Source: an uncultured Winogradskyella sp. | GTDB taxonomy: Bacteria > Bacteroidota > Bacteroidia > Flavobacteriales > Flavobacteriaceae | Direction: 5' to 3' | DNA: 64,000 nt | NCBI RefSeq assembly: GCF_947495255.1 | Contig: NZ_CANLYI010000004.1 | Coordinates: forward strand, 124,001 to 188,000 | Shown: piece by piece, positions 1 to 64,000 of the stretch | Position numbering within the stretch: position 1 is the stretch's first letter | How the letters are laid out: every line of letters starts with the position of its first letter | Made by a program: the position numbers and the translations under genes | Notes under the pieces: generated by a model | The model's input: only the letters and a program-made list of their open reading frames with translations | Told to the model about the DNA's origin: nothing | The model's database searches: none

Positions 1-890
1 AACATTGTTAAAATCCCATGATTTTGGTAAACTTTATGAAGCACATAAAAGTTATCTTTAAAAATTTGAATGCCAAAAGAGTAAGTGAACATTATAAATA
101 TACCAATAGCGAATAATATAAAAAGCGCATAAATTCGTTTTACAGAAGTATAAAGTAAATACAATAAGAAAAGTAAATTGAATAAATAAATTGTTTTTGT
201 ACCAATCATAAAAGAAAAAACAATTGAACACAATAGAAAAATAAAATTAATGTTGGTTTTCTTATTTAAGTAACTGGCAAAGAAATACATTATTAAAATG
301 ATATATATATAACTTGAATGACTAGCGTGTAAAAAAAGACCATTGTAACCAAACCTATTAGAGAACCCTATATAAGTTTTAAATAAATCTAAATTAAAAA
401 TAAACCCAATCAGAATTGCAAAAGCATTTATTATAAAAATACCTTTAATTGTTGTGTCTAAATAACTCAATTGTTTTTTTGCAATTATTCTGTCAGTTTT
501 GTTTATAGGCTTAAAGGCATAGTACAAAATGAAAACAAAAACATATGAATTAAGCGTATATAAATTTAAAACGAGTCTGTTTAAAAAACTTTCCTTTAAA
601 AGAAAAAATTGTCCCAGTATATAAAACATAGTAAATAGAACTATGCCTTTTAATAATTGTTTACTAAATTCTTTCTTATAAATAAAAATATATCCACATA
701 AAAAAATTTCAACTAAAAGCTTAACAACCCCTGAGACTCTAGTGAAATCAAAATTACTAAACTTTAGATATTTACTTATAAATTCACTGAAGTAAAAAGC
801 AAATAAAATAAGAGAAGGTAATACTAACTTTATATCAAATGAATTAAAGTCAATCTTTTTTTGATCGAAGGATTCTATAGTATTTAACAT
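1..890 (-). CDS. O-antigen polymerase/ligase-like polytopic membrane protein (partial, runs off window start)
   Basis: Open minus-strand frame from ATG at 890 (MLNTIESFDQKKIDFN...) with many hydrophobic segments; not in the ORF track because it is truncated by the window edge; overlaps the next ORF by ~40 nt. Confidence 0.6.
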   Translation of the reverse strand, partial: MLNTIESFDQKKIDFNSFDIKLVLPSLILFAFYFSEFISKYLKFSNFDFTRVSGVVKLLVEIFLCGYIFIYKKEFSKQLLKGIVLFTMFYILGQFFLLKESFLNRLVLNLYTLNSYVFVFILYYAFKPINKTDRIIAKKQLSYLDTTIKGIFIINAFAILIGFIFNLDLFKTYIGFSNRFGYNGLFLHASHSSYIYIILIMYFFASYLNKKTNINFIFLLCSIVFSFMIGTKTIYLFNLLFLLYLLYTSVKRIYALFILFAIGIFIMFTYSFGIQIFKDNFYVLHKVYQNHGILTM

Positions 891-1629
891 TCCATTTTAT
901 TGTAAACTTTATTATACTTTTTATATTCCAAAAATTATACTTACTAAAAATATTTTTTGAACTAGTCTCATTTAAGTGATGAAATACTATCGCGTCTGAT
1001 ACTGCAATAATTTTAAACCCTTTATTATGAGCTTCAAAACAAATATCAATATCTTCGCAATATAACCTATATCTTTCGTCTAAAAGACACTCATTTTCTT
1101 TGAGTAATTTATCGCTAATTAACATACATGCACCAAGACACCAATCTATTTCGGGTCCTTGCATTTGTGATTCGTCTAAAGCTTTTAAAATCCCTAATCT
1201 CTTTTTAAATACATTGATAAAATTAGGAAAATGTTTCCAAGTCTTTTGGAGTCTTCCGTCTGGATATTTTAATAATGGTGTAGTAATAGCAATTTTAGGA
1301 TTGTTTTGCATGGTTTTATATAGAATATCTATAAAATCCATTTCAAAATAAGTATCCGGATTTAATAATAAAAAATACTTTGTTTTAAGATTGAAGTGCC
1401 TAATTAGATCATTATTGTTCTTAGAGAACCCTTCTAATTTCTTTTTAATTAAAACAGAATTACTGTAGGAACTATTTAAGAGTATCTCTGCAGTGTTATC
1501 ACTAGATTTAGCATCACAGAAATAAACGTTTTTTATATTAAAGCGTGTTAAAGAGTTTAATAATTTTTGAATAAAGTCTCCGTGATTATGAGTAACCACA
1601 AGAATACTAATATTTCCTTCTTTAGCCAT
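850..1629 (-). CDS. glycosyltransferase family 2 (rhamnosyltransferase-like)
   Basis: ISILVVTHNHGDFIQKLLNSL, LLLNPDTYFE and DIDICFEAHNKGFKI motifs typical of GT2. Confidence 0.85.
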   Translation of the reverse strand: MAKEGNISILVVTHNHGDFIQKLLNSLTRFNIKNVYFCDAKSSDNTAEILLNSSYSNSVLIKKKLEGFSKNNNDLIRHFNLKTKYFLLLNPDTYFEMDFIDILYKTMQNNPKIAITTPLLKYPDGRLQKTWKHFPNFINVFKKRLGILKALDESQMQGPEIDWCLGACMLISDKLLKENECLLDERYRLYCEDIDICFEAHNKGFKIIAVSDAIVFHHLNETSSKNIFSKYNFWNIKSIIKFTIKWNVKYYRILRSKKD

Positions 1630-2662
1630 GAAAAGTAATTTTTTTTAGTTCCTTTATATAATCAGCAAACGAATAATTACTAAGATAGGTACGTCTTACA
1701 ATAGGTTTAATTTCTTCTTTAGTTCTCGAAAACTTATTAAACAATATTTCGAAATTATCTAAATCGTTATTTAAAACTTCAGCTACATTATCATCACAAA
1801 GATTTTGCGATACAACTTGTTCTGTTGTGAATACGGTTAGTCCACTCATTAGAGCCTCTATATAAACCAATGGAGAAACTTCATAATTTTCATCACTTAA
1901 AAATAATAATGCATCATTTTGCTGTAATGCTTCAAATTTATCATTTTCATTTAGTAAAGGTCCATAATAAGTAAGAAATTGATACTCTTTGTTTAATGCT
2001 TTAATCAATGTCTGGTCTTTATCACATAAAATACCACCATAGATATTTAGCTTACATTTAATGCCTTTTGCTTTAATTAATTGTGCTAATTTATCGATTC
2101 TATAAATTCCTTTTGCTTTAGAAATATTAGATAAAAAAATAAAATTTACCTCATCAGATTGGTTATATCTCAAAGGTTTAGATGTATAGTAATCTGGCAA
2201 CGCATTAGGTAATAAAAAACAACTTAGTCCTAATGCTTCAATAATTTTGAATTGAGCTTTATTTATAACAATAATTTTTGTTTTTAAAAACAACCTTTTG
2301 TTATAAAACTTAATTTTATCCTCCAATCCATTTGCATGAATATGAATCGTAACATTTAAGGTTTTAAAATGACAAACAAATAAGATGATTAAATCGCGAT
2401 AAAAAGCAAATCCTTTTGGTGTAAAATTAAGATAGACACTGTCCTTTTTTCTAATTTTAAAAAGTCGTTTAATGACCTTTAAAAGAAACGATATTTTACT
2501 AAAACTAAACTTACCAAAATTATCATAGTCCTTGGCTTGTGCTGTATCTATTGTATTAATTTCTATTTCATTATCTAATTCAAGAGCATCTTTTATATGC
2601 GTAGATATAACCTTAACACCATTGTTGGGTCCAGAAATCGGAAAAACAAAGAATAGACTCAT
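1622..2662 (-). CDS. glycosyltransferase family 1/4
   Basis: GPNNGVKVIS N-terminus, NFIFLSNISKAKGIYRI and SPLVYIEALMSGLTVF motifs of GT-B glycosyltransferases. Confidence 0.8.
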   Translation of the reverse strand: MSLFFVFPISGPNNGVKVISTHIKDALELDNEIEINTIDTAQAKDYDNFGKFSFSKISFLLKVIKRLFKIRKKDSVYLNFTPKGFAFYRDLIILFVCHFKTLNVTIHIHANGLEDKIKFYNKRLFLKTKIIVINKAQFKIIEALGLSCFLLPNALPDYYTSKPLRYNQSDEVNFIFLSNISKAKGIYRIDKLAQLIKAKGIKCKLNIYGGILCDKDQTLIKALNKEYQFLTYYGPLLNENDKFEALQQNDALLFLSDENYEVSPLVYIEALMSGLTVFTTEQVVSQNLCDDNVAEVLNNDLDNFEILFNKFSRTKEEIKPIVRRTYLSNYSFADYIKELKKITFHG

Positions 2663-2671
2663 TTAGCGTTT

Positions 2672-3913
2672 TCACTTAATTTTTTGATTATTATTAAAAT
2701 TCACATTTACGAGTAAACATGTAAAAAAGACAAAGAAAATAATTCCTTTATTTCTTACCAAAGCAGACTCTGTTAAATTAAAACACAAATATATAAACCC
2801 TATCGCAATTAAAAGCTTATTATGACTTACAAGTCCCTTTTTAAATATAACGAAGAATAGCGAGACTAATACTAAAAACCCAAAAACACCTGTATATATA
2901 AACTCAGTTAGATATTGATTATGTGAATTAAACTTTTGGGTTTTTCCATGAATAAAATTATTCTTTTCGTAATACTTCATCAATTCATCAATCTCATCTC
3001 CTGGAGAAACTCCTGTCCAAAAATTATTTGATATAAGATCTATTGAGCAATAATATTTAGCAACTCTTGCTCTAACAGCAGTAAAATTAGAGCCAGAAAA
3101 ATCGCGAGATGTAATATCATTTTTTATATCTATACCATTTAATTTATCTACTACAAATAGTGATGAGAGCGAGACACTAACAAGCAATAAAGCTGCAATA
3201 AATAATTTAAATTTAGTATGCTTTTTTAGTAAAAACCCAAAATAAACTATCATTATTAAAAACAATCCCGTCAATAAAAATGAATTAAGAAAAAACAATA
3301 ACACTGTTAAATATAGAGTTAGCGTTAATCTAAGCGCCATATTTATGTTTAATATTCCTTTTGACTCAATCCCATCATAACCAATAATAAATAGCGCAAA
3401 CAACACTTGAGTTCCAAAATAAATAGGGTGTGTACCTTCTATAACTTTTGTCAGCTCCATATATGAGAAAAAATTACCATTAATCTGGTTAAATGGATTT
3501 GGAGATGCATAATACAAGGTTCTTAAAATAGCCGCACTATAAAAGATAAGACTTGCCAATAGAATTGACAAAACATACCATTTTAAGGTTTTAAAGACGA
3601 GTTTTTTATTAATAAAACCAGAAAACAAATAACAAATTATAGGTATTACTAAGAAAACAATACGGTGCTCTAATTTTTTAAACCCTCTATCTAAATTATT
3701 TGTGTATAACAACGCAATGACCATTAAAGCAAATAACAATATAAGCGGTGTATATAAAGGTTCCCACTTCTTTACAGACATTCTATTTGTTGCAGAATAG
3801 ACAATCGCAGTAACCAGAGTTAAAATAATAGCAATATTGTTAGCTAACATCCAAAATGGAATCGTAACTGCAATAGTTATGAATAAAAAATCAACTACTT
3901 TTTCGTACTTCAT
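2672..3913 (-). CDS. O-antigen ligase/polymerase family membrane protein
   Basis: Polytopic; HNQYLTEFIYTGVFGFLVL near C-terminus, typical of the Wzy/WaaL family. Confidence 0.75.
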   Translation of the reverse strand: MKYEKVVDFLFITIAVTIPFWMLANNIAIILTLVTAIVYSATNRMSVKKWEPLYTPLILLFALMVIALLYTNNLDRGFKKLEHRIVFLVIPIICYLFSGFINKKLVFKTLKWYVLSILLASLIFYSAAILRTLYYASPNPFNQINGNFFSYMELTKVIEGTHPIYFGTQVLFALFIIGYDGIESKGILNINMALRLTLTLYLTVLLFFLNSFLLTGLFLIMIVYFGFLLKKHTKFKLFIAALLLVSVSLSSLFVVDKLNGIDIKNDITSRDFSGSNFTAVRARVAKYYCSIDLISNNFWTGVSPGDEIDELMKYYEKNNFIHGKTQKFNSHNQYLTEFIYTGVFGFLVLVSLFFVIFKKGLVSHNKLLIAIGFIYLCFNLTESALVRNKGIIFFVFFTCLLVNVNFNNNQKIK

Positions 3914-5042
3914 AACTTTCTGGTTGTAGACTGTAATATATTATCAATAGATAAAAGATAAAAAGTGTATCAAAATAGATAAATACATTATCTGACAAAA
4001 ATAAGAGATTCATAAATATTAAAAGAGGAATCGCCTTTTTGCTCACTAAGTTAATTTTAAAAAAACCAAAAACCCATATTAAGTAGGAAACAAAACCCAT
4101 TTCCACTATTATTTTTAGAATATCAGAATGTAAGAAACTAATATTCTCAAAATTAGCAGACAAAAATAAATTAGTAGAACCTAACGAATTACCAAAGAAA
4201 ATATTAGATGAAAAATGATTAATTGTATCTGTATAAACTCTTAATCTTCCTTGTGTAAACCAATTGGGACTAATACCTGTGATATCAGTTATCAACTGGT
4301 CAAAATTACCTTGTATAAAATTATATATTATTATTAATAACGTAAAATTGAGAAATATAAACCAATAGTAAACATTTTTCTTATTTGAAGCTTTTTTATT
4401 TCTAATACTAAAAAACCAGTATACAGCCAACCCAAGCAATGCGCCTACTATTGAAATTCTTTTAAAAGCCAACAAAAATAAAATGATAGACACAATTGTT
4501 CTCACTTTTCGTTTTTCTATAATATAAAAGATCATAAACAAACCAAATGGGAAAGCCATCCAAGATTCTGTTTTTAGGGATGATGTTTTTAGCGCTAGGA
4601 TAAAATCATTTATAATATTAACATTAAAGAAAAAGCTAATATTGGTAATAATAAAAATTATAGCATAGACAACAAATAGTGAGTCTAAAATAACACCTAC
4701 CGGCTTTTTAATAACTGTGGTTATTAAAATTATGGATAAAATAGGTAACAATATTAAAAGCGCCTCTTCAAAAAATCGAAAAGACAAATCGTAACTAACT
4801 ATAGAAACAAATAAGTTAAGAATAATTAAACCCGAAAAAAGCAAAAGGTTTTTTAAAGGCGTCGCATAAATTTTTAATTTTCTAATCCCAGAAAATGCAA
4901 ATAATAAAAAAATAGGCGGTATCAAATATTTGGTATAGCGTAAAACCGAACCATAGTTAGTTGAAATAGCGGATACACCAACCAACAGGCACAAAAACCA
5001 TAGTAATAAAGAATCTTTTTTTACTATTAGTTTTTTATCCAT
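3891..5042 (-). CDS. O-antigen polymerase-like membrane protein
   Basis: Polytopic membrane protein with HSDILKIIVEMGFVSYLIWV, Wzy-like; within polysaccharide operon. Confidence 0.65.
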   Translation of the reverse strand: MDKKLIVKKDSLLLWFLCLLVGVSAISTNYGSVLRYTKYLIPPIFLLFAFSGIRKLKIYATPLKNLLLFSGLIILNLFVSIVSYDLSFRFFEEALLILLPILSIILITTVIKKPVGVILDSLFVVYAIIFIITNISFFFNVNIINDFILALKTSSLKTESWMAFPFGLFMIFYIIEKRKVRTIVSIILFLLAFKRISIVGALLGLAVYWFFSIRNKKASNKKNVYYWFIFLNFTLLIIIYNFIQGNFDQLITDITGISPNWFTQGRLRVYTDTINHFSSNIFFGNSLGSTNLFLSANFENISFLHSDILKIIVEMGFVSYLIWVFGFFKINLVSKKAIPLLIFMNLLFLSDNVFIYFDTLFIFYLLIIYYSLQPESYEVRKSS

Positions 5043-6054
5043 TTAAAAGTCTTTCTAAATCAAAATTATTTTTTTCTCTAAATGTTTTAAATAGTAAGTC
5101 GTTATCTAAATAATCTTCATAAGAAAAAACCTCACAACCATATTCACTCGCATAAAACAATAATGATGTTGTAAAACCATAAACTTTTAAGCCAGAATTT
5201 GTTAAAATAATTTGCTCAAATGCAATATTATTGGGTATAACTTCTGTGTTTATGTTGTGTTGTTTAATTAGGTTTTCGATTTTAATACAGTTCGTTTTAG
5301 ATTGTGCAGGATGAAATTTTATATAAATTTTACCGGCTGTAACATCTTCTAATATTCTTTTTATTCCGTTAAGCATTGTGCTTAACTTCATATTGCCTTG
5401 CTCAACAGCTCCTTCTAAAACTAATACAGAGCTCCCAGAAATGTCATAATCGATATGATTAGATGGTAGCATTTTTATTCTTTCTACATGATATGGTAAA
5501 CCCTGAAATCCTTTTGAAGTAATTGAATAAAAAATTGAAGGTGTCTTTTTAGCAAATCTTGTTAAATCAAAAGTTTTGACAAAAAAGATACGTTTTTTTC
5601 CAATAAACGGTAATGCATTTAAAGTACTCTTAACCAATTCCTTTACGATGCTCTTGTCATTATTATTCATTAAGTATAATGAATAGGCATTTACACCTTC
5701 TTCTATAATATGAAGTTCGTCGCATTGATTGTGAGTTACTATAATCTGCATTGCAGGATGAAATACATGTGGCAAATACGCTCTAAACTTTATACCATCT
5801 CTAAATTGATTAGTTAATAGTTTATCAATCTTATTAATCTGCTTATGTTTTTTGTAAAAATTTGTGAGTCCAAAAGAATCTAAATCATCATGTATATCAG
5901 TAATGTCTATTATTGTGAAGTTACTAATTTCATCGTTTTCATAGTTTCTAGAAATCACAAATACAATATCCTCATTTACCAAATGAAACTTTTTAATAAT
6001 CGCTTTAGTCACATAATAAGTTAAATGGCTATGTATATAAAAGAGATTTTTCAT
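5035..6054 (-). CDS. polysialyltransferase-like / GT52-like glycosyltransferase
   Basis: HIIEEGVNAYSLY, KIYIKFHPAQSK and YGFTTSLLFYASEYG motifs resemble the polysialyltransferase family. Confidence 0.6.
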   Translation of the reverse strand: MKNLFYIHSHLTYYVTKAIIKKFHLVNEDIVFVISRNYENDEISNFTIIDITDIHDDLDSFGLTNFYKKHKQINKIDKLLTNQFRDGIKFRAYLPHVFHPAMQIIVTHNQCDELHIIEEGVNAYSLYLMNNNDKSIVKELVKSTLNALPFIGKKRIFFVKTFDLTRFAKKTPSIFYSITSKGFQGLPYHVERIKMLPSNHIDYDISGSSVLVLEGAVEQGNMKLSTMLNGIKRILEDVTAGKIYIKFHPAQSKTNCIKIENLIKQHNINTEVIPNNIAFEQIILTNSGLKVYGFTTSLLFYASEYGCEVFSYEDYLDNDLLFKTFREKNNFDLERLLNG

Positions 6055-7484
6055 TTAAACTTATTCACTAGGTTTTTGAAGAATTTACGCTCTAAAATTA
6101 TTAAAATAATCAAATAATAGAATATAGACAAAGGTACAATGTAATACTTTTTTTCATCTGCTATAAATAAATCTTTTGCTATAAAATAGAATGGTAAAGC
6201 TACTAAAGTAGATACTATTATTACTTTAAGAATTTGAATAATTGGGAAGTATGAGAACAAGTTTGTTGATAGCCTTCTATTAATAAATAAAATAGGAATA
6301 ATTACGGTAGTATAGCTTGCTATTAATGTTGCAATGACAGCTCCAATATTTCCATATATTGGAATCAAAATCAAATTACAAATAACATTCACCACAGCAC
6401 TCGCAACAACATGGATTGGAGCTAAGTTTTTTAATCCAATTATACCCATAAAAATACTAAACGGAAAAACTGATATTAAAAAACGTAAGGTGTATATTTT
6501 AAAAATACTTCCTGATTCTTCAAACCGAGAACCAAATAGTAGAATGATTATCTCTGTAGAAAACAAAAAGCAGAATACTATAATTGGAAGTAATAAAACA
6601 GAAATTTGTTTCGTCGTTGTTTTAGTAAGTTTTAGTGTTTTTGTAATATGGTTATCTCGTAATAGTTCTGTTATTTTAGGGGTAATCACGGTAAATAACG
6701 ATGTTGTAATCACTGCAATAAAAGGAATATTAAATGCACCAACTTGATAGAAAGCAAATACCTCTGGAGTTTCTATGGCAGAGATCATATATTTATCTAT
6801 TTGCATATTTAGTATGCCTGCTAAAACCAAAAATATAGTTGGCAACACAAATTTTAATTCTTCATTCTTTAGATTAACATCTGTTTTAAAATTAAACTCT
6901 TTAAATGATTTAGCAAAAGGAATACTATACACTAAAAACTTCACCACTTCGTATATTAAGAAAAACTGTAAGATTTCAGTAATTGTAAACTCATGGGTTC
7001 CGAAATAAAAAAAGCCAGCTAGATAACTTATTAAAAACAAAAAGCTAGTTACGTTTAAATAATTGAGCTTATCAGAGAATAAGAAGAAATTAGAGAAAAA
7101 AGTATTCGTTATTTTAAACAAAATAATAAATACAAAATAGACAATATAGATTGGAAAAAAATCATTTTCGAACCATAAAGCAAGCTTGTCCTTTAGTACA
7201 AAAAAAAGAAATGCGGCTAACATGGAAAAGAAAATCATACTAAAGAAAAAGCGCTTGTATAGCGCGTTTTTCTCTAAAAAGGTATTGTATTTACTAATAT
7301 AATAATTGAGTGTTGTCGGAAACGCAGATGCGACCGTTACCGCAAAGGTTAGGATAACGAAAAACTGCTGAAGCTTACCAAATTCAGAAACGTCTAAAAT
7401 CACTCTAGCTAAACCAATGTTTAAAACTAAAGTCTCTAGAAGTCTAATAAAATTACTTGCACTATATTTTAATTGAGTTTTCAA
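6051..7484 (-). CDS. oligosaccharide flippase (Wzx-like)
   Basis: ~12 TM segments, MATE/PST-type architecture, in polysaccharide operon. Confidence 0.8.
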   Translation of the reverse strand: MKTQLKYSASNFIRLLETLVLNIGLARVILDVSEFGKLQQFFVILTFAVTVASAFPTTLNYYISKYNTFLEKNALYKRFFFSMIFFSMLAAFLFFVLKDKLALWFENDFFPIYIVYFVFIILFKITNTFFSNFFLFSDKLNYLNVTSFLFLISYLAGFFYFGTHEFTITEILQFFLIYEVVKFLVYSIPFAKSFKEFNFKTDVNLKNEELKFVLPTIFLVLAGILNMQIDKYMISAIETPEVFAFYQVGAFNIPFIAVITTSLFTVITPKITELLRDNHITKTLKLTKTTTKQISVLLLPIIVFCFLFSTEIIILLFGSRFEESGSIFKIYTLRFLISVFPFSIFMGIIGLKNLAPIHVVASAVVNVICNLILIPIYGNIGAVIATLIASYTTVIIPILFINRRLSTNLFSYFPIIQILKVIIVSTLVALPFYFIAKDLFIADEKKYYIVPLSIFYYLIILIILERKFFKNLVNKFK

Positions 7485-8113
7485 TTCAGTTTTACGGCAT
7501 CTTGACTAAATGTAGAAATATAATTTGGGCTTACCTCCTTTAGGCTTTGGTTATTATAACCATAAAAAGAGATATCATTATTATCAGCGGCTTCAAAATC
7601 ATTTATAGAATCACCTATTAAACACGTACTCTGCTTTTCGTAGTTATGTTTACTAATAATATCTTTAACCAACTTGTTTTTAGCTGTTGGCGAACCTTCA
7701 ATAGATAAGAAATATGCAGATAAATTTAATTCCTTACATAAAAAACGAAGCTCTTCTTGATCAGATCCTGAGACAATGTGAAACTTATAATTACTATAAT
7801 TTTTTTCTATAAATGAAACACTATCTTTTATTAGATTTTTTTGGTCTATAAGAGATTCTCTCATAATAACAGAAAAACGATTAGCATAATCCAAAATTTC
7901 CTCTTCAGTTGTTTCTCTACCAATTATGTGTTCAAAAAAATATCTTATTTTAACATATCTAGAAAGACCACCATTATATCTGTGATAATCAACAAGCTTA
8001 TCAACTTCTAACGGCTTAAAGTCTTTAAAGATCTCTCTAAACCCAAAGTCTCTAACTTGCATGGAGTCTAATATAACACCATCGAAATCCCATAGAATTG
8101 TTTTAAATTTCAT
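7481..8113 (-). CDS. HAD family hydrolase / phosphatase
   Basis: WDFDGVILDS motif I and CLIGDSINDFEAADN motif IV. Confidence 0.9.
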   Translation of the reverse strand: MKFKTILWDFDGVILDSMQVRDFGFREIFKDFKPLEVDKLVDYHRYNGGLSRYVKIRYFFEHIIGRETTEEEILDYANRFSVIMRESLIDQKNLIKDSVSFIEKNYSNYKFHIVSGSDQEELRFLCKELNLSAYFLSIEGSPTAKNKLVKDIISKHNYEKQSTCLIGDSINDFEAADNNDISFYGYNNQSLKEVSPNYISTFSQDAVKLN

Positions 8114-8788
8114 TTAATTAAGGTGTTTATATATTAATTCTGCCATATCAAAATCGTCCGGCCAGTCAATATCAAATGATGCATAACCTTTTGTTTCATA
8201 TAAAAACGGTTTGTTTCCAATTCGATCTAATGTTTCAATGTATTTAGAAACGGAATTTATAAAAATACCACTATTTATCTCATAAAGCTTTGGTAACGTT
8301 TGAGTTCTTGGCCATTTTTCTTTATTCCTATCGTAATTAATACTTCCGTTTTTATCCCATAAAAACGTTTGTAAGTTATTTACAGACATTAAACTATCAA
8401 ATGTATCTTCTTCTAAATTTTTAAGATACGTTTTTATAGCTAAATCATAATGTTCTGCTTTTAAAAATGGTGATGTGACATGTGTCCATAATACATGGCC
8501 AGATTTTATTATTTTAGGCACATATTTAATTAGATCATCTGTACTAGTAGAGGATGATGCTAGATGCTCTGGTCTATTGTCTACAATAATTTTATCACCA
8601 AAGCGCTCTACAATTTTCTTTACTTCATTATCATTTGTAGAAACAACTATAGTGTCAACTAGCTTAGCTTTTAATAATTCTTTAATCTTTAAAAATAATA
8701 ATCCTCCTTCTACTTCAGCAAAAGGCTTCGTGTTTTTATTAGGAACTCTTTCACTACCTGCTCTACATGGTAAAAATACTGTAATCAT
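8114..8788 (-). CDS. acylneuraminate cytidylyltransferase family (CMP-sugar synthetase)
   Basis: FLPCRAGSERVPNKNTKPFAE N-terminus and FDIDWPDDFDMAE C-terminus, NeuA/KdsB-like. Confidence 0.88.
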   Translation of the reverse strand: MITVFLPCRAGSERVPNKNTKPFAEVEGGLLFLKIKELLKAKLVDTIVVSTNDNEVKKIVERFGDKIIVDNRPEHLASSSTSTDDLIKYVPKIIKSGHVLWTHVTSPFLKAEHYDLAIKTYLKNLEEDTFDSLMSVNNLQTFLWDKNGSINYDRNKEKWPRTQTLPKLYEINSGIFINSVSKYIETLDRIGNKPFLYETKGYASFDIDWPDDFDMAELIYKHLN

Positions 8789-10338
8789 TATATTAGACTA
8801 TGAATTGAAGATGTTGATAAATTCTTATATTTTGTAGGTGTTAAGGCTAATACATTTAAGTTTTTAATTAATAACAAATCGTTAATAATAGCCTGATTTT
8901 CTTGTGCTAATATCTGTTGTGTTTGGTTAATTAAGGCATCATAACCATCAAAACCGACTAAATATACATTGTGGACTCCAAGATCTAAACCTATTTGAAT
9001 AGCGATAGTTAGAGGTGATTCCGTGGATGATTTAGTAAAGCTTATAGAAGAGAGTTCTTTAGATATTGATTTAATCTCTTTGGGAATAACCGTACCCATT
9101 ACTCTAGGAAATGGCGGATATATGCACGTTTGAGATAGTTTTGTGTGGTCATTTATGTTACTTAATAACTTTTCGCTCTCAAAGCCAGATAAAGCATAAA
9201 ACTGATCACATTTCACGTCTAAATAATCCGATACATTCCGTGCGCCAGCATGTATTAAACATACACTCTTTTCTTTTTTTATTAATTTTTTAATCGCAGT
9301 GTTATGATTTCTTGCTGATTTTCCTCCTCCCAAAATAATAGTAGTTTTGTAAAACCTCTCTTCTTTTTCTAGAATTGGTAATTTAAAATTATCCTCAATA
9401 TCTTCCTTTTGGTTTTTTAATGCATTTACCACACTACTCATAGGATATCTATTCATCCCAACCCATTCCATCACTTGCTTTTGAGGAAGTGAAAAAGCAC
9501 CAGAAAACATATATGGTAAATTTGTTCCCCAACCATGTTTCTTTTTCATGTCTTCAAATGAAGCAACGACTTTACCTAATTTAGTATATTCTATTTCTAT
9601 GTTTTTAGCTTTATTTAAATAAGTTAAAAAAAGTTCTGTTTTTAGATTACCTGCTCCTCTTCCCATTCCTGTAATTGTACAATCTACAATCTCACAACCT
9701 TCATTTATAGAAGTAATAGTATTAATGAGTGCCATTTCTAAATTATTATGTCCGTGAAAACCAAGTTTTACATTCGTTTTTGATTTTACTAAGGTCATAA
9801 TGTCTACAACATCATTTGGCATGATACCTCCAAAAGAATCTACCATATAAAAATAGTCTATAGTATCTTCTAGTCCTTCTAAGTCATTTAAAAAATCAGA
9901 ATCTTGTTTCCAATTAGACATATACATAACATTAAAAGCGACCTCAAAACCCATCAACTTTACGGCTTTTGCTAACTCTATTGCTCTTTTAAAGTTTTTT
10001 GGGTCTATGGCAATCCTAACCATAGCAATATATTTAAGGCATGGCTTTAATAAATCTTCTACATGATGACCTCTTATATCCTTTTCATTAAGAATTATAG
10101 CCAGTTTTTTTGAAGGCATTAACGCTTTCAATTCTGCCATTACATGTTCTGGGCAATAAAAATATTCTCCTAAATACCCATTTAAAGGAATGCTTCGGTA
10201 GCCAATTTCTACATATTCAATGGGAAGAACCTCTATGGCCCTACAATAATCATGTACAAGGTCTTTATTAAAGTCCCAATTAGTATAATAACCACCATCT
10301 CTTAATGTACAATCTAGTGTCTTAAATTTTTTTTCCAT
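8788..10338 (-). CDS. DRE-TIM/HMG-CoA-lyase-like aldolase fused to a C-terminal Rossmann-like (DUF115-like) domain
   Basis: DCTLRDGGYYTNWDF, GFHGHNNLEMA and GMGRGAGN motifs; C-terminal IILGGGKSARNHN...VYLVGFDGYD. Confidence 0.75.
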   Translation of the reverse strand: MEKKFKTLDCTLRDGGYYTNWDFNKDLVHDYCRAIEVLPIEYVEIGYRSIPLNGYLGEYFYCPEHVMAELKALMPSKKLAIILNEKDIRGHHVEDLLKPCLKYIAMVRIAIDPKNFKRAIELAKAVKLMGFEVAFNVMYMSNWKQDSDFLNDLEGLEDTIDYFYMVDSFGGIMPNDVVDIMTLVKSKTNVKLGFHGHNNLEMALINTITSINEGCEIVDCTITGMGRGAGNLKTELFLTYLNKAKNIEIEYTKLGKVVASFEDMKKKHGWGTNLPYMFSGAFSLPQKQVMEWVGMNRYPMSSVVNALKNQKEDIEDNFKLPILEKEERFYKTTIILGGGKSARNHNTAIKKLIKKEKSVCLIHAGARNVSDYLDVKCDQFYALSGFESEKLLSNINDHTKLSQTCIYPPFPRVMGTVIPKEIKSISKELSSISFTKSSTESPLTIAIQIGLDLGVHNVYLVGFDGYDALINQTQQILAQENQAIINDLLLIKNLNVLALTPTKYKNLSTSSIHSLI

Positions 10339-10345
10339 AGCTCTA

Positions 10346-10864
10346 CTAAAATAATCCCATTACCATCTCTTCAATATTTATTGTAACAAAGAATGGGTCA
10401 TAAAAATTATTTATTGTTTGTCTTTTATACGTGTTAATTCCGTCTGTTTTTTCTAAGTACTTGTTTGGTTTAAAAATTAAATCGAACTCGTTAGAGTTAA
10501 TTATCTTTTTTTTATTGCCAGTAGAAAAAACGACTTCATCAATTTTAATAACGGTATTATGTTCTTTAGCCCCAACATCTAAACGCAGTTTTATTGGGTA
10601 TATTTCTTTAGGAAGATTAAAAACTAATTCTTGAGTATTGTTACCTCCTTTAACCTTTAAACTTACGTGCTCGTCTGGGTTATATTGACTTAAAATGTGC
10701 TCCGAAAAAAACAAATCAAAAGTATCATCTTCTACAACAATAGCTTTCACTGTAACTGTTAAGAATTCTTGTTTTGCTTTAGCGTTGTCAATAATAGTTG
10801 GTTTATTTTTTTCCTCACAACAAAAAAGTGTTAGCAAAACAAAAACTACTAATACTTTTCTCAT
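10346..10864 (-). CDS. putative secreted/lipoprotein, homologous to N-terminal domain of the 12408..14075 product
   Basis: Signal peptide with CC near position 15; aligns by eye: VTVKAIVVEDDTFDLFFSE / ITIEAKVLENDNFQVFYSE. Confidence 0.65.
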   Translation of the reverse strand: MRKVLVVFVLLTLFCCEEKNKPTIIDNAKAKQEFLTVTVKAIVVEDDTFDLFFSEHILSQYNPDEHVSLKVKGGNNTQELVFNLPKEIYPIKLRLDVGAKEHNTVIKIDEVVFSTGNKKKIINSNEFDLIFKPNKYLEKTDGINTYKRQTINNFYDPFFVTINIEEMVMGLF

Positions 10865-10891
10865 TAAAAATTTGTTTTAAAATCAATAAAA

Positions 10892-10899
10892 CAAAGATA
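10892..10899 (-). promoter_or_regulatory. Bacteroidota -7 element (TAnnTTTG) for the minus-strand polysaccharide operon
   Basis: CAAAGATA on + strand = TATCTTTG on -, ~30 nt upstream of the 10864 start. Confidence 0.5.
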
Positions 10900-10968
10900 C
10901 AATAGTAATCTAGTATACCAAGTAGTCTTATTTTGAGAATGTCAGTGAAAAAATAGAATTATTACGAC

Positions 10969-10976
10969 TATCTTTG
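10969..10976 (+). promoter_or_regulatory. Bacteroidota -7 element (TAnnTTTG) for MBOAT gene
   Basis: TATCTTTG 20 nt upstream of ATG at 10997. Confidence 0.5.
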
Positions 10977-10996
10977 AGTTTAATCAATCAGTTTCA

Positions 10997-12403
10997 ATGG
11001 TATTTAGTTCTACTGTATTTCTATTCCTTTTTCTCCCCATTTTTTTAACAATACATTTTATAATCCAAAAAAAATACCGAAACATTTTCATTCTGTTTTC
11101 AAGTTTGTTCTTTTATGCTTGGGGCGAATTTTATCTTGTGTTTTTAATGATTTGCTCTATTTGCGTGAATTATCTTATTGGCTTAGGACTCTCTCGTTTT
11201 GAAGGCAAACAAAAAAAAACCATACTTTTACTAGGTGTTTTAGCTAATTTACTCGTCCTAGTTTATTATAAATATACTGGATTTATTATTGACAACCTTG
11301 CAAATATTGGGCTAAATATACCTGTGAATGCTGATAGTATTATTCTTCCTATTGGTGTTTCGTTTTTTACGTTTCAAAATATCTCCTACCTCGTAGATGT
11401 TTACCGTAAAGAAGTACCTAGTCAAAAAAATCTTGTGCATTTAGGTTTATATATCTCACTTTTTCCGCAATTAATTGCTGGTCCAATTGTTAGATATGCA
11501 GACATTCACAAAGAGATAAAAAACAGAAAAATTGATGCGGCAATGTTTGAATCTGGTATTCAAAAATTTATTAGAGGTTTAGCAAAAAAAGTGCTTATCG
11601 CTAATAGTTTAGGTTTTATTGCTGATAAAACTTTTGAAATTGCACCATCAGATTTATCTTCAGGTATTGCTTGGCTAGGCATTATATGTTATTCTCTTCA
11701 AATATATTTCGACTTTTCGGGTTACTCAGATATGGCTATAGGATTGGGTCGTATGCTAGGCTTTAATTTTAAAGAAAACTTCAACTATCCTTACATTTCT
11801 AAATCTATAAAAGAATTTTGGAGAAGATGGCACATTTCATTATCGTCCTGGTTTAGAGATTATCTTTATATTCCTTTAGGAGGAAATAGAAAAGGAAAAC
11901 AACGTATGTATTTAAACCTCATCATTGTATTTTTAGTAACAGGTTTGTGGCATGGTGCAAGTTGGAACTTTGTTGTTTGGGGACTATTTCATGGTTTTTT
12001 TATTCTGCTCGAAAGAAATATATCTTTTCCATGGGCTAAAAAATTTACATTTCTAAGTCATTTTTATCTTTTACTCACAGTATCGATAGGGTGGGTTTTC
12101 TTCAGGTCCGAAGACTTAACTTATGCTGTATACTATATTGCAAAACTATTTTCCTTTTCTAAAGGAACTGATATTTCGCCAATTATGTATTTAAACAATT
12201 ATGTTGTTTTTATCTTAGTTATCGCACTGCTTTTTTGCACACCAATAAAGACATTTATAAAAAATAAAATATCAGCACTAGTTATTAATAATTCGACCTT
12301 GAGCAATTCATTAGGACGAGTTTTTTATTTAATACTATTTGCTTTTACAATTTTAGAATTGTCTCAAACTACTTATAATCCTTTTATTTATTTTAGATTT
12401 TAA
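10997..12403 (+). CDS. MBOAT family O-acyltransferase (AlgI-like)
   Basis: MVFSSTVFLFLFLPIF start, FDFSGYSDMAIGLGRMLGF, FWRRWHISLSSWFRDYLYIPLGGNRKG, VTGLWHGASWNFVVWG. Confidence 0.95.
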   Translation: MVFSSTVFLFLFLPIFLTIHFIIQKKYRNIFILFSSLFFYAWGEFYLVFLMICSICVNYLIGLGLSRFEGKQKKTILLLGVLANLLVLVYYKYTGFIIDNLANIGLNIPVNADSIILPIGVSFFTFQNISYLVDVYRKEVPSQKNLVHLGLYISLFPQLIAGPIVRYADIHKEIKNRKIDAAMFESGIQKFIRGLAKKVLIANSLGFIADKTFEIAPSDLSSGIAWLGIICYSLQIYFDFSGYSDMAIGLGRMLGFNFKENFNYPYISKSIKEFWRRWHISLSSWFRDYLYIPLGGNRKGKQRMYLNLIIVFLVTGLWHGASWNFVVWGLFHGFFILLERNISFPWAKKFTFLSHFYLLLTVSIGWVFFRSEDLTYAVYYIAKLFSFSKGTDISPIMYLNNYVVFILVIALLFCTPIKTFIKNKISALVINNSTLSNSLGRVFYLILFAFTILELSQTTYNPFIYFRF

Positions 12404-12407
12404 TATT

Positions 12408-14075
12408 ATGAGTAAGAAAACATCTTTTATTATTTCAATCCTTGTTTTTATTCTAGGCTATTTTCTCTTAAGCTTAAAAAAAACTAAGCCTAATGAGATT
12501 GAAATAACCATTGAAGCTAAGGTATTAGAAAATGATAATTTTCAAGTTTTCTATTCTGAATCTCAAAATTTTAATCAAGAACAAAGTACTAGAATTAATG
12601 TTTTTGGCTCTAATGATTCTCAAAATATTAATTTTAAAATACCTCTTCAAAACATAGAAAATTTAAGATTAGATTTAGGTATTAATAAAGCGCAAAAAAA
12701 CATTGAGTTAAAAAGTATAACGCTTAAAACCGAGACTGATAAAGTCGTCTATAATGCAGGTGATGTTTCAACTTATTTTAGTCCTAATAAATTTATTAAC
12801 ATCAATAAAGGCATATTAACATTAAATGAAGTTGCTAATGTTTATGACCCTTACTTAATCTCTACAGAATTAGTTACGGCAGATATCGCTAAAATATCAC
12901 AGATTAAAAACTATATTAGTCCATTAATTGCTATAGTTATTTCCCTTATTATAGGACTTTCAGTTTTCTTTTTTTGCGTGACGGGAATCAAGAATTCAGT
13001 ACCTTATAAGCCATCACAAATTATTTTTATAACCATTTTTATCGTAGCTCTATTTTCACCTCTAATAGTTAAATTGTTAGGCGTTAATCCTAAAACTAAT
13101 TTTGTAGAAAAAAGAGAATTAAATACTTTTCCTGATTTTGAATTTTCAAAAGTTTACACGAAGAAATTTGAAGCTTATTATAATGACAATTTTGGACTAA
13201 GAAACTTCTTTGTTAAATATTCTGGACTAACCAAAATATACTTATTTAAAACATCTCCTGCACCTGATAGAGCTATATTTGGAAAAGACCATCATATGTT
13301 CTCAGGAAGACCTTATGTTTTAAATCCTAAGTTATTTTCTCATTCAGATTTAAAATATAAATGTGAAAGTATCATTGCAAGAAAAACGAAACTCAACAAA
13401 CAAAACATTACTTATATAGCAGGTTTTTGGCCTAATAAACACTCCATATATCCAGAATTGCTACCAAGTAATGTATATATATCTTTTAAAGATAAAAAAG
13501 CCATTAGCGATCAAATGGTCGAGTACTTTAAGGATAAAGACTTTAACTTTTTTGATGTAAGAGAGGATTTAAAGGCAAAGAAAAATGATTATAATTTATA
13601 TCAAAAGTTAGATGGACATTGGAATGAATATGGTGCATATTTTGCTTATCGTTCTTTCTGTAAACAAACAAAAAAAGAACTTCAACTAACCGCATTTGAT
13701 TTAGATAAGTTTAATGTTGAAGAAAACACCATATATGGAGGTGATCTTACAAACATTATTGGTGTTAATAGAATTGATGGTTATTCAGATATTTTACCAA
13801 AATTCTCTTTAAAAAACCCATCAGAAGGCTTCATGTATTTAGATACAAATGGTTTTCCGCCTCAAACAGTTAGAACAAAAAACACAAACTGTAATAACAA
13901 ACTGAAAGTATTAGTTTTTAGAGATTCTTATACTATTAACTTGGTTCAATTTCTATCTCTGCATTTTTATGAAGTAACTTATATTTGGAAAACGTATGAT
14001 GAAACTTATGTAAATAAGTTAAATCCAAATATTGTTATTAGCGGTAAATTAGAAGGCAGCGTTAAGTATATCTAA
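12408..14075 (+). CDS. AlgX/AlgJ-like SGNH O-acetyltransferase with N-terminal extracytoplasmic domain
   Basis: FEAYYNDNFGLRNFFVKY, KLDGHWNEYGAYFAYR, LVFRDSYTINLVQFLS; paired with MBOAT gene. Confidence 0.8.
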   Translation: MSKKTSFIISILVFILGYFLLSLKKTKPNEIEITIEAKVLENDNFQVFYSESQNFNQEQSTRINVFGSNDSQNINFKIPLQNIENLRLDLGINKAQKNIELKSITLKTETDKVVYNAGDVSTYFSPNKFININKGILTLNEVANVYDPYLISTELVTADIAKISQIKNYISPLIAIVISLIIGLSVFFFCVTGIKNSVPYKPSQIIFITIFIVALFSPLIVKLLGVNPKTNFVEKRELNTFPDFEFSKVYTKKFEAYYNDNFGLRNFFVKYSGLTKIYLFKTSPAPDRAIFGKDHHMFSGRPYVLNPKLFSHSDLKYKCESIIARKTKLNKQNITYIAGFWPNKHSIYPELLPSNVYISFKDKKAISDQMVEYFKDKDFNFFDVREDLKAKKNDYNLYQKLDGHWNEYGAYFAYRSFCKQTKKELQLTAFDLDKFNVEENTIYGGDLTNIIGVNRIDGYSDILPKFSLKNPSEGFMYLDTNGFPPQTVRTKNTNCNNKLKVLVFRDSYTINLVQFLSLHFYEVTYIWKTYDETYVNKLNPNIVISGKLEGSVKYI

Positions 14076-14096
14076 TTTAGAAAAAACTGGTTTGTA

Positions 14097-14948
14097 CTAT
14101 AATTTTGAAATAGCAATCACCAAACTCTCTTTCCAATTAGGAATCTCAAGACCTAATGTTTTCGTTATTTTTGAAGTCTCTAAAACACTGTACTTTGGTC
14201 GTTCTGCTTTTGTTGGGTAATCTTTAGTTTCTATTTTATTTAACTTAACGTTGCTTTCACTTATTCTAAATATTTCCTTAGCAAAACCGTACCAGCTGAT
14301 AACACCTTTGTTACTGTAATGATAAATGCCATAAGATGTGTTTGTAGATGCAATTAAACGAAGAATAACATTTGCCAAGTCTACAGCATAAGTTGGACTA
14401 CCAATTTGATCACCAACTACACCTAACTCATCTCTAGTGCTTCCCAAGCGCAACATGGTTTTTAAGAAATTATTCCCAAATTCTGAATACAACCAAGACG
14501 TTCTTAAAATAAAATGATTTTCTAAGGTCTTAGAAATTTCTATTTCACCTTTTAGCTTTGTTTCGCCATACACTCCAATAGGTTTCGTATTAGAGTTTTC
14601 AGTGTATGGTGTGCTTCCTTTTCCGTCAAAGACAAAATCTGTAGAGATGTGGACTAAAGTTACCTGATATTTAAGACATGCTTCTGCTAAATTTTTAGCC
14701 CCTATTACATTAATTTTATAAGCTAATTCTGTTTCTGTTTCTGCATTATCTACATTTGTATATGCTGCGCAGTTTATACAATAGTCATATTGTTGAACAC
14801 TAAGAGCAGACTCAACTTTAACTTTATTAGTAATATCTAATTCTGAGGATGCTTTAAAGTCAAATTCTAGATTAGGATATTGATGTGCAACGCTCTTAAT
14901 ACATTGTGCTAATTGACCGTCCTTTCCAGTAACCAGTACTTTTAACAT
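14097..14948 (-). CDS. rfbD: dTDP-4-dehydrorhamnose reductase
   Basis: KVLVTGKDGQLAQCI, HISTDFVFDGKGSTPYTE, YGIYHYSNKGVISWYGFA. Confidence 0.93.
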   Translation of the reverse strand: MLKVLVTGKDGQLAQCIKSVAHQYPNLEFDFKASSELDITNKVKVESALSVQQYDYCINCAAYTNVDNAETETELAYKINVIGAKNLAEACLKYQVTLVHISTDFVFDGKGSTPYTENSNTKPIGVYGETKLKGEIEISKTLENHFILRTSWLYSEFGNNFLKTMLRLGSTRDELGVVGDQIGSPTYAVDLANVILRLIASTNTSYGIYHYSNKGVISWYGFAKEIFRISESNVKLNKIETKDYPTKAERPKYSVLETSKITKTLGLEIPNWKESLVIAISKL

Positions 14949-15490
14949 TTCTCTGCATTTTTAAATTGTGGTAATACTAAATCTTTTTCGGATAGAATAA
15001 AATCAGAAACTGGTAATTGCCAATTAATATTCAAATCTGTATCGTTATAGATAACTCCTGCTTCAGATTCCTTATTGTAAAAATTATCGCATTTATAACT
15101 AAAAATAGTTTCGTCTTCTAAAACAATAAATCCATGAGCAAAACCTCTAGGAACAAATAATTGGGTTTTATTAGCTTCCGTTAGTTCTATTGAAATATGT
15201 TCTCCAAATGTTTCTGAGTCTAACCTCATATCTACAGCTACGTCTAAAACACTACCCTTTACAACCCTAACTAATTTCGCTTGAGCATATATGCCTGATT
15301 GATAATGTAAACCTCTTAAAACACCTTTAGATGATTGAGATTCGTTGTCTTGCACAAAACTAATATCTAAGTTTAATTTTGAATTAAATGTCTTTTGGTT
15401 AAAAGATTCTATAAAATAACCGCGTTTGTCGCTAAATATGCTAGGCTGAATTACATAACAACCTTTTAATTTTGTTTCCTTTACAGTCAT
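14942..15490 (-). CDS. rfbC: dTDP-4-dehydrorhamnose 3,5-epimerase
   Basis: DKRGYFIESFNQ, SQSSKGVLRGLHYQ, LFVPRGFAHGF. Confidence 0.95.
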   Translation of the reverse strand: MTVKETKLKGCYVIQPSIFSDKRGYFIESFNQKTFNSKLNLDISFVQDNESQSSKGVLRGLHYQSGIYAQAKLVRVVKGSVLDVAVDMRLDSETFGEHISIELTEANKTQLFVPRGFAHGFIVLEDETIFSYKCDNFYNKESEAGVIYNDTDLNINWQLPVSDFILSEKDLVLPQFKNAEKC

Positions 15491-15491
15491 T

Positions 15492-16355
15492 CTATTCCGA
15501 TACTAAACTTAATAAATGTTTTCCGTAGCCGCTTTTTGTTAATGGCTCGACTATTTTTTTAAATTGATTTTTATCTATATAGCCCATTTTGTATGCGGCT
15601 TCTTCTATTGCACCAATCTTTAAACCTTGTCGTTCTTCTATAACTTGAACAAACTGTGAGGCTTGCATAAGAGATTTAAACGTTCCAGTATCTAACCAAG
15701 CTGTTCCTTTGTCTAATACACTAACCTTTAAGTTTCCTTGATTTAAATACGTCTTATTTATATCCGTAATTTCTAATTCTCCCCTTTTACTAGGTTTTAT
15801 GTTTTTAGCGATTTCAACAACAGAATTATCATAAAAATAAATTCCAGGAACGGCATAGTTAGATTTTGGTGTTATAGGTTTTTCTTCGATTGAAATTGCA
15901 ACATCATTTTGATCAAACTCTACAACGCCATAACGTTCTGGGTCATGAACATGATAAGCATAAATAATTCCGCCATTTGGATCGTTATTTTGTTGCAATA
16001 AATCAGCTAAACCAGATCCATAGAAAATATTATCACCTAAAATTAAAGCTACTTTATCGTTACCTATAAATTCTTCTCCAATTATAAAGGCTTCAGCTAA
16101 ACCATTTGGGGATTCTTGCACTGCGTATTGAAAGTTACAGCCATAACACTTTCCATCTCCTAATAATTTTTGAAATAAAGGTAAGTCTTGAGGTGTTGAA
16201 ATAATTAAAATCTCCTTAATCCCAGACAACATTAGTGTAGAAATCGGATAATAAATCATCGGTTTATCGTAAACAGGCATTAACTGCTTACTTACGGCTA
16301 AGGTTAATGGGTGCAATCGGGTGCCTGATCCACCAGCCAAAACTATTCCTTTCAT
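15492..16355 (-). CDS. rfbA: glucose-1-phosphate thymidylyltransferase (start at internal Met, MKGIVLAGG)
   Basis: [39 protein letters not shown] track start at 16406 is likely upstream of the true start. Confidence 0.95.
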
Positions 16356-16450
16356 GTGATTATATTTAATGTTTTTTAAGGTCACATAGTGTTCTCTATT
16401 AATCATATCCTTGAATGATAAACTTTAGAACTTGCTCTTTTCGTGCTCTT

Positions 16451-17464
16451 TTAATTTTTGTACTTATCTAAATACCACTGAATTGTTTTTAATATCCCTG
16501 TTTCAAAATTTTCATCAGCTTTCCAATTAAGTTCCTTTTCAATTTTAGAGGCATCAATAGCATACCTAAAATCATGTCCTGGCCTATCTTTTACAAAAGT
16601 AATTTGTTCAGAATAAAGATTTGTATTTGGTGATAATTCATCTAATATATCACAAATTTTATGTGCTATATATAAATTATCGCGTTCATTTTTTCCTCCT
16701 ATATTATAAGTTTCTCCTGCCTTTCCATTTTGAAATGCTAAATCGATACCTTTACAATGATCTTCTACATATAGCCAGTCTCTAATGTTTTTTCCATCAC
16801 CATATATTGGTATAAGCTCATTATTAATCGCTTTTCTAATAATAGTTGGAATAAGCTTCTCATCATGTTGTTTAGGACCATAGTTGTTGCTACAATTTGT
16901 GGTAACCACATTCATTCCATAGGTATGGAAATAACTTCTCACAATAAAGTCTGATGACGCTTTTGAAGCACTGTAAGGGCTATTAGGCGCATAAGGTGTT
17001 TCTTCTGTAAATAAACCTGTTTTACCTAAAGTTCCATAAACCTCATCTGTAGAAATATGTAGGAATCTGTTTTCTTCACAACCCTCTTTAACTGAAAAAG
17101 GAGCATCCATCCAATGATTCTTTGCCGTATTTAATAAATTAAATGTGCCATAAACATTTGTATTGATAAATGTATCTGGATTAGTAATAGAATTATCCAC
17201 GTGAGACTCTGCTGCAAAATGAATAACACCAGAAAATTCATACTTACCAAAAAGACTTTTCACTAATTTTTTATCACATATATCTCCTTTTACAAAAGTG
17301 TAATTAACGTTCGTTTCTAACTCCTTTAAATTTGAAAGATTACCAGCATACGTTAACAAATCTAAATTAACGATTTCAATTTGTCTATTAGTATTTAACA
17401 AATAAGAGATAAAATTAGAACCAATAAAACCCGCACCACCAGTTATTAAGATTTTTTTACTCAT
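16451..17464 (-). CDS. rfbB: dTDP-glucose 4,6-dehydratase
   Basis: KILITGGAGFIGSNF, HFAAESHVDNSI, STDEVYGTLG, YSASKASSD, NYGPKQ. Confidence 0.96.
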   Translation of the reverse strand: MSKKILITGGAGFIGSNFISYLLNTNRQIEIVNLDLLTYAGNLSNLKELETNVNYTFVKGDICDKKLVKSLFGKYEFSGVIHFAAESHVDNSITNPDTFINTNVYGTFNLLNTAKNHWMDAPFSVKEGCEENRFLHISTDEVYGTLGKTGLFTEETPYAPNSPYSASKASSDFIVRSYFHTYGMNVVTTNCSNNYGPKQHDEKLIPTIIRKAINNELIPIYGDGKNIRDWLYVEDHCKGIDLAFQNGKAGETYNIGGKNERDNLYIAHKICDILDELSPNTNLYSEQITFVKDRPGHDFRYAIDASKIEKELNWKADENFETGILKTIQWYLDKYKN

Positions 17465-18509
17465 AATCTTTTATGAATTTGAATGCCTTTAAAGCCAAAA
17501 AGATCAAAAAGAAAAAGATCAATGTTAACAGAGGAAAAAGTAAAGAATAGCGTTGCATAATATTATTATCCGTCTTACCAATTTTATCAAAATTAGATAA
17601 AACATCATAATAAGTATTTTCTTCCGCAACTATTTGATTTAGCTTATTCAAGTTTCTTCTAAGTTCTTGCTCTTTTAAAAACAGTTCATACTCCTTTGTT
17701 TGCGTTTTCTCAATTTGGAGAGGTAATGCTCCTCCTAATCCAAGCGATAAATTTGGTTTTTTTGAATCATTTTTAATGGCTTCTAAATACGTTTTTTGAA
17801 TGCTATCTAAACGTTCTAATTGCTTATTTAGTGATTCACGTTCAATATATGCCAATGTATCTCTTACCTTTTTTTGGTGCTCAGAAAAACCATTCTCAAA
17901 CGTTTTTCTAAACCCTTCTGCTAACTTAGGAAAAATATCAATTTTAGAAGATTTTGCCTTAATAGCAAACAACCTACCAGACATTAAATCCCTATTTTTT
18001 AAATAGTCTACATAACTTAATTCGTCAACTAAAGACGTGTCTATTGACATTACATACTCATCATATTCCACAAATAAATCGTTCTGCGTTTCTGGACCAG
18101 CTAAAAGCTCAAAACCGACTAATACTTCAGCATCAGATTCATCAATTTCAAAAACTTCAGATAATTCACTTAAGTTTTTAGAACCAATTAATGAATTAAA
18201 ATAACCGATATTACTAGCGAGTTGGTATTTAGAATCAAAATGAGGTTTAACTACCATTTCAGAAAAATAGATAGGATCCTTAGACTTTTCAAATACATAA
18301 CCTAAAACAGCAGTGATAACAAGTGCTGCTGCAACTATCTTAAAATTATCAACTAATGGTTTTATGGCGTGAATTATCGCAGAGAAAATCCCTTTGAATA
18401 TGCTACCTATAAAAGCAAATAACTTCTCAAACAATTTACCAATTGCATTAAATAATTGCCCTAAATCAACCTCTTCGTTATTTGGTTGTTGTGGTAATTT
18501 TTCACTCAT
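17457..18509 (-). CDS. Wzz-like chain-length determinant / membrane coiled-coil protein
   Basis: Two TM segments flanking a periplasmic coiled-coil region; located between rfb genes and a conserved hypothetical. Confidence 0.55.
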   Translation of the reverse strand: MSEKLPQQPNNEEVDLGQLFNAIGKLFEKLFAFIGSIFKGIFSAIIHAIKPLVDNFKIVAAALVITAVLGYVFEKSKDPIYFSEMVVKPHFDSKYQLASNIGYFNSLIGSKNLSELSEVFEIDESDAEVLVGFELLAGPETQNDLFVEYDEYVMSIDTSLVDELSYVDYLKNRDLMSGRLFAIKAKSSKIDIFPKLAEGFRKTFENGFSEHQKKVRDTLAYIERESLNKQLERLDSIQKTYLEAIKNDSKKPNLSLGLGGALPLQIEKTQTKEYELFLKEQELRRNLNKLNQIVAEENTYYDVLSNFDKIGKTDNNIMQRYSLLFPLLTLIFFFLIFLALKAFKFIKDYE

Positions 18510-18512
18510 GTG

Positions 18513-20204
18513 TTATGAATTAAATATTTGTTCTAGTATCTTTTTTGTAATAACGTAAGTTGGTTTTACACCAGATGTCCCTAAACCACCAGAAGCTAAA
18601 GTACTCCCTGTTTCTAATGGGTTATCACTTGCATAATATGCATATCTTACTTTTACATCTTTATTAATACTGCCTCTTACTCGAGATGCTGCTTGTATTG
18701 CTTTTTGGTAATGTGCACCTTCCATTTCTAAGCCAATAACGTTCCAAGTTGAATTCTTAAAAAACTTCAATATCTCTTTATTTTGAAGCGAAGTACCTAA
18801 TACTGTAACCATTGTGCCTTCATAAACAGAAACGCCACAATCTAATAAATCATCTTTACTAAGTTCATTTTTAAAAGGATAATTATCCGCAGTACCCTCA
18901 AAAATATGTGCATTCGGAATCATTACATCACCTTTTCCACCTTCTAAAATTCCAGCTTTTCCCATTATTGAAATAGACTTCACATCTAAATGAACATTCT
19001 TCCCATTAACTTTAATAGGTTTTAAAAATTCATCTAAAGTTTCATAAGCCTGCTCTCCAAAGGCATAATCCATAACAAAAATTACCGCTTTGTTTTCTTT
19101 TACTTCTTCCAAATACTTAAATTCTGAATTAGAAAAGTCTATCTTGTCGGTATCAAAAATCTGAACATCAATATTGGTCCCAGAACTATCTTTTATTGGA
19201 ATCATTCCACTTTGCAACGCTGATTTTTCAACTTTATTGCGTAAAACCGAGTTTTTAGAATCACTTAAAGCTTCATAGGTTTCAAAAATATCTTTTTTAG
19301 CATCAGCACCTTTCAGTGTTCCTTTTGCAAACAAAGAATTCATTACACTATGCATATTAGCACTAATGATGTGAATAGGTCGCTCTAACAATCCGTTTTT
19401 GTGTAATGCTGATTTAATAGTATCAGCCCACATTTCGCCATGGATATGGTGGCCTAAGCGTTCCCTTAAAACCGGACTAAAAGTAATTGTGCGCTTATTG
19501 TTATTAATTGTTTCTTCAATCGCTAATTTACCTAACCAGTAAACAATGTGTAATAAACGCTCTGGTTGGGTATCGGTAGCAAATTTTGGATAAGCTTCCG
19601 TTAATTCATTAAACGTTCTACCTAAAATATTCGCTGTATGTGTAATTGCAATTTCGCGTTCTTTCTGTGTCAGTTTTTTAGTTGAAGAAACGGCATTTTC
19701 TAATTTCTGCCAATCTCTAACCGTTGTCCCTTCCTCATCAATAATGACGCGTTTACTAATTTTATGAGACTCAACAAACAAGAATGTAAGATGCGTTAAG
19801 ATATCGTAAATCTCAGAACGGCCTCTTGTAATTTCTATATTCATTTGCTCATCGTCAATACGATAGCAGTTACGTCTTCTTTTTGGTGGAATTATAGCTT
19901 TAAAATGTGAATTACCATAACCTTCATCACTAGTTAAGTTAATAAATGTACACTCTTCAATGCCTTGTGGTAAACGGTCTACAACATATAGTAACCCTTC
20001 TAATTCTGCTTTTTCCTCTCCAATTGAACCATAAATTTCTGGTCGTAAAAGCAATAAGGCTTCACGTAATGTTTCTCCAGAAACACCCATTGGTTTATAA
20101 AACCCACGATTAAAGAGGTGACGCATTGTAATATACATGCGTTCTATGGCACTAGAACTTTCTTGAGCTCTAGTTCTTTTATCTATTTTTTTCATTGTAC
20201 TCAT
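18513..20204 (-). CDS. conserved Bacteroidota protein of unknown function (DUF6909-like) with nucleoside-phosphorylase-like C-terminus
   Basis: C-terminal GKAGILEGGKGDVMIPNA...VIGLEMEGAHYQKAIQAA...VRYAYYASDNP resembles the MTAN/PNP superfamily. Confidence 0.55.
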   Translation of the reverse strand: MSTMKKIDKRTRAQESSSAIERMYITMRHLFNRGFYKPMGVSGETLREALLLLRPEIYGSIGEEKAELEGLLYVVDRLPQGIEECTFINLTSDEGYGNSHFKAIIPPKRRRNCYRIDDEQMNIEITRGRSEIYDILTHLTFLFVESHKISKRVIIDEEGTTVRDWQKLENAVSSTKKLTQKEREIAITHTANILGRTFNELTEAYPKFATDTQPERLLHIVYWLGKLAIEETINNNKRTITFSPVLRERLGHHIHGEMWADTIKSALHKNGLLERPIHIISANMHSVMNSLFAKGTLKGADAKKDIFETYEALSDSKNSVLRNKVEKSALQSGMIPIKDSSGTNIDVQIFDTDKIDFSNSEFKYLEEVKENKAVIFVMDYAFGEQAYETLDEFLKPIKVNGKNVHLDVKSISIMGKAGILEGGKGDVMIPNAHIFEGTADNYPFKNELSKDDLLDCGVSVYEGTMVTVLGTSLQNKEILKFFKNSTWNVIGLEMEGAHYQKAIQAASRVRGSINKDVKVRYAYYASDNPLETGSTLASGGLGTSGVKPTYVITKKILEQIFNS

Positions 20205-20220
20205 ACGTTACTTTAACACA

Positions 20221-20228
20221 CAAATATA
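20221..20228 (-). promoter_or_regulatory. Bacteroidota -7 element upstream of 18513..20204 operon
   Basis: CAAATATA (+) = TATATTTG (-), 17 nt upstream of start. Confidence 0.45.
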
Positions 20229-20231
20229 GCT

Positions 20232-21734
20232 TTATTTAGTCAGATTAAGTTGGTGTAGACTGTCAGCTATTTTTCGGTCGTTAGATAGTCTCGGAATTTT
20301 ATTTTGTCCACCTAACTTCCCTATTGATTTCATGTAAGATTGAAATCCATCTTTCTTTATTTTTGTAATCTTTAACGGCCTTAAAACTTTACCATCAATT
20401 AAGTCTAAATAATAAGAGTTTTGTTTTTTTAATGAGGTCTCTAAGGCTTCAAGTAATTCAGCTTCATTTTCTGGTTCATTTTCAAATTCAATTAACCATT
20501 CGTGGTATGGTAAGCCTTCTTCTGGGTTTATTTGAGGTGCAACCGTAAATTCGTTAACCGAAATAGAAGTGTTTTCAGTCGCTTCCTTTAAAGCCAGTTC
20601 TACTTCTTTCCCAATAACATGTTCACCAAAGGCTGAAATAAAATGCTTAATTCTTCCACTTACAATCACTCTATATGGTTTTAATGATGTAAACTGAACA
20701 GTGTCTCCTATATTGTATGCCCAAAGTCCGGCTGTAGTAGAAATAATCATTACGTAATTTACGTCTAACTTTACATCTGCAATGGTGATACGTTTTGGGT
20801 TAACTTCAAAGAAATATTCTGCTTCTACGAATTCATAAAAAATGCCAGAATTAAGCTGAAGTAACATGCCCTTTTCATCCTGTTTATCTTGAAATGCAAA
20901 AAATCCTTCACTAGCAGGATACAGTTCTATGCTATCTACTTTTCTTCCTATTAAATTTTCGAATTTGGCTCTATAAGGTTCATAATTTACACCTCCAAAA
21001 ATGAAAAGGTTAAAATTCTTAAAAAGGTCACCAACGTTTTTACCAGACTTTTCAATCAGTTTTTCAAAATACATTTGCACCCAAGAAGGAATACCAGAAA
21101 TTATGCTCATATCCTCATTTATGGTTTCATCTACAATGGCTTCAACCTTAGTTTCCCAATCATCAATGCAATTTGTTTCAAGACTTGGTAATCGGTTTTT
21201 CTGAAGATATTTAGGAACATAATGTGCTACAATACCTGAAAGTCTACCTAATTTAATACCATTCTTTTCTTCTAAAATAGGGCTCCCTTGAAGAAAAATC
21301 ATTTTACCATCTACGAACTTTGCATTTCCTGTTTCGTTAATATAAAGTAGAATCGCATTTCTAGCCGCTTCTATGTGTGTTGGCATGCTTTCCTTAGTTA
21401 TAGGAATGTATTTTGCGCCAGAAGTTGTACCAGAAGTTTTAGCGAAGTAAATTGGTTTCCCTTTCCAGAGAATATCTTCTTCACCTGCAACAACACGTTC
21501 TACATATGGTTTTAATTCTTCGTAATCTCTTATGGGAACATTATTCTGAAATTCTTTAAAAGAGGATATAGAACTAAAATTATGGTCTTTACCAAATGTT
21601 GTATGTTTAGCTTCAGAAACTAAATTATCAAAAACCTTTTGTTGGGTCTCAACCGGATTGGATGACCATTTTTGAATTCGTTTTGCAATATATTTTGCAA
21701 ATGGTTTTGAAAGAGCGGCTTTAATTGATGGCAT
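20232..21734 (-). CDS. GH3 auxin-responsive promoter family protein (acyl-adenylating)
   Basis: KTSGTTSGAKYIPITKESM, LYPASEGFFAFQ, YNIGDTVQF, SAFGEHVIGKEVE. Confidence 0.88.
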   Translation of the reverse strand: MPSIKAALSKPFAKYIAKRIQKWSSNPVETQQKVFDNLVSEAKHTTFGKDHNFSSISSFKEFQNNVPIRDYEELKPYVERVVAGEEDILWKGKPIYFAKTSGTTSGAKYIPITKESMPTHIEAARNAILLYINETGNAKFVDGKMIFLQGSPILEEKNGIKLGRLSGIVAHYVPKYLQKNRLPSLETNCIDDWETKVEAIVDETINEDMSIISGIPSWVQMYFEKLIEKSGKNVGDLFKNFNLFIFGGVNYEPYRAKFENLIGRKVDSIELYPASEGFFAFQDKQDEKGMLLQLNSGIFYEFVEAEYFFEVNPKRITIADVKLDVNYVMIISTTAGLWAYNIGDTVQFTSLKPYRVIVSGRIKHFISAFGEHVIGKEVELALKEATENTSISVNEFTVAPQINPEEGLPYHEWLIEFENEPENEAELLEALETSLKKQNSYYLDLIDGKVLRPLKITKIKKDGFQSYMKSIGKLGGQNKIPRLSNDRKIADSLHQLNLTK

Positions 21735-22603
21735 TATTCAAAATCTATAAAATTTGTTGGGTTTACAGGATAACCTTTACTCCATAATTCGAAATGAAGA
21801 TGTGGTCCTGTGGTTAGTTCACCACTATCACCAGACATGGCAATAACTTCACCAGACTTCACTAAATCTCCTTGTGACTTTGTGATTGCTGCATTGTGTT
21901 TGTAAACAGAAATTAACTCTCTGTTATGTTCTATAATGACTACGTAACCAGTTTCTACAGTCCATTCTGCAAAAATCACGGTTCCGTCTGCTGTTGCTTT
22001 AACTGGTGTGTTTTCTGGAACAACGATATCTACAGCAAAATGCTTCTCTTCTAAATTGTAACTTTCTGAAATAGTACCATTTACAGGTGGAAAAAGCACA
22101 TAACTAGAATGGTCACCTGCAATTTCAAATAAATTGTATTTATCTTCTTTACCAACTTTTTCTCTTAATAATGAATCTTCACGACTCGTTGGTACTTGTA
22201 AAATATCGAGGTCATTTTTAGCTGCTTCTATTAAAGAATCTCTATTAAAATCTAGCGTAGAAACATCTCCTGTTAGTACTTTTCTAATAGATGCAAAATA
22301 CAATTTATCGACTTCTAATTTCTGAACTAAAGAGTCTGTTTTATAATTTAACAACGTAGCTTCTTTTTTCAGTTTTGCAGAAGAATAACCAGGAATATAC
22401 TCTCTTAATGGCGTAAATGCAATCAGTAGAACAGTAAGAAAAACAAGTGAAATAGCAGAAATTGACGTCAAAATAAAAACATTGAGACGCGTTAACTTAA
22501 TTGCAAAGCGCTCTTCAAAAGTATCTTCGTTTAAGATGACTAAACGATACTTATGAAGCAGCTTTTTAGCTAATTTCTTTTCCTTTTTTTTCTTTTTTGC
22601 CAT
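21734..22603 (-). CDS. M23 family metallopeptidase
   Basis: HFAVDIVVPENTPVKATADGTVIFA and SGELTTGPHLHFELW; likely start at internal MAKKKKKEKK. Confidence 0.92.
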   Translation of the reverse strand: MAKKKKKEKKLAKKLLHKYRLVILNEDTFEERFAIKLTRLNVFILTSISAISLVFLTVLLIAFTPLREYIPGYSSAKLKKEATLLNYKTDSLVQKLEVDKLYFASIRKVLTGDVSTLDFNRDSLIEAAKNDLDILQVPTSREDSLLREKVGKEDKYNLFEIAGDHSSYVLFPPVNGTISESYNLEEKHFAVDIVVPENTPVKATADGTVIFAEWTVETGYVVIIEHNRELISVYKHNAAITKSQGDLVKSGEVIAMSGDSGELTTGPHLHFELWSKGYPVNPTNFIDFE

Positions 22604-22689
22604 TAAAACAAAATTAGTTAAAATACTCAAATAGCACCATTATAAAGTCCTAAAGTTGCTATTACAACGCTATAATTAAACTATAATTA

Positions 22690-22697
22690 CTAACTTT
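22690..22697 (+). promoter_or_regulatory. Bacteroidota -7 element for tatA
   Basis: TAACTTTG 20 nt upstream of ATG 22717. Confidence 0.5.
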
Positions 22698-22716
22698 GCA
22701 ATCTAAATTAAAAGTT

Positions 22717-22899
22717 ATGAGTTTAAACATTGTCCCATTAATGATTGGATGGCCTCAAGTAATTCTTATTGCTGTTGTTGTTTTATTGCTATTTGGTGGT
22801 AAAAAGATTCCAGAATTAATGAAAGGATTAGGAAGCGGTTTAAAAGAATTTAAAAACGCTAACAAAGATGATTCTGTTGACGCTAAAGAGAAAGAATAG
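22717..22899 (+). CDS. tatA: Sec-independent protein translocase TatA/E
   Basis: [35 protein letters not shown]. Confidence 0.93.
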
Positions 22900-22928
22900 C
22901 AAATAAACAACGGGAAAACCCATTGTAT

Positions 22929-22970
22929 AAAAAAGGTCTTCTAAAACAATTGTTTTAGAAGACCTTTTTT
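22929..22970. terminator. bidirectional terminator, perfect 42-bp palindrome between convergent genes
   Basis: AAAAAAGGTCTTCTAAAACAATTGTTTTAGAAGACCTTTTTT. Confidence 0.9.
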
Positions 22971-22996
22971 TGTCTCATAATACGACTTAATAGCGA

Positions 22997-23980
22997 TTAT
23001 TTAATCACAATCGATTTAATAATCGCCTCTAATTCAAAAATATAGTCTCTCTTTGGTAATGATGGCGCATAAACATAGCCATCTGCTACTAAATATCTGT
23101 TGTTAATTTTATCTTCTATAGCATATGTTATAAATGGTCCACCCATACTGTAACCTTGCATATCCCACATTCCTCTTACTTCGTAAGCTGGTTTGTTATC
23201 TATGATTGCATTAAATAAAGATGGCGCATAAGCTTCTTCAACAGCCATATAAATACCATCTTCACCAAGAATCTTAGCTTTAGTAATATTATTACGCATT
23301 TTTACAATATCTACAATTGTACTATCACCTTTAGAAATCGTTTCCATTGGCACTTCGTAAAGCATTAAATCAATAGTCTTTGTATTTGATAAACTTTTTC
23401 TAATCCAGAAGAAATCGTCTTCAGCTTTACCAATTCTATAAGCAGAAGGCATATCTATTGTAATACCCAACTTATCCTCCATTGCTTTATCATCTAATAA
23501 TGAAAGGTTGATCCTTCTTAGATTCTCCTTAACTTCTTCCTTATTAAAAGCATCAATAATTTTATCTCTATTTTCAGTTAATTGTGCAATAATATCTTTA
23601 TCCGTTTTACCTCCTACAATTACAACAGTTTGCGGTTTAGCAAAAGCTTCGTGTACTATTTTAGTCGTTGCTTCTACGTTGCCTTTTTCTATTTTTAACA
23701 CTATTCTACTCCTAGCCGCAAAACCATCGAAAACTTGTGGCGGAATTTGTCTCACATTATACATTGGCTCTTCTGTTGGTAAACCATTTAATGGTGCTGC
23801 GAAAATCTTTCGGATATTTTCTCCAACATTATCTTCCCATAATATGTTATCTACAACAACTGAAATTGAATTAAGATTACCATTAGAATCTGGTAAATAA
23901 ATCTTATTCTCGTCCTTCTTAGTTGTTTCGCCACAAGACAATAACAACGCACAAAATAATACAGTATAAAACGCTCTCAT
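22997..23980 (-). CDS. DUF4837 family lipoprotein
   Basis: Lipoprotein signal (LLLSCGE), domain resembling DUF4837 of Bacteroidota. Confidence 0.7.
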   Translation of the reverse strand: MRAFYTVLFCALLLSCGETTKKDENKIYLPDSNGNLNSISVVVDNILWEDNVGENIRKIFAAPLNGLPTEEPMYNVRQIPPQVFDGFAARSRIVLKIEKGNVEATTKIVHEAFAKPQTVVIVGGKTDKDIIAQLTENRDKIIDAFNKEEVKENLRRINLSLLDDKAMEDKLGITIDMPSAYRIGKAEDDFFWIRKSLSNTKTIDLMLYEVPMETISKGDSTIVDIVKMRNNITKAKILGEDGIYMAVEEAYAPSLFNAIIDNKPAYEVRGMWDMQGYSMGGPFITYAIEDKINNRYLVADGYVYAPSLPKRDYIFELEAIIKSIVIK

Positions 23981-24004
23981 AAATTTAAAATTTTGTTGAT
24001 TTAT

Positions 24005-25564
24005 CTATTTTGAAACAATTAATGTTGTTCCTATTTTGAGTTTATTACTACTAATATCGTTCCAATCTTTAATATTTTGAACAGAAACTCCAGGAAATTT
24101 TTGGGCAATGGTCCAAAGCGAATCTCCAGAGCTCACAATATAGGTTTGTTTTCCTTCGGTATTAATTACTTTTTTGGGAGGTTTAGACTGGCTAACTGCT
24201 CCATGATTTCTTGGGTAAATTGTTAAACGCTGTCCTATTTTAAGGTTATTACTTCTTAAACCATTCCATTGTTTTAACTGACTTACTCTTACACCATGTT
24301 TTCTAGCAATTTTACCTAAGTAATCACCATTTGCTACCCTATACCTAATTTTCGTATCTGAACTAATAACTTCTGGTAAAGGTTTTTCACGCTGGTTAAA
24401 CTCGGCATTAGCAAACTCATAAATACGATCTTCGTTTGTTACAAATTTACCAATAGCTTCACGAGGTAACCGTAATGAATACGTTTTGCCTTCAACCTTT
24501 GGAATTATATCTAATTTATAAGATGGATTTAAAAACTGTAATTCTTCAATTTTAATTCCTGTAGCTTCAGCAATGTGGTCTAAAGAAATCATTTGCTTTA
24601 CATGAACAGTATCGGTTTGAATCAATTGAAAAGGTGGACGTTCAGGTTTAAAACCATGCTCTTCAGCATATTCAAAAATATACATCGTCGCTAAAAATGC
24701 AGGAACATAGCCAGCCGTTTCTCTAGGTAAATTACTTCTTATATTCCAATAATTCTTAGAACCGCCAGATCGTCTAATCGCTTTATTTACGTTTCCTGGA
24801 CCCGAATTATAAGCTGCTAAAGCCAAATCCCAATCACCAAAAATGCGATACATTCTTCCTAAGTACTCTGCTGCAGCTGTAGTAGATTTTATTGGGTCAC
24901 TGCGATCATCTACATAACTACTTACGTCCAAATCGTGCTCTTTACCAGTGCCATACATAAATTGCCAAATACCAGTTGCACCAACTCTAGAGCGTGCTCT
25001 TGGTTTTAAGGCAGATTCTACAATCGCTAAATATTTCATTTCTAATGGAATATCATGATTGTCAAATTCTTGCTCGAACATTGGAAAATAAAAATGGCTT
25101 AATCCCATTAAACGTTCCATTGATGTGCGTCTATGTTTTAAATACCCTTTTATAACACTTTCTAAAGACGTATTGTATTCTACGTTAAAAGGTGTTCTGG
25201 CATTAAGTCTTGCAAGCCTTGCTTTTAATGTATCCGTAGAAAGCTCAGGATAATAAACTGGAGCATAATCTAACTCAGTTACCGATTTGTAAATAGTATC
25301 ATAAAGTGAATTACTATAAAGTTCCTCTAGCCACTTTGCATCTAGTTCCGCAGCTTGTGGTAGGTCCTTTAAACTCTTAACACCTGACGTGTCTACTTTG
25401 GCTTGTATTTTTTTTCCTGTTGAAAAAAGCTTACCGTCTAAAACTTCGCCTTTAGTTGAATCAACTTGAGAGGAATTATTAGAAATGCTATCTGATTTAG
25501 TTTGAGAAAACCCACTAAATATAGACAAGCAAAGACAGGCCAATAAAAACGTTTTTAATGTCAT
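24005..25564 (-). CDS. LysM-containing lytic transglycosylase (MltD-like)
   Basis: ESALKPRARSRVGATGIWQFMYGTGKEHDLDV, ALAAYNSGPGNVNKAI; two C-terminal LysM repeats. Confidence 0.93.
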   Translation of the reverse strand: MTLKTFLLACLCLSIFSGFSQTKSDSISNNSSQVDSTKGEVLDGKLFSTGKKIQAKVDTSGVKSLKDLPQAAELDAKWLEELYSNSLYDTIYKSVTELDYAPVYYPELSTDTLKARLARLNARTPFNVEYNTSLESVIKGYLKHRRTSMERLMGLSHFYFPMFEQEFDNHDIPLEMKYLAIVESALKPRARSRVGATGIWQFMYGTGKEHDLDVSSYVDDRSDPIKSTTAAAEYLGRMYRIFGDWDLALAAYNSGPGNVNKAIRRSGGSKNYWNIRSNLPRETAGYVPAFLATMYIFEYAEEHGFKPERPPFQLIQTDTVHVKQMISLDHIAEATGIKIEELQFLNPSYKLDIIPKVEGKTYSLRLPREAIGKFVTNEDRIYEFANAEFNQREKPLPEVISSDTKIRYRVANGDYLGKIARKHGVRVSQLKQWNGLRSNNLKIGQRLTIYPRNHGAVSQSKPPKKVINTEGKQTYIVSSGDSLWTIAQKFPGVSVQNIKDWNDISSNKLKIGTTLIVSK

Positions 25565-25637
25565 GGTTTACAAATTGATTCTTAGTAATCAACGTTATAT
25601 AAACGTTGGAATCTTTAAAAATAGTGTTTTTTTGCTA

Positions 25638-26825
25638 TTAATCTAATATAGCAGCAATTCCTGGTAAAGTTTTACCTTCTAAGCTTTCTAACATTGCACC
25701 ACCACCTGTACTTACGTAACTTACTTTATTTTCAAAACCAAATTGTTTCACAGCAGCAACAGAATCACCTCCACCAACTAAAGAAAATGCTCCGTTTTTA
25801 GTAGCATTTGCTATAGAGTTTCCAAGTTCAATTGTACCATTTGCAAAACTTTCCATTTCAAAAACTCCTAAAGGACCGTTCCATAGAATCGTTTTACATT
25901 GGTTAACAACGGCATCAAAGTTTGCTATAGATTTTGGACCAGCATCCAAACCTTGCCATCCATCAGGAATATGCATAACATCACAAACTTTCGTATTTGC
26001 ATCGTTACTAAAAGCATCAGCAGCAATAACATCTACAGGTATATGTATTTGTACACCTTTCGCTTTGGCTTGCTTTAAGATATCTAAAGCTAATTCCATC
26101 TTATCATCTTCGCAAATAGAATCTCCAATACTTCCACCTTGTGCTTTAATGAAGGTAAATGTCATTCCTCCTCCAATAATTAAATGATCTACTTTATCTA
26201 AAATATTCTCAATAACCGTAATTTTTGAAGATACTTTTGCACCACCAAGAACAGCTAAGACCGGTTTTTCACCGTCTTCCATCACCTTTTTGATACTATC
26301 AATTTCTTTAGCTAATAAAAGTCCAAAACATTTGAGTTCTGGGAAAAATTGAGCCACAATTGTTGTAGATGCATGTGCTCTATGTGCTGTACCAAAAGCA
26401 TCATTTACATAAATATCTCCTAATTTAGATAATTGTTCTGCAAAGGCTTTATCGCCTTGTTTTTCTTCTTCATGAAAACGTAAATTTTCAAGCAATAAAA
26501 TCTCTCCTGGCTGTAAGGCATTAGCCATTTCTTCTGCTTCAGCGCCTACACAATCACCTGCAAATTTAACTTCTACACCTAAAATGTCTTCAATCTTATT
26601 TACAATATGCTTTAAAGAGTACTCATCTTGTACTCCTTTTGGCCTTCCTAAATGCGACATTAAAACACAGCTTCCACCATCTTCTAAAATTTTAATAATT
26701 GTTGGTTTTGCAGATACAATTCTTGTTGCGTCTGTTACTTCAAAACTATCATTTAATGGTACATTAAAATCTACTCGAATTAATGCTCTTTTATTTTTAA
26801 AATTGAAATCGTTTAATGTCTTCAT
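25638..26825 (-). CDS. pgk: phosphoglycerate kinase
   Basis: [47 protein letters not shown]. Confidence 0.98.
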
Positions 26826-26866
26826 GAGAATATAAATAAGATGTGAAAATATTTTATTTTGAATAA

Positions 26867-26874
26867 CAAATATA
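26867..26874 (-). promoter_or_regulatory. Bacteroidota -7 element for pgk
   Basis: CAAATATA (+) upstream of 26825 start. Confidence 0.4.
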
Positions 26875-27088
26875 AAGATTAGTAAGTTATAAAATATACT
26901 TTAATGAATCACTTTTTAATAATCGCATGCCTTTATTTACGATAACCTTTTCGCTTATCTACAATATATATATTTTAGATTCAAATAATATAATTGAAGT
27001 ATAATTTTAATTCTCTAGTTTGAAAATAATGATGAACTCGAATTAAAAATTAAAGAATAGATTAATAAAAAAAACATAGTTTTGCTTT

Positions 27089-28243
27089 ATGCAATTTTCT
27101 GAAGTTTTAGGTCAAAAACATATTAAAAAACACCTTACCACAAGTGTTGATGCTGGTAGAATAGCACATGCACAATTATTTGTTGGTCCTGAGGGTTCTG
27201 GTACACTACCAATGGCATTGGCTTATGCCCAATACATTTTATGTAGCAACGTAAATGGTGAAAATACAGGCGGAAAGGATTCTTGTAATATAAAATTTAA
27301 GAATTTTTCGCACCCAGATTTACATTTTGCATTTCCGGTAACCACAAGTGATAAAGTAAAAAGTAAACCTGTTTCTAGTTTCTACTTAGAAGAATGGCGA
27401 CAACTTTTAGACCAACAACCTTACGGAAACTTATTTGATTGGTACAAAATGCTCGGTGTTGATAATAAACAAGGGCAAATTGGTGTTGAAGAGGCCTTAC
27501 AAATTGTAAAATCACTAACTCTTAAATCTTACGAAGGTGGTTACAAAGTAATGCTCATTTGGATGGCTGAAAAAATGAATACAGCAAGTGCCAACAAACT
27601 TTTGAAATTAATTGAAGAGCCACCAGAAAAAACGATATTCATACTTATTGCCGAAGACGAAGAGCAGATTATAAATACCATCCGTTCGCGTTGCCAGATA
27701 TTACATTTTCCACCTCTTGCAGAAGAAGCTATTTCTGAAGCTTTGATTAAAAACTATCAGATTGAACAATCGGTAGCTACTAAAATTGCCCATCAGGCTA
27801 ACGGAAATTACAACAAAGCTTGTGACCTTATTTATCACGATAGTGAAGATATACAGTTCGAAAAATGGTTTGTTATATGGATTAGATCAGCCTTTAAAGC
27901 TAAAGGTAACAAAGCTGCAATTCATGATTTAATTTCATGGTCAGAAGAAATTGCCAAAACAGGTCGAGAAACTCAGAAGAAATTTCTCAATTTCTGTCTA
28001 GATTACTTTAGACAAGCTTTACTTCTTAATTATCAAGCAAATGAATTGGTTTATTTAGAGCCAAAGTCAAACGATTTTAAGCTCGAAAAGTTTGCTCCTT
28101 TTGTACATAACTCTAATATTATGGAAATTTCAGAAGAACTTCAAGATGCCATATATCATATAGAGCGTAATGGTAATTCTAAGATTGTTCTCACTGATTT
28201 ATCCATAAAGCTAACGAGATTGTTGCATAAGAAATCAGAATAG
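27089..28243 (+). CDS. holB: DNA polymerase III subunit delta'
   Basis: FSEVLGQKHIKKHL...GRIAHAQLFVGPEGSG; KLLKLIEEPPEKTIFILIAEDEEQIINTIRSRCQ. Confidence 0.93.
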   Translation: MQFSEVLGQKHIKKHLTTSVDAGRIAHAQLFVGPEGSGTLPMALAYAQYILCSNVNGENTGGKDSCNIKFKNFSHPDLHFAFPVTTSDKVKSKPVSSFYLEEWRQLLDQQPYGNLFDWYKMLGVDNKQGQIGVEEALQIVKSLTLKSYEGGYKVMLIWMAEKMNTASANKLLKLIEEPPEKTIFILIAEDEEQIINTIRSRCQILHFPPLAEEAISEALIKNYQIEQSVATKIAHQANGNYNKACDLIYHDSEDIQFEKWFVIWIRSAFKAKGNKAAIHDLISWSEEIAKTGRETQKKFLNFCLDYFRQALLLNYQANELVYLEPKSNDFKLEKFAPFVHNSNIMEISEELQDAIYHIERNGNSKIVLTDLSIKLTRLLHKKSE

Positions 28244-28244
28244 T

Positions 28245-29387
28245 CTACAAATTATTTTTTTGAGTTTTAAAAAATAATTGAGAAATAGGAATGAACATTA
28301 ACCCGCAAACGACTAGCGTAAAAAAAGCGTTTTTTAGTCCAAATGCATGCGATAAATAACCAATAAGTAGTGGTCCAATAAACATACCTACAATAGCATA
28401 AGTCCCAATAATAGAAATAGCCATTCCTGCAGAGTATTTTTTTGATTTACCAGCTAAAATATAGGTCATTGGAAAAATGGCAGAAACACCTATTCCTACT
28501 AAGCAGAATCCAATTAATGCCGTCCAAAATTGTGGAAATAAAATAGTTGTTAATGTACCTGTTGAAATCAACAAACCACTAATAATATATAGTTTTGGCA
28601 TGCCAATTTTATCTAATACTTTATCTAAGAAAAATCTAGACGTCGCCATAAAAACCATAAATAACAAATAACCATAAGTGAAGACATCCTCTTTAACAAC
28701 CTCTTTAAAATAGATACCACTCCAATCAAACATACCACCTTCGCATATCGCAGCAAAAAAGATAAGTAAACCTAAATAAAATATAAAAGGGTCTGGTTTG
28801 CCAATAATGAGCTTATTTCCAGTTATAGACTTGTCTTTTGTTAGTGAATATTTATAAGCAATTATAGTCGCTAAGATTGTTATTAGAGCAATAGCTAAAA
28901 AGTGATTTTGAATAGTAACATTAAACCTTACCATAAACGTAGAAAAAACTACGCCTACGACTCCTCCAAGGCTCCATACACCATGAAAAGAACCAATAAT
29001 TTTTTTCTCATACAGTGCTTGCAACGTAATAGACTGAGCGTTCATTGCTATATTTAATACTCGCATACAAATAGAAAATAGAGCTAATACAATTATTAAT
29101 AAAACGGAAGTTTTAACTAAACTAATTCCCAATAATGAGAGGGAGAAAAAAAGAAAAGAAACCAGGAGTAAATCTCTATTGTTAAACTTAGAAATTAACC
29201 AACCAGACGTTACTGTGCCAATTAAAGCTGCAAATGGCATTACCAATAAAATACTACCTAACTGAGCATCATTTAAATTAAAATACGCCTTTAAGGTTGG
29301 AATACGCGAAGCCCAAGTCGCAAAACACAAACCTGAAAGAAAAAAATAGCCACTTAAAGCAACACGGTTAACCTGTTTTGTATTCAA
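28245..29387 (-). CDS. MFS transporter
   Basis: 12 TM topology; FFLSGLCFATWASRIPTLK typical of FucP/YbjJ-like MFS. Confidence 0.88.
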   Translation of the reverse strand: MNTKQVNRVALSGYFFLSGLCFATWASRIPTLKAYFNLNDAQLGSILLVMPFAALIGTVTSGWLISKFNNRDLLLVSFLFFSLSLLGISLVKTSVLLIIVLALFSICMRVLNIAMNAQSITLQALYEKKIIGSFHGVWSLGGVVGVVFSTFMVRFNVTIQNHFLAIALITILATIIAYKYSLTKDKSITGNKLIIGKPDPFIFYLGLLIFFAAICEGGMFDWSGIYFKEVVKEDVFTYGYLLFMVFMATSRFFLDKVLDKIGMPKLYIISGLLISTGTLTTILFPQFWTALIGFCLVGIGVSAIFPMTYILAGKSKKYSAGMAISIIGTYAIVGMFIGPLLIGYLSHAFGLKNAFFTLVVCGLMFIPISQLFFKTQKNNL

Positions 29388-29417
29388 CCTTATTTAATTT
29401 TTTTTATTTAACTAAAA

Positions 29418-29442
29418 AGAGTCAGGCTTTATACCTGACTCT
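29418..29442 (-). terminator. rho-independent terminator downstream of OmpH gene
   Basis: AGAGTCAGG-ctttata-CCTGACTCT followed by a T-tract on the minus strand. Confidence 0.8.
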
Positions 29443-29466
29443 ATTCTAAATTTTATAATACATTAA

Positions 29467-30012
29467 CTATTCCTCTGACTTAGGCTCTTCTTTTGAACCA
29501 CTCGCTTTGTAAGCTTCATTAATTTCTTTAGTTACAACTTCAGTTATGTCGTTAGCTTCAATTCCATAAACAACACTACCTGCTTGATTCTTACCTAAAA
29601 TAAAAGTATAACCGTTCTTTTTTCCGTAATCTTCTACAAATGCATTCATTTTTGAAATTACAGAATCCATTTCTACATTAAACATTTGCTCCATTTGTTG
29701 TTGTTGCATTTGCATTTGTTGCTGAACTGGTTGCCATTTTTGAGAAAAAGCCTGAGACTCTTGTTGTTGTTTTTGTGGCGATAATTTACTTATACGTTGT
29801 TGTATAGATTGCATTTCCATTTGGTAAACCATAGCAATACTATCTCTCCTTTTAGAAAAGATTTCATTTTGAGTTTTAAACTTACCCTCAGTATCAATTT
29901 TCATTTGATAATCGTTAATCACTTCACCATTATCTATAAATGCTATTTTTTGTTGTTCTTGGCAAGAAGCCGCTCCAACCAAAACCATTAAACCTAAAAT
30001 TACCTTCTTCAT
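29467..30012 (-). CDS. OmpH/Skp family outer membrane chaperone
   Basis: Lipoprotein signal, KIAFIDNGEVINDYQ, Gln-rich coiled coil, YTFILGKNQAGSVVYG. Confidence 0.88.
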   Translation of the reverse strand: MKKVILGLMVLVGAASCQEQQKIAFIDNGEVINDYQMKIDTEGKFKTQNEIFSKRRDSIAMVYQMEMQSIQQRISKLSPQKQQQESQAFSQKWQPVQQQMQMQQQQMEQMFNVEMDSVISKMNAFVEDYGKKNGYTFILGKNQAGSVVYGIEANDITEVVTKEINEAYKASGSKEEPKSEE

Positions 30013-30268
30013 TTTTTTTTGTTATTTAATTATTTACGAAATCTCAAAACTCTCATGTTTGCGTTTCAATTTAATTTTTGCAAATGTATAAAAGTTCAGT
30101 TTTGTTTTCATGAATTTTTACACTATTGATATTTTCTATACTATTTTATGTGTCATATTTTTAAAATCTATCAAAAACAAAGCCATATAAAGCGATTTAA
30201 GCACGTTTTAAAATTTCGACTTGTTATTCCGTATTTACAATTAAGATACAAAAACAGTGTTGCTTATA

Positions 30269-31129
30269 TTACGATTCAGCGTTCTTTAAGACATAAATAT
30301 GCGAAGAATACTCCTCAGAACGATTTGCTTTGCGATTAGATTGCCATCCTATCCAAAATGCTTTGATGGGATTCATAAATCCAGATTTATATTTTTCTGA
30401 AAGTAAACAGACATAATAAGCGTCAAATTTCATTGGTAAGGTTTTTACCAATGTCATATTCTTAGTTTTAAATATTTCTGAAATTGAAGTTTTAGAAAAA
30501 TGCCAAAGATGTCTTGGCACATCAAAAGCAGCCCAAAAATTTTTATAATAGTCTGCATCATAACTTTTATAATTGGGAACAGCAATTACCAAAGTACCAT
30601 TTGGTTTTAAAAGTGATTTAAATAAGGTAGTATGCATTTCTAAATCTGGTAAATGTTCTAAAACATGCCAAAGTGTAATAACATCAAAACTATTAGGTTT
30701 AAGCTTCTTTAATTTTTCAGTTTCAAAAACCGAATTACTAGTTTTTGAATTTGCTATTTTACGCGCGCTTTCGTTTGGTTCAATCCCTGTAACCTTCCAA
30801 TTATCATTTAAAGCCGTTTGTAAAAAATCACCTGTTCCGCATCCAATATCTAAAAGTGATTTAGTTTCTGACTCAAAAGAATTAATTAATTTCAATTTTC
30901 GCTTTAGAGAAATTTCCCTCACCTTGTGGTATGCAAATTCTAATAGATTTCGCTTCGTATCTGTATGCGAAATATAGTCTTCACTTTTATAATATTCAGA
31001 TAACTTTTCTCCCTTTGGTTGAGGAAAAGTTTCTAACATATCAAGTTCCTTATTGTATAATAATTGGAACTGGTCGCCAGAAACTGAATGGTCTTTTAGG
31101 GTTAGGTATGTTTGTTTATTGTTTGGCAC
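30269..31129 (-). CDS. class I SAM-dependent methyltransferase
   Basis: SLLDIGCGTGDFLQTA, DVITLWHVLEHLPD, GTLVIAVPN. Confidence 0.92.
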   Translation of the reverse strand: MPNNKQTYLTLKDHSVSGDQFQLLYNKELDMLETFPQPKGEKLSEYYKSEDYISHTDTKRNLLEFAYHKVREISLKRKLKLINSFESETKSLLDIGCGTGDFLQTALNDNWKVTGIEPNESARKIANSKTSNSVFETEKLKKLKPNSFDVITLWHVLEHLPDLEMHTTLFKSLLKPNGTLVIAVPNYKSYDADYYKNFWAAFDVPRHLWHFSKTSISEIFKTKNMTLVKTLPMKFDAYYVCLLSEKYKSGFMNPIKAFWIGWQSNRKANRSEEYSSHIYVLKNAES

Positions 31130-31162
31130 GAATTCTATTTACATTTTAAATAATTTACAATA

Positions 31163-31708
31163 TCAATGATATAATATTTCTTCAATTTGTCTAACAAATG
31201 AAACATTATCCTTTTTTGAAATGAAAAATGCGGAAGGATTAAGTGCACCTGTAAGCGCCAAAACCCCATAATTTTCATTAAATAGGGTGGGTTCTATTCC
31301 ATCAACTATTGGATTCTTCATCTTATAACAATCAAATGAATTTCCTTCTGAATCGGACAATACTTTTAATTTATCTACTTCATATTGAGAGCCAATATCA
31401 AAACTCAAAATTTTAGAATTCAAATTATAGCCAATCTTTAAACTTCTTGACAAGTCTGTTTCGCTAATATAATTATACATAATTACTGAATCTGTAATTG
31501 TTTTACTTAGTCGATATTCAGTTCTTAGTTTTAAAGAATCATTAAACAATCCATACAAATACCGTGTTTCAGAAATGGTAGGATTTTGTACAAAAGTCTG
31601 TTCATTATATTTTTCTTGGACATCACTTAGCATATAAAAAGTAAATCCAATCGTTGACAAAACAATAATTGCGAAAACAAAAATCAGTATGTCTTTAGTT
31701 TTATTCAA
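31163..31708 (-). CDS. hypothetical membrane-anchored protein
   Basis: Intact ORF with N-terminal TM; no family recognised. Confidence 0.6.
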   Translation of the reverse strand: MNKTKDILIFVFAIIVLSTIGFTFYMLSDVQEKYNEQTFVQNPTISETRYLYGLFNDSLKLRTEYRLSKTITDSVIMYNYISETDLSRSLKIGYNLNSKILSFDIGSQYEVDKLKVLSDSEGNSFDCYKMKNPIVDGIEPTLFNENYGVLALTGALNPSAFFISKKDNVSFVRQIEEILYH

Positions 31709-31713
31709 ATGAT

Positions 31714-31729
31714 TGTTTCACGTGGAACA
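31714..31729. promoter_or_regulatory. parS-like site (TGTTTCACGTGGAACA)
   Basis: 16-bp near-palindrome matching the ParB-site core. Confidence 0.7.
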
Positions 31730-31734
31730 TTATT

Positions 31735-33606
31735 TTATCTTCCTAAATAAACCAATAAAACAGAAATATCATTAGGTGAAACTCCACTAATTCGAGATGC
31801 TTGAGAAATGGTTACTGGTTTAATTTTATCTAATTTTTGCCTAGCCTCTATACTCATGGATTTCAATTTTGAATAATCAAAATCAGCAGGAATCTTTAAA
31901 CCTTCTAATCGATTTAATTTATCGGCATTGTTTTTTTCCTTCTCAATATAACCAGCATATTTTACTTGAATTTCAGTTTGCTCTATTACTTCATTATCTA
32001 AATCATTAGCCTGAATATAGTTTTCTACAGCTTCAAATTTACGTACATCATCTATTGTAATATTTGGTCGAGCATATAACTTAAACATTTTATCTTGCTG
32101 CTTAACAGTTGCAGAATTCTTAGATTCTAAAACAGGATTAGCTTCATCTGGTGTTATACTTGTATCTTTAAAAAACTGCACAAAGGCTTCAGATTTAGAT
32201 TGCTTTTCTTCCATACGTCTTAATCGTTTTTCCGATGCTAAACCTAAACCATAACCTTTTGGTGTTAACCTAAAGTCTGCGTTATCTTGTCTTAAAAGCG
32301 TTCTATATTCGGCACGAGATGTAAACATTCTATAAGGCTCTTCAGTACCTTTTGTAATTAAGTCATCTATTAAAACACCAATATAAGCTTCATCACGCTG
32401 TAATGTAAACGCTTCCTTTTCTTGCACTTTTAAACTCGCATTAATACCAGCCATCAAACCTTGAGAAGCTGCTTCTTCGTAACCCGTTGTTCCATTTATC
32501 TGACCAGCGAAATATAAGCCTTCAACTAACTTAGTTTCTAATGTGTGCTTTAATTGTGTTGGTGGAAAATAATCGTATTCAATTGCATAACCTGGTCTAA
32601 AGAATTTTACGTTTTCAAAACCTACAACAGAACGTAAGGCTTTAAATTGAACATCTTCTGGTAATGACGTAGAGAATCCATTTATATAATATTCGCACGT
32701 ATTCCACCCTTCTGGTTCTACAAATAATTGATGTCTATCCTTATCAGCAAACCGATTAATCTTATCTTCAATTGAAGGACAATAACGAGGGCCAACACTT
32801 TTAATTCGACCATTAAACATTGGCGAACGGTCAAAACCTTCACGCAATAAATCATGGACCGCTTCACTCGTATAAGTCAAATGACAAGAACGCTGATGTG
32901 TTAGTGGTTTTGTAATATCCAAATATGAAAATTTTTCAGGATTCTCATCTCCTGGCTGTTCAACCATTTTTGAAAAATCTAAAGAACGACCATCAACTCT
33001 TGGTGGTGTTCCTGTTTTCATTCTTCCAGATTCGAAACCTAAATTTACAAGTTGTTCTGTAATTCCGGTTGCCGCTCTTTCACCTGCTCTTCCTCCTCCA
33101 AAATTCTTATCGCCAATATGAATTAATCCATTTAAAAAAGTTCCGTTAGTAAGTACAACTGACTTTGCTCTCACCTCAACTCCGAGTGATGTTTTTACAC
33201 CAACCACTTTGTGATTTTTAACAATAAGACCAGATACCATCTCTTGATAGAAGTCAAGATTTTCGGTTCCTTCTAAAAGCATTCTCCAATCTTCCGCAAA
33301 ACGCATTCTATCAGATTGCACTCTAGGACTCCACATTGCAGGTCCTTTAGATTTATTAAGCATCTTAAATTGTATCGCAGATGTATCTGAAACGATTCCG
33401 CTATAACCTCCAAGCGCATCAATCTCTCTTACAATTTGCCCTTTTGCTATTCCTCCCATTGCAGGATTACAAGACATCTGAGCGATGTTTTGAAGATTCA
33501 TGGTAATCAATAATGTTTTGCTTCCCATATTTGCAGCAGCCGCAGCAGCTTCACTTCCTGCGTGACCTGCACCAACAACTATAACATCATATTCCTCGTT
33601 AAACAT
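31735..33606 (-). CDS. mnmG: tRNA uridine-5-carboxymethylaminomethyl(34) synthesis enzyme MnmG (GidA)
   Basis: YDVIVVGAGHAGSEAAAAAANMG, QMSCNPAMGGIAKGQIVREIDALGG, FAGQINGTTGYEEAASQG. Confidence 0.98.
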   Translation of the reverse strand: MFNEEYDVIVVGAGHAGSEAAAAAANMGSKTLLITMNLQNIAQMSCNPAMGGIAKGQIVREIDALGGYSGIVSDTSAIQFKMLNKSKGPAMWSPRVQSDRMRFAEDWRMLLEGTENLDFYQEMVSGLIVKNHKVVGVKTSLGVEVRAKSVVLTNGTFLNGLIHIGDKNFGGGRAGERAATGITEQLVNLGFESGRMKTGTPPRVDGRSLDFSKMVEQPGDENPEKFSYLDITKPLTHQRSCHLTYTSEAVHDLLREGFDRSPMFNGRIKSVGPRYCPSIEDKINRFADKDRHQLFVEPEGWNTCEYYINGFSTSLPEDVQFKALRSVVGFENVKFFRPGYAIEYDYFPPTQLKHTLETKLVEGLYFAGQINGTTGYEEAASQGLMAGINASLKVQEKEAFTLQRDEAYIGVLIDDLITKGTEEPYRMFTSRAEYRTLLRQDNADFRLTPKGYGLGLASEKRLRRMEEKQSKSEAFVQFFKDTSITPDEANPVLESKNSATVKQQDKMFKLYARPNITIDDVRKFEAVENYIQANDLDNEVIEQTEIQVKYAGYIEKEKNNADKLNRLEGLKIPADFDYSKLKSMSIEARQKLDKIKPVTISQASRISGVSPNDISVLLVYLGR

Positions 33607-33621
33607 ATTGAATTTTTATTT

Positions 33622-33637
33622 TGTTCCACGTGGAACA
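33622..33637. promoter_or_regulatory. parS-like site (TGTTCCACGTGGAACA)
   Basis: Perfect 16-bp palindrome (18 bp with flanking T/A). Confidence 0.75.
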
Positions 33638-33663
33638 ATTAAATTATTAAAATTTTGGATTTG

Positions 33664-33671
33664 CAAATATA
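33664..33671 (-). promoter_or_regulatory. Bacteroidota -7 element for mnmG
   Basis: CAAATATA (+) ~60 nt upstream of mnmG ATG. Confidence 0.45.
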
Positions 33672-33685
33672 CGCTGAAATCGTGA

Positions 33686-34099
33686 CTATAGATTTCGCTT
33701 TGCTAAGTAATAATCCTCTTTAGACCTCATCATCTTTTCATCGTCTTCCGATTTATCTTTGTAACCACAATAATGCAACACACCATGAATGATTACTCGC
33801 GCCATTTCATCATTAAAAGATACTTTAAAATCTGAAGCATTTTCCTTCACTCTATCCACTGAAATATAAATATCACCATGTAGTTCTTTTCCTACTGAAT
33901 AATCGAAGCTAATAATGTCCGTTAGTGTATCGTGATTTAAGAAATCAACATTCAATTTGTGTAAATAATCGTCTGAACAAAAAATGTAATTTATCTCTCC
34001 TTCTTTACAATGTTCTTCTAAAATGGTATTGCTAATCCAGTCTGAAAAACCTTGTTCTTCGTCTAAATTAAAATCGGTTTCGTAGTTAAAACTAATCAT
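33686..34099 (-). CDS. ybeY: rRNA maturation RNase YbeY
   Basis: DIISFDYSVGKELHGDIYIS and HGVLHYCGYKDKSEDDEKMM (H-x3-H-x5-H/D metal motif region). Confidence 0.95.
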   Translation of the reverse strand: MISFNYETDFNLDEEQGFSDWISNTILEEHCKEGEINYIFCSDDYLHKLNVDFLNHDTLTDIISFDYSVGKELHGDIYISVDRVKENASDFKVSFNDEMARVIIHGVLHYCGYKDKSEDDEKMMRSKEDYYLAKRNL

Positions 34100-37000
34100 T
34101 GGTTTTCTTAAAATACTCTTGAATTTTTTTCTTTAAATGATTTTGCAAAGGTAATGCTTGACGATTTAAAATTTCAGTTGTATTAAAATATTGTTTTGCC
34201 GTAGGAATCTGACTTGGATTATTTTGATTAAATTCTTCTTTATTAGTTTCAGATTTACGCTTGGTGTCTTGACCTTGCATAAAAGTCGCGTTCTCCATCT
34301 TTAATAATTTATGTTGTACATCCATCATTTTTTGAAGCGTTTGGTTTGTAAATCCTGTATTCAACAAATCGAGTTCAATCTCTTCCATTTGCTTTATTAG
34401 TTGTCCGGCAGATTCAATTCTTCCTTCCTTACCAAGTCTGTCTTCTAGTGCTTGACGCAATAATTGTTGTTTCTGATAAATCTTAAATAATTCTCCATTC
34501 TGCTCCTCACTTCCACCTTCACCATAACCGTCATTTTTTTCGCCTTCACCTTCGCCATTGCCAGCACCACCATTTTTACCATCTTTTCCATTCTTGCCCT
34601 TACCTTCTCCATTTTTACCTTGACCATCACCTTCTTTCTGTCCACCTTCATTGCCCTCATCTTTCTGTTCACCATTCTTACCAGACTTTCCACCTTTTCC
34701 ACCTTTTCCTTGTCCTTCTCCACTCTTACCGTTATCACCGCTTTTACCGTCATTTCCTTCTTTTCCAGCTTTACCCTTATCCCCTGGTTTTTCACCTTCA
34801 CCTTCTTTTCCATCTTTACCAGGTTTCTGTCCTTCACCTTCCTTACCCTTATCGCCTTCTTCACCCTTTTCTCCTTCTTTACCCTCTTCACCTTTCTTTA
34901 CGCCTTCTTCCATCTTTTTATTGAGTTCTTCTTGACTCATAATAATATCTTCCAATTGAGATTCTCCTTCGCCTTCACCTTGAGACGGATTCATATCCAT
35001 TTCCATGTTATCTAAAACATCACTTAAAAAACTCGCTAATTCATTAGTAGAAGTTACTGCGTATTGTTGTGCACCAACGCCTTGGTACAAACGATTTTCT
35101 GAGAGCTGTTCTAGGGCTTTATCGATGTTAAAATAAACCTCTGTAATTTGCGAATTCACTTTTTCAGAAATCTTAGGTTGTCTTAAGGATAACGCAAACA
35201 AACTATCATCTATATGTTCAAAATGTTCTCTTAAATTACTTTGTTCAATAATATACTTTCCGTAGTTATTATTATTGATTCCTATACTTTCAAAAGTTTC
35301 CATAAGAGCCTCTTGGTCGAAAGAATACAGTAACGAATTTTCTAATATTTGACGTAACGCATCAATATCTTCTGCCGCTTGGTCTCCTCCTCCTCCTCCT
35401 CCAGCCGCAGCTTTCTTAAGCATATCACTGATTTCCTTCATTTTCTGAGCAGCTTGCTTTTGCTTCTTTTTAGCCTTCTCTTGCTGTTCCTTAGCTTTTT
35501 CAGCATCTTCTTTAGATTCACTATCTTCTTTCTGTTCTAAGGCTTCTTTGGCTTCCTTTTGGTCGAATTTTATCTCATCTTCTAAAAATTCATCTCTAGC
35601 AATCTTCATAGGTTTTTGAAGTTGCCTGTCTTCGCGTTTTAAATCTTCTAAATCTTTTTGAAGTTTATCAAAATCCTCATTCAATTTTTCTTGAGCTTCT
35701 TTGGTGTTTTCTTTTTCCTTTTTGGATAACTCGTCTTGTTCTTCTGACAGTTTTTCTAATTCACTTGAAACTTTCTCAGCCTTCTTCATCACATAAAAAC
35801 GTTTCGTCAACTCTAAAAGTTGCTTCATGCTACGTTTCTTATTCTTGTTTTGTTTGGCTAATTCTTCAAGCTTTTGTGTGAACTCTTCCTTGTTGATTTT
35901 ATCCTTTAATTCTTCAAGCTCTTTGAGTAATTCTTCGTCTTTCTTTAATTGTTCTTCATTCTCTTTTAAACGTTCCTTTAAATCTTCTTTAAATTGGTCG
36001 TCTTTCTTTTCGTCTTTTTGAAATTCTTCTAAATTATCTTGTAGTTTTTTGTTGAAATTTTTCATCAACTGTTCCTGATTTTTCTGACGTTTTAAGAACT
36101 CTTCAAATTTCTTCTTGTCATTAAAATTTAGACTTTCTTTTTCCTTTTGGGTTTTAGATAATTCTTCGAGTTTTTTATCTTGCTCTTGAAGTTTATCGAA
36201 CGTTTTACTAATATCTTTTATAGTTTCATTTTGCTCGTTAAGCTGCTTCTGCTCTTCTTCATCTTTAGTCAATTTTCGGTAACTAAATGTTGAACTTTTT
36301 GTACGCTTATAATTATGTAATGCATCGTTATCAAAAACCTCAAAATACAGTTGGTAACTTACACCATCTTCTAGGTTGAACTGATTAGGAAACGCACTAA
36401 CAAACTCACTAAAATTAGACTTTGAAATATTAATAGGCTCTACTACTTTTTTTGATTCATCTTCACTAGGATAATACACCAATTGTAGCTTTGTTAAACC
36501 ATAATCATCACTTGCTTGACCATAGAAATACAAACTTTGTTGGTCTATTGAATCTATTTGAACCTTGATATTCAACTCTGGATAAATATCCTTTACTACA
36601 TTAATATTGTACGCCAAATTCTCGTAATCTTTTAAATCACCATTACTTGTTGTAATACTGTAATTGTAATTTTTATAAAGTTGTTTTGACCCTTCAAAAT
36701 TACCGTTGTCTTTAGACTTAAAACTTAAGGTATCTTGAGCATAAATATGAACACCTGTGGTGGATTTTGTCTTTGCTTTCCAGGTGATTTTAGTCCCTTC
36801 AGGAATAACAGCAGAACCTGTACTTTTTAAAACTTCATCTTGTTTTTTGGTGTGTGATGGGTAATCTAATACCATTTCAAAATTCACCAAATTTGGTGTG
36901 TTCACCACAGTTAATTTATACGGTTTTGATGTGACATCATTTGCTGATAAGGTAAACTCAACCGCTTCTTTGGGTAAACTGAATGTGTACTGAAATTCGC

Positions 37001-37730
37001 CAGCTGCAATTTGTTGCAAAAAGTACGATTGACCGTTAAATTTAATTTGTGCGTTCTCAGGAATTACATTTCCTGCAGTTGAAACTTGTAACCTAAAATC
37101 TTTATTTTCTATAGCTTGAAGCGATTCATTCAATACAAAAAACTGAAAAGGTGCTGGTGGCTCGTATGCCGTTTTGTAATTAACAACACGTTCGTAACTA
37201 TCACTAAACCAATTTATTTTTCCGGTAACAAACGACAACAATAAAATAGCAATAGGAATAGCTGCATATTTTAAATATTTGGTATTTGATTTAAAATTAA
37301 CGGCTGATTTAAAAGGAATGGGTTGTAACTCTTGAGACTTCTGCTCTATACTTGCTAATAGTAAATCGGATTGTTGAGGGCTTTGATTAAGTTGAAGTAC
37401 GTTTAATAGTTTATCGTTCACTTCTGGAAAATGATTTCCTATAAGTTTTGAAGCCGTTTCAAAATTGATACCTTGTCTTAGTTTGAATAAATGTGACAAC
37501 GGAATGGCTATGAATTTAACGAAGAGTGCTAATTCTACTGCGATAAACGTCCAAAATAATATCGTTCTAGCTGTTGGATTAAGCCATAACACATATTCTA
37601 CTAATAATGTAATTATAAGATATAACAAACCAATGGCGAAAAATAAGATAGCACCTTTTAGTAGTTCATTGGTATAATACCTTTTAATGAATTGCTCTAG
37701 CTTTTGTTTTATAGTTTCGAAATTGCTCAT
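34092..37730 (-). CDS. DUF4175 family membrane protein with coiled-coil and collagen-like Gly-rich regions
   Basis: N-terminal TM pair, long Lys/Glu coiled coil, Gly-X-X tract near C-terminus. Confidence 0.8.
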   Translation of the reverse strand: MSNFETIKQKLEQFIKRYYTNELLKGAILFFAIGLLYLIITLLVEYVLWLNPTARTILFWTFIAVELALFVKFIAIPLSHLFKLRQGINFETASKLIGNHFPEVNDKLLNVLQLNQSPQQSDLLLASIEQKSQELQPIPFKSAVNFKSNTKYLKYAAIPIAILLLSFVTGKINWFSDSYERVVNYKTAYEPPAPFQFFVLNESLQAIENKDFRLQVSTAGNVIPENAQIKFNGQSYFLQQIAAGEFQYTFSLPKEAVEFTLSANDVTSKPYKLTVVNTPNLVNFEMVLDYPSHTKKQDEVLKSTGSAVIPEGTKITWKAKTKSTTGVHIYAQDTLSFKSKDNGNFEGSKQLYKNYNYSITTSNGDLKDYENLAYNINVVKDIYPELNIKVQIDSIDQQSLYFYGQASDDYGLTKLQLVYYPSEDESKKVVEPINISKSNFSEFVSAFPNQFNLEDGVSYQLYFEVFDNDALHNYKRTKSSTFSYRKLTKDEEEQKQLNEQNETIKDISKTFDKLQEQDKKLEELSKTQKEKESLNFNDKKKFEEFLKRQKNQEQLMKNFNKKLQDNLEEFQKDEKKDDQFKEDLKERLKENEEQLKKDEELLKELEELKDKINKEEFTQKLEELAKQNKNKKRSMKQLLELTKRFYVMKKAEKVSSELEKLSEEQDELSKKEKENTKEAQEKLNEDFDKLQKDLEDLKREDRQLQKPMKIARDEFLEDEIKFDQKEAKEALEQKEDSESKEDAEKAKEQQEKAKKKQKQAAQKMKEISDMLKKAAAGGGGGGDQAAEDIDALRQILENSLLYSFDQEALMETFESIGINNNNYGKYIIEQSNLREHFEHIDDSLFALSLRQPKISEKVNSQITEVYFNIDKALEQLSENRLYQGVGAQQYAVTSTNELASFLSDVLDNMEMDMNPSQGEGEGESQLEDIIMSQEELNKKMEEGVKKGEEGKEGEKGEEGDKGKEGEGQKPGKDGKEGEGEKPGDKGKAGKEGNDGKSGDNGKSGEGQGKGGKGGKSGKNGEQKDEGNEGGQKEGDGQGKNGEGKGKNGKDGKNGGAGNGEGEGEKNDGYGEGGSEEQNGELFKIYQKQQLLRQALEDRLGKEGRIESAGQLIKQMEEIELDLLNTGFTNQTLQKMMDVQHKLLKMENATFMQGQDTKRKSETNKEEFNQNNPSQIPTAKQYFNTTEILNRQALPLQNHLKKKIQEYFKKTND
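34511..34904 (-). repeat. low-complexity collagen-like Gly-X-X coding tract
   Basis: GKEGEKGEEGDKGKEGEGQKPGKDGKEGEGEKPGDKGKAGKEGNDGKSG... Confidence 0.85.
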
Positions 37731-37752
37731 TTAGCCAATTATAATTCTTCTT

Positions 37753-38676
37753 TTAACTCCAGTTTATCAAATTATCTTTATCAACAATAGACCAACTGTG
37801 CGGATGACGCTCTCCATTAGAACGGTAACCTTTATTTTCTGTTGCAATATACTGCACGTCTTTAAACCCAAAATCCTTCAAAGATTCAGATAGGCTTTTT
37901 ATATAATATGCATTCATTTCATCATATTTAGCCATTGTTCTTTCTTTCCACCAAAGCGTATCTGGTTCTGTATAAAGTCTAATTCTTGTGTTTTTTAAGT
38001 TTTCTATATTATCAAAATTATTCGTCTCTGACGTAAACACAGCAAACGCTTCATAGTTAGAAATGTTTTTATGAGGATTACCAAATTCTTTTCTTAATGT
38101 TTGCAGTATCCATGTGCTTTCTTCCATTGTAGAATTAGACAAATTACGCTTTATGTTTTTTTCTGAAGTCTTATACAAAGCTACTAAATCAATAGGCGAA
38201 TCAACAATAAAAACACCTTCTGGAACTAAATTAGAATTTCCATTAGTCATGTAATCACTTATTAAAAGTGCCATATTTCCACCACTAGAAAATCCACCTA
38301 TAAAAATATTATCTTCAGGCAATTTATGCTCATTAAAAATAAATTGAAGTTCCTTAGTTAGTTCTTCTAATTCACTTTTTCCGAGCCATAATTTTCTATT
38401 ATAGTTCATATACAAAACGGCAACGTCATTATTTTTAGCGTTTTCAAGTATTTTAAATTCTCGCTTTACATCTTTAGCCGTTTCAGGAAAACCTCCAAAA
38501 AGCACTAAGCTTGCTTTTATATTTTTTGTTGGTTGATGTAATTCATAATTATCGCGTTTTATCTCTATAAACTTTTCTTCTACTAAGTTTTCTGTTTCCT
38601 CTTTTACCTCTTTCACTTCATTTTTACATGAGATAAAAACAGTAATTATTAATAGTATTACTAAAAGCTTCTTCAT
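37753..38676 (-). CDS. putative alpha/beta-hydrolase lipoprotein
   Basis: Lipobox FISC, FIGGFSSGGNMALLI (G-x-S-x-G nucleophile elbow). Confidence 0.7.
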   Translation of the reverse strand: MKKLLVILLIITVFISCKNEVKEVKEETENLVEEKFIEIKRDNYELHQPTKNIKASLVLFGGFPETAKDVKREFKILENAKNNDVAVLYMNYNRKLWLGKSELEELTKELQFIFNEHKLPEDNIFIGGFSSGGNMALLISDYMTNGNSNLVPEGVFIVDSPIDLVALYKTSEKNIKRNLSNSTMEESTWILQTLRKEFGNPHKNISNYEAFAVFTSETNNFDNIENLKNTRIRLYTEPDTLWWKERTMAKYDEMNAYYIKSLSESLKDFGFKDVQYIATENKGYRSNGERHPHSWSIVDKDNLINWS

Positions 38677-38864
38677 GGATTCAATTGTAAAATAAAAAAT
38701 GCTAAACTACACTCTATATTACCTTTAACTGACTAAACTACAAATTTATTTTAATCGAAAATAGTTGAAAACTAATAAGATTCTGTTAATATAGAAGAAT
38801 TAACGCTTAAATACGGTAAAACTTAACAACTGCTTATTTTCTTTGTTCTAAAAATCTATCAAAC

Positions 38865-38872
38865 TATCTTTG
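38865..38872 (+). promoter_or_regulatory. Bacteroidota -7 element for gltX
   Basis: TATCTTTG 17 nt upstream of ATG 38890. Confidence 0.5.
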
Positions 38873-38889
38873 CGCTTTAATATACAATT

Positions 38890-40404
38890 ATGTCTAAAAA
38901 AGTACGTGTGCGTTTTGCACCAAGTCCAACAGGACCATTACATATTGGTGGTGTAAGAACCGCTTTATTCAACTATTTATTTGCCAAAAAACATGGTGGT
39001 GATTTTGTCCTCAGAATTGAGGATACAGACCAAAATCGTTATGTTGAAGGTGCTGAAGATTACATCGTTGAATCATTAAATTGGTGTGGCATTTCTTTTG
39101 ATGAAGGCCCAAATAAAAACGAAAAATTCGGTCCTTACAGACAAAGTGAGCGTAAGGATTTGTATAAACAATATGCAGATGAATTAATAGCAAGCGGAAA
39201 TGCTTATTATGCTTTTGATACTGCAGAACAATTAGATGCTGAGCGTAAAGGACATGAAGAAAAAGGTAAAACTTTTATTTACAACTGGCATAACCGTGAA
39301 AGAGGACGTTTAGTTAACTCTTTAGTTTTAACTGAAGACGAAACGAAAGCTAAAATTGATGCTGGTGAGGATTTTGTAATTCGTTTTAAATCGCCTCAAG
39401 ATGAAACGTTACATCTTACAGATATTATTCGTGGAAACATAAAAATTGATACCAATGTTTTAGACGATAAAGTGTTATTTAAAAGTGATGGCATGCCAAC
39501 CTATCACCTAGCGAATATTGTCGATGACCATTTAATGGAAATTACACATGTTATCCGTGGTGAAGAATGGTTACCATCTTTAGCATTGCATAAATTATTA
39601 TATGATGCATTTGGTTGGGAAGCACCAGAATTTGCACATTTGCCATTGATTTTAAAACCAACAGGAAAAGGAAAACTAAGCAAGCGTGATGGAGATAAAA
39701 TGGGCTTTCCTGTATTTCCTTTAGAATATACAGCACCAGACGGAACGGTTTCTAGAGGTTATAAAGAAGATAGCTATTTCCCAGAAGCGGTTGTAAATTT
39801 CTTAGCCTTTTTAGGATGGAATCCTGGAACGGAACAAGAGATTTTCAGTTTAGAGCAATTAGTTGCTGATTTTGATTTAGCAAGAGTAAATAAAGCTGGC
39901 GCACGTTTTGACCCAGATAAAACCAAATGGTTTAATCATCATTACATGCAACAGCAATTAGATTTAGATTTAGCTGAGCAGTTTAAAGCTATAAGACCAG
40001 AATTATCAGACATTGATGTTAATTACATCGCTTTAGTTGTTGGGTTAATTAAAGAACGTGCAACGTTTGTTAATGATTTTTGGGATTTGAGTCACTTCTT
40101 TTTTACAGCGCCAACAGCTTATGATGAAAAAGCGTCTAAAAAAGCTCTAAAAGAAGGAACAGCTGATGTAATGACAAAGGTTATTGAACTTGTTAATGCT
40201 ACTGATGACTTTACGGTTGAAAATCTTCAAACCAACATTAAAGGTTGGATTACTGATAACGAAATTGGTTTTGGTAAAGTTATGATGCCTTTAAGGCTCG
40301 CTTTAGTTGGAGCATTACAAGGACCAGATGTTTTTGATATTATGTATATGATTGGTAAAACAGAAACGGTTAGTCGAATTGAAGCTTTAATCAAGCAAGT
40401 TTAG
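38890..40404 (+). CDS. gltX: glutamate--tRNA ligase
   Basis: VRFAPSPTGPLHIGGVRTALFNYLFAKK; GKLSKRDGDKMGFPV. Confidence 0.98.
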   Translation: MSKKVRVRFAPSPTGPLHIGGVRTALFNYLFAKKHGGDFVLRIEDTDQNRYVEGAEDYIVESLNWCGISFDEGPNKNEKFGPYRQSERKDLYKQYADELIASGNAYYAFDTAEQLDAERKGHEEKGKTFIYNWHNRERGRLVNSLVLTEDETKAKIDAGEDFVIRFKSPQDETLHLTDIIRGNIKIDTNVLDDKVLFKSDGMPTYHLANIVDDHLMEITHVIRGEEWLPSLALHKLLYDAFGWEAPEFAHLPLILKPTGKGKLSKRDGDKMGFPVFPLEYTAPDGTVSRGYKEDSYFPEAVVNFLAFLGWNPGTEQEIFSLEQLVADFDLARVNKAGARFDPDKTKWFNHHYMQQQLDLDLAEQFKAIRPELSDIDVNYIALVVGLIKERATFVNDFWDLSHFFFTAPTAYDEKASKKALKEGTADVMTKVIELVNATDDFTVENLQTNIKGWITDNEIGFGKVMMPLRLALVGALQGPDVFDIMYMIGKTETVSRIEALIKQV

Positions 40405-40415
40405 TGTACCAACTA

Positions 40416-40448
40416 AGACCTGTCAGGTTTTAAAAACCTGACAGGTCT
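40416..40448. repeat. REP-like palindrome / possible terminator
   Basis: AGACCTGTCAGGTTTT-A-AAAACCTGACAGGTCT, 16-bp arms. Confidence 0.75.
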
Positions 40449-40461
40449 GAAAATTATATAT

Positions 40462-41445
40462 ATGAAGTCCAATTTTTTCATTTTAATCTTTGTTTTAACG
40501 CTAGTTACTTCATGTAAAAGTGAAAAAAAATCAGAAATAGATTTAGTGACTAAAGAATTGCCTTTACACAATAAACGTGTATTAATTTTAGGTAATAGTA
40601 TTACGCAACATGGTCATTATGTAGACTTTATAGAATATTATCTACGTAAGCAATATACTGATAATCAATTAGATATTATCAGTATAGGCTTATCTAGTGA
40701 AACTATTTCTGGGACCTCAGAAGACCAACGTGAGTATCCTAGACCAAATGTTAGAACACGATTAGATAAGGCTTTAACTGAAATTAAACCAGATTTAGTT
40801 ATTGCGTGTTATGGGATGAATGATGGAAATTATCATCCACTAGATAGCCTTAGATTTCAAGAATATAAAACTGGCATTTCAGAATTAAAAACTAAGGTTG
40901 AAGGCATCAATGCTCAATTAATTTTGATGACACCAACTATTTTTGACCCAAATCCTATTGAAGAACGCGTGTCAAAAGATGGTGAAAAACATGAATATTG
41001 GCACCCATATTATAAGTATAATGATGTATTAGAAGCGTATGCTGATTGGTTGTTGAGTATAGAAACTGATGCGCTTCAAGTTATAGATTTACACCATCAC
41101 CTTGGTCCTATTTTGGCTGAAATGAAAACGATTAAAGCAGATTCTACTTTTATTCCAGATGGTGTTCATCCTAATAAAATTGGACATTTATATATGGCTC
41201 AAAAAATTTTAAAAGATTTATATCCTGAAATTTCTATTGAACATCCTATTGCTGAAATAGAGTTTTTAAAAATAGATTCGCTTTATAGTTTAGTTAGCAA
41301 AAGACGCGAACTACGTTCTGAAGGTTGGCGCAATTACGTTGGTTATACTAAAAATGGTGAGACTATAAAATGGGATTCTATTTCTGCTACCAAAACGGAA
41401 GTAGAAAAATTAGATAAAGCCATTGAAAACTTAATGAGTAAATAG
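40462..41445 (+). CDS. SGNH/GDSL hydrolase lipoprotein
   Basis: Lipobox VTSC, VLILGNSITQHGHYV, VIACYGMNDGNY, PDGVHPNKIGH. Confidence 0.9.
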   Translation: MKSNFFILIFVLTLVTSCKSEKKSEIDLVTKELPLHNKRVLILGNSITQHGHYVDFIEYYLRKQYTDNQLDIISIGLSSETISGTSEDQREYPRPNVRTRLDKALTEIKPDLVIACYGMNDGNYHPLDSLRFQEYKTGISELKTKVEGINAQLILMTPTIFDPNPIEERVSKDGEKHEYWHPYYKYNDVLEAYADWLLSIETDALQVIDLHHHLGPILAEMKTIKADSTFIPDGVHPNKIGHLYMAQKILKDLYPEISIEHPIAEIEFLKIDSLYSLVSKRRELRSEGWRNYVGYTKNGETIKWDSISATKTEVEKLDKAIENLMSK

Positions 41446-41455
41446 GAATTTATTA

Positions 41456-42133
41456 CTACAATGTAATATTTAAAGTTAAAGCCATTAAAGATTGATTCCC
41501 TTTAAACTTATCACTAGTTCCAATATTTAAATCTTGGTTATTTAATTTACCTAGCATATTTGTAAAGCCATAAATATATTGCGCTCTAATAAACAAACGT
41601 CTTACACCTAAAGTTAAACCTACAGCACCATTGGCATTAAAGTTTGATATTTTTCTGATATCTTCAGTCAATAAACTATTATAACCTATAATAATATAGC
41701 CTTCTTTACTTTCGTCCTTAAGTTCTAATTCGCTATTATATTGTAGAATAGGACCCACATCTAATGTTAGGTTATTACTAATTAATTTTATGTGAAACAA
41801 GAAAGAAATGTCAGCAGTAAACATTTTGTATTCTACAAACTCATTAGTTAAAAGTCCAATTTTAGATGCATTAATATCTACATGGTTCTGAGATAATTGC
41901 ATAGTATAACTAACATTATACCATCTATGAGGAAGGTCTACTGAAGCAGACATTCCGCCAATAAAACCAGTATTAGCTTTAGTTTCAAAATTATCTGTCA
42001 GAATATCAAATTGTGTAACGCCTCCTTGTAAACCAATACCATTTTTGATTTTATAATTTTTGCGTTGTGCGTAACTTATTGTAACAAAAAGGATACAAAT
42101 GACGACTAATAGAATAGATTTTGTGTTTTTCAT
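41456..42133 (-). CDS. outer-membrane beta-barrel protein (PorT-like)
   Basis: Signal peptide, alternating amphipathic strands, C-terminal LMALTLNITL. Confidence 0.65.
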   Translation of the reverse strand: MKNTKSILLVVICILFVTISYAQRKNYKIKNGIGLQGGVTQFDILTDNFETKANTGFIGGMSASVDLPHRWYNVSYTMQLSQNHVDINASKIGLLTNEFVEYKMFTADISFLFHIKLISNNLTLDVGPILQYNSELELKDESKEGYIIIGYNSLLTEDIRKISNFNANGAVGLTLGVRRLFIRAQYIYGFTNMLGKLNNQDLNIGTSDKFKGNQSLMALTLNITL

Positions 42134-42229
42134 GCTAATAATTAAAAGCTGATAGAGACAAACCTAAGTAAAATAATTAATATTACTTACTTTTAGAGTC
42201 TCGTATTATTTAACCTTAAAAAACGTGTT

Positions 42230-43162
42230 ATGGGTCAATTTATTCTAGTTCCAATTATATTTTTTGGAATAATCATTTTAATTTCATCCTTTTTTGTGGT
42301 GAAACAACAAACCGCAGCCATTATAGAACGCTTTGGTAAATTTCATAGTATTAGACAATCTGGTTTACACCTTAAAATTCCTTTAGTAGATAAAGTAGCC
42401 GGAAAACTGAGTTTAAAAATTCAACAATTAGATGTTATTATAGAAACTAAAACATTAGATGATGTATTTGTTCGTCTTAAAGTTTCTGTTCAATATAAAG
42501 TGATTAGAGAAAAAGTTTATGACGCATTTTACAAACTAGATTATCCACATGATCAGATTACATCTTATGTATTTGATGTTGTGCGTGCTGAAGTTCCTAA
42601 AATGAAATTAGATGATGTATTTGTGCGTAAAGATGATGTTGCTATAGCAGTAAAAACAGAATTAAATGATGCCATGATGGAGTATGGTTACGATATCATT
42701 AAAACCTTAGTAACTGATATTGATCCAGATGCACAAGTAAAAGCTGCTATGAACAGAATTAATGCTGCTGATAGAGAAAAAACAGCTGCTCAATTTGAAG
42801 GTGATGCTGCAAGAATTTTAATTGTAGAGAAAGCAAAAGCTGAGGCAGAAAGTAAACGTTTACAAGGACAAGGTATTGCAGATCAAAGACGTGAAATAGC
42901 ACGTGGTTTAGAAGAGTCTGTAGATGTTTTAAATAGAGTTGGTATTAACTCACAAGAAGCATCTGCACTTATCGTTGTTACACAACATTATGATACGTTA
43001 CAATCCATTGGAAGTGAAACAAATAGTAATTTAATATTGTTACCTAATTCACCACAAGCAGGAAGTACAATGCTTAACGATATGGTGGCAAGTTTTACAG
43101 CTAGTAATCAAATTGGTGAAGCAATGAAGGCCTCTAAGAACAAAAAGAAAAACGATGAATAA
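42230..43162 (+). CDS. SPFH/Band 7 (stomatin-like) protein
   Basis: VKQQTAAIIERFGKFHSIRQSGLHLKIPLVDKV; VKAAMNRINAADREKTAA. Confidence 0.93.
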   Translation: MGQFILVPIIFFGIIILISSFFVVKQQTAAIIERFGKFHSIRQSGLHLKIPLVDKVAGKLSLKIQQLDVIIETKTLDDVFVRLKVSVQYKVIREKVYDAFYKLDYPHDQITSYVFDVVRAEVPKMKLDDVFVRKDDVAIAVKTELNDAMMEYGYDIIKTLVTDIDPDAQVKAAMNRINAADREKTAAQFEGDAARILIVEKAKAEAESKRLQGQGIADQRREIARGLEESVDVLNRVGINSQEASALIVVTQHYDTLQSIGSETNSNLILLPNSPQAGSTMLNDMVASFTASNQIGEAMKASKNKKKNDE

Positions 43163-43670
43163 ATTAAAGAATATTCTATTATTAGTATTATTAGTGAGCA
43201 GTACAATTGCATTTTCCCAAACTAAAGAAAGTGCTATAAAAGATGCTACAGCAACAACAAAAGCCAATATAGACATGGATTTTGATACTGTAATAAAACA
43301 CACTTTACCTGCTGTATTAGACATGATGGGTGGAAAAGATGCTGCTTTACAGGTTTTAAAATCTACTATGGAAGGTGCAAAAGCACAAGGTTTAGTATTT
43401 GAAAAAGCGGAAGTTATTAAGGTATCTGAACTAACTAAAGAGCAAGGTCAATCGCGCTGTATAGTTGAAGGCTACACACAAATGACCATGTCTGGACAAC
43501 GAGTAAAGACTAAAATTCATTACATTGGAATATATAATGATGTTGATAAATACTGGTGGTTTGTAGAAGCAAAGCAATTGAATAATAAAGTTTTGGCTAA
43601 TAAAATATTACCAAATTTTGAAACTGCTCTTGAGATTCCTGAAGATGATGTACAGGTTGAAAAGATTTAA
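43155..43670 (+). CDS. hypothetical secreted protein
   Basis: Signal peptide; overlaps the upstream SPFH gene by 8 nt. Confidence 0.6.
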   Translation: MNKLKNILLLVLLVSSTIAFSQTKESAIKDATATTKANIDMDFDTVIKHTLPAVLDMMGGKDAALQVLKSTMEGAKAQGLVFEKAEVIKVSELTKEQGQSRCIVEGYTQMTMSGQRVKTKIHYIGIYNDVDKYWWFVEAKQLNNKVLANKILPNFETALEIPEDDVQVEKI

Positions 43671-43686
43671 TTAAGTATTATACTAT

Positions 43687-43722
43687 AAAAAAAGCCCTCT
43701 AGCATTTTAGAGGGCTTTTTTT
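43687..43722. terminator. bidirectional rho-independent terminator
   Basis: AAAAAAAGCCCTCTA-loop-TAGAGGGCTTTTTTT between convergent genes. Confidence 0.9.
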
Positions 43723-43731
43723 ATTTTAAGT

Positions 43732-44223
43732 TTATTTTAAACCACATAGAATACTTCCCATTACAGTTAAAGTTACAATCCAATACCCAACATTTACAAA
43801 AATATACTTTACGCTTTTACGCTCAAATAGTGCAATAGTCCCAATAATTGGAAGTGCACCAAGTACGCCAAACATAGCACCATGTAATGCACCATGTTTA
43901 TAAGTTCTAAAAGTATTTCCGTAATCTGCCATAAACGCTTTAAACGATGGTTCTGCTAACTCTGGTTCTGCTCCTACCATGCTTAAAGCTCCCCATTGAT
44001 GGTTTGTAAATTGCATTAACAAGAAACTCAACATTGCCGCAAAAATTAAGGCTAAACCAAAAATAATAGCAATGTTTCCACTTTTCATACGTTCTTCGGT
44101 CATTCCAGATTCGCGCATCCAAGTAATCCCAAATCCAAATTTAGGATTGTACCATAAAGCTCCAATAAATAAGGCCGCAACAGCTGCAATTGGTATCGCA
44201 ATTAGATTGATAGGTAATTCCAT
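43732..44223 (-). CDS. DUF1761 domain-containing membrane protein
   Basis: AALFIGALWYNPKFGFGITWMRESGMTEE motif. Confidence 0.8.
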   Translation of the reverse strand: MELPINLIAIPIAAVAALFIGALWYNPKFGFGITWMRESGMTEERMKSGNIAIIFGLALIFAAMLSFLLMQFTNHQWGALSMVGAEPELAEPSFKAFMADYGNTFRTYKHGALHGAMFGVLGALPIIGTIALFERKSVKYIFVNVGYWIVTLTVMGSILCGLK

Positions 44224-44267
44224 AATGTCTTTTGTTTTATTAGTTAGTTTGAATTAAAAGTACAAAA

Positions 44268-44296
44268 AAACCTCTAAACGCTAACGTTAGAGGTTT
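44268..44296 (-). terminator. terminator downstream of glnS
   Basis: AAACCTCTAA-loop-TTAGAGGTTT followed by T7 on minus strand. Confidence 0.8.
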
Positions 44297-44339
44297 ATGA
44301 CTTAAAGATATACTCAAATTCAGTATGTCAAATTTTTAA

Positions 44340-46349
44340 CTAAATTTCTGAAGCTTCAGCTACTAAAATCTCGTTTTTATCTTCTTTTGCTTTTTCAATG
44401 AAATCATTAATTGCTTCATTTTCTTCTAAGCCATTTTTAAGCAACACTTTTAACGCAATTAAAACTGCGATGCGAGTACCTGATTTTTTCACTGCAGTGC
44501 AAAATAATGGCTCTAAATCATCATAAGCAACATCTTTAGCTAACGCTTGTATTTCAGATTTAACTTTTTGTTGTTTTTCCTCTGGCAAATTGGTGTATTT
44601 TTTACCAAATTGCTGAATAACACTAATCGCAGAACGTTTTTGTTGTTGCGGTTTTGGTTTATTCTGGTTTTCATTATTTTGAGGTTTAGGCTTTTGTTTT
44701 GCCCAACTATCTCTTAACCCAACCGTTTTGTTGAATACTAATTTTTGAGGTGTAGAATCATTGTCTACATTAAAATAACCTAAACGTTGAAACTGAAACT
44801 GCTCTCCTACTTCAACATCTGCTAAACTTGGTTCTAAATAACCTGTTTTTATTGTTAAAGAATTCGGGTTTAAGAATTCCATAAAGTCTTTATCCTTATC
44901 ACTATCTGGTGATTCGTGCATAAACAAACGATCGTATTCTCTTATCTCTGCGGTAATAGCATGTTTAATAGATACCCAATGCAACGTTCCTTTTACTTTT
45001 TTAGACGTATCTTCATCATACGTACACTGAATTTCTAATATATCTCCATTTTGGTCTTTTACAACCTCATTAGCTTTAATGATGTACGCATTTTTTAAAC
45101 GAACTTCACCACCAAGTTTCAACCTAAAATATTTGTTTCTGGCTTCTTCCTTAAAATCGTCTCTTTCGATATAAATTTCTCTTGAAAAAGGTACTTTTCT
45201 AAATCCAGCTGAATCATCTTCCTGGTTATTTTCAGCTTCTAACCATTCCTCTTTATCTTTAGGATAATTGGTTATAACTACTTTTACTGGATCTAAAACA
45301 GCCATTACTCTATTAGCTGTTTTATTTAAATTCTCACGAATACAGAACTCTAAAAGCGATACATCAATAATATTTTCGCGCTTAGCAACACCTACTTTTT
45401 CAATGAATTTACGAATAGAATTTGGTGTATAACCACGACGACGTAAACCAGAAATCGTTGGCATACGAGGATCATCCCAGCCAGAAACTATACCTTCTTC
45501 AACTAAACGTAATAACTTACGCTTACTCATTATGGTATAACTCAAATTTAAACGTGCAAATTCACGTTGTTTAGGTGGTAATGGAAATTTATCCTTACTG
45601 TATTCATAAACATTATCTCTAAACCAATCGTAAAGCTTTCTGTGAGGTTTAAATTCTAATGAACATAGTGAATGCGAAATTTGTTCTAAGTAATCACTTT
45701 CTCCATGCGTCCAATCGTACATTGGGTAAATACACCAATCATCACCAGTTCTATGATGATGTGCATACATAATACGATACATAATTGGATCTCGCATTAA
45801 CATATTTGGATCCTTCATGTCAATTTTAGCACGCAATAAATGTGTACCTGCTGGAAATTTTCCGGCTTTCATACCTTCAAATAATTCCAAATTTTCTTCA
45901 ACACTACGATCTCTATATGGACTATTTGTACCTACTTGTGTTGGTGTTCCTTTTTGTTTCGCCATCACTTCAGAAGATTGAGAATCTACATAAGCTTTAC
46001 CGTCTTTAATCATTAAAACTGCCCAATCGTATAACTTCTGAAAATAATCTGATGAGTACAATTCATTTTCCCATTTATAACCTAACCAAGCAATATCGCG
46101 TTTTATAGCATCAACATACTCTTGCTCTTCTTTAGCAGGATTGGTATCATCGAACCTTAAGTTTACAGGTGCATCATACCGCTCTCCTAAGCCAAAACTA
46201 ATACCAATGGCTTTGGTATGCCCAATATGTAAATAACCATTTGGTTCTGGCGGAAAACGAAAACGAAGCTTATCTTTTGGTAAACCGTTTGCTAAATCTT
46301 CTTCTATGATATGCTCAATAAAATTGAGTGACTTTATTTCTTCTGACAT
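44340..46349 (-). CDS. glnS: glutamine--tRNA ligase with C-terminal extension
   Basis: RFRFPPEPNGYLHIGHTKAIGISFGL, LRFDDTNPAKEEQEYVDAIK, TIMSKRKLL. Confidence 0.97.
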   Translation of the reverse strand: MSEEIKSLNFIEHIIEEDLANGLPKDKLRFRFPPEPNGYLHIGHTKAIGISFGLGERYDAPVNLRFDDTNPAKEEQEYVDAIKRDIAWLGYKWENELYSSDYFQKLYDWAVLMIKDGKAYVDSQSSEVMAKQKGTPTQVGTNSPYRDRSVEENLELFEGMKAGKFPAGTHLLRAKIDMKDPNMLMRDPIMYRIMYAHHHRTGDDWCIYPMYDWTHGESDYLEQISHSLCSLEFKPHRKLYDWFRDNVYEYSKDKFPLPPKQREFARLNLSYTIMSKRKLLRLVEEGIVSGWDDPRMPTISGLRRRGYTPNSIRKFIEKVGVAKRENIIDVSLLEFCIRENLNKTANRVMAVLDPVKVVITNYPKDKEEWLEAENNQEDDSAGFRKVPFSREIYIERDDFKEEARNKYFRLKLGGEVRLKNAYIIKANEVVKDQNGDILEIQCTYDEDTSKKVKGTLHWVSIKHAITAEIREYDRLFMHESPDSDKDKDFMEFLNPNSLTIKTGYLEPSLADVEVGEQFQFQRLGYFNVDNDSTPQKLVFNKTVGLRDSWAKQKPKPQNNENQNKPKPQQQKRSAISVIQQFGKKYTNLPEEKQQKVKSEIQALAKDVAYDDLEPLFCTAVKKSGTRIAVLIALKVLLKNGLEENEAINDFIEKAKEDKNEILVAEASEI

Positions 46350-46503
46350 GTTTTAGGTATTCGCTGTTGGCAATTAGCTGTTGGTAAAATCTATACACAA
46401 CAATAAAACTCAACATCATTGTTCCAGTTGGTAAAATTAAACAAATTGTAACATTAATTTACTTTTTTAGACTGATAGTATGTATCAATAATCTTATACA
46501 ATT

Positions 46504-46704
46504 ATGAATTATAAATGTCCAAAATGCGATAACACAACTTATGAAGTTGGCGAAATGAGAGCCACAGGTGGTAGATGGTCTAAAATATTTGACATTCAGA
46601 ATAAGAAATTTAGTTCTGTTACGTGTAAAAAATGTAGTTATACTGAGTTTTATAAAGCTAAAACAAGTGCATTGAGTAATATTTTTGATTTGTTTACTAA
46701 TTAA
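46504..46704 (+). CDS. zinc-ribbon nucleic-acid-binding protein
   Basis: YKCPKCDNTTYE ... VTCKKCSYTEFYK, two CxxC knuckles. Confidence 0.8.
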   Translation: MNYKCPKCDNTTYEVGEMRATGGRWSKIFDIQNKKFSSVTCKKCSYTEFYKAKTSALSNIFDLFTN

Positions 46705-46769
46705 TTATTTCTTCTACTCAACTCAGCAAGCATATAGCTATAAACTGATTAAAATTCATTAAGAAATAT

Positions 46770-46777
46770 TACTTTTG
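46770..46777 (+). promoter_or_regulatory. Bacteroidota -7 element near folB start
   Basis: TACTTTTG immediately upstream of ATG 46782. Confidence 0.35.
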
Positions 46778-46781
46778 AATT

Positions 46782-47144
46782 ATGGGAATAATAAAAGTTG
46801 AAAATATAAGAGTATTTGCAAATCATGGTTGTTTAAAAGAAGAAACAGCGATTGGTAGCGATTACAGAGTAGATTTAGAAGTTAAGGCCAACTTAAAAAA
46901 GTCTTCAAAAACTGATGAACTACATGATACTGTAGATTATGTATTTTTAAACAAAGTAGTTAGAGAAGAAATGGCAATACCTTCTAAACTTTTAGAAACA
47001 GTTGCTAAGCGTATTTTAGATCGTGTTTTTAAAGAAGACTCATTAATCACTAAAGCCAAAGTTGGTGTTAGTAAAATAAACCCTCCAATTGGTGGTGACG
47101 TTGAAATGGTTACGATAAAAATGACTCAAAAGCGAAAAAAGTAA
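46782..47144 (+). CDS. folB: dihydroneopterin aldolase
   Basis: IKVENIRVFANHGCLKEETAIGSDYRVDLEV; ISKINPPIGGDV. Confidence 0.93.
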   Translation: MGIIKVENIRVFANHGCLKEETAIGSDYRVDLEVKANLKKSSKTDELHDTVDYVFLNKVVREEMAIPSKLLETVAKRILDRVFKEDSLITKAKVGVSKINPPIGGDVEMVTIKMTQKRKK

Positions 47145-47220
47145 TACAGCTTTTTACTACAAATAGATTGAAACATCAAAACATAGCTTAAAATATAATT
47201 GTTATAACGTATATAATTTT

Positions 47221-47228
47221 TATATTTG
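47221..47228 (+). promoter_or_regulatory. Bacteroidota -7 element for tRNA-Cys
   Basis: TATATTTG ~45 nt upstream of the tRNA 5' end. Confidence 0.45.
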
Positions 47229-47273
47229 CGCTCTCATTAAATTAATGAGATTCCTAATTTACTAGGAAAATAA

Positions 47274-47347
47274 GGTGTCGTGGCCGAGTGGCTAGGCAGT
47301 GGTCTGCAACACCATCTACAGCGGTTCGAATCCGCTCGACACCTCCA
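47274..47347 (+). tRNA. tRNA-Cys (GCA), CCA encoded
   Basis: GGTGTCG/CGACACC acceptor stem, anticodon loop CTGCAAC, GGTTCGAATCC T-loop, U73 then CCA. Confidence 0.95.
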
Positions 47348-47379
47348 AAAGAGTTACTTTTTAAGTAGCTCTTTTTTTT
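47347..47379 (+). terminator. terminator after tRNA-Cys
   Basis: AAAAGAGTTACTT-ttt-AAGTAGCTCTTTTTTTT. Confidence 0.8.
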
Positions 47380-47411
47380 GTTTAAATTTTAAGAAAGTTT
47401 ATAAATAATAT

Positions 47412-47954
47412 TTAATTCTCATTTAACTGTTTAGCATTTCTATCGATTAAAAAATAATCATATATCAATAGAATGCTCATTAGTAAAATTCCAGTAGTAA
47501 ACAATAATGCGCCATAAGGCCAATGTTGAATTTTAAATAATATTCCGAAAAACAAAGCAAAGATAGTCATTGAAATTAAAAGAAAATAGAAAGCCTTAAG
47601 GAATGCATTCTTCTTGTATTTTCTATTTTTAAAATAATAGATACCTTCAAATATAAACCAGTAAATAAAGAGAATTAGTAATGCTATTTCAAATATATAA
47701 GGAATATTAATAGCATGAAATGCACTGTTTAAGTAACTAAAAATCCAAAGTAAAATCATAGCAAGTTTTACATAATCTAAACTTTCTTTATTCCTTTTAA
47801 AAATAAAACGAAAGGTGTATAATAATCCAACTAAAATACTTCCTATAAGCATTAAAATATTTGCATAAGGCCAATACATTATTTTAAACAACGCACCAAA
47901 AATTAAAATAATAATTGATAGACGTAAAGGAAAGGTTAAAATCTTATTTTGCAT
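47412..47954 (-). CDS. small membrane protein with two GldL-like motifs
   Basis: GALFKIMYWPYANILMLIG and GILFKIQHWPYGALLFTTG. Confidence 0.6.
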   Translation of the reverse strand: MQNKILTFPLRLSIIILIFGALFKIMYWPYANILMLIGSILVGLLYTFRFIFKRNKESLDYVKLAMILLWIFSYLNSAFHAINIPYIFEIALLILFIYWFIFEGIYYFKNRKYKKNAFLKAFYFLLISMTIFALFFGILFKIQHWPYGALLFTTGILLMSILLIYDYFLIDRNAKQLNEN

Positions 47955-47975
47955 TTATATAGTTTCCATTAAAGT

Positions 47976-48659
47976 TTAGTTAATAGGATTAACCTTCTCA
48001 ATTTGCTCAATACTCTTTTCATAAAGTTCTGGAAACAAACCTTGACTTAAAAGAATAATACCGAAGATTAAAATTACCAAAGACACAATTTTCTTAGTCT
48101 TAAAAATACGTCGAGGTGTGAGTTTATTTCGTAATCGTTTTGCAGCAGCAATTTTTACTAAATCAGTTAAAAAATAAGAGATTAACATAGTTGCAATAAA
48201 AATCATTACGCCATTTTTAGAAGTTGTTATAGATGTACCAATAACTATAAAGCCTAACCAACCCAACAGTACACCAATATTAATAAAATTGAGTAAAAAT
48301 CCTTTAATAAAAAGTTTACCGTAATCCTTTTTTGGTAACTCTATTCTGTGATGCTCTTTAACAATAGAACGGAAAGATTTAGAGGTTTTTATAAAGCTTA
48401 TAAGGCCATATATAAAAAGTAAAACACCACCAAAAACTAATAATTTTGGATCATCTTTAATTTTATCTAAAAGGGAATCTGTACTCTTAAAAATAACGAA
48501 GATAAAAACGATATCAGCGAAAATAACACCAAGGTCAAAAATAATAGCACTAGTAAAACCTTTGGTTGCACCTGTTTCTAATAATACAAAAAAAACAGGA
48601 CCAATGGTAAAGGCTAAAATAATTCCAAACGGAATCGCTGTTAATATATCGTCTAACAT
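47976..48659 (-). CDS. LysE family translocator
   Basis: AIPFGIILAFTIGPVFFVLLETGATKGFTSAI. Confidence 0.88.
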   Translation of the reverse strand: MLDDILTAIPFGIILAFTIGPVFFVLLETGATKGFTSAIIFDLGVIFADIVFIFVIFKSTDSLLDKIKDDPKLLVFGGVLLFIYGLISFIKTSKSFRSIVKEHHRIELPKKDYGKLFIKGFLLNFINIGVLLGWLGFIVIGTSITTSKNGVMIFIATMLISYFLTDLVKIAAAKRLRNKLTPRRIFKTKKIVSLVILIFGIILLSQGLFPELYEKSIEQIEKVNPIN

Positions 48660-48679
48660 CTATAATCTTGCTGTTTACA

Positions 48680-48687
48680 CAAATGTA
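48680..48687 (-). promoter_or_regulatory. Bacteroidota -7 element upstream of LysE-family gene
   Basis: CAAATGTA (+) 20 nt upstream of start. Confidence 0.4.
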
Positions 48688-48703
48688 ACAAACTAAGCCG
48701 AAT

Positions 48704-49375
48704 TTACATACGTTTTATTCTACCTCCAAGAAGTGTGTTTTCATTAATTTCTTTTGGCTTACCATAAATAAATACATCTCCACCTGCTTTAATACGTACA
48801 TCTACAGTTTCAGTAGCATTTACATAAGCTTCACCAGCTGCATTAATACTGACTTCTGTATTTTCTGTAATAAATTCTTCACCATTAAAAACACCACCAG
48901 TGTAAATCGTAATATCTTGATTTTTAGAACTGCCTGTAATATTAATTACTCCACCTGTAACAGCTCTAAAATTTGCATATGTAGATTCTAGTGATAAAGT
49001 GATTTCTGCGCCTTCTTGTGTCCTTAAATCAACCTCATATTGCTTTAAAGTTTCTTTTAACGTAACTTTAGCACCTTCGTTAGCATCAATAATATCTACT
49101 GAAGTAAAATATAACTCAACTACTGTATCATTACCATCGTAACTTTCTTCAAGATTCATACGTATTTTAAGTTTTCCGTTGTTGTTTACAACTTCAACAT
49201 CCTTTCTGTTTTTTCCTGAAATAATCACTTTATTCTCATCTGACTCAATCATTTTTACATGAATTAAATCAAAGACTTTTACGGTTGAGAATTCACCTAT
49301 TGTTTTCTCAATAGTGTCTTGAGCGTTTATTGTAAAACCTATAGTCATTAGGATTATTAAGCATATATTTTTCAT
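48704..49375 (-). CDS. DUF2807 (head GIN domain) protein
   Basis: FSTVKVFDLIHVKMIESDENKVIISGKNRKDVEV; beta-helical GIN-domain repeats. Confidence 0.85.
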   Translation of the reverse strand: MKNICLIILMTIGFTINAQDTIEKTIGEFSTVKVFDLIHVKMIESDENKVIISGKNRKDVEVVNNNGKLKIRMNLEESYDGNDTVVELYFTSVDIIDANEGAKVTLKETLKQYEVDLRTQEGAEITLSLESTYANFRAVTGGVINITGSSKNQDITIYTGGVFNGEEFITENTEVSINAAGEAYVNATETVDVRIKAGGDVFIYGKPKEINENTLLGGRIKRM

Positions 49376-49385
49376 AATTAATAAT

Positions 49386-49622
49386 TTATTTTAAGGTAAT
49401 TACTTTATTAATAAATAACCATTTGAGTTGAATTTCGTCTCCAGAACGTTTTTTAACAATACGTCTTTGTGGTGATAATAACACCGTTATTACAGCAGAA
49501 ATTGCTGTTAATAAATACCTGTTAATATCACTGTAAACCAATTGAATTCCGAATCTTATTACCAGATAAGTCACAAAGAATATTAAAAAAACGTAGATGC
49601 TTGCTTTTGTAGATGTCTTCAT
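49386..49622 (-). CDS. hypothetical small membrane protein
   Basis: Short ORF with TM segments, tightly spaced with neighbours. Confidence 0.55.
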   Translation of the reverse strand: MKTSTKASIYVFLIFFVTYLVIRFGIQLVYSDINRYLLTAISAVITVLLSPQRRIVKKRSGDEIQLKWLFINKVITLK

Positions 49623-49624
49623 AA

Positions 49625-49924
49625 TTAAACGGCAACTTTTACTGCTGTTCCTGTTACTGAAACCATAGCATAATTAGATGTTGTTAACTCTATTTCAATT
49701 TTAATACCAACAACAGCATTTGCATTTAATTTTGCAGCATTATTTTGTAATGTTTGAAAAGCTTCTTCCTTTACAGCTTCAATACTATTCTGTAATTTTG
49801 TATAATATTTTGAAGCACTGAAACCCATAGAAACAACTTCTTTATTTAGAGCAACACCTGTTACTATACCTAAATAATCTATTATTTTATGGTCTTCTAT
49901 AGAATTAGTTGTGGTGAGTATCAT
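49625..49924 (-). CDS. YbjQ family (heavy-metal-binding domain) protein
   Basis: MILTTTNSIEDHKIIDYLGIVTGVALN; NANAVVGIKIE. Confidence 0.88.
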   Translation of the reverse strand: MILTTTNSIEDHKIIDYLGIVTGVALNKEVVSMGFSASKYYTKLQNSIEAVKEEAFQTLQNNAAKLNANAVVGIKIEIELTTSNYAMVSVTGTAVKVAV

Positions 49925-50027
49925 AATTTGAATATTTTCTTATTAGTAATTTTATATACCGTAAAGTTACAATTCTATTCGCTTTCAATGAATTTTAATA
50001 TGCCTTCATAAAAAACGAGAACTGTTA

Positions 50028-52274
50028 TTACTCACTATCAACTTCTGGTTTCCCAACCATATAAAAATCAAGATGTTTCTTGGTTAAATCTGCATTTTTA
50101 ACTTTTACAATAACTTCATCTCCTAGTTGATACATGATACTAGATTTTTTACCAACCATAGCATATTGATCCTGGTCAAACTGATAGTGATCATCTTTCA
50201 TATCTCTAACACTTACCATACCTTCACATTTATTAGAAATTATTTCTATATAAATTCCCCAATCTGTTACACCAGAAATAACACCCAAAAATTCTTCGTC
50301 TTGATGATCTTGCATAAAACGAATTTGCATGTATTTAATAGAATCGCGCTCTGCTTTAGTTGCTAAATATTCCATATTACTAGAATGTTTACAACGTTCT
50401 TCGTAAATTTCTTCGTTAGCTGATTTTCCACCATCTAAATACAATTGTAATAAACGATGCGCCATTACATCTGGATAACGACGAATAGGCGATGTAAAGT
50501 GACTGTAATACTCAAAAGCTAAACCATAATGACCAATATTATGTGTTGTATACTCGGCTTTAGACATGGTTCTAATCGTTAATGTATCTACTAAATTTTG
50601 TTCTTTTTTACCAACAACATCTTTTAGTAAGTTATTTAAAGATGATGCAATACTACCTTTATCTTTAAAATTTAATTTATGTCCAAAACGTGCTACAACC
50701 GTTTGAAGTTGTGCTAGTTTTTCATCATTAGGTTCATCATGCACACGATACACAAAGGTTTTCTTTTGTTTTCCAACAAATTCTGACACCTTTCTGTTAG
50801 CTAATAGCATAAATTCTTCAATCATTTTATTCGCATCTTTACTTGTTTTAAAGAATACGCCTACTGGATTTGCTTCTTCATCTAAATCGAATTTTACTTC
50901 AACTTTATCAAAAGAAATGGCTCCATCTCGCATACGTGCATTTCGCATTTTACGAGCCAATTGATTCATTTTTATAGTTGCTTGTGCAATATCTACATCA
51001 GTTTGATATTCTTCTCCAGTTAATGAGACCTCTGCAGGAATTGTAGTATCAATCTTTTTCTTATGCTTTAAAACATCAACTTCGTTAATTGTTGCGTTGT
51101 TTTCAATGATAGCTTGCGCTTCTTCATATGCAAAACGTGCATCAGAATAGGTTACTGTTCTACCAAACCATTCGTTTTTAATTTCGCATTTTTCATTCAT
51201 TTGAAACACTGCAGAAAACGTATATTTTTCTTCGTGTGGGCGTAATGAACATGCTCCATTAGATAAAACTTCTGGCAACATAGGCACTACTCTATCTACT
51301 AAATAAATAGAGGTTGCACGCTCATAAGCTTCATCATCTAAAACAGTTCCTGGTTGCAAATAATGCGATACATCTGCAATATGTATTCCTATTTCATATA
51401 AGCCATTATCTAACACTTTAAAAGATAAAGCATCATCAAAATCTTTAGCATCTTTTGGATCTATGGTAAAGGTTAAATCTTTACGCATATCTCTACGCTT
51501 TGCAATTTCTTCTGGTTTAATTTCTAAATCAATGTTGTTGGCATAATCTTCTACCTCTTTAGGAAACTCCATTGGTAATCCATATTCTGCCATAATAGAG
51601 TTAATCTCAGTACCATGTTCACCTGGTTTACCAAGTACTTCAATAACTTTACCGTTTGGTGAATCTGATTTTTCTGGCCAATCTTCTAAAGAAACCAATA
51701 CTTTATCACCATCTTCGGCTTTATTAATTTTATTGATAGGTACAAAAATATCAGTGTACATTTTGTTGCTATCTGCTACAACAAAGGCAAAATTCTTTTT
51801 CTCATGAATTTGAATAGTACCAACATATTCCGTTTTTGCACGTTTAATAATATTGGTAATTTCTCCTTCTTGTTTGCCTCTATGACGTCTCTTATAAGCG
51901 TAAAATTCTACTTCATCACCATTTAAAGCTTTATTAATATTGTTTGAAGCAATAAATACGTCTTCTTCAAAATCATCGCAAATAATATAACCGTTTCCTT
52001 TAGCAGCTAAATCTAAAATACCTGTATGATATTCTGTATTTACTATAGCTTTAAATTTACCACGATCCACTTCTTCAATCTCTTGTTTTGCTTTAAGTTG
52101 TTGAAGTTTCTTTATAATTTGATTGCGACTACTAGCATCATTAACGCCTAGTTTAGCTGCAATTTGTTTGTAATTAAAAGTTGAGTTTCTTTCTTTTTTT
52201 AAAATACTAAGAATTGTATTTGTAAGGTTGGAAATCTTGTTATGTGAAGGTTTCCTGTGTTTCTTTTTTGTCAT
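50028..52274 (-). CDS. rnr: ribonuclease R
   Basis: DLTFTIDPKDAKDFDDALSF, HIADVSHYLQPGT, AFEYYSHFTSPIRRYPDVMAHRLL, S1 domain. Confidence 0.97.
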   Translation of the reverse strand: MTKKKHRKPSHNKISNLTNTILSILKKERNSTFNYKQIAAKLGVNDASSRNQIIKKLQQLKAKQEIEEVDRGKFKAIVNTEYHTGILDLAAKGNGYIICDDFEEDVFIASNNINKALNGDEVEFYAYKRRHRGKQEGEITNIIKRAKTEYVGTIQIHEKKNFAFVVADSNKMYTDIFVPINKINKAEDGDKVLVSLEDWPEKSDSPNGKVIEVLGKPGEHGTEINSIMAEYGLPMEFPKEVEDYANNIDLEIKPEEIAKRRDMRKDLTFTIDPKDAKDFDDALSFKVLDNGLYEIGIHIADVSHYLQPGTVLDDEAYERATSIYLVDRVVPMLPEVLSNGACSLRPHEEKYTFSAVFQMNEKCEIKNEWFGRTVTYSDARFAYEEAQAIIENNATINEVDVLKHKKKIDTTIPAEVSLTGEEYQTDVDIAQATIKMNQLARKMRNARMRDGAISFDKVEVKFDLDEEANPVGVFFKTSKDANKMIEEFMLLANRKVSEFVGKQKKTFVYRVHDEPNDEKLAQLQTVVARFGHKLNFKDKGSIASSLNNLLKDVVGKKEQNLVDTLTIRTMSKAEYTTHNIGHYGLAFEYYSHFTSPIRRYPDVMAHRLLQLYLDGGKSANEEIYEERCKHSSNMEYLATKAERDSIKYMQIRFMQDHQDEEFLGVISGVTDWGIYIEIISNKCEGMVSVRDMKDDHYQFDQDQYAMVGKKSSIMYQLGDEVIVKVKNADLTKKHLDFYMVGKPEVDSE

Positions 52275-52363
52275 TTAATTTGTAATCATATTCATTTCCT
52301 ATAAGTGATAGGAATTCTAATTTAAAACTTAATTAAGGCGAAGAGAGGTTATTAAGTTTAATA

Positions 52364-52371
52364 CAAAGTTA
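52364..52371 (-). promoter_or_regulatory. Bacteroidota -7 element for rnr
   Basis: CAAAGTTA (+) = TAACTTTG (-) ~90 nt upstream of rnr ATG. Confidence 0.5.
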
Positions 52372-52416
52372 CGTTTTAATTTTTTAATGGTGTTTATAGA
52401 ACGTTAAATTAATGAA

Positions 52417-52443
52417 AAAGCACTGTAAAATTTACAGTGCTTT
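52417..52443 (-). terminator. terminator-like hairpin in a divergent intergenic region
   Basis: AAAGCACTGTAAA-A-TTTACAGTGCTTT; T5 tract on minus strand. Confidence 0.65.
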
Positions 52444-53173
52444 AGGTTAGAATTATAATATTAAAACTAGTTTATAATTAACTTTTTAGACCGTTTTCCT
52501 TTGTTTGTTTCTATTTCTATTAAGTATAAACATAGTATTAATTTGAGTTATTCACTCATTAAATAGAGAATTTATATTTTACTAAAAGTATATTATTATA
52601 AAACAGATTTTAATACCATTTACCTATTATTCACTAAAATTTACAGTTATCAACATATATATACATATAATCAGTTTTCTTTTAAAATTTTAAAAAATAA
52701 ATGGTGGTTATTATAGTATGTTAATAGTGACTATAACTTTTTGAAATTTTATTTTGATTAACCGTAGTTTACATTTTACAACATTTTAGTTAACATTAAA
52801 TTTACATATAACTACTTCATTTTAAAGCTAAATTAAAAAGCTATTAACAGTTGTTAATAACAGATGTTAATAGAAATAACTGATATGTTTATTTATAAAT
52901 CTTGTTCATTTCACTACAAATGATCTTTAATAACTATCTCTAAAAAAATAGCTAACTAATTAGGTTATCTCATCTGTTTTTTGGTTTGGAAAAATAAGTG
53001 GATAAACCTAATTTTAGTTTTAAAGAGTTGTGAACAGTTATTAACAAGTAGTGATCATTTTTAGTTGTACTTATGAACAGTGATAATAAAAGCTTATAAA
53101 GAACTTAAGTTTCAAACTTAAAATTTATGAATAAGTATGCCGTTATAAGTTATGCTTACTTATAAGCAATTAT
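52444..53173. other. candidate replication origin-like region (AT-rich, noncoding, DnaA-box-like and TGTTAATA repeats)
   Basis: No ORF; TTATTCACT x2, TTATCCACT, and clustered TGTTAATA(A/G). Confidence 0.4.
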
Positions 53174-53181
53174 TAACTTTG
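53174..53181 (+). promoter_or_regulatory. Bacteroidota -7 element for rpiB
   Basis: TAACTTTG 27 nt upstream of ATG 53209. Confidence 0.5.
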
Positions 53182-53208
53182 ATGTTTAATAACAAAACAC
53201 TTTTTATT

Positions 53209-53643
53209 ATGAAAATTTCTATAGGTAATGACCATGCTGGACCAGATTATAAATTTACTATCGTAAAACATTTAGAAGCTAAAGGCTATACAGTTACAAA
53301 TTACGGAACAGATACGTTAGATAGTGTTGATTATCCAGATTTTGTACATCCTGTTGCTAAAGATGTTGAAGCTAAAAAAGTAGATTTTGGTATCTTAATT
53401 TGTGGAAGTGCAAATGGTGTAGCAATGACTGCTAATAAGTATCAACATGTAAGAGCTGGTGTTTGTTGGACTAACGAAATTACAGAATTAACACGTTTAC
53501 ATAATAATGCTAACATTATATGTATTCCTGCGCGTTTTACATCAATTCCACAAGCCATTAAAATGGTAGATACGTTTTTAGAAACAAAGTTTGAAGGTGG
53601 TCGTCATCAAAATAGAGTAGATAAGATTCCAGCATCATGTTAA
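53209..53643 (+). CDS. rpiB: ribose 5-phosphate isomerase B
   Basis: MKISIGNDHAGPDYKFTIVKHLEAKGYTVTNYGT, LICGSANGVAMTANK; start moved to internal Met downstream of promoter motif. Confidence 0.94.
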   Translation: MKISIGNDHAGPDYKFTIVKHLEAKGYTVTNYGTDTLDSVDYPDFVHPVAKDVEAKKVDFGILICGSANGVAMTANKYQHVRAGVCWTNEITELTRLHNNANIICIPARFTSIPQAIKMVDTFLETKFEGGRHQNRVDKIPASC

Positions 53644-54555
53644 ATGAGTCACTCACATAATCATTCACATAATCATAAAGATTTACAAGGACAGAAGTTA
53701 TTAATTTCAATATTCTTAAATATTGTTATAACAGTAGCTCAGGTTATTGGCGGACTAGTTTCTGGAAGTTTATCTTTACTTAGTGATGCCTTACATAATT
53801 TTAGCGATGTTATTTCTCTGATAGTAAGTTATGTAGCTTCTAAATTATCTAAGCAAAAAGCATCAATAAATAGAACTTTTGGTTATAAACGAGCAGAAAT
53901 TCTTGCTGCTTTTATCAATGCAAGTACGTTAATAATTGTAGCTGTATTATTAATAATTGAAGCCGTAAAACGTTTTAATAACCCGCAAGAAGTAGAATCT
54001 AATCTTGTAATTTGGTTATCTATTATTGCAATTATTGGTAATGGCTTAAGTGTTTTATTATTAAAAAAAGATTCTAAAAATAATATAAATATGCGTTCTG
54101 CATATCTGCATTTGCTTACAGATATGTTAGCAAGTGTTGCTGTATTAATAGGTGGATTATTAATGAAGTATTACCAATTATTTTGGGTAGATAGTTTATT
54201 AACATTGTTAATTGCTTTGTATTTAATTTGGGTTGGATATGATTTATTAAAGGTCTCTACGAAGATGCTTATGTTGTTTACACCAGATGATATCAATATA
54301 AAAAAGGTAGTAAGAGCTGTCAATAAACTACCTAAAGTAAGTAAGCTTCACCATGTACATATTTGGAATTTAAGTGATGACGAATTACATTTAGAAGCCC
54401 ATTTAGATTTATCAGAAGATATTACGACTACAGAATTTAATAATTTGCTTTTAAAAATTGAGACTATTTTACACAACGAGTTTAATATTAACCATGTCAC
54501 TATTCAACCAGAGTTTAATAAAGAAGATCCTAAGGAGGTAATTGTACAAGACTAA
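53644..54555 (+). CDS. cation diffusion facilitator (CDF) transporter
   Basis: His-rich N-terminus, SLLSDALHNFSDVISLIVSY, HHVHIWNLSDDELHLEAHLDL. Confidence 0.94.
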   Translation: MSHSHNHSHNHKDLQGQKLLISIFLNIVITVAQVIGGLVSGSLSLLSDALHNFSDVISLIVSYVASKLSKQKASINRTFGYKRAEILAAFINASTLIIVAVLLIIEAVKRFNNPQEVESNLVIWLSIIAIIGNGLSVLLLKKDSKNNINMRSAYLHLLTDMLASVAVLIGGLLMKYYQLFWVDSLLTLLIALYLIWVGYDLLKVSTKMLMLFTPDDINIKKVVRAVNKLPKVSKLHHVHIWNLSDDELHLEAHLDLSEDITTTEFNNLLLKIETILHNEFNINHVTIQPEFNKEDPKEVIVQD

Positions 54556-54998
54556 TGCTAGATATATTCACTAAAAAATTCAATGAATTAACAACACAAC
54601 AACTCTACGAATTGCTTCAATTAAGAAGTGAAGTTTTTGTAGTAGAACAAGATTGTGTATACCAAGATATTGATGGTAAAGATCAAAAAGCGCTTCATAT
54701 TTTAGGTTATAAGAATGAAAAATTAGTGGCTTATACAAGACTATTTAAACCAGGTGATTACTTTAAAAAATCAAGTATTGGTAGAGTAGTAGTTTTAAAA
54801 ACTGAAAGGCAACATAAGTGTGGTTATGATATTATGGAGGCTTCAATTGAGGCTATAAAAAATCATTATAACGAAACTGAAATTAAGATTTCAGCACAAG
54901 TTTATTTGAAGAAATTTTACAATAACTTAGAATTTAAAGAAATAGGAGAGGAATACTTAGAAGATGGTATTCCTCATATTGCGATGATGCGTTCTTAA
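54555..54998 (+). CDS. GNAT N-acetyltransferase (ElaA-like)
   Basis: LYELLQLRSEVFVVEQDCVYQDIDGKD; IGRVVVLKTERQHKCGYDIM. Confidence 0.9.
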   Translation: MLDIFTKKFNELTTQQLYELLQLRSEVFVVEQDCVYQDIDGKDQKALHILGYKNEKLVAYTRLFKPGDYFKKSSIGRVVVLKTERQHKCGYDIMEASIEAIKNHYNETEIKISAQVYLKKFYNNLEFKEIGEEYLEDGIPHIAMMRS

Positions 54999-55005
54999 CA
55001 GAAAT

Positions 55006-55842
55006 TTATTTCTTCTCGTAAATCTTAGTTACCAAAATTTCTACACGTCTGTCTAATTTAGGTTCGCCACCAAGTGGTGCTTTACGTCGCATACCAGCAA
55101 ATTTCATACGGTAAGGTTTTACACCTGCTTTTACTAAATAATCATATATATATTTAGCACGTGCCATAGAAAGGTTACGTTTTTTAGTCTTACGATCAAT
55201 GGCATCTCTTGTACCTTCTGTACAGCATACATGACCTTCTATAGTGAAATAAACATTGGTACGTTCTACTAAAATTTCTGCAATGCCATCGAGTACCAAT
55301 TTAGATTCTTTGGTTAAATAACTGTAACCGGTTCTAAATAAAAGATTTTCGAGTAAAATTTTATCACCTTCTTTTAATTCACCTTTTAGAATTTCTTCTG
55401 TATTTGGTGTTTTTGGTTTTTCTTCTTTTGGTTTTGGAGGATAAACAGGTGTTACAATAATTTCTACTTTACGGTTTAAACCACGTATTTTACTTAAATT
55501 TTCTTCGTGAATAACATTTACTAAGATTTCACCTTTACCATCAACATTGGTGATTACAGATTCATCAAATTCGTTATTAGAGAATACTTCTTTAATAGAT
55601 TCTGCTCTATTTTGAGATAATACAAGGTTATAATTATCACTACCTCTATCATCCGTAAAACCATAGATAGATATTTTTTGGATATCAATATCTTCAATTT
55701 CAGTTAAAAAGAGTAATAATCTACTGTGTTCTGTTTCGGGAATATCGTGTTGATCGGTTTCGAAATAAACTTCGTGTTTCAATTCTTCCTGAGAAAAAGA
55801 GAATTGAAAACATAAGCATAAAAGGATAACTAGGGACTTCAT
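55006..55842 (-). CDS. OmpA family protein with two tandem OmpA-like domains
   Basis: ISIYGFTDDRGSDNYNLVLSQNRAESI and FTIEGHVCCTEGTRDA...NLSMARAKYIYDYL. Confidence 0.88.
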   Translation of the reverse strand: MKSLVILLCLCFQFSFSQEELKHEVYFETDQHDIPETEHSRLLLFLTEIEDIDIQKISIYGFTDDRGSDNYNLVLSQNRAESIKEVFSNNEFDESVITNVDGKGEILVNVIHEENLSKIRGLNRKVEIIVTPVYPPKPKEEKPKTPNTEEILKGELKEGDKILLENLLFRTGYSYLTKESKLVLDGIAEILVERTNVYFTIEGHVCCTEGTRDAIDRKTKKRNLSMARAKYIYDYLVKAGVKPYRMKFAGMRRKAPLGGEPKLDRRVEILVTKIYEKK

Positions 55843-55905
55843 TTTATAATAATTTTCTTACTAACAGAAAATGTTTATGATGATAAATATAGAAAAAAAT
55901 TACGT

Positions 55906-57582
55906 TTATCTCAAAATACTCGTGTATTGTGTTGGATTATTGAGGATATTTAACGCTTTCTTTATTTCATTATTATTTGCGGTATAATAAGTATATAAAC
56001 CTTCACTGTAAAAATATCGTTTAATAATTTCGTCTGTTAGTAATGATTTTAATTGTTTTTTATTGCTATCAATAGCACTAGATTTATAAGATTGTAATGC
56101 ATTAGTTAAGTCATTGTATTCTGATTTAATCACGGCATCTAGTTCTTCTTCTTTTGCTACATTAATTGCATTTGTTAAAGCTATTTCGGTTTTAGTTTTA
56201 AAATTAAAACCACTTGTTTTTATATAGTTTTTAAATTTTTTAAAGTCTGAGTCTGATAATTCAAAGCCTTTTAAATCTTCAACTTTATGATCGTAATAAT
56301 ATTTTGTTGCAAAATTAAATACTAGATTTTCATTTGATATTGCTTTAGAAATAGGTGTTTGTTTTGAAAATTCTACTTCAATATCTGGTTGTACGCCTCC
56401 ACCATCATAAACAGCTCTACCGTTTTTTGTTTTAAAGGCATTATAATTTTCTTCTTGTGTTCTTGTTGCTTTTCCGTTTTCGTCTCTATTCCAATAATCT
56501 AATGCTTGAATACAGCGACCAGAAGGTGTATAGTATCTAGAAATAGTTATTTTCATTTGTGTACCATATGTTAATGGTTTTGGTCTTTGTACTAAGCCTT
56601 TTCCGAAACTTCTGGTACCAACCACAACTGCTCTATCCATATCTTGTAAAGCACCAGAAACAATTTCACTGGCAGAAGCACTGCTTCCGTCAATTAAGAC
56701 TACTAGTGGGATTTCGGTATCAATAGGTTCACGTTGTGTATGATATGTCTTATTATATTTTTTAACTTTAGATTTAGTAGTTACTACTAACTGATTTTTA
56801 GGCACAAAAATGTTAGTGACATTGACTGCTTCATGCAATAAACCACCAGGATTTCCTCTTAAATCTAAAATAAGTTGCGTTGCCCCTTGATTTTTTAAAG
56901 CTTTAATAGCTCTAATAGTTTCTGAAGATGCTTTATCATTAAATTTTCTTAGTACTACATAACCCGTTTTCTCATCTACCATAGAATAATGAGGTACTGC
57001 TTTAATATCTAAAGACTCTCTAATAATTTTTACTGTATTGGTTTTACCTTGACGTTTGTAAGTAATAGAAACTTCAGTACCTGCAGCACCTTGTAGTAAA
57101 TTAGCAGCATCATCTTTAAAATCTTCTACTGTTACTTTATCTACTTTTATAATTTCATCACCTGCTTTTAAACCTGCTTTATCAGCTGCATAATTTTGGT
57201 ATGGCTCAACAATCACCAATTTATCTTTTAGCGTTAAAACTTTTGCTCCAATACCTGTATAATCGCCTGCATTATTTATTCTAGAAGCTTCTACATCTTG
57301 TTCGTTATAAAATTGTGTATAAGGATCTAAATCCTCTAACATGCTCTTAATAGCCGTATCCATTAAATCACCAGGATTGGTATCATCAACGTAATTCATG
57401 TTAATTTCTTTAAAAAGCGTTGTAAATATTTCTATTTGTTTTGCAATTTCGAAGAAATCATTTTTAAATGCTGTGGTACTAAAAAAGATAATTACTGCTA
57501 CAGCAGGAAATAGTATTTTTTTATGTAAAAGTCTTTTCATGAGTCTGCTTATAATGTTTTTGAAGTCGCATTGAGACTTCAA
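55906..57582 (-). CDS. S41 family C-terminal processing peptidase
   Basis: PDZ YTGIGAKVL, LILDLRGNPGGLLHEAV, VVLIDGSSASASEIVSGAL. Confidence 0.95.
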   Translation of the reverse strand: MKSQCDFKNIISRLMKRLLHKKILFPAVAVIIFFSTTAFKNDFFEIAKQIEIFTTLFKEINMNYVDDTNPGDLMDTAIKSMLEDLDPYTQFYNEQDVEASRINNAGDYTGIGAKVLTLKDKLVIVEPYQNYAADKAGLKAGDEIIKVDKVTVEDFKDDAANLLQGAAGTEVSITYKRQGKTNTVKIIRESLDIKAVPHYSMVDEKTGYVVLRKFNDKASSETIRAIKALKNQGATQLILDLRGNPGGLLHEAVNVTNIFVPKNQLVVTTKSKVKKYNKTYHTQREPIDTEIPLVVLIDGSSASASEIVSGALQDMDRAVVVGTRSFGKGLVQRPKPLTYGTQMKITISRYYTPSGRCIQALDYWNRDENGKATRTQEENYNAFKTKNGRAVYDGGGVQPDIEVEFSKQTPISKAISNENLVFNFATKYYYDHKVEDLKGFELSDSDFKKFKNYIKTSGFNFKTKTEIALTNAINVAKEEELDAVIKSEYNDLTNALQSYKSSAIDSNKKQLKSLLTDEIIKRYFYSEGLYTYYTANNNEIKKALNILNNPTQYTSILR

Positions 57583-57614
57583 TATATAAAATTACAACTT
57601 TAATACTTTAGACC

Positions 57615-58025
57615 TTATGCGTCTGAAGTATTAGATTTTGTATTTTCTACCAAAAGTTCATTTTTGGCGATGAATTTTTTAAACAACAATTTCATACTAT
57701 GATTAAGTTTATCAAAAGTTGTTCCATCTTTACTAAGATATAAAATCATAAACGCAAAAGAATGAGAACTATTGTTAAAATAAAGCTGTTTATTAAGCCT
57801 GTACGCTTCACGTAATAAACGTTTAATTTGGTTTCTAGATACTGCTGTTTTATGTAATCGTTTACTAACAGAAACACCAGTTTTTAGCTGCGAACCATCT
57901 TCAAAATCGGTTTTAATATATATAAGTTTAAGTGGGTAAGCTGTTACTGCCTTCCCTTCTGTAAAAAGTTGCTCTATGAGCTTTTTACTTTTTAATTTAT
58001 CCTTTTTAGAGTATTTAAAAGACAT
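57615..58025 (-). CDS. rnpA: ribonuclease P protein component
   Basis: GVSVSKRLHKTAVSRNQIKRLLREAYRL. Confidence 0.93.
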   Translation of the reverse strand: MSFKYSKKDKLKSKKLIEQLFTEGKAVTAYPLKLIYIKTDFEDGSQLKTGVSVSKRLHKTAVSRNQIKRLLREAYRLNKQLYFNNSSHSFAFMILYLSKDGTTFDKLNHSMKLLFKKFIAKNELLVENTKSNTSDA

Positions 58026-58236
58026 TTTAAGAAATTATGCTTTTAGTAAAGCTTTAAAAATTTACGGTATAATAAGTTAACAAAGTACGTTTAAATCTAA
58101 GCAATACTAAAGCTTTAGTGCCAAAAGTTTAATAACCTTAGTAAATGTATGTCTAAATTTTATTAGCAGTTTATTTACAATAATATTAAGTTATTTTTGT
58201 TGTTAAGATTTATTTTAACCCAAATCTACTAGTACA

Positions 58237-60231
58237 ATGACAAAGAAGAAATCTCTGTTTGTTATAACCTTACTCATTTTAGGTTTTGCTTTATACTCAT
58301 TTTACACGTTTTATATAGACAATAATGATAATTTGAAGTCTATATACTTAGTGCCAGAAGATGCGGTTTATATCATAGAAACTCAGGATCCTATTGATAA
58401 TTGGAATGACATTAGCAAAAGTGATATTTGGAAACACCTTAACACCAATTCTTATTTTAATGAATTAGCAGAAAGCCTTAATAAAATTGATACCATTTTT
58501 AAACAAGAAAAAAGTATTTTTAATAGAATTGGGAATAGAGAAATTTTAATATCTGCACATGTTTATAAGCCTAAGAAATATGATTTTTTCTATGTAGTAG
58601 ATTTACAGAAAATCGCAAAATTAAATATTCTAAAAAATCATTTAAACACCTTTACAAATAGTAATTATAAGGTGAGTAAGCGTAAATATCATAATCATGA
58701 AATTATAGAAATTTATGATGTTATAGAACGCGAAACTCTACATATTAGTTTTATTAAAAACCAAATGATAGCGTCTTATGTGCATTCTTTAGTTGAAGCA
58801 TCTATAGATCAATATCTAGAACCTAAGATTGGTAGAAATTTAGATTTTATTGAAGTTGAAAAAGAGGTTGGATATGGTGATATGTTTAGATTATACGTGC
58901 AGTACCAATATCTAGATGAGTATTTAAAAGTTTTTACTAACGATTCTGGTTCCTTAACAAAAACGCTGAGTAGTAGTTTACATTTTAGTGGGTTTAATTT
59001 TGATGTGGATGATAATTCCATCACAGCAAATGGCATCACCAATTTTAATGAAGAGGTTAGTTTATATTTAAAATCACTTCAGAATTCTGGAAATAGCTCT
59101 AGAAGAATTACAGAAATAGCACCAAAACAAACGGCCTTTTATTTAAGTTTTACTTTTGATCGTTTTGATAAATTCTACACAAATTTTGAAAACGTTTTAA
59201 AAGAAAAACCAGAAGAATTTAAAGCTTATTTAGATGGCACAGAACAAATTGAAAATTTCTTAAAAATAGATTTAAAAAAGCATTTTATAAGTTGGGTAGA
59301 TGATGAAGTAGCCTTAATTCAATTACACTCAACGGTTACAAATTCTAAAAAGGATGTTGCTTTTATTTTAAAAACAACGGATAGTGATGATGCTAAAAAG
59401 AATCTACAATTTATTTTAGAACAGATACGACGAAAAAGTCCGGTAAAATTTAAAGAAGTCAGTTACAAAGGGCATTCTATTAACTTTATGGACATTAAAG
59501 GTTTTTTTAAAATCGTATTAGGTGATTTATTTAAGGAAATTGATAAACCGTATTTTACTATTATAGATGATTATGTAGTGTTTAGTAATCACCCAAATAC
59601 ATTGAAGAGTATAATTACCAGCTACATTAATGACGAAACACTTGCAAATTTTGAACCTTTCGAAGATTTTGATAATAATTTTGATAGTAGGTCTAGTGTT
59701 TTTGCATACATCAATTCACCAAATTTATATAATAGTGCCTATAACTTTGTAGATGCTAATACAAAAAAGGAATTGAGGAATAATAAGGATTATTTTATTT
59801 GTTTTTCTCAAATTGGCATTCAACTAAAATCAGAAAATGACCTTTTTGAAACTAAAATTGTGGTAGACTATGAGGACCCTAAAATTGTAAAAACTAAATA
59901 TACATTTACAGATTCACCAATTAGTAACAAAGGAAACACAACGAGTAAACAAATAGAAATAACAGAGGAGACTATTAATAAAGAAACCGTTTTTAATATT
60001 AAAGAAATTTTCCCTTCAGATTTAACGGCTAAAAAATTTGAAAAGAAATACTACAACGGTAAACCAAGATTCTCTGTAGAGCTTAAAAATGGATTAAAAC
60101 AAGGCGACTATTTAGAGTATTACAATAATGGAAAATTAAAAATAAAAGGAAAATACAAACGAGATAAACAAGATGGTACTTGGCGTGTTTATAATTACAA
60201 AGGCGATGTTGTATTTAAAAAACGATTCTAA
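58237..60231 (+). CDS. DUF3352-like protein with C-terminal YwqK/MORN-like repeats
   Basis: N-terminal TM; C-terminal YYNGKPRFSVELKNGLKQGDYLEYYNNGKLKIKGKYKRDKQDGTWRVYNYKGDV. Confidence 0.65.
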   Translation: MTKKKSLFVITLLILGFALYSFYTFYIDNNDNLKSIYLVPEDAVYIIETQDPIDNWNDISKSDIWKHLNTNSYFNELAESLNKIDTIFKQEKSIFNRIGNREILISAHVYKPKKYDFFYVVDLQKIAKLNILKNHLNTFTNSNYKVSKRKYHNHEIIEIYDVIERETLHISFIKNQMIASYVHSLVEASIDQYLEPKIGRNLDFIEVEKEVGYGDMFRLYVQYQYLDEYLKVFTNDSGSLTKTLSSSLHFSGFNFDVDDNSITANGITNFNEEVSLYLKSLQNSGNSSRRITEIAPKQTAFYLSFTFDRFDKFYTNFENVLKEKPEEFKAYLDGTEQIENFLKIDLKKHFISWVDDEVALIQLHSTVTNSKKDVAFILKTTDSDDAKKNLQFILEQIRRKSPVKFKEVSYKGHSINFMDIKGFFKIVLGDLFKEIDKPYFTIIDDYVVFSNHPNTLKSIITSYINDETLANFEPFEDFDNNFDSRSSVFAYINSPNLYNSAYNFVDANTKKELRNNKDYFICFSQIGIQLKSENDLFETKIVVDYEDPKIVKTKYTFTDSPISNKGNTTSKQIEITEETINKETVFNIKEIFPSDLTAKKFEKKYYNGKPRFSVELKNGLKQGDYLEYYNNGKLKIKGKYKRDKQDGTWRVYNYKGDVVFKKRF

Positions 60232-60248
60232 GCTAAGAAACATAAAAT

Positions 60249-60286
60249 AAAAAAGAGCACAACCAATTAGTTGTGCTCTTTTTTAA
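60249..60286. terminator. bidirectional terminator
   Basis: AAAAGAGCACAAC-caatta-GTTGTGCTCTTTT between convergent genes. Confidence 0.88.
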
Positions 60287-60303
60287 TTAAGATGATTAAT
60301 GAT

Positions 60304-62106
60304 TTACTCTAAAGTAAATACATTATTCGCTCTGTTTACATCTGCCATCATTTTAGAATGGTCAATTTCAACAGATTTTACAGCTTTTTTAGCATCAAAA
60401 GAATAGGTTGGCATTGCCCAAGCCCAATCATTGATAATAGTAGCTGAGGTTGGCTTTTCGCCACGCATCATTTGTAAAGGAATGTAAAAATCTTCAGTAG
60501 TTCCGTCTGTATAAGTTACAGAAAGATCAATAGGCATTGGCATTAAACCAATACGATCTAAAGTAATTGTGTTTCCTTCAACTGTATTTATACCATAGTC
60601 AATAGTGTTTGTAGTTTGTGCAAAATCTATAAAATACCAATCGAGTTCAAAATCTGTAACACGTTCTGCAGTTCTAATAATATCAAATGGTTTTGGGTGC
60701 TTAAAAGAAAAATCATAAAAATATTTTTTAATGGTTTTATCTAAATTATCATCGCCAATTACATAACCTAATTGCGCTAAGAATACAGCACCTTTACTAT
60801 AGGCAGCAGCTCCATAAACCTGATTGAATTTGTAACGGTCAGAATGTGTAGTCAATGGTTGTTCATAACCAGAATTAGCTAAACCAATGTAACCTCTATA
60901 AGAACCTGAAAGCGGATTAGGATTTTTATCATCCTTAAGCGAGTTCATTGCTAATGCAGAAATGTAACTAGTAAAACCTTCATCCATCCACTCATGTTTA
61001 GACTCGTTAGATGCTAACAAAAACTGAAACCAAGTATGTGCTAATTCATGCGCTGTAACGCCTAATAAGCTACCGTATTTACGTTTTCCAGTAATTAAGG
61101 TGCACATAGCATATTCCATTCCACCATCACCACCTTGAATAACCGAATACTGTTTGTAAGGATACTGACCAACATGAGTACTAAAGAAATCCATAAGTTT
61201 TGCTGTTTCAGCCGGTAACTTTTTCCAATTATCTAAATACGCTTGCTCTAAATCTTTTTTATAGTAGAAGTGAAGCAATGGACCATTTGGCATCTGAAAC
61301 GTATCATGTATAAAATCTGGATCTGCAGCCCAAGTAAAATCGTGCACATTAGGTGCTTTAAAATGATGGGTTTTCTTTCCAGATTTTTTTGTTGGTTCAC
61401 CTTGTAAATAGCCTGTACCACCAACAACATAATTTTTGTCGATTGTAAGCTTTACATCAAAGTTTCCCCAAACACCATGAAATTCTCTTCCAATATATGG
61501 ATCTGCATGCCAACCTTCGTCATCGTATTCTGCTAATTTAGGATACCATTGCGACATTGATAAAGCAACACCTTCCTCGTTATCTCTACCAGAACGACGA
61601 ATTTGAACAGGAACTTGAGCATCAAAATCCATATCAAAAGTTACTTTTTCACCTGGTTGAATAGGTTGATTTAATTTCACCTCTAAAACCGTTCCTACAG
61701 TTTCGTAAGAAATAGAAGTTCCATTTTGCTTTAACCCATTAACTTTAATATAACCTATTTCATTAGGTTGAAGTTTGCTAATACGGTCTGCAATTTTTGG
61801 ACTAGGATCCTTGATTGTACGTGAGCGCACATCCATTTCACTTCCAGGTTGAAAGGCATTAAAAAATAAATGATAATAGACTCTATTCAGTACATCTGGC
61901 GAGTTGTTAGTATAAACTAACTTCTGTTTGCCTTTGTACTGATAGTTGTTAACATCCATATCAATATCCATAGAATAATCTACGTGTTGTTGCCAATAAC
62001 CATTTATTGAATCTGCTACCTTAGTTATTCCTTTTGTAGATGGGTTTGAAGCACCACAAGAAGATAAAACTAAGAATGAGAAAAGGCTAAAAATGAAATG
62101 TTTCAT
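60304..62106 (-). CDS. M1 family aminopeptidase-like metallopeptidase
   Basis: GVTAHELAHTWFQFLLASNESKHEWMDEGFTSY (HExxH-x18-E). Confidence 0.94.
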   Translation of the reverse strand: MKHFIFSLFSFLVLSSCGASNPSTKGITKVADSINGYWQQHVDYSMDIDMDVNNYQYKGKQKLVYTNNSPDVLNRVYYHLFFNAFQPGSEMDVRSRTIKDPSPKIADRISKLQPNEIGYIKVNGLKQNGTSISYETVGTVLEVKLNQPIQPGEKVTFDMDFDAQVPVQIRRSGRDNEEGVALSMSQWYPKLAEYDDEGWHADPYIGREFHGVWGNFDVKLTIDKNYVVGGTGYLQGEPTKKSGKKTHHFKAPNVHDFTWAADPDFIHDTFQMPNGPLLHFYYKKDLEQAYLDNWKKLPAETAKLMDFFSTHVGQYPYKQYSVIQGGDGGMEYAMCTLITGKRKYGSLLGVTAHELAHTWFQFLLASNESKHEWMDEGFTSYISALAMNSLKDDKNPNPLSGSYRGYIGLANSGYEQPLTTHSDRYKFNQVYGAAAYSKGAVFLAQLGYVIGDDNLDKTIKKYFYDFSFKHPKPFDIIRTAERVTDFELDWYFIDFAQTTNTIDYGINTVEGNTITLDRIGLMPMPIDLSVTYTDGTTEDFYIPLQMMRGEKPTSATIINDWAWAMPTYSFDAKKAVKSVEIDHSKMMADVNRANNVFTLE

Positions 62107-62127
62107 GTAAAAATATATTTTATAGAA

Positions 62128-63726
62128 TTATAACTTTGAAGCCATAATTAAAGCATTATAAGCATTAACTATTCTTCCGGTTTTAGACAATTCTGAAAAT
62201 GGTTTCACATCAGAAGCATCACCACCTACAACTACTTTAGTTGTTAATGCTAAGCCAGATTCTAAAATCACTTGTTTTACCTGAGAAGCAGTTAATTTTG
62301 GATAATAAGAACGCACTAAAGCTGCAACACCAGCAACGGCAGGAGAAGCCATAGAAGTTCCACTTATACTCTTATAATCGTTTTCTGGGAATGTAGAATA
62401 AATAGCAGAACCTGGAGCAAATACATCTACGTTGTTTTTTCCGTAGTTAGAAAAACTAGAAACTAATTTAGATCCGTATTTAGATGTTAAAGAACCCACT
62501 CTAATGTACGTATTTGAAATCTCTACGAAATCAACATTATCATCAGGGAAATTAGGTTCAACATCTATGTTTTCACTAGAGTTACCTGCTGCATGTACAA
62601 ATACAACATCGTTATCTGAAGCATATTTTATAGCATCTCTTACCCATTGAGAATGTGGAGAAAAAGATTTACCAAAACTACCGTTAATTACTTTTGCACC
62701 ATTATCTACAGCGTAACGTATTGCTAAGGCAACATCTTTATCATATTCATCGCCATTTGGTACAGCTCTAACAGACATAATTTGTACATTGTTTGCTACA
62801 CCATTTGCACCTAAACCATTGTTACGTTCTGCACCAATAATACCAGCAACGTGTGTTCCATGAGATTCAGATTTTTTTACAGGTTTAACGTTTCCGTTAC
62901 CATAACCTTTATCAGATAAATCGTTAATATCGTCTCCAGTTTTACGACCATTAAAGTCTTTATTTAAGTTAAAGTTTAAACGTTCGTTAATACTTTCTAA
63001 TGCACCATCAATTTCTACAGTAGCTTCTGCTAAAGTTAAACCATTATCGTTCATACCTTGTGCTACTTGAATAGCTTGCGCTAAAGTTTCATCTTCAGTT
63101 TCTACAGTATTAACTTCTTTAATCGTATAATCACTTTTTCCGAAGTGTTTAGTTAAAGTTTTATGTGCATTTTTTACAGCTTGTGCAATTTGATCGTACT
63201 GTGTTTTACGACCTGTCCATAATTGGTAATCTTTATCGTACTGTGCTTTTGCAGCAGTAAAACTTGGGTTAGAGGTATCACCAGAAGCTAAAATACGTAC
63301 AAATTCTAATTGCTCATCGTAAGCATCTCCTAAGAAATTCCATCCATGGATATCATCTACATAACCATTTTTGTCATCATCAATACCATTGTTTGGTATT
63401 TCTCCTTTGTTTGTCCAGATAACACCATCTAAATCTTCATGATCAATATCAATACCAGAATCTATAACGGCAACAATTACAGTTTTACCTTTTTTATTAT
63501 TAATGATTTCAGCATAAGCTTTATCAACACTCATACCAGGAATCGTATCTTTTACAAGATCTAAATGTCCCCAATTATTCTTTTCTGCATCTGTTAGTTC
63601 TGTTACTTTTAACGGTGAAGTATCTATATTTTCAATTGGAGTAGAAATAATATCTCCTGTACCACAACCGAAAAATAGTGTTCCCGCAAATCCTAAGTAA
63701 GCAACTAGTTTGTAATTAAATTTCAT
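62128..63726 (-). CDS. S8 family subtilisin-like serine peptidase lipoprotein
   Basis: VIVAVIDSGIDIDHEDLDG, SHGTHVAGIIGAERNNG, SGTSMASPAVAGVAAL. Confidence 0.96.
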   Translation of the reverse strand: MKFNYKLVAYLGFAGTLFFGCGTGDIISTPIENIDTSPLKVTELTDAEKNNWGHLDLVKDTIPGMSVDKAYAEIINNKKGKTVIVAVIDSGIDIDHEDLDGVIWTNKGEIPNNGIDDDKNGYVDDIHGWNFLGDAYDEQLEFVRILASGDTSNPSFTAAKAQYDKDYQLWTGRKTQYDQIAQAVKNAHKTLTKHFGKSDYTIKEVNTVETEDETLAQAIQVAQGMNDNGLTLAEATVEIDGALESINERLNFNLNKDFNGRKTGDDINDLSDKGYGNGNVKPVKKSESHGTHVAGIIGAERNNGLGANGVANNVQIMSVRAVPNGDEYDKDVALAIRYAVDNGAKVINGSFGKSFSPHSQWVRDAIKYASDNDVVFVHAAGNSSENIDVEPNFPDDNVDFVEISNTYIRVGSLTSKYGSKLVSSFSNYGKNNVDVFAPGSAIYSTFPENDYKSISGTSMASPAVAGVAALVRSYYPKLTASQVKQVILESGLALTTKVVVGGDASDVKPFSELSKTGRIVNAYNALIMASKL

Positions 63727-63744
63727 TTTTTTTGTTTTAAAGCT

Positions 63745-64000
63745 TTAGTTAAATAGTGAGTTTGTTGTAAATGTTTCGTTTAGTCGTACACCTTTTTCAG
63801 TGTGTTTAACTGTTATAATTTCGTTATGAGCATCGTGTTCTAAAAACAGATAGAAGTTGTTATCTGCAGCCATGTTCAAAAATAATTCTTTTTCGTCTAA
63901 TGTTAATAAGGGTCTTGTATCATAACCCATTACAAACGGTAACGGTAAATGACCAACAGTTGGCAATAAATCTGCCATAAAACAAATGGTTTTTCCTTTG
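63745..64000 (-). CDS. MBL-fold metallo-hydrolase, C-terminal part (runs off window end)
   Basis: Frame stays open through the edge: KGKTICFMADLLPTVGHLPLPFVMGYDTRPLLT, typical of MBL-fold hydrolases. Confidence 0.7.
   Translation of the reverse strand, partial: KGKTICFMADLLPTVGHLPLPFVMGYDTRPLLTLDEKELFLNMAADNNFYLFLEHDAHNEIITVKHTEKGVRLNETFTTNSLFN

What the first reader, a model, noticed from the sequence alone, without database searches (positions are those of the whole stretch)
52275..53208. Candidate replication origin between rnr and rpiB
Seen: a ~0.9 kb noncoding, very AT-rich gap in an otherwise compact segment. It carries DnaA-box-like 9-mers (TTATTCACT 52548-52556 and 52627-52635; TTATCCACT on minus, 52997-53005; near match TTATCAACA 52647-52655) and repeated TGTTAATA(A/G) in both orientations (52719, 52841-52849, 52852-52860, 52865-52873, 53038-53046). 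Known: bacterial oriC regions combine an AT-rich unwinding region with clustered DnaA boxes; Bacteroidota oriC need not sit beside dnaA. Inference: an oriC or plectonemic/regulatory element. TTATTCACT also occurs by chance elsewhere (e.g. 6061), so the cluster, not single boxes, is the signal.
Basis: partly seen in the sequence, partly recalled or inferred. Interest (0 to 1): 0.7.

Follow-up and report, generated by a model that had tools for sequence, protein, structure and literature searches.

The report
Chromosome replication origin of Flavobacteriaceae
The stretch between the genes rnr and rpiB is almost certainly where this marine flavobacterium (Winogradskyella or a close relative) starts copying its chromosome; the same DNA element sits in the same place across its family, 19 kb from the gene mnmG that published genome papers use to mark the origin.

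Summary
The 934-bp rnr/rpiB gap (52275-53208; 21% GC) is noncoding. It holds the densest cluster of DnaA-box-like 9-mers in 400 kb of its contig: 6 of 64 sites.

Four lines of evidence make it oriC. (1) A single-copy core, about 52642-53080, is conserved in this position and orientation across Flavobacteriaceae, in 75 of 80 loci. It keeps its box array even where genes were inserted on either side. (2) GC skew in complete relatives switches sign at or near the gap. On the window's own contig, third-codon-position skew corrected for gene strand switches at 176.0 kb; the gap lies at 176.3-177.2 kb. (3) Perfect parS sites occur in the window's genome only at mnmG, 19 kb away. (4) The dnaA locus has no boxes.

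The conserved boxes are TTATCAACA (52647) and YTATTAACA (52719, 52841, 52852, 52865, 53038). At the 52647 position relatives interchange TTATCAACA with canonical TTATCCACA, which supports TTATYAACA as this family's DnaA box. Two published genomes place oriC at mnmG; that spot has parS but no boxes. DnaA binding, unwinding and initiation remain untested.

The parts
52275..53208 (.). noncoding rnr-rpiB gap that contains oriC
   Evidence: no ORF of 60 aa or more other than the rpiB frame extension; GC 0.209; divergent rnr/rpiB order kept in 75 of the 77 GTDB loci with room to see it
52642..53080 (.). conserved oriC core
   Evidence: profile from 10 gaps hits only this gap in 4.3 Mb searched and 75 of 80 family loci, always in the same orientation to rpiB; most family matches end near model position 410-443, about window 53050-53085
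52647..52655 (+). DnaA box TTATCAACA at the edge of the unwinding element
   Evidence: conserved; the same position reads TTATCCACA in 18, TTATTCACA in 8, TTATTAACA in 7 and TTATCAACA in 24 of 74 family sequences
52656..52715 (.). probable DNA unwinding element (DUE)
   Evidence: 60-mer 52655-52714 is in the least stable 0.08% of the contig and among the most conserved bins of the core; function inferred
52719..52727 (-). DnaA box CTATTAACA facing the DUE
   Evidence: YTATNMACA in 62 of 78 family sequences
52841..52849 (+). DnaA box CTATTAACA, first of a triplet
   Evidence: 48 of 61; triplet conserved in the alignment
52852..52860 (-). DnaA box TTATTAACA, inverted to 52841
   Evidence: 49 of 71; palindromic pair
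52865..52873 (-). DnaA box CTATTAACA, third of the triplet
   Evidence: 18 of 61 strict, others degenerate (TTGTCAACA in 10)
53038..53046 (+). DnaA box TTATTAACA
   Evidence: 35 of 59 strict, 17 more read ATATTAACA
53071..53079 (+). weak DnaA-box-like TTATGAACA
   Evidence: reads TTATCAACA in several close relatives
   Evidence: present, partly conserved (TTATCCACT, TTATCCAGT, TTATTCATT)
   Evidence: present but not conserved; probably not part of the core
   Evidence: present but not conserved; probably not part of the core
52417..52443 (.). perfect 12-bp-arm hairpin, terminator-like
   Evidence: fold z -4.4 on plus and -6.0 on minus; not conserved beyond the closest relatives
50028..52274 (-). 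rnr (ribonuclease R), left flank, transcribed away
   Evidence: Pfam RNB 2.3e-104
53209..53643 (+). rpiB, right flank, transcribed away
   Evidence: Pfam LacAB_rpiB 8e-55
31714..31729 (.). parS site TGTTTCACGTGGAACA
   Evidence: perfect match; only 2 perfect and 1 one-mismatch sites in the 4.2-Mb genome, reversed-pattern control 0
33622..33637 (.). parS site TGTTCCACGTGGAACA next to mnmG (GIDA match 32413-33588)
   Evidence: same arrangement at mnmG in four complete relatives

Best explanation
[quoted passage not shown] Inferred mechanism: DnaA, encoded far away on another contig, binds an array of TTATCAACA/YTATTAACA boxes. Two boxes face an AT-rich unwinding element at 52656-52715, and a palindromic triplet plus further boxes to the right complete the array. 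The DnaA assembly melts the unwinding element, helicase is loaded, and forks leave leftward through rnr and rightward through rpiB. Shown here: box clustering, single copy, family-wide conservation, the skew switch, low duplex stability and nearby parS. Inferred: DnaA binding, melting and initiation.
For: Box cluster is the densest in 400 kb. Family-wide box enrichment: CTATTAACA 67 against 1.4 expected, TTATCAACA 32 against 1.25, TTATCCACA 17 against 0.33 over 56 gaps. The core profile finds only the gap in 4.3 Mb and is present in 75 of 80 loci, always in one orientation. Genes inserted in some species on the rnr side (for example L059, L062, L064, L110, L116) or the rpiB side (L054, L055, L060, L061, L096) leave the box array in place and almost always point away from it. 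Skew: the two-arm fit is best with ori at the gap for Lacinutrix neustonica and Formosa L2A11; gap-as-ori permutation p = 5e-5, 0.0021 and 0.00025 for the Winogradskyella complete genome, Lacinutrix and Formosa. Third-codon-position skew corrected for gene strand switches at 176.0 kb on the window's contig (2-lnL interval 172-178 kb; gap 176.3-177.2 kb) and at 2289 against 2286.4 kb in Lacinutrix. parS sites only at the ori-proximal mnmG. The dnaA locus has no boxes.
Against: No experimental evidence. The raw GC-skew minimum lies 44 kb from the gap on the window's contig, 24-32 kb away in Formosa and Lacinutrix and about 9 kb away in G186; only G014 puts it within about 2 kb. The corrected fit in G014 prefers 4286 kb, 14 kb off, and G186 is uninformative. 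The bootstrap 90% interval on the window's contig is 160-215 kb. The window's own copy has no box matching TTATNCACA exactly.
Confidence: 0.95

Rival explanations
1. The origin lies next to mnmG, about 19 kb to the left (window 32-34 kb), as published for two other Flavobacteriaceae with Ori-Finder, and the rnr-rpiB gap is something else.
For: Published placement at mnmG in Algorimicrobium (PMC12843772) and Mariniflexile (PMC11278836); mnmG is oriC-proximal in all five genomes checked.
Against: No YTATYMACA or TTATNCAC cluster near mnmG; its flanks carry parS sites instead. Corrected skew disfavours mnmG by 16.6, 12.3 and 13.1 lnL units in the window's contig, Lacinutrix and Formosa; G014 and G186 do not discriminate.
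Confidence: 0.03
2. The gap is a divergent regulatory region (promoters plus binding sites of a transcription factor or DnaA) for rnr and rpiB, not an origin.
For: It lies between two divergently transcribed genes and must hold their promoters; DnaA also acts as a transcription factor in bacteria (own knowledge).
Against: The box array stays together when 1.3-8 kb of other DNA separates it from rpiB, or 1.3-4.7 kb from rnr. The skew switch and parS proximity are not explained.
Confidence: 0.015
3. The gap is a DnaA-titration or reactivation site (datA- or DARS-like) near a true origin elsewhere.
For: Such sites also carry clustered DnaA boxes and are noncoding (own knowledge); the cluster itself is real.
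Against: No better box cluster on the 400 kb of contig around it; it has a conserved, very unstable AT-rich element between facing boxes and coincides with the skew switch.
Confidence: 0.005

Closest known systems
DnaA-dependent bacterial oriC (Escherichia coli, Bacillus subtilis type)
   Same: Clustered DnaA boxes next to an AT-rich unstable element, single copy, at the GC-skew switch, between genes transcribed outwards
   Different: Dominant box is YTATTAACA/TTATCAACA instead of TTATNCACA; not next to dnaA; no clear DnaA-trio seen by eye
Other Bacteroidota oriC predictions (Prevotella intermedia PMC4755523; Elizabethkingia meningoseptica PMC8994065)
   Same: Away from dnaA, with DnaA boxes at the skew transition
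   Different: The passages read do not mention the rnr-rpiB context, and describe TTATCCACA-type boxes (Elizabethkingia) or a search with E. coli boxes and one mismatch (Prevotella)
Published Flavobacteriaceae origins at mnmG (PMC12843772, PMC11278836)
   Same: Same chromosomal neighbourhood: mnmG is about 12-23 kb from this gap in the five genomes measured here
   Different: The box cluster and conserved core lie at rnr-rpiB; mnmG carries parS

Membership tests
DnaA-dependent bacterial oriC | Cluster of at least three DnaA boxes spaced under 100 bp on average (criterion quoted in PMC7561715) | tested here: met
   Six YTATYMACA boxes in 400 bp, against 0.26 expected in the whole gap; an equivalent position carries canonical TTATCCACA in 18 relatives
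DnaA-dependent bacterial oriC | AT-rich, easily melted element beside the boxes | tested here: met
   52655-52714 is in the lowest 0.08% of duplex stability on the contig and conserved; melting itself not shown
DnaA-dependent bacterial oriC | Position at the switch of strand composition | tested here: met
   raw minima scatter up to 44 kb
DnaA-dependent bacterial oriC | Single site in the chromosome | tested here: met
   Core profile hits only the gap in 4.3 Mb (partial genomes); a BLAST of the gap against the whole own genome finds only itself and its own hairpin
DnaA-dependent bacterial oriC | DnaA encoded in the genome with a box-reading domain IV | tested here: met
   dnaA on C8; helix-5 motif reads RDHATV where B. 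subtilis has RDHTTV
DnaA-dependent bacterial oriC | DnaA-trio motif beside the DUE | tested here: inconclusive
   By eye on the sequence at most three consecutive trio-like triplets beside the box at 52719, in AT-rich DNA where this means little; no statistical test was run
DnaA-dependent bacterial oriC | DnaA binding, unwinding, autonomous replication | not testable with these tools
   Needs bench work
oriC at mnmG (published placement) | Box cluster and skew switch at mnmG | tested here: not met
   No cluster; skew switch fits worse in three of five genomes and does not discriminate in two

The most novel reading that the evidence does not exclude
Flavobacteriaceae share one ancestral oriC at rnr-rpiB and their DnaA reads a shifted box (YTATYAACA: A at position 6), possibly tied to alanine at the specificity position equivalent to E. 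coli T435; tools that look for TTATNCACA or use mnmG as marker would miss or misplace it.
Probability: 0.5. Interest if true: 0.6.

Novelty: new member of a known kind. Interest (0 to 1): 0.45.

Why it matters
An origin location and box consensus that hold across a large family would allow oriC to be annotated correctly in many genomes, correct dnaA- or mnmG-based chromosome starts, and allow growth-rate estimates from coverage and oriC-plasmid design in a group with few genetic tools. The ori-parS spacing of about 20 kb gives a ready system for ParB and replication studies.

Tried and rejected
dnaA as origin: the dnaA locus L003 has no boxes. mnmG as origin: no box cluster, worse skew fit. 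RNA element: no Rfam match in the gap. The raw cumulative GC-skew minimum on one 400-kb contig was too noisy to place the origin; third-position skew corrected for gene strand was used instead. Class-wide survey: adjacent divergent rnr/rpiB was seen only in members of the window's own family; elsewhere the two genes, when near, lie on one strand (read by eye). The same-order genome G090 has rnr and rpiB on one strand with two boxes upstream of rpiB. DoriC itself could not be consulted.

Full report
What is there. The window is contig C4:124001-188000 of a 4.21-Mb, 47-contig draft genome whose closest named rpiB relatives are Winogradskyella psychrotolerans and W. eximia (97% identity). Between rnr (minus, 50028-52274) and rpiB (plus, true start 53209) lies a 934-bp gap with 21% GC. 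In 400 kb of the contig the best 600-bp stretch for YTATYMACA is this gap, with 6 of 64 sites. The pattern was partly chosen from gap sequences, so this count alone is somewhat circular; the profile and skew tests below are not.

Conservation. Of 80 GTDB loci fetched by rpiB similarity alone, 75 have rnr divergent upstream, with gaps of 0.57-1.6 kb in most; three others end before rnr could be seen. Unbiased word counts over 56 gaps return CTATTAACA (67 against 1.4 expected), TTATTAACA (68 against 5.7), TTATCAACA (32 against 1.25) and TTATCCACA (17 against 0.33). A DNA profile from ten Winogradskyella-group gaps finds the gap and nothing else in 4.3 Mb at E up to 1e-3, reaching Aquimarina, Aureisphaera and Flavobacterium. 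It misses the most distant complete genome, G186. In 75 of 75 loci with a match the core has the same orientation to rpiB. In about 19 loci with gaps above 1.7 kb the extra DNA sits on the rnr side, the rpiB side or both. The inserted genes almost always read away from the core (exceptions L079, L085, L105), and the core stays whole or keeps at least much of its box array. This separates the element from the promoters of rnr and rpiB.

Anatomy. From left to right: box TTATCAACA (52647) leading into 60 bp of very unstable DNA (52655-52714, lowest 0.08% of the contig), a facing box CTATTAACA (52719, minus), a palindromic triplet (52841 plus, 52852 minus, 52865 minus), then TTATTAACA (53038) and TTATGAACA (53071). 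The most unstable 60-mer of the gap, 52555-52614, and both TTATTCACT boxes lie in the non-conserved left part. At the 52647 position relatives carry TTATCAACA 24, TTATCCACA 18, TTATTCACA 8 and TTATTAACA 7 times out of 74. Because the canonical DnaA box and the A-variant replace each other at one site, the YTATTAACA boxes are best read as DnaA boxes. DnaA here has RDHATV where B. subtilis has RDHTTV. The changed residue corresponds to E. coli T435, a base-contact residue whose T435M change makes DnaA defective in box binding (PMC7561715, PMC5742627). A causal link to the box change is a hypothesis.

Strand composition. Coarse sampling of complete genomes fits an origin at the gap: Lacinutrix neustonica and Formosa L2A11 put the gap among the best-fitting origin positions, and gap-as-origin permutation p values are 5e-5 (G014), 0.0021 and 0.00025. 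In G014 the local cumulative minimum (4273378) is within about 2 kb of the gap. Elsewhere raw minima are 9-44 kb away. After correcting third-codon-position skew for gene strand, the switch falls at 176.0 kb on the window's contig (gap 176.3-177.2), 2289 kb in Lacinutrix (gap 2286), 1139 kb in Formosa (gap 1135; 4.2 lnL units worse at the gap) and 4286 kb in G014 (gap 4272; 3.4 units worse). G186 is uninformative. The bootstrap interval on the window's contig is wide, 160-215 kb.

parS. The consensus TGTTNCACGTGNAACA occurs perfectly at 31714 and 33622 in the window, flanking mnmG, and at mnmG in all four complete relatives (one mismatch in G186), with zero hits for the reversed control. One ParB is encoded on another contig. 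This places the centromere about 19-21 kb from the core, an arrangement usual for ori regions (own knowledge).

Relation to published work. Two Flavobacteriaceae papers place oriC at mnmG with Ori-Finder 2022 (PMC12843772, PMC11278836); the Mariniflexile paper's text and figure legend disagree on which of oriC and ter is at mnmG. A Prevotella paper states that oriC in Bacteroidetes is commonly far from dnaA (PMC4755523). No paper in the held library names rnr, rpiB and oriC together. DoriC could not be consulted, so prior automatic predictions at this place are possible. The finding is therefore a well-supported new member of a known kind, with a family-specific box consensus as the more novel part.

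Noticed in passing
31714-31729 and 33622-33637: Two perfect parS sites flank mnmG, the only perfect ones in the genome; conserved at mnmG in four relatives.
   Followed up: yes
52417-52443: Perfect 12-bp-arm hairpin, terminator-like on both strands, between two divergent genes; suggests an unannotated transcript or insulation of oriC. Not conserved beyond the closest relatives.
   Followed up: partly
L003:1087-2514: DnaA helix-5 motif RDHATV, alanine at the E. coli T435 position, alongside boxes with A at position 6.
   Followed up: partly
L231:9085-12500: In a same-order genome of another family rnr and rpiB are on one strand, with two DnaA-box-like sites upstream of rpiB; oriC may track rpiB more widely than rnr.
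   Followed up: no
L054, L055, L060, L061, L096 and L059, L062, L064, L092, L110, L116, L117: Genes inserted beside oriC in some species, transcribed away from the core.
   Followed up: partly
53649-53676: Short 12-bp tandem repeat TCATTCACATAA at the start of the cation-efflux gene after rpiB.
   Followed up: no
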